The notes beneath the pieces were generated by a model. That model was not told the origin of the DNA. It ran no database searches and saw only the letters and a list, made by a program, of their open reading frames with translations. A program made the position numbers and the translations under genes. Below, piece after piece: positions 1-10,853 of a stretch of DNA of 10,853 nucleotides (position 1 is the stretch's first letter; each line of letters begins with the position of its first letter). Source of the DNA: Nitrososphaerota archaeon (GTDB lineage: Archaea > Thermoproteota > Nitrososphaeria > Nitrososphaerales > JAGGXQ01); NCBI GenBank assembly GCA_021162925.1, contig JAGGXQ010000053.1, positions 1 through 10,853 of the forward strand, given 5' to 3'.

Positions 1-1
1 C

Positions 2-475
2 TCCGGATACCTGAGCTACGTGAGGAAGTGGTGGATCGAAAGGGTCGGGAGCGACTGGCCCGAATTGAGGGACGAGCTCTACCAGATACTCAGGAGGGAG
101 GACATGCTCAAGGAGATAGTCAGGCTCCTGGGCCCCGAGGCCCTCCCCGAAGAGGAGAGGCTCGTCATCGACGTCGCCAGGATGATAAAGCTGGGTTTCC
201 TCCAGCAGAGCGCCTACGACGAGGTGGACTCTTACTGTAGCCCGGAGAAGCAGTACAGGCTCCTCAGGCTCTTCGTCAGGTTTTACGAAGAGGCGGATGA
301 GGCCTTGAGGAGGGGGGTCAAGATAGGCGAAATAAGGAAGTTGCCCCTGATCCCCGAGCTCGTGAGGGTTAAGGGCTCGATAAGGAACGAGGAGCTTCAC
401 AAATTCGACGAGTTGGAGAAGAGGATAGACTCGGCCTTCGAATCCCTGAGGAAGGAGGTGGCGAAGGTTGCCTAA
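2..475 (+). CDS. atpA: A-type ATP synthase subunit A, C-terminal part (5' truncated)
   Basis: This is the catalytic nucleotide-binding subunit of the A1 head of the archaeal A1Ao ATP synthase, which makes ATP from an ion gradient. Only the last 157 residues lie in the window. The reading frame is open from base 2 ([11 protein letters not shown]...), so the GTG at 20 is internal and not the start. What is visible is the C-terminal helical domain, with the family-typical stretch [20 protein letters not shown] followed by [11 protein letters not shown] and FYEEA. The Walker A catalytic region is upstream of the window. The stop (473-475) overlaps the atpB start by 8 bases. A GGAGGTG ribosome binding site for atpB lies inside the last codons, so the two genes are probably translationally coupled. 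The identification is firm from the C-terminal signature and the B-D-K gene order. Confidence 0.95.
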
Positions 476-1877
476 GGTAGGGGGCTTAGAGTACACGAAG
501 GTTGCGGAGATAAGGGGGCCCCTGCTGATAGTCGAGGGGGTGAGCAGGTCGGCATTCGACGAAATGGTCGAGATAGAGCTCCCCGGTGGCGAGAGGAGGC
601 TCGGCAGGGTCCTGGAGGTCGGGGAGGGCAAGGCCGTCATCCAGGTATTCGAGGGGACTTCGGGCATACCGGTTACGGGGACCAAGGTCCGCTTCTTGGG
701 GGACACGATGAGGATACCCGTCTCCGACGAATTGCTCGGCAGGACCTTCGACGGACTCGGAAGGCCGATAGACGGGCTACCTGAGCCGATCGGCGTGGAT
801 ATGAGGGACATAAACGGATTCCCGATAAACCCCGAGAGGAGGGACTACCCTAGGGACTTCATCCAGACGGGCATATCGGTCATAGATGGGATGCTAACGC
901 TCGTCAGGGGCCAGAAGCTACCGATCTTCTCGGGTTCCGGCATGCCCCACAACATGCTCGCCAGCCAGATAGCGAGGCAGGCCACGGTCCCGAAGGGCGG
1001 GGGTGAGTTCGCCGTCGTGTTCGCCGCCATAGGGGTCCAGCACAGCGATGCGATGTTCTTCGAAAGGAGCCTGAGGGAGAGCGGTGCCATAAGGAGGAGC
1101 GTCCTCTTCCTGAACCTCGCCGACGACCCGGCGATAGAGCGAGTGATAACCCCTAGGGTCGCGCTTACCGCCGCCGAATACCTCGCCTTCGACCTGGATA
1201 TGCACGTGCTGGTCATCCTGACGGACATGACCAACTACTGTGAAGCCTTGAGGGAGATAAGCGCCGCCAGGGAGGAGGTCCCGAGCAGGAAGGGATACCC
1301 CGGATACATGTACACTGACTTGGCGACGATATACGAAAGGGCCGGGAGGATAAAGGGGAAGAAGGGCAGCATAACCCAGATGCCGATCCTCTCGATGCCG
1401 AGCGACGACATAACCCATCCGATACCCGATCTGACGGGCTACATAACCGAGGGGCAGATCGTGCTCGACAGGGAGCTGTTCAGAAAGGGCATCTACCCCC
1501 CGGTAGGGGTCCTGATGAGCCTAAGCAGGCTGATGAAAGGTGGCGTAGGGGAGGGGAGGACCAGGGCCGATCACATGGAGGTCAGCAACCAGCTCTACGA
1601 CGCCTACGCCAGGGCGACGGAGCTGAGGGCGCTTTCGGAGATAATCGGAAAGAGCGGCCTGACCCCGATCGACCTCAAGTACCTGGAGTTCGGCGATGCG
1701 TTCGAGAAGCGCTTCCTATCCCAGGGCTACGACGAGAACAGAACCTTGGAGCGGACCTTCGAGCTCGCCTGGGAAGTGCTCTCGATCCTCCCAGAATCCG
1801 AGCTGACCAAGATAAAGGAGGAGCACATAAAGCGCTACTACAAGGGTGGGAAGGGTGTCGGTCAGCTTCGGGTCTAG
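468..1877 (+). CDS. atpB: A-type ATP synthase subunit B
   Basis: This is the non-catalytic nucleotide-binding subunit that alternates with subunit A in the A3B3 head. At 469 aa it has the usual family length. Order of features: N-terminal beta-barrel (about 8-75, with [11 protein letters not shown]), and a nucleotide-binding domain with the degenerate P-loop FSGSGMPHN at 154-162. This loop lacks the GKT of a catalytic Walker A, as expected for [21 protein letters not shown] lies at 312-331, [13 protein letters not shown] at 351-363, and the C-terminal helical domain follows. The TTG at 468 is chosen as start because GGAGGTG at 454-460 lies 7 nt upstream and the protein then begins at the usual place for this family. 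It overlaps atpA by 8 bases and atpD by 23. Confidence 0.97.
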
Positions 1878-2499
1878 GGTTTTACCGACCAAGATAGAGC
1901 TCATAAGGCTGAAGAGGAGTTTGGCGGTGTCGAAGGCGGTCCACAAGGTGCTCGAGGACAAAAGGGAGGTCCTGCTCAAAAGGCTCGACGAGATGATAGA
2001 GAGGGCGAAGAAGGCCAGGGAGGCCGCATCCAAGCCGCTGTTCGATGCCTACCGCTCCCTTTACGACGCTTACATGAGGATGGGGCCGCTCAGGCTGGAA
2101 TCCACGGCCTTGAACACGCCCCCACAGCTCGAGGTCGACGTAAAGGTGATGAAGGTCATCGATATAGAGGTCCCCGTCCTGAAGCTCAAGGAGAAGGGGC
2201 TCGGCCTCACCTACGGCTTTGCGGACACGAGCTCCGCCCTGGACAGGGCCGCCAAGGACATGAGGGACGCCCTCCCCTTGCTCTGCAGGGCGGCCGAAGC
2301 CGAGTGCTCGATATTCAGGGTTGCGAACGAGCTCGAGAAGACCCAGAGGCTCATAAACGCCCTCGAGTACGTGATAATACCATCCTACGAAGAGTCGATA
2401 AAGTTCATATCCTCTCGCCTGGAGGAGACCAGCAGGGAGGAGTTCGTGAGGCTGAAGCACTTTAAGCGAATATTGGAGAGGAGGAGGGTTGGCGCCTAA
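1855..2499 (+). CDS. atpD: A-type ATP synthase subunit D (central stalk)
   Basis: Subunit D is the coiled-coil rotor shaft that runs into the A3B3 head and links catalysis to the membrane ring; it corresponds to eukaryotic V-ATPase D and is functionally like F-ATPase gamma. The N-terminus has the family pattern [13 protein letters not shown], followed by long Lys/Glu/Arg-rich helices and a matching C-terminal helix ([20 protein letters not shown], then [20 protein letters not shown]). These are the two arms of the antiparallel coiled coil. With the GTG at 1855 it is 214 aa. An in-frame GTG at 1846 would add three residues, but GGTG at 1845-1848 is a plausible ribosome binding site only for 1855. 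It lies entirely downstream of and coupled to atpB (23-base overlap). The function is sure; the exact start is less so. Confidence 0.94.
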
Positions 2500-2617
2500 C
2501 CCATTCGAAGAGGCTAGGAGGAGGGTAAGGGAAGAGAAGGAGAAGGCGGTCAAGGCGGTAGAGGATAGGCTGAAGGAGATAGCGGATAAAGCGAAGTCTT
2601 CCCTGAGCTACGTTTGA
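2489..2617 (+). CDS. Small charged helical ORF at the atpE (epsilon) position of the A-ATPase operon
   Basis: A 42-codon ORF starts at TTG 2489, overlaps the atpD stop by 11 bases and ends at TGA 2615-2617. It begins [13 protein letters not shown] and continues as a nearly uninterrupted Lys/Glu/Arg/Ala helix (EEKEKAVKAVEDRLKEIADKA) before ending SSLSYV. AGGAGG at 2479-2484 lies 4 nt upstream of the TTG; GGAG at 2475-2478 is an alternative. The composition and overlap match the style of the operon, where every gene overlaps the previous one. From what I recall of Sulfolobus ATP synthase operons, a small epsilon subunit gene sits between the D (gamma) gene and the proteolipid gene, and this ORF occupies that slot. 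Homology cannot be shown by eye on 42 residues. It could instead be a short peripheral-stalk (G/H-like) helix or a non-functional remnant. Confidence 0.55.
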   Translation: MAPNPFEEARRRVREEKEKAVKAVEDRLKEIADKAKSSLSYV

Positions 2618-2631
2618 TTTTCAATTCGTCA

Positions 2632-2652
2632 CTTTAAAAAACTTATATATAA
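2632..2652 (+). promoter_or_regulatory. TATA-box promoter of atpK, likely leaderless
   Basis: The AT-rich gap between the small ORF and atpK contains TTATATAT at 2643-2650. That is -30 to -23 relative to the A of the atpK ATG (2673), the normal archaeal TATA spacing, so transcription would start at or next to the start codon. A second AT-rich element, CTTTAAAAAA at 2632-2641, could act as an alternative box giving an approximately 10-nt leader. No ribosome binding site precedes the ATG, which fits a leaderless mRNA. A separate promoter would let the multi-copy ring subunit be made in excess over the single-copy subunits. Confidence 0.6.
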
Positions 2653-2672
2653 TTCGAAATCAAGGGTTTGGC

Positions 2673-2987
2673 ATGGAGTTGGTTAAGAAGCTCCTCCCGC
2701 TCTTGGCCATCCTCTCACTATCCGCAATCACCCCAGCGTATGCCGAAACTCCCAACGTCGTCGGCCTTACCCCCGTAGAGTTCAAGCTCCTAACCGCCAT
2801 GATCTCGTTCTCGGTGGCGGCGATAGCCGCGGCTTGGGCGATATGCAGGGCCGGGTCTGCCAGCATGGCCGCCGCAGCCGAAAGGCCAGAGCTCAGGACC
2901 AATGCCATCATAATCGCAGCCCTAGGCGAAGCGATCGGCATCTACGGGATAGTGATGGGGATACTGATACTCGGCCAGGCGGTCTAG
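2673..2987 (+). CDS. atpK: A-type ATP synthase proteolipid subunit K (c-ring)
   Basis: This subunit forms the ion-translocating rotor ring in the membrane. At 104 aa it has an N-terminal signal-like hydrophobic segment (KKLLPLLAILSLSAITPAYA, possible cleavage after AYA at 22-24), then one helical hairpin. TM1 covers about 37-57 (KLLTAMISFSVAAIAAAWAI), and the cytoplasmic loop follows with RAGSASMAAAAERPEL. TM2 covers about 76-100 and carries the ion-binding glutamate in the motif GEAIGIYG (Glu86). It is a single hairpin, like bacterial and Sulfolobus rings, not a duplicated V-type proteolipid. TM1 has no glutamine of the kind used for sodium coordination, which suggests proton coupling (inference). 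It starts at ATG behind its own TATA box, and a T5 tract follows the stop. Confidence 0.95.
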   Translation: MELVKKLLPLLAILSLSAITPAYAETPNVVGLTPVEFKLLTAMISFSVAAIAAAWAICRAGSASMAAAAERPELRTNAIIIAALGEAIGIYGIVMGILILGQAV

Positions 2988-2988
2988 C

Positions 2989-2993
2989 TTTTT
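2989..2993 (+). terminator. Oligo-T terminator after atpK
   Basis: A TTTTT run lies two bases after the atpK stop. Archaeal RNA polymerase terminates at such T tracts without a hairpin. It abuts the TAA stop (2992-2994 on the complement) of the convergent small membrane protein, so it sits exactly at the junction of the two transcription units. Confidence 0.4.
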
Positions 2994-3201
2994 ACTTGAG
3001 CCACCACTCCAAGAACTTGTAAGAGACGAGTATCGATATCGCCAGCCCTATGGTCGAAAGGACGAAGGGCCAAGCCGCACAGTCGCACCTCCTCCCCACC
3101 TCCAATCCCAGCAAGGCCAGACCGACCACGAACCCTGCTATGATGAGCGGGGTTATTACGAGGGCGGTCTTCACCCTTCTGCTCATGGACGTGCCCAGCA
3201 C
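2992..3201 (-). CDS. Small two-helix membrane protein downstream of pyrI
   Basis: This is a hypothetical protein of 69 aa. I do not recognise the family. A basic N-terminal stretch (SRRVK) is followed by a hydrophobic helix at about 12-33 (ALVITPLIIAGFVVGLALLG), a short polar loop with a Cys-Asp-Cys pair (EVGRRCDCAAW, Cys39 and Cys41), a second helix at about 44-61 and the aromatic tail KFLEWWLK. The start is taken as GTG at 3201: it shares one base with the pyrI stop (TAGTG), and GGTGAT in the last pyrI codons is well placed as a ribosome binding site. The longer frame reaching 3252 would run well into pyrI, and the ATG at 3186 has no ribosome binding site. Translation is therefore probably coupled to pyrI. 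The loop cysteines could bind metal or form a disulphide, depending on topology, which I cannot decide. Confidence 0.7.
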   Translation of the reverse strand: MLGTSMSRRVKTALVITPLIIAGFVVGLALLGLEVGRRCDCAAWPFVLSTIGLAISILVSYKFLEWWLK

Positions 3202-3668
3202 TAATCCATCACCAGCTCCTCCGGCTTCAGTATCCTCCCACAGTACCTGCACCTCAGCAGGGGCTTCTCCCTGTCGATTACGTCGAATATCCTGCCTATC
3301 GGCTCCCCGCTGTTGGTTATGCAGGTCGGGTTAGGGCACCTCACCATCCCGTATATCACGCTGGGCAGCCTGACCTTCCTCTTCTCGACGACCCTGTATC
3401 CCTTGATTATGTTTATGGTCGCCCTGGGGGCTATCAGGGCTATCCTGTCGGTCTCTTCGGGGCTCAGGAACCTCCCCTCTATCTTCACTATGTCCTTCCT
3501 GCCGAGCTTCCCGCTGGGGACGTTCATCGCAACCGTCACCACGCTCTTCGTCCCCTTGCCTATCCCGAGTATCTTGAGAACCTCTAGCGACCTTCCGCCT
3601 TCTATGTGGTCGATGACCGTCCCCTCCCTGATCCTCCTGACCAGAAGCTTCTCCTCGGGCAGGCTCAA
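3201..3668 (-). CDS. pyrI: Aspartate carbamoyltransferase regulatory chain
   Basis: This is the regulatory subunit of ATCase. It binds CTP/ATP and holds catalytic trimers together for feedback control of pyrimidine synthesis. The protein is 155 aa, the usual length. The N-terminal effector domain has VRRIREGTVIDHIEGG (10-25), MNVPSGKLGRKDIVKIEGR (48-66) and RATINIIKGYRVVEK. The C-terminal zinc domain has CPNPTC (Cys111, Cys116) and CRYC (Cys140, Cys143), giving the complete four-cysteine site. The start is TTG at 3668: no ATG or GTG lies upstream of the conserved GTVIDHI, and a TATA box is centred about 27 nt upstream, so the mRNA is probably leaderless. It is divergent from pyrB instead of following it as in the common pyrBI operon, and is followed with 1-base overlap by a small membrane protein. 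Confidence 0.96.
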   Translation of the reverse strand: MSLPEEKLLVRRIREGTVIDHIEGGRSLEVLKILGIGKGTKSVVTVAMNVPSGKLGRKDIVKIEGRFLSPEETDRIALIAPRATINIIKGYRVVEKRKVRLPSVIYGMVRCPNPTCITNSGEPIGRIFDVIDREKPLLRCRYCGRILKPEELVMD

Positions 3669-3690
3669 TAACCCGTCTTTACGTGCAAGT

Positions 3691-3704
3691 TTTATAAGCT
3701 TATA
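3691..3704. promoter_or_regulatory. Shared bidirectional TATA box between pyrI and pyrB
   Basis: The 53-bp divergent gap contains TTTATAAG at 3691-3698, which reads CTTATAAA on the other strand. Its centre (3694.5) is 27.5 nt from the pyrB TTG (3722) and 26.5 nt from the pyrI TTG (3668), both the standard archaeal TATA-to-start-site distance. Neither start has a ribosome binding site, so both mRNAs look leaderless. The box is part of a perfect 12-bp palindrome, TATAAGCTTATA (3693-3704), which could also offer overlapping boxes. One TBP/TFB site could thus fire in either direction. Confidence 0.6.
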
Positions 3705-3721
3705 CTCGATGTTTTACCGGC

Positions 3722-4648
3722 TTGGCCAACCCGTTCTACCTTAGGGACGTGGTCTCGATTAAGGACTTCAAGAGGGAAGAGCTCGAGTACCTTTTCGAGC
3801 AGGCCGACAGGTTCCTAGAGATGGGCTACGAGGAGAAGTCGAAGTACGGCAGGGGTAAGCTGATGGCCCTCATGTTCTTCGAGCCGAGCACTAGGACGAA
3901 GACGAGCTTCGAGGCCGCGATGCTATCCATAGGGGGGCACGTAATCGGGTTCAGCGGGGCTAGGGGGACGTCTATGGAGAAGGGCGAGAGCCTATCGGAC
4001 ACCATAAGGGTGATGGATAGGTATGCCGATGTCCTGGTGATAAGGAACCCGATGGAGGGCGCCGCCAGATATGCCGCCGAGCTCGCCGAGCATCCCGTAA
4101 TAAACGCGGGTAGCGGCTCCGAAGAGCACCCTACTCAGGCCTTGCTCGACCTCTTTACGATAAGGAGGCTTAAGGGAGGGATAGACGGGCTGAGGGTCGC
4201 GGTCGTGGGCGATCTGAAGTACGGGAGGACCGTTTACTCCCTGCTCAATGCCTTGAAGCTGTACTCGGTCGAGGTCTACCTGGTGTCCCCGCCCCAGCTC
4301 AGGATAAGGGAGGAGGCCCTCTACGACCTCAAGGGGATGAAGGTACACCTGGACGTCGAATTGGACGAGGCCCTGAAGCTCGCCGACGTGATCTACGTGA
4401 CCAGGATCCAGAGGGAGAGGTTCCCCCATCCGGAGGAGTACGAGAAGGTGAAGGGCTCCTACAAGATAGATGCGAGGGCCATGAGGCTCGTCAAGGAGGA
4501 TGCGATACTCTTACACCCGCTCCCAAGGGTCGGCGAGATAGCTCCGGAGGTCGATGGGTTCGGGCAGGCGAAGTACTTCGAGCAGGTGAGGCTGGGCAGG
4601 TACCTAAGGGAAACGCTGCTGGCCCTGATCCTCAACGAGAACCCCTAG
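3722..4648 (+). CDS. pyrB: Aspartate carbamoyltransferase catalytic chain
   Basis: It catalyses carbamoyl phosphate + L-aspartate to N-carbamoyl-aspartate, the first committed step of pyrimidine synthesis, in the cytoplasm. The 308 aa match the family length. Carbamoyl-phosphate site: PSTRTKTSFE (55-64, with Ser56-Thr57-Arg58-Thr59), Lys87 in TSMEKGES, HPTQ at 136-139, and HPLPR at 265-269. Aspartate site: TRIQRERF at 227-234, with Arg229. All active-site motifs are present. The TTG start at 3722 gives MANPFYLRDVVSIKDF, which aligns well with known PyrB N-termini such as that of E. coli; there is no ribosome binding site, but a TATA box sits about 27 nt upstream. It pairs with PyrI, encoded divergently, to form the regulated holoenzyme. 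Its stop is directly adjacent to the nrdJ stop on the other strand, with no spacer. Confidence 0.97.
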   Translation: MANPFYLRDVVSIKDFKREELEYLFEQADRFLEMGYEEKSKYGRGKLMALMFFEPSTRTKTSFEAAMLSIGGHVIGFSGARGTSMEKGESLSDTIRVMDRYADVLVIRNPMEGAARYAAELAEHPVINAGSGSEEHPTQALLDLFTIRRLKGGIDGLRVAVVGDLKYGRTVYSLLNALKLYSVEVYLVSPPQLRIREEALYDLKGMKVHLDVELDEALKLADVIYVTRIQRERFPHPEEYEKVKGSYKIDARAMRLVKEDAILLHPLPRVGEIAPEVDGFGQAKYFEQVRLGRYLRETLLALILNENP

Positions 4649-6856
4649 CTACTCGCACTTGGTGTACCCGCAGTAGATGCAGTGGTAGCATCCGTTCTCG
4701 TAGACCAGGCCCTTCTTTCCGCAGACAGGGCACTTTCCAAGCCCCTTGTTCTCCTCGGGCAGCCCGATGTAGAGCTCGAGGGCCTTCGCAACGGCATCCG
4801 GCATCGAGTAAAGGGGGATCCCGTTGTCCCAGGTGAAGCTCTCCCCCTGAATCCCCTTGAGGCTCCTTATCACGTACTCGACCTTCCCGCCCTGCTGCAG
4901 GTAAAGGGATATCAGCCTTCCTATCGCCTCCGAGTCCGCCTTCACGTCGGCGCCGGACTTCCCCAGGGTTACGAAGACCTCCTTGACCCCTTCCTCGTCG
5001 CTGTTTATGGTCACGTAAAGGGCCCCTTGAGGCATCCTGAACTTGAGCGTGCTCCCCGTGAGTATCCTAGGCCTCTCGTACCTGACCTCCTTCATCTTCT
5101 TCTTTTTGGTGACCAGGATGCCCTCCCTGGAGCCCTCCCTGTAGACGGTTATCCCCTTGCACCCTAGCTTCCAAGCCAAGAAGTAGATCGCCCCCACGTC
5201 CTCTACGGTGGCGCTCTCGGGCAGGTTGACCGTGCTCGATATGCTCGCATCCACGTGCTTCTGTATGGTGGCCTGCATCCTGACCCTGAACTCCGGCTTT
5301 ATCTTGTGGGCCGTCACGAAGTAATCTGGGAGCTCGTCCTCCCCGACCCCGAACTTCTCCATGTACTCCTTGACTAGGGGGTGGTACACCTTGTACTCCT
5401 TCTTGGTGAGGGACTCTGACCTCCTGGTGTAGCTTATCGAGAAGATCGGCTCTATCCCGGATGAAGTGCCCGCAAGGACGGAGCCGGAGCCGACGGGCGG
5501 GACGGTCAGGAGCGCGACGTTCCTGAGCCCGTACCTCCTTATCTTCTCCTTCAGGGCTTCGGGTAGCCTCTCAACGAATTCACTCTTCATGTGCTTTTCG
5601 GGATCGAAGGCCGGGAACGGACCCTTCTCCTTCGCCAGCTCCACGCTCTCGTCGTAGGCTATGACCTTTATCCTCTCCATGAGCCTGTCCACGAACTCCA
5701 AGGCCTCCTCGCTGTCGTACCTTATCCTGAGCTTCGCGAGCATGTCGGCGAGCCCGGTCACCCCTAGGCCTATCCTCCTAGACCTCAGGCTCGACACCTT
5801 CTGCATGATCAACGCGTGCCTGTCTGCGTTGTAGTCGAGCACGTCGTCCAGGAACCTAACCCCGTACCTCACCACCTGCTCGAGCTTGACCCAGTCGACC
5901 TCGGCTTTGTCCGTGAACTCTTCCTTCACGAACGCCGATAGGTTCACGTTGCCCAGGCAGCAGCACCCGTACTCCTCCAGGGGCTCCTCGCCACACGGGT
6001 TAACCCCCTTCACCTCCATCCCGTTGTACTCGCTCGTGCTCCCCCTCTTCACCGTATCCCAGAATATAAGCCCGGGCTCGGCGCTCTCCCAGGCGGCCTT
6101 GACGAGCCTATCCCATATGTCCCTCGCCCTCACCTTCTTCTTCACGCTCACCCTCTCGTTTTCGAACTTGAGCTCGAACTCCTCGTCGTTCTCGACCGCC
6201 CTCATGAACTCGTCGCTAACCCTTACGCTTATGTTCGCGTACCTGACGTTCCTCCTCTCCGGGTCCCTCTTTATGTCTATGAAGTCCAAGATGTCGGGGT
6301 GATCGACGCGCAAGGTTATTATCAGGGCCCCCCTCCTCCCCGACTGGCCTATCGTCCCCGTTACCGTGCTGAAGACCTCCATGAAGCTAACCGAGCCGGT
6401 CGAGAAGATCGCGGCGTTGTTCACGGGGGAGCCCTTCGGCCTGAGGACGCTTATGTCGACCCCGACCCCTCCCCCTAGGCTGTAGGTCCTCGCGGCCTCC
6501 TTGCACCAGTCGAATATCGCCTCCAGGGAGTCCTCCTTGAGCGGGATGTAGTAGCAGTTCGTCAGGGTGGCCCTCCTCTTCTGCCCCGCACCGAACATTA
6601 TCCTCCCCCCTGGGACGAACTTGAAGCCCTCGAGCATCCAGTAGAACTTATCCTCCCACTCCCTCCTCTTCTCCTCGGGCTCGACGCTGGCTATCTCCCT
6701 GGCGACCCTGTGCCACATCTCGATCGGCGTCTTCTCCAAGACCCTCCCATCCTTGTCCTTTAGGGCGTACTTCTCCGTAAACACCCTGGCCCTCAACTCG
6801 TCCCCCTTGAAGAACTCGAGGGTCTCCTCGCTGATCCCCTCTCCGATTACCTCCAA
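4649..6856 (-). CDS. nrdJ: Class II (adenosylcobalamin-dependent) ribonucleotide reductase
   Basis: It reduces ribonucleotides to deoxyribonucleotides with a thiyl radical made from adenosylcobalamin, independently of oxygen. The protein is 735 aa. Motifs in order: LTNCYY with redox Cys101; LGGGVGVDISVLRP (127-140); NPCGEEP with the radical Cys288 and Glu290; the second redox cysteine within CCC (298-300); VPPVGSGSVLAGTSSGIEP (452-470); a TSCPD-type domain at about 600-675 (LYVTINSDEEGVKEVFVTLG); and a C-terminal cysteine cluster CPVCG...CYHCIYCG..KC (Cys709, 712, 723, 726, 729, 734) for re-reduction. No ATP-cone precedes the body, so overall dATP inhibition through that domain is not expected. 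The TTG start at 6856 is supported by GGAGGG 6 nt upstream. Alternatives (TTG codon 21, GTG codon 25) lack that. It lies downstream of, and in the same direction as, a reductase-like regulator candidate. Confidence 0.95.
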   Translation of the reverse strand: MEVIGEGISEETLEFFKGDELRARVFTEKYALKDKDGRVLEKTPIEMWHRVAREIASVEPEEKRREWEDKFYWMLEGFKFVPGGRIMFGAGQKRRATLTNCYYIPLKEDSLEAIFDWCKEAARTYSLGGGVGVDISVLRPKGSPVNNAAIFSTGSVSFMEVFSTVTGTIGQSGRRGALIITLRVDHPDILDFIDIKRDPERRNVRYANISVRVSDEFMRAVENDEEFELKFENERVSVKKKVRARDIWDRLVKAAWESAEPGLIFWDTVKRGSTSEYNGMEVKGVNPCGEEPLEEYGCCCLGNVNLSAFVKEEFTDKAEVDWVKLEQVVRYGVRFLDDVLDYNADRHALIMQKVSSLRSRRIGLGVTGLADMLAKLRIRYDSEEALEFVDRLMERIKVIAYDESVELAKEKGPFPAFDPEKHMKSEFVERLPEALKEKIRRYGLRNVALLTVPPVGSGSVLAGTSSGIEPIFSISYTRRSESLTKKEYKVYHPLVKEYMEKFGVGEDELPDYFVTAHKIKPEFRVRMQATIQKHVDASISSTVNLPESATVEDVGAIYFLAWKLGCKGITVYREGSREGILVTKKKKMKEVRYERPRILTGSTLKFRMPQGALYVTINSDEEGVKEVFVTLGKSGADVKADSEAIGRLISLYLQQGGKVEYVIRSLKGIQGESFTWDNGIPLYSMPDAVAKALELYIGLPEENKGLGKCPVCGKKGLVYENGCYHCIYCGYTKCE

Positions 6857-6862
6857 AGCGAT

Positions 6863-6904
6863 CCCTCCAATTTTTAGTCTGACAGTTAATTTGGTATTTT
6901 ATAT
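6863..6904 (-). promoter_or_regulatory. nrdJ promoter and ribosome binding site
   Basis: On the complement, ATATAAAA (6904 down to 6897) is a good TATA box. It predicts a start site near 6874 and an approximately 18-nt leader. That leader carries GGAGGG (6868-6863), 6 nt before the TTG at 6856. The nrdJ mRNA therefore has a true leader, unlike most other promoters in this window, and nrdJ can be transcribed independently of the gene upstream. Confidence 0.55.
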
Positions 6905-6946
6905 TAATTAGTTTGACAAAGCAATTAACGGAGTGAGTTAACGAAG
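6883..6946. repeat. TTAA/TTGAC repeat cluster around the nrdJ TATA box (candidate operator)
   Basis: GTTAATT (6885-6891) and AATTAAC (6923-6929) form an inverted pair that brackets the nrdJ TATA box, with outer bases also similar (CAGTTAATT against the complement CCGTTAATT). ATTAAT (6903-6908) lies between them, and GTTAAC (6937-6942) follows. TTAACGGAG (6925-6933) recurs as TTAACGAAG (6938-6946). TTGACAAAG occurs exactly twice nearby (6913-6921 and 6978-6986). Such an arrangement would suit a dimeric or multimeric repressor, but AT-rich promoter DNA can produce these motifs by chance. Confidence 0.35.
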
Positions 6947-6969
6947 GTTGACTAGGAAGGCTCGGTGTG

Positions 6970-6974
6970 AAAAA
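6970..6974 (-). terminator. Oligo-T terminator after the reductase-like regulator gene
   Basis: The complement reads TTTTT at 6974-6970, about 28 nt past the TGA stop of the 662-aa gene and upstream of the nrdJ promoter. It fits archaeal T-tract termination and would separate the two transcripts, though read-through into nrdJ is possible. Confidence 0.35.
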
Positions 6975-7001
6975 GAATTGACAAAGGTGGATAGGGATCG
7001 G

Positions 7002-8990
7002 TCAAGCCTGGCCGATCGTGGAGTACCGGAGGAATGAAGTGGACCCGCACTTGCTACACCTGTCGTCCCTCTCGTTCCTGAACCCGCACACCTTGCAGAC
7101 GTACATCTCCTTCGCCATCCTGACGTAGGGGAGCCTCGGGATCGGCCCCCCTTCGGCCTTAAGGTTCACGACGTACCCGCCGTTCAGCAGCCTATCCGCC
7201 CTGCTCAGCCCCCTGACGAGCCCGTCGAAAAGCCCCTTGCCGTCGATTACGGGGGCTTGGCTGTAGGCCATCCTGTTGCCGCTCAGCATCACTATCCCCT
7301 TGCCGAACTTGTCGACGTCGAGCCTGGCGAGCCTCTCCGAGCTCTCGTCGTTGACCATGCATATCCCTATCCCCTCGCCCCTATCCCTCACCACCCTGGA
7401 GGCGGTCTCGAGTATCTTGTCCTGAAGGGCGAAGTAATCGTCGGTGGGGGGCTCTTCGCCTATGAGGCTCCATATCGCCTCCCTCAGCCCGACCAGGTTT
7501 ATGGACATCGGGATGTAATCGGCCGATAGCACCCCCTTGTCGAGCGAAAGGAGCGGCAGAAGCCCCTTCCTGAGCACCTCCAGAAGGGCGCGCTTCCTGG
7601 CCTCCAAGGCATCTATGCACGTCTGGAGGGCTATCGCGAGCTTGGCCCTAAAGTAGGACTCGTCCATGTTGGCGTCGTAAGCCAGCCTAGGCAGGTTCAG
7701 CGAAAGGGAGTGAAGGGCGATCGTCAGGCTCGGCAGGGCGGGCGGGGAATCAAGCTCCCTCTTTATCCCCATGTACGACCTGATCCCATCGTTCAGCAGG
7801 CCCACCCTCCCCCCTCGGTTCGCTATGGAAACGAGCCTATCGATGGCGTCCTCCTTGGCGTCCTTGACGATCAGGGCTATCCGGGGTATCGGGGTTATCG
7901 AAAGGTAGTGCTCGTAGGCGTCGAGCAGGGGCCCTATATCGTAGCCCCCATCTATCACGAACCCGACCAGGGGCTTGCTGTACCCGTTCCTTACCAGGTA
8001 GGGGATCAGGGAGAACGCCTTGGACAGCATGCCGGGGTTCACGGCCCCATGCCTTTCTAGGTAGCTCGAGAAGTTGAACAGGGTTATCCCCTTAGACGCC
8101 TCCTTCCCCAGCAACGATATGAGCGCCAAGAGCCCCGTAATCGAGTCGTAAAGCCCCGAAGGCCTCCCGACCCTAGGTATGCTGAGTAGCTTGTCGCTGA
8201 ACTCGACCCCCTTAAATTCGTCGAGGTCTACAAAGACGTCGTCGGGCATCAGGCCCCAGGTCCCGACGTTCAGGAGGCATATGTCCCCCGAGAAGTGAGA
8301 GTCTACCACGTCCTTCGGCAGCTTCGAGAGCAAAAAGTACTCGGATAGGACCGCATCCGAAGTCTTTGCCATCACCCCTTCTATCCCGTCGAGCCTGCCG
8401 TCGCTGTCGTTTATGAGCTGGGTAACGTCGTAGACGGGCATCCCGAGCCTGGTGAGCTTCTGCCTGTACTCCTCGTACCCGTGCTCGAGCAAAAGCGCGT
8501 TCACCAGCTCCCTTATGAGCTGGGCGGTGAGGTAGATCGTCTGGAACTTGTAGAGCCTGCTCTCGGCCTCGCTCGTTATCTTCTGGGCGAGCTCCACGGG
8601 CATCCCGGCCTCCCTCACCAGGCTCTGGAGTATCTTATCCGGGTTGAACTCCTCCAGCACCTGCTTCGAGGTCCTGACGTAAAGCTTCCCGCTCTCCACC
8701 ATCGACTGCTCCTCTATCTGCCTGCTCAGGTTCACTATCAGCCTCCCCAGGTTGGTTATGTAGTACTTCTTCTCGGATCGGTTGAGGCCGACCAGGTTCT
8801 GCCTCACGAGCTTCCTCAGGTGGTATGCGAACTTGCCGCTCTCCTTCTTAGACTTGAAGCCAGCGTAGGCCTTTAGCTCGGAGTAGGTCATCGGGCCCTT
8901 GTTGTTGAGTATCTTCAGTATCTCGAGCCTGTTGACCGATGATATAACGGAGTATATCGACTTAACCCTCCTGCTCGATCCCTCCGACAT
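7002..8990 (-). CDS. Winged-helix / ATP-cone / inactive NrdD-like protein, candidate ribonucleotide reductase regulator
   Basis: The 662 aa fall into four parts. An ArsR-like winged helix covers about 10-95 (RLEILKILNNKGPMTYSELK, then KFAYHLRKLVRQNLVGL and the wing KKYYITNLGRLI). An ATP-cone covers about 102-192 (LYVRTSKQVLEEFNPDKIL, LTAQLIRELVNALL, YEEYRQKLTRLGMPVYDV). A body at about 205-610 resembles class III anaerobic reductase NrdD: SHFSGDICLLN (231-241), LSLNLPRLAYDAN (429-441), LLEVLRKGLLPL (469-480), ADYIPMSINLVGL (490-502), ESSERLARLDVDKFG (549-563). A C-terminal zinc ribbon carries Cys632, 635, 645 and 648. There is no cysteine from 239 to 457, where the catalytic thiyl cysteine should be, and the chain ends STIGQA where NrdD would continue into its RVxGY radical loop. 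It is therefore probably not an enzyme. Inferred role: a dNTP/ATP-sensing transcription factor for nrdJ. ATG at 8990 is preceded by a TATA box at leaderless distance. Confidence 0.85.
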   Translation of the reverse strand: MSEGSSRRVKSIYSVISSVNRLEILKILNNKGPMTYSELKAYAGFKSKKESGKFAYHLRKLVRQNLVGLNRSEKKYYITNLGRLIVNLSRQIEEQSMVESGKLYVRTSKQVLEEFNPDKILQSLVREAGMPVELAQKITSEAESRLYKFQTIYLTAQLIRELVNALLLEHGYEEYRQKLTRLGMPVYDVTQLINDSDGRLDGIEGVMAKTSDAVLSEYFLLSKLPKDVVDSHFSGDICLLNVGTWGLMPDDVFVDLDEFKGVEFSDKLLSIPRVGRPSGLYDSITGLLALISLLGKEASKGITLFNFSSYLERHGAVNPGMLSKAFSLIPYLVRNGYSKPLVGFVIDGGYDIGPLLDAYEHYLSITPIPRIALIVKDAKEDAIDRLVSIANRGGRVGLLNDGIRSYMGIKRELDSPPALPSLTIALHSLSLNLPRLAYDANMDESYFRAKLAIALQTCIDALEARKRALLEVLRKGLLPLLSLDKGVLSADYIPMSINLVGLREAIWSLIGEEPPTDDYFALQDKILETASRVVRDRGEGIGICMVNDESSERLARLDVDKFGKGIVMLSGNRMAYSQAPVIDGKGLFDGLVRGLSRADRLLNGGYVVNLKAEGGPIPRLPYVRMAKEMYVCKVCGFRNERDDRCSKCGSTSFLRYSTIGQA

Positions 8991-9011
8991 CCCTCCAAAC
9001 TACCGATCTTG

Positions 9012-9020
9012 ATTAATAAA
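9012..9020 (-). promoter_or_regulatory. TATA box of the reductase-like regulator gene
   Basis: The complement reads TTTATTAAT from 9020 to 9012, which is -30 to -22 relative to the ATG at 8990 and predicts a leaderless mRNA. GGAGGG sits directly against the ATG, too close to serve as a normal ribosome binding site. Next to the box lie GGTTAAGG (9021-9028) and TTTGAC (9031-9036), motifs also seen before nrdJ. Confidence 0.5.
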
Positions 9021-9035
9021 GGTTAAGGAATTTGA

Positions 9036-9053
9036 CCCGAGATTCTGATCGGG
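9036..9053. repeat. Short dyad CCCGA-N8-TCGGG between divergent promoters
   Basis: CCCGA (9036-9040) and TCGGG (9049-9053) form a 5-bp inverted repeat with an 8-base spacer. It lies between the leftward TATA box of the 662-aa gene and the rightward TATA box of ABCE1. It could be a regulator site or a chance pairing. Confidence 0.25.
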
Positions 9054-9057
9054 AAAA

Positions 9058-9069
9058 GGTTATTAAGAG
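9058..9069 (+). promoter_or_regulatory. TATA box of ABCE1
   Basis: GGTTATTAAGAG, with core TTATTAAG at 9060-9067, predicts transcription from about 9090 and a leader of roughly 9 nt before the TTG at 9099. No ribosome binding site is visible. Confidence 0.45.
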
Positions 9070-9098
9070 AAGCGGGGCCCTTCGATTCGAGCCCATCC

Positions 9099-10853
9099 TT
9101 GCCGAGAGCCCACAGGGTAGCCGTGATAGATAGGGAGCTCTGCAGCCCTAGGAAGTGCAACCTAGAGTGCATGAGGTTCTGCCCGGTCAACAGGATTGGG
9201 GGGAAGTGCGTATCCCTTGAGGATGGGATGGTCGTGATAGTCGAGGAGCTCTGCACCGGTTGTGGCATATGCGTGAAGAAGTGCCCCTTCCGAGCCATAA
9301 CCATAGTCAACCTGGCCGAGGAGCTAGAGGAGGAGAGGATACACCAGTACTCGAAGAACGGGTTCAGGCTCTACAGGCTGCCCAGGCTTAGGAGGGGAGG
9401 GGTCGTCGGCATAGTCGGGAGGAACGGGATAGGGAAGACCACGGCCATCAAGATACTATCGGGCCTGCTGAAGCCGAATCTTGGCAGGTTGGACGAAGAG
9501 CCCGAATGGGACGACGTGATCGACAGGTTCAGGGGGACCGAGCTCATGGATCACTTCAGGAGGATAGCGAACGGGGAGCTCAGGGCCTCCGTGAAGCCCC
9601 AAGCGGTCTACGAGCTCCCCAGGGTCTGGAAGGGGGACGTTAAGACTTTGCTCGAGCTTGAGGACGAGAAGGGGACCTGGAGGGAGCTGGCGGAGGAGCT
9701 GGGGCTCTCCGGCGTCCTAGATAGGAAGGTGAGGGAGCTCAGCGGTGGGGAGCTTCAGAGGCTTGCGGTGGCGGTCGCAGCCTCTAGGGATGCGGAGCTC
9801 TACGTGTTCGACGAGCCCTCATCCTACAACGACGTATACCAGAGGCTCAGGGTCTCCAGGGTGATAAGGGGGCTCTGCGGGTCGGATAACGAGGTCCTGG
9901 TGGTCGAGCACGACCTAACCTTCCTCGACTACCTGAGCGATTACATACACGTCCTCTACGGCGAGCCTGGGGTCTACGGGATAGTTTCGCCCGTCTTTCC
10001 AGCCAGGACGGGGATAAACGTCCTCCTAGATGGCTACATACCGACCGACAACGTAAGGTTCAGGAAGGAGAGCCTCAGGTTCGAGGTCTATTCCCCGATA
10101 GGGGTCGAGGCGGAAGGGGAGGTGCTCGCTAGGTACGGTTCGCTCAGGAAGAGCTACGGCCCATTCACCCTAGAGGTTGAGGCTGGAAGCCTGAGGAGGG
10201 GCGAGATAATCGGCATCCTGGGGGCGAACGCGCTCGGAAAGACGACCTTCATGAAGATGATTTCGGGGGTCGAAGAGCCCGACGAAGGCGAGGTAGAGCT
10301 CGACGTCAAGGTTGCCTACAAGCCTCAGTACCTATCGGCGGACTACGAGGGGGATGTCGAAAGCCTCCTCAACCTGGCATCTAGCGGCAGGTATTCGAGC
10401 CAGCCCTACCTATCTTCGATAATCCTGCCCTTAAGGTTAGATAAGCTCTACCAAAAGCCGGTCAAGGAGCTGAGCGGCGGGGAGCTCCAAAAGGTAGCGG
10501 TCGCGGCGACCCTGCTCAGGGATGCGGAAGTCTACGCCCTAGATGAGCCATCGGCCTTTTTGGACATCGAGGACAGGCTCGCCCTCGCCAAGCTCATCCA
10601 GAGGTTCGTCAAGGATTACGGGAAGGCCGCGATGATCATAGACCACGACATCCAGCTCATAGACATAACCTCTGACAGGATAATGGTCTTCCTAGGGGAG
10701 CCCGCGGTGAGGGGGCATGCCAGCGAGCCGATGCCTAAGGAGAGGGCCATGAACCTCTTCCTCAAGGGGCTGGGCATAACCTACAGGAGGGACCCCGATA
10801 CGGGCAGGCCTAGGGTGAACAAGCCCGATAGCAGGCTCGACAGGGAGCAGAAG
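9099..10853 (+). CDS. ABCE1/RLI ribosome-recycling ATPase (3' end cut by window)
   Basis: It splits ribosomes into subunits after termination, with archaeal release factor or Pelota, using two ATPase sites and two 4Fe-4S clusters. The frame is open for 585 codons to the window edge and reaches GRPRVNKPDSRLDREQK, normally close to the family's C-terminus. Iron-sulphur domain: Cys15, 20, 24, 28 (CSPRKCNLECMRFCP) plus Cys37, and Cys52, 55, 58, 62 (CTGCGICVKKCPF). NBD1: Walker A GRNGIGKT (107-114), FRGTEL helix-loop-helix insert, LSGGELQ (214-220), Walker B with Glu239. Hinge: YGEPGVYGIVS. NBD2: Walker A GANALGKT (375-382), LSGGELQ (458-464), Glu483 in LDEPSAFLD. The TTG start at 9099 gives MPRAHRVAVIDRELC, matching the family. 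Odd point: the NBD1 D-loop reads SSYND where SSYLD is usual. Divergent from the 662-aa gene. Confidence 0.97.
   Translation, partial: MPRAHRVAVIDRELCSPRKCNLECMRFCPVNRIGGKCVSLEDGMVVIVEELCTGCGICVKKCPFRAITIVNLAEELEEERIHQYSKNGFRLYRLPRLRRGGVVGIVGRNGIGKTTAIKILSGLLKPNLGRLDEEPEWDDVIDRFRGTELMDHFRRIANGELRASVKPQAVYELPRVWKGDVKTLLELEDEKGTWRELAEELGLSGVLDRKVRELSGGELQRLAVAVAASRDAELYVFDEPSSYNDVYQRLRVSRVIRGLCGSDNEVLVVEHDLTFLDYLSDYIHVLYGEPGVYGIVSPVFPARTGINVLLDGYIPTDNVRFRKESLRFEVYSPIGVEAEGEVLARYGSLRKSYGPFTLEVEAGSLRRGEIIGILGANALGKTTFMKMISGVEEPDEGEVELDVKVAYKPQYLSADYEGDVESLLNLASSGRYSSQPYLSSIILPLRLDKLYQKPVKELSGGELQKVAVAATLLRDAEVYALDEPSAFLDIEDRLALAKLIQRFVKDYGKAAMIIDHDIQLIDITSDRIMVFLGEPAVRGHASEPMPKERAMNLFLKGLGITYRRDPDTGRPRVNKPDSRLDREQK

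Follow-up and report, generated by a model that had tools for sequence, protein, structure and literature searches.

The analysed stretch of DNA (the window; 10,853 nucleotides) encodes a 662-residue protein in which a non-catalytic body related to class III anaerobic ribonucleotide reductase (NrdD) is joined to an ArsR-like winged helix, and sequence comparison together with fold prediction shows this combination to be of ancient origin, under constraint and encoded close to reductase genes. We consider it likely that the protein is a one-component transcription regulator built from an archaeal class III reductase, which would exert nucleotide-dependent control of the neighbouring nrdJ gene and of itself. 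Since the family gene usually adjoins a gene for a working reductase, the family as a whole is probably a switch controlling that gene.

The known reductase regulator NrdR is described as rare in archaea (PMC9110341, PMC12176259). The literature searched, which covered few subscription papers or preprints, yielded no description of a winged-helix NrdD regulator and no mention of DUF7347; in the main text of two reductase-wide phylogenies (PMC9531940, PMC9669993), as far as these were available, the words "archaea" and "helix-turn-helix" do not occur. The family supplies a candidate that can be tested, together with a target gene, candidate operators and a model. If true, the proposal would provide a clear example of allosteric machinery that outlasted the catalysis of its enzyme and was put to use in gene control.

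A reductase body without the residues for radical chemistry

The reading frame starts with an ATG at position 8990 on the minus strand and carries the following features.

7002..8990, minus strand: whole gene; winged helix, ATP-cone, non-catalytic NrdD body and zinc ribbon, 662 aa
8730..8960, minus strand: winged helix-turn-helix, residues 11-87; Pfam DUF7347, ArsR-like
8421..8681, minus strand: ATP-cone region, residues 104-190 (Pfam match 104-176); best-conserved section of the family
8223..8240, minus strand: residues 251-256, DVFVDL; D251 at the position of the reductive Cys in working NrdDs
7764..7769, minus strand: residues G408-I409; position of the Cys-Cys pair in working NrdDs
7047..7097, minus strand: zinc ribbon, Cys 632, 635, 645 and 648; retained from NrdD

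Three Pfam matches lie above cut-off, namely DUF7347 (residues 11-87), the ATP-cone (104-176; PF03477, 31.7 bits against a cut-off of 25.8) and NRDD (422-565; E = 5e-16, well beyond chance), in agreement with a first-pass annotation that had read an ArsR-like winged helix, an ATP-cone and a class III reductase body in one chain. All three are matched in each of 63 aligned family members at E <= 0.01. The NrdD model TIGR02487 gives 63.5 bits, far under its cut-off of 326, and HTH_5 (18.4 bits, cut-off 22) and HTH_metalloreg (20.3 bits, cut-off 55) also stay below theirs. At the N-terminus, sequence and predicted fold agree on a winged helix-turn-helix of the ArsR type, which shows the suggested fusion of the NrdD-derived body to a DNA-binding-type domain. 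The NrdD barrel fold and zinc ribbon are present in the protein, and the family profile matches solved NrdDs at 5e-33; in the comparison showing the kept barrel, NrdR is not among the matches listed, which excludes nothing. The four-cysteine ribbon itself was correctly recognised, but a likeness to the DNA-binding ribbon of NrdR does not hold: working NrdDs carry a zinc ribbon too, hence the one seen here is inherited from the NrdD body and is not comparable to that of NrdR.

We aligned the 63 family members (the window protein, 30 database proteins and 32 locus translations) with 24 working NrdDs of the same phylum, comprising 20 fetched proteins, three encoded beside dead forms (L048-L050) and an nrdD fragment from the window's own genome (L005). 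The cysteine of the reductive half-reaction (T4 Cys79) is present in 23 of the 24 NrdDs, the 24th being a fragment gapped at this column, and in none of the family members, Asp251 replacing it in the window protein. The Cys-Cys pair of all 24 NrdDs has Gly (62/63) or Ala (1/63) at its first position in the family; the Glu and first Asn columns of the Glu-Asn-x-Asn flap, a feature of 23 NrdDs, are gapped in all 63 members; and the glycyl-radical motif R[VI]xGY, found in 24/24 NrdDs, occurs in 0/63. The zinc-ribbon cysteines are retained in 62 members. Among the 62 columns invariant in NrdD, 15 are kept in at least 57 of the 63 members and 28 in at most six; the invariant Gln columns, looked at as possible specificity-site residues, are mostly lost.

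Altogether, the alignment bears out the idea of a pseudoenzyme, as the catalytic residue sets are missing in 63/63 members and tabulation of the catalytic cysteines and the radical glycine across homologues yields no working set in any of them. The details first read from the window protein proved exact: its complete list of cysteines (238, 458, 544, 632, 635, 645 and 648) leaves none between 239 and 457, DVFVDL stands instead of CxxHDL, and the chain ends two residues past G660 (...TIGQA) without RVxGY. G660 is not a conserved radical site, because in 47 of the 63 family tails no Gly follows more than three residues after the last Cys, and R[VI]xGY occurs in none. By alignment and modelling, the body is shown to keep the NrdD fold and the zinc ribbon and to lack the residues for radical chemistry.

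That the family could still be an active anaerobic reductase with a non-standard active site would fit the many database records named anaerobic ribonucleoside-triphosphate reductase, the T. maritima NrdD described, in the accessible part of PMC4493059, as active without a finger-loop Cys, and a few single relics (Cys at the second position of the pair in 1/63, Gly at the radical column in 1/63 but with no Tyr after it, the second flap Asn in 7/63). The same T. maritima enzyme, however, requires both SCCR cysteines and carries its radical at Gly621 (PMC4493059), whereas no family member has a working set and the gene adjoining that of the window protein encodes NrdJ. We thus regard this reading as extremely improbable and, on the alignment of 63 members against 24 NrdDs, reject it. 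A profile of the activase NrdG exceeded its cut-off in none of 81 genomes, yet also in only 3 of 14 control genomes; an NrdG-like match just behind the real nrdD of the window's genome is likewise under cut-off.

Conservation, distribution and gene neighbourhood

Within the family, the would-be sensing and DNA-binding parts are retained and the former chemistry part is not. On average, the commonest residue of a column reaches a frequency of 0.72 in the winged helix and 0.76 in the cone, compared with 0.45 in the barrel and 0.38 in the flap connector, and columns conserved at 95% or more number 28 of 87 in the cone and 15 of 77 in the winged helix. A decaying pseudogene or an annotation artefact would explain why catalytic parts are gone and why matches are partial or split in a few genomes (G082, G299, G311, G330, G424, G430). 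Such an explanation is nevertheless hardly credible given the constraint on winged helix and cone, the long open frames at most listed places, the presence in all 38 genera of the window's order and the well-supported separation from NrdD described below.

In studied cones, a Lys-Arg pair contacts the phosphates (StNrdD Lys19/Arg20 and NrdR K50/R51 in the available parts of PMC12662201 and PMC9110341). The corresponding position is Thr107-Ser108 in the window protein (Thr in 60/63 members, Ser in 58/63), with Arg106 just ahead, and we count this replacement against the regulator proposal. Matched by count, Glu56 and Phe58 of NrdR correspond to Glu113 and Phe115 (each 63/63), and Lys62 to position 119, which is Lys or Arg in 62/63 (PMC9110341). 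The sequence VRTS is also read in the cones of the working NrdDs L048 and L097; hence the cone of the dead family may still bind nucleotides.

Searched with a profile of 13 members, the phylum gave matches at E <= 0.001 in 307 of 398 genomes; some of these are weak and may represent ordinary NrdDs or cones. In this draw, 74 genomes of the window's order were counted, all matched, among the matches listed; that none went unmatched follows from the sort order of the listing. In a separate draw within this order, which we take to include ammonia-oxidising archaea, 75 of 81 genomes matched the family, covering all 38 genera sampled. The six genomes without a family match have completeness values of 67 to 99%, and we count them against the regulator proposal. 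These distribution figures cover Thermoproteota genomes, and by database name the relatives belong to Nitrososphaerales, Nitrososphaeria, Methylarchaceae, Thaumarchaeota and Bathyarchaeia. The only strong NRDD match in the order draw is the fragment on contig C30 of the window's own genome (5.9e-159); in the other 80 genomes the best NRDD match reaches 2.8e-42 and coincides with the dead form, compared with 1.6e-144 or better for the 20 fetched NrdDs. The first-pass warning that relatives may be mislabelled as anaerobic reductases applies to many records, although some read helix-turn-helix protein or ArsR family regulator; such labels attribute to genomes an anaerobic reductase that is not seen in them.

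In a tree of 31 of the 63 family members and 22 of the 24 NrdDs (the fragment L005 and the masked sequence L106 were dropped), one branch with 100/100 support parts the family from the NrdDs. The tree was drawn with a midpoint root and thus does not show which of the two arose first.

Two single cases were recorded. Genome G402 (99% complete) matches neither the family nor NRDD, whereas the closely related G412 carries the family, a difference due to loss or to an assembly gap; and in L082:5387-7464 (G311) the family gene is split in two frames, possibly by a sequencing error or as a broken copy.

The neighbours of the gene in the window are listed below.

4649..6856, minus strand: nrdJ, class II (B12-dependent) ribonucleotide reductase, likely target; PF02867, NrdJ_Z
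3722..4648, plus strand: pyrB, aspartate carbamoyltransferase, recurrent neighbour
3201..3668, minus strand: pyrI, aspartate carbamoyltransferase regulatory chain, recurrent neighbour
from 9099, upstream and divergent: ATPase RLI/ABCE1; NF009945, 820 bits against a cut-off of 469

The nrdJ assignment is firm (PF02867, E = 6.6e-116; NrdJ_Z, 582 bits against a cut-off of 400). Each of 44 Nitrososphaeria-type loci has nrdJ downstream of the family gene and in the same orientation, at a distance of 68-880 bp (median 212), and the window adds a 45th case; all six nrdJ neighbours tested, that of L038 among them, pass the NrdJ_Z cut-off. The synteny count leaves out L002, where the contig ends, and counts L085-L087, which are repeat fetches of genomes in L009-L036, once. 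In 23 loci that we call Bathyarchaeia-type on the basis of database names, nrdD lies downstream in three, nrdJ in one and a convergent pyrB or pyrI in 18; two of these 18 carry nrdD too, and three of the 23 have none of the four genes. The link to reductase genes drawn at first therefore stands for nrdJ, in the window and 44/44 loci, but for nrdD only in 3/23. That a reductase gene adjoins in only four of the 23 loci counts against the regulator proposal.

Co-location with nrdJ, and in some genomes with nrdD, would suit a protein-level partner equally well: the dead body, its barrel fold retained, might enter mixed oligomers with NrdJ (or NrdD) and adjust their activity, the winged helix serving only for autoregulation or to tether the complex to DNA. 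We think this unlikely, as winged helix and cone are the most strongly conserved parts, and as one family sits beside class II and class III enzymes and, in most Bathyarchaeia-type loci, beside neither. Of similarly low probability is that the protein regulates pyrimidine supply (pyrBI) or general nucleotide balance, with nrdJ as one target among several. It is suggested by the 18 Bathyarchaeia-type loci with pyrB or pyrI downstream (within 50 bp of the family gene in 12 of them) and by pyrB following nrdJ in the window, in L001, in L003 and in 8 of the 13 loci L071-L083. Yet in those 18 loci (L037, L039, L040, L042-L047, L049-L052, L054, L055, L088-L090) the neighbour is convergent, so that its promoter lies on the far side from the family gene. 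The pyrI/pyrB spacer of the window also holds no GTYAA repeat of the kind described in the next section, its best site having four mismatches.

Some minor features of these loci may be noted. In L043, pyrI is convergent with the family gene and overlaps it. Between the dead form and the working nrdD, L049 (3313-3639) and L050 (3433-3756) encode a small CxxC protein, glutaredoxin/thioredoxin-like by eye, which may be the reductant of the adjoining NrdD. The nrdJ products of L071-L083 and L085-L087 have 880-928 aa, compared with 735 aa in the window, and in those tested (L071, L077, L085) the N-terminal 110-120 residues align with the cone end of NrdD profiles. The window's own NrdJ has a Cys-rich C-terminus (4649-4760; CPVCGKKG...CYHCIYCG) resembling the zinc-finger tail of class II reductases as described in the accessible part of PMC5704485.

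Candidate operators

Two promoter regions of the window contain candidate operator sites.

9022..9036, minus strand: exact inverted repeat GTCAA-N5-TTAAC in the family gene's own promoter, directly upstream of TATA-like TTTATTAAT (by eye)
6885..6982, minus strand: cluster of seven GTYAA/TTRAC half-sites in the nrdJ promoter, adjoining TATA-like TATAAAATAC (by eye)

The nrdJ cluster includes two overlapping near-repeats (6903-6917 and 6915-6929) with one mismatch each, and its seven half-sites compare with 0.93 expected (0 of 2000 shuffles); the own promoter has two, which together form the exact repeat, with 0.23 expected (P 0.02). Allowing one mismatch, GTYAA-N5-TTRAC occurs at four sites in the window against 0.32 expected, a number reached in 0 of 200 shuffles; the two promoters hold three of the four, and the fourth falls within nrdJ. 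Since the pattern was spotted by eye ahead of the tests, these window statistics are post hoc. Ranked with all 1280 one-degenerate 5-mers in the window's nrdJ promoter, GTYAA comes fifth, behind AT-rich ones. The exact GTYAAN5TTRAC pattern is found at two places in the 838-kb genome and its reversed control at one; the second exact place (C1:2887) lies, by its coordinates, within a radical-SAM reading frame and was taken as chance. A sigma-70 promoter scan was set aside as not meaningful in archaea.

Beyond the window the picture is mixed. When 15 loci of family f2 were aligned (L010, without an anchor, was left out), conservation upstream of nrdJ was highest in a block reading G-K-TGT-n-AA-N5-TT-(GA). 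The half-site count upstream of nrdJ reaches P <= 0.05 in only 1 of 14 other loci, and in scans of eight genomes the pattern matched 25 times and its reversed control 37 times. In a raw ranking of 1024 half-sites at gap 5 across 14 lineages, GTCAA takes 22nd place in front of nrdJ and 36th in front of the family gene itself. Corrected by shuffling, in 13 of the 14 lineages (L001 was omitted for its short upstream region), it ranks 3rd (gap 5) and 1st (gap 6) of 1024 upstream of nrdJ, and 19th (gap 5) and 10th (gap 6) upstream of the family gene. A general operator GTYAA-N5-TTRAC across lineages was rejected, as other lineages show no clear enrichment, and we count this lack of generality against the regulator proposal.

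Proposed mechanism and relation to NrdR

We thus propose, as a working model, that an archaeal class III reductase, probably in a duplicated copy, became a regulator. Its N-terminal winged helix would bind the inverted repeats at the promoters of the reductase neighbour and of its own gene, placing both under nucleotide-dependent control, and its ATP-cone would read ATP and dATP. The state of the cone could be passed to the winged helix via the long connecting helix (residues 80-100) and an NrdD-type dimer, such that plentiful dATP would turn the reductase genes down, although the sign of the regulation could be the other. A wider version, which we hold tentatively and rate at somewhat less than an even chance, is that in at least two archaeal lineages a whole dead ribonucleotide reductase, with its cone and its old specificity site at the dimer interface, would sense dNTPs for a transcription factor coordinating nrdJ or nrdD with pyrBI, and would supply archaea with the counterpart of NrdR that has been missing.

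By analogy, the family would work like NrdR while standing outside the NrdR family, and it is in this functional sense that the first-pass name "NrdR analogue" may suit the 662-residue protein. Both couple an ATP-cone to a DNA-binding domain, and nucleotide-read control of reductase genes, a property of NrdR, is our proposal for the family. NrdR, however, consists of an N-terminal DNA-binding zinc ribbon followed by the cone in about 150 aa (TIGR00244, 147 model positions), whereas the window protein has a winged helix at its N-terminus and carries a whole dead NrdD body. With NrdD (PF13597, TIGR02487) the family shares a homologous body, the fold, the position of the cone and the zinc ribbon; it differs by its extra winged helix and by lacking the reductive Cys, the Cys-Cys pair, a complete Asn-x-Asn flap and the glycyl-radical motif. 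The head resembles ArsR/SmtB and MarR regulators in fold and sequence profile, but the putative sensor is a reductase body with an ATP-cone and no small-ligand or metal site. A relative of an enzyme family turned transcription regulator is also seen in WhiA, a homing-endonuclease relative (PMC3781837), yet from another enzyme and in another group of organisms; the accessible part of that paper does not mention a cone.

TIGR00244 has no match in the window's genome. Its cut-off is passed by 22 of 300 genomes, which all belong to f6, a Bathyarchaeia-type taxon family, and also carry the dead-NrdD family; the latter is therefore not a simple replacement of NrdR everywhere, and we count this coexistence against the regulator proposal. 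In six f6 genomes (G148, G184, G207, G231, G281, G285) NrdR is encoded close to nrdD and the dead form elsewhere, as at G184:C1:600543-603073 for NrdR near a working nrdD; hence, if both are regulators, the work would be divided between them in these genomes.
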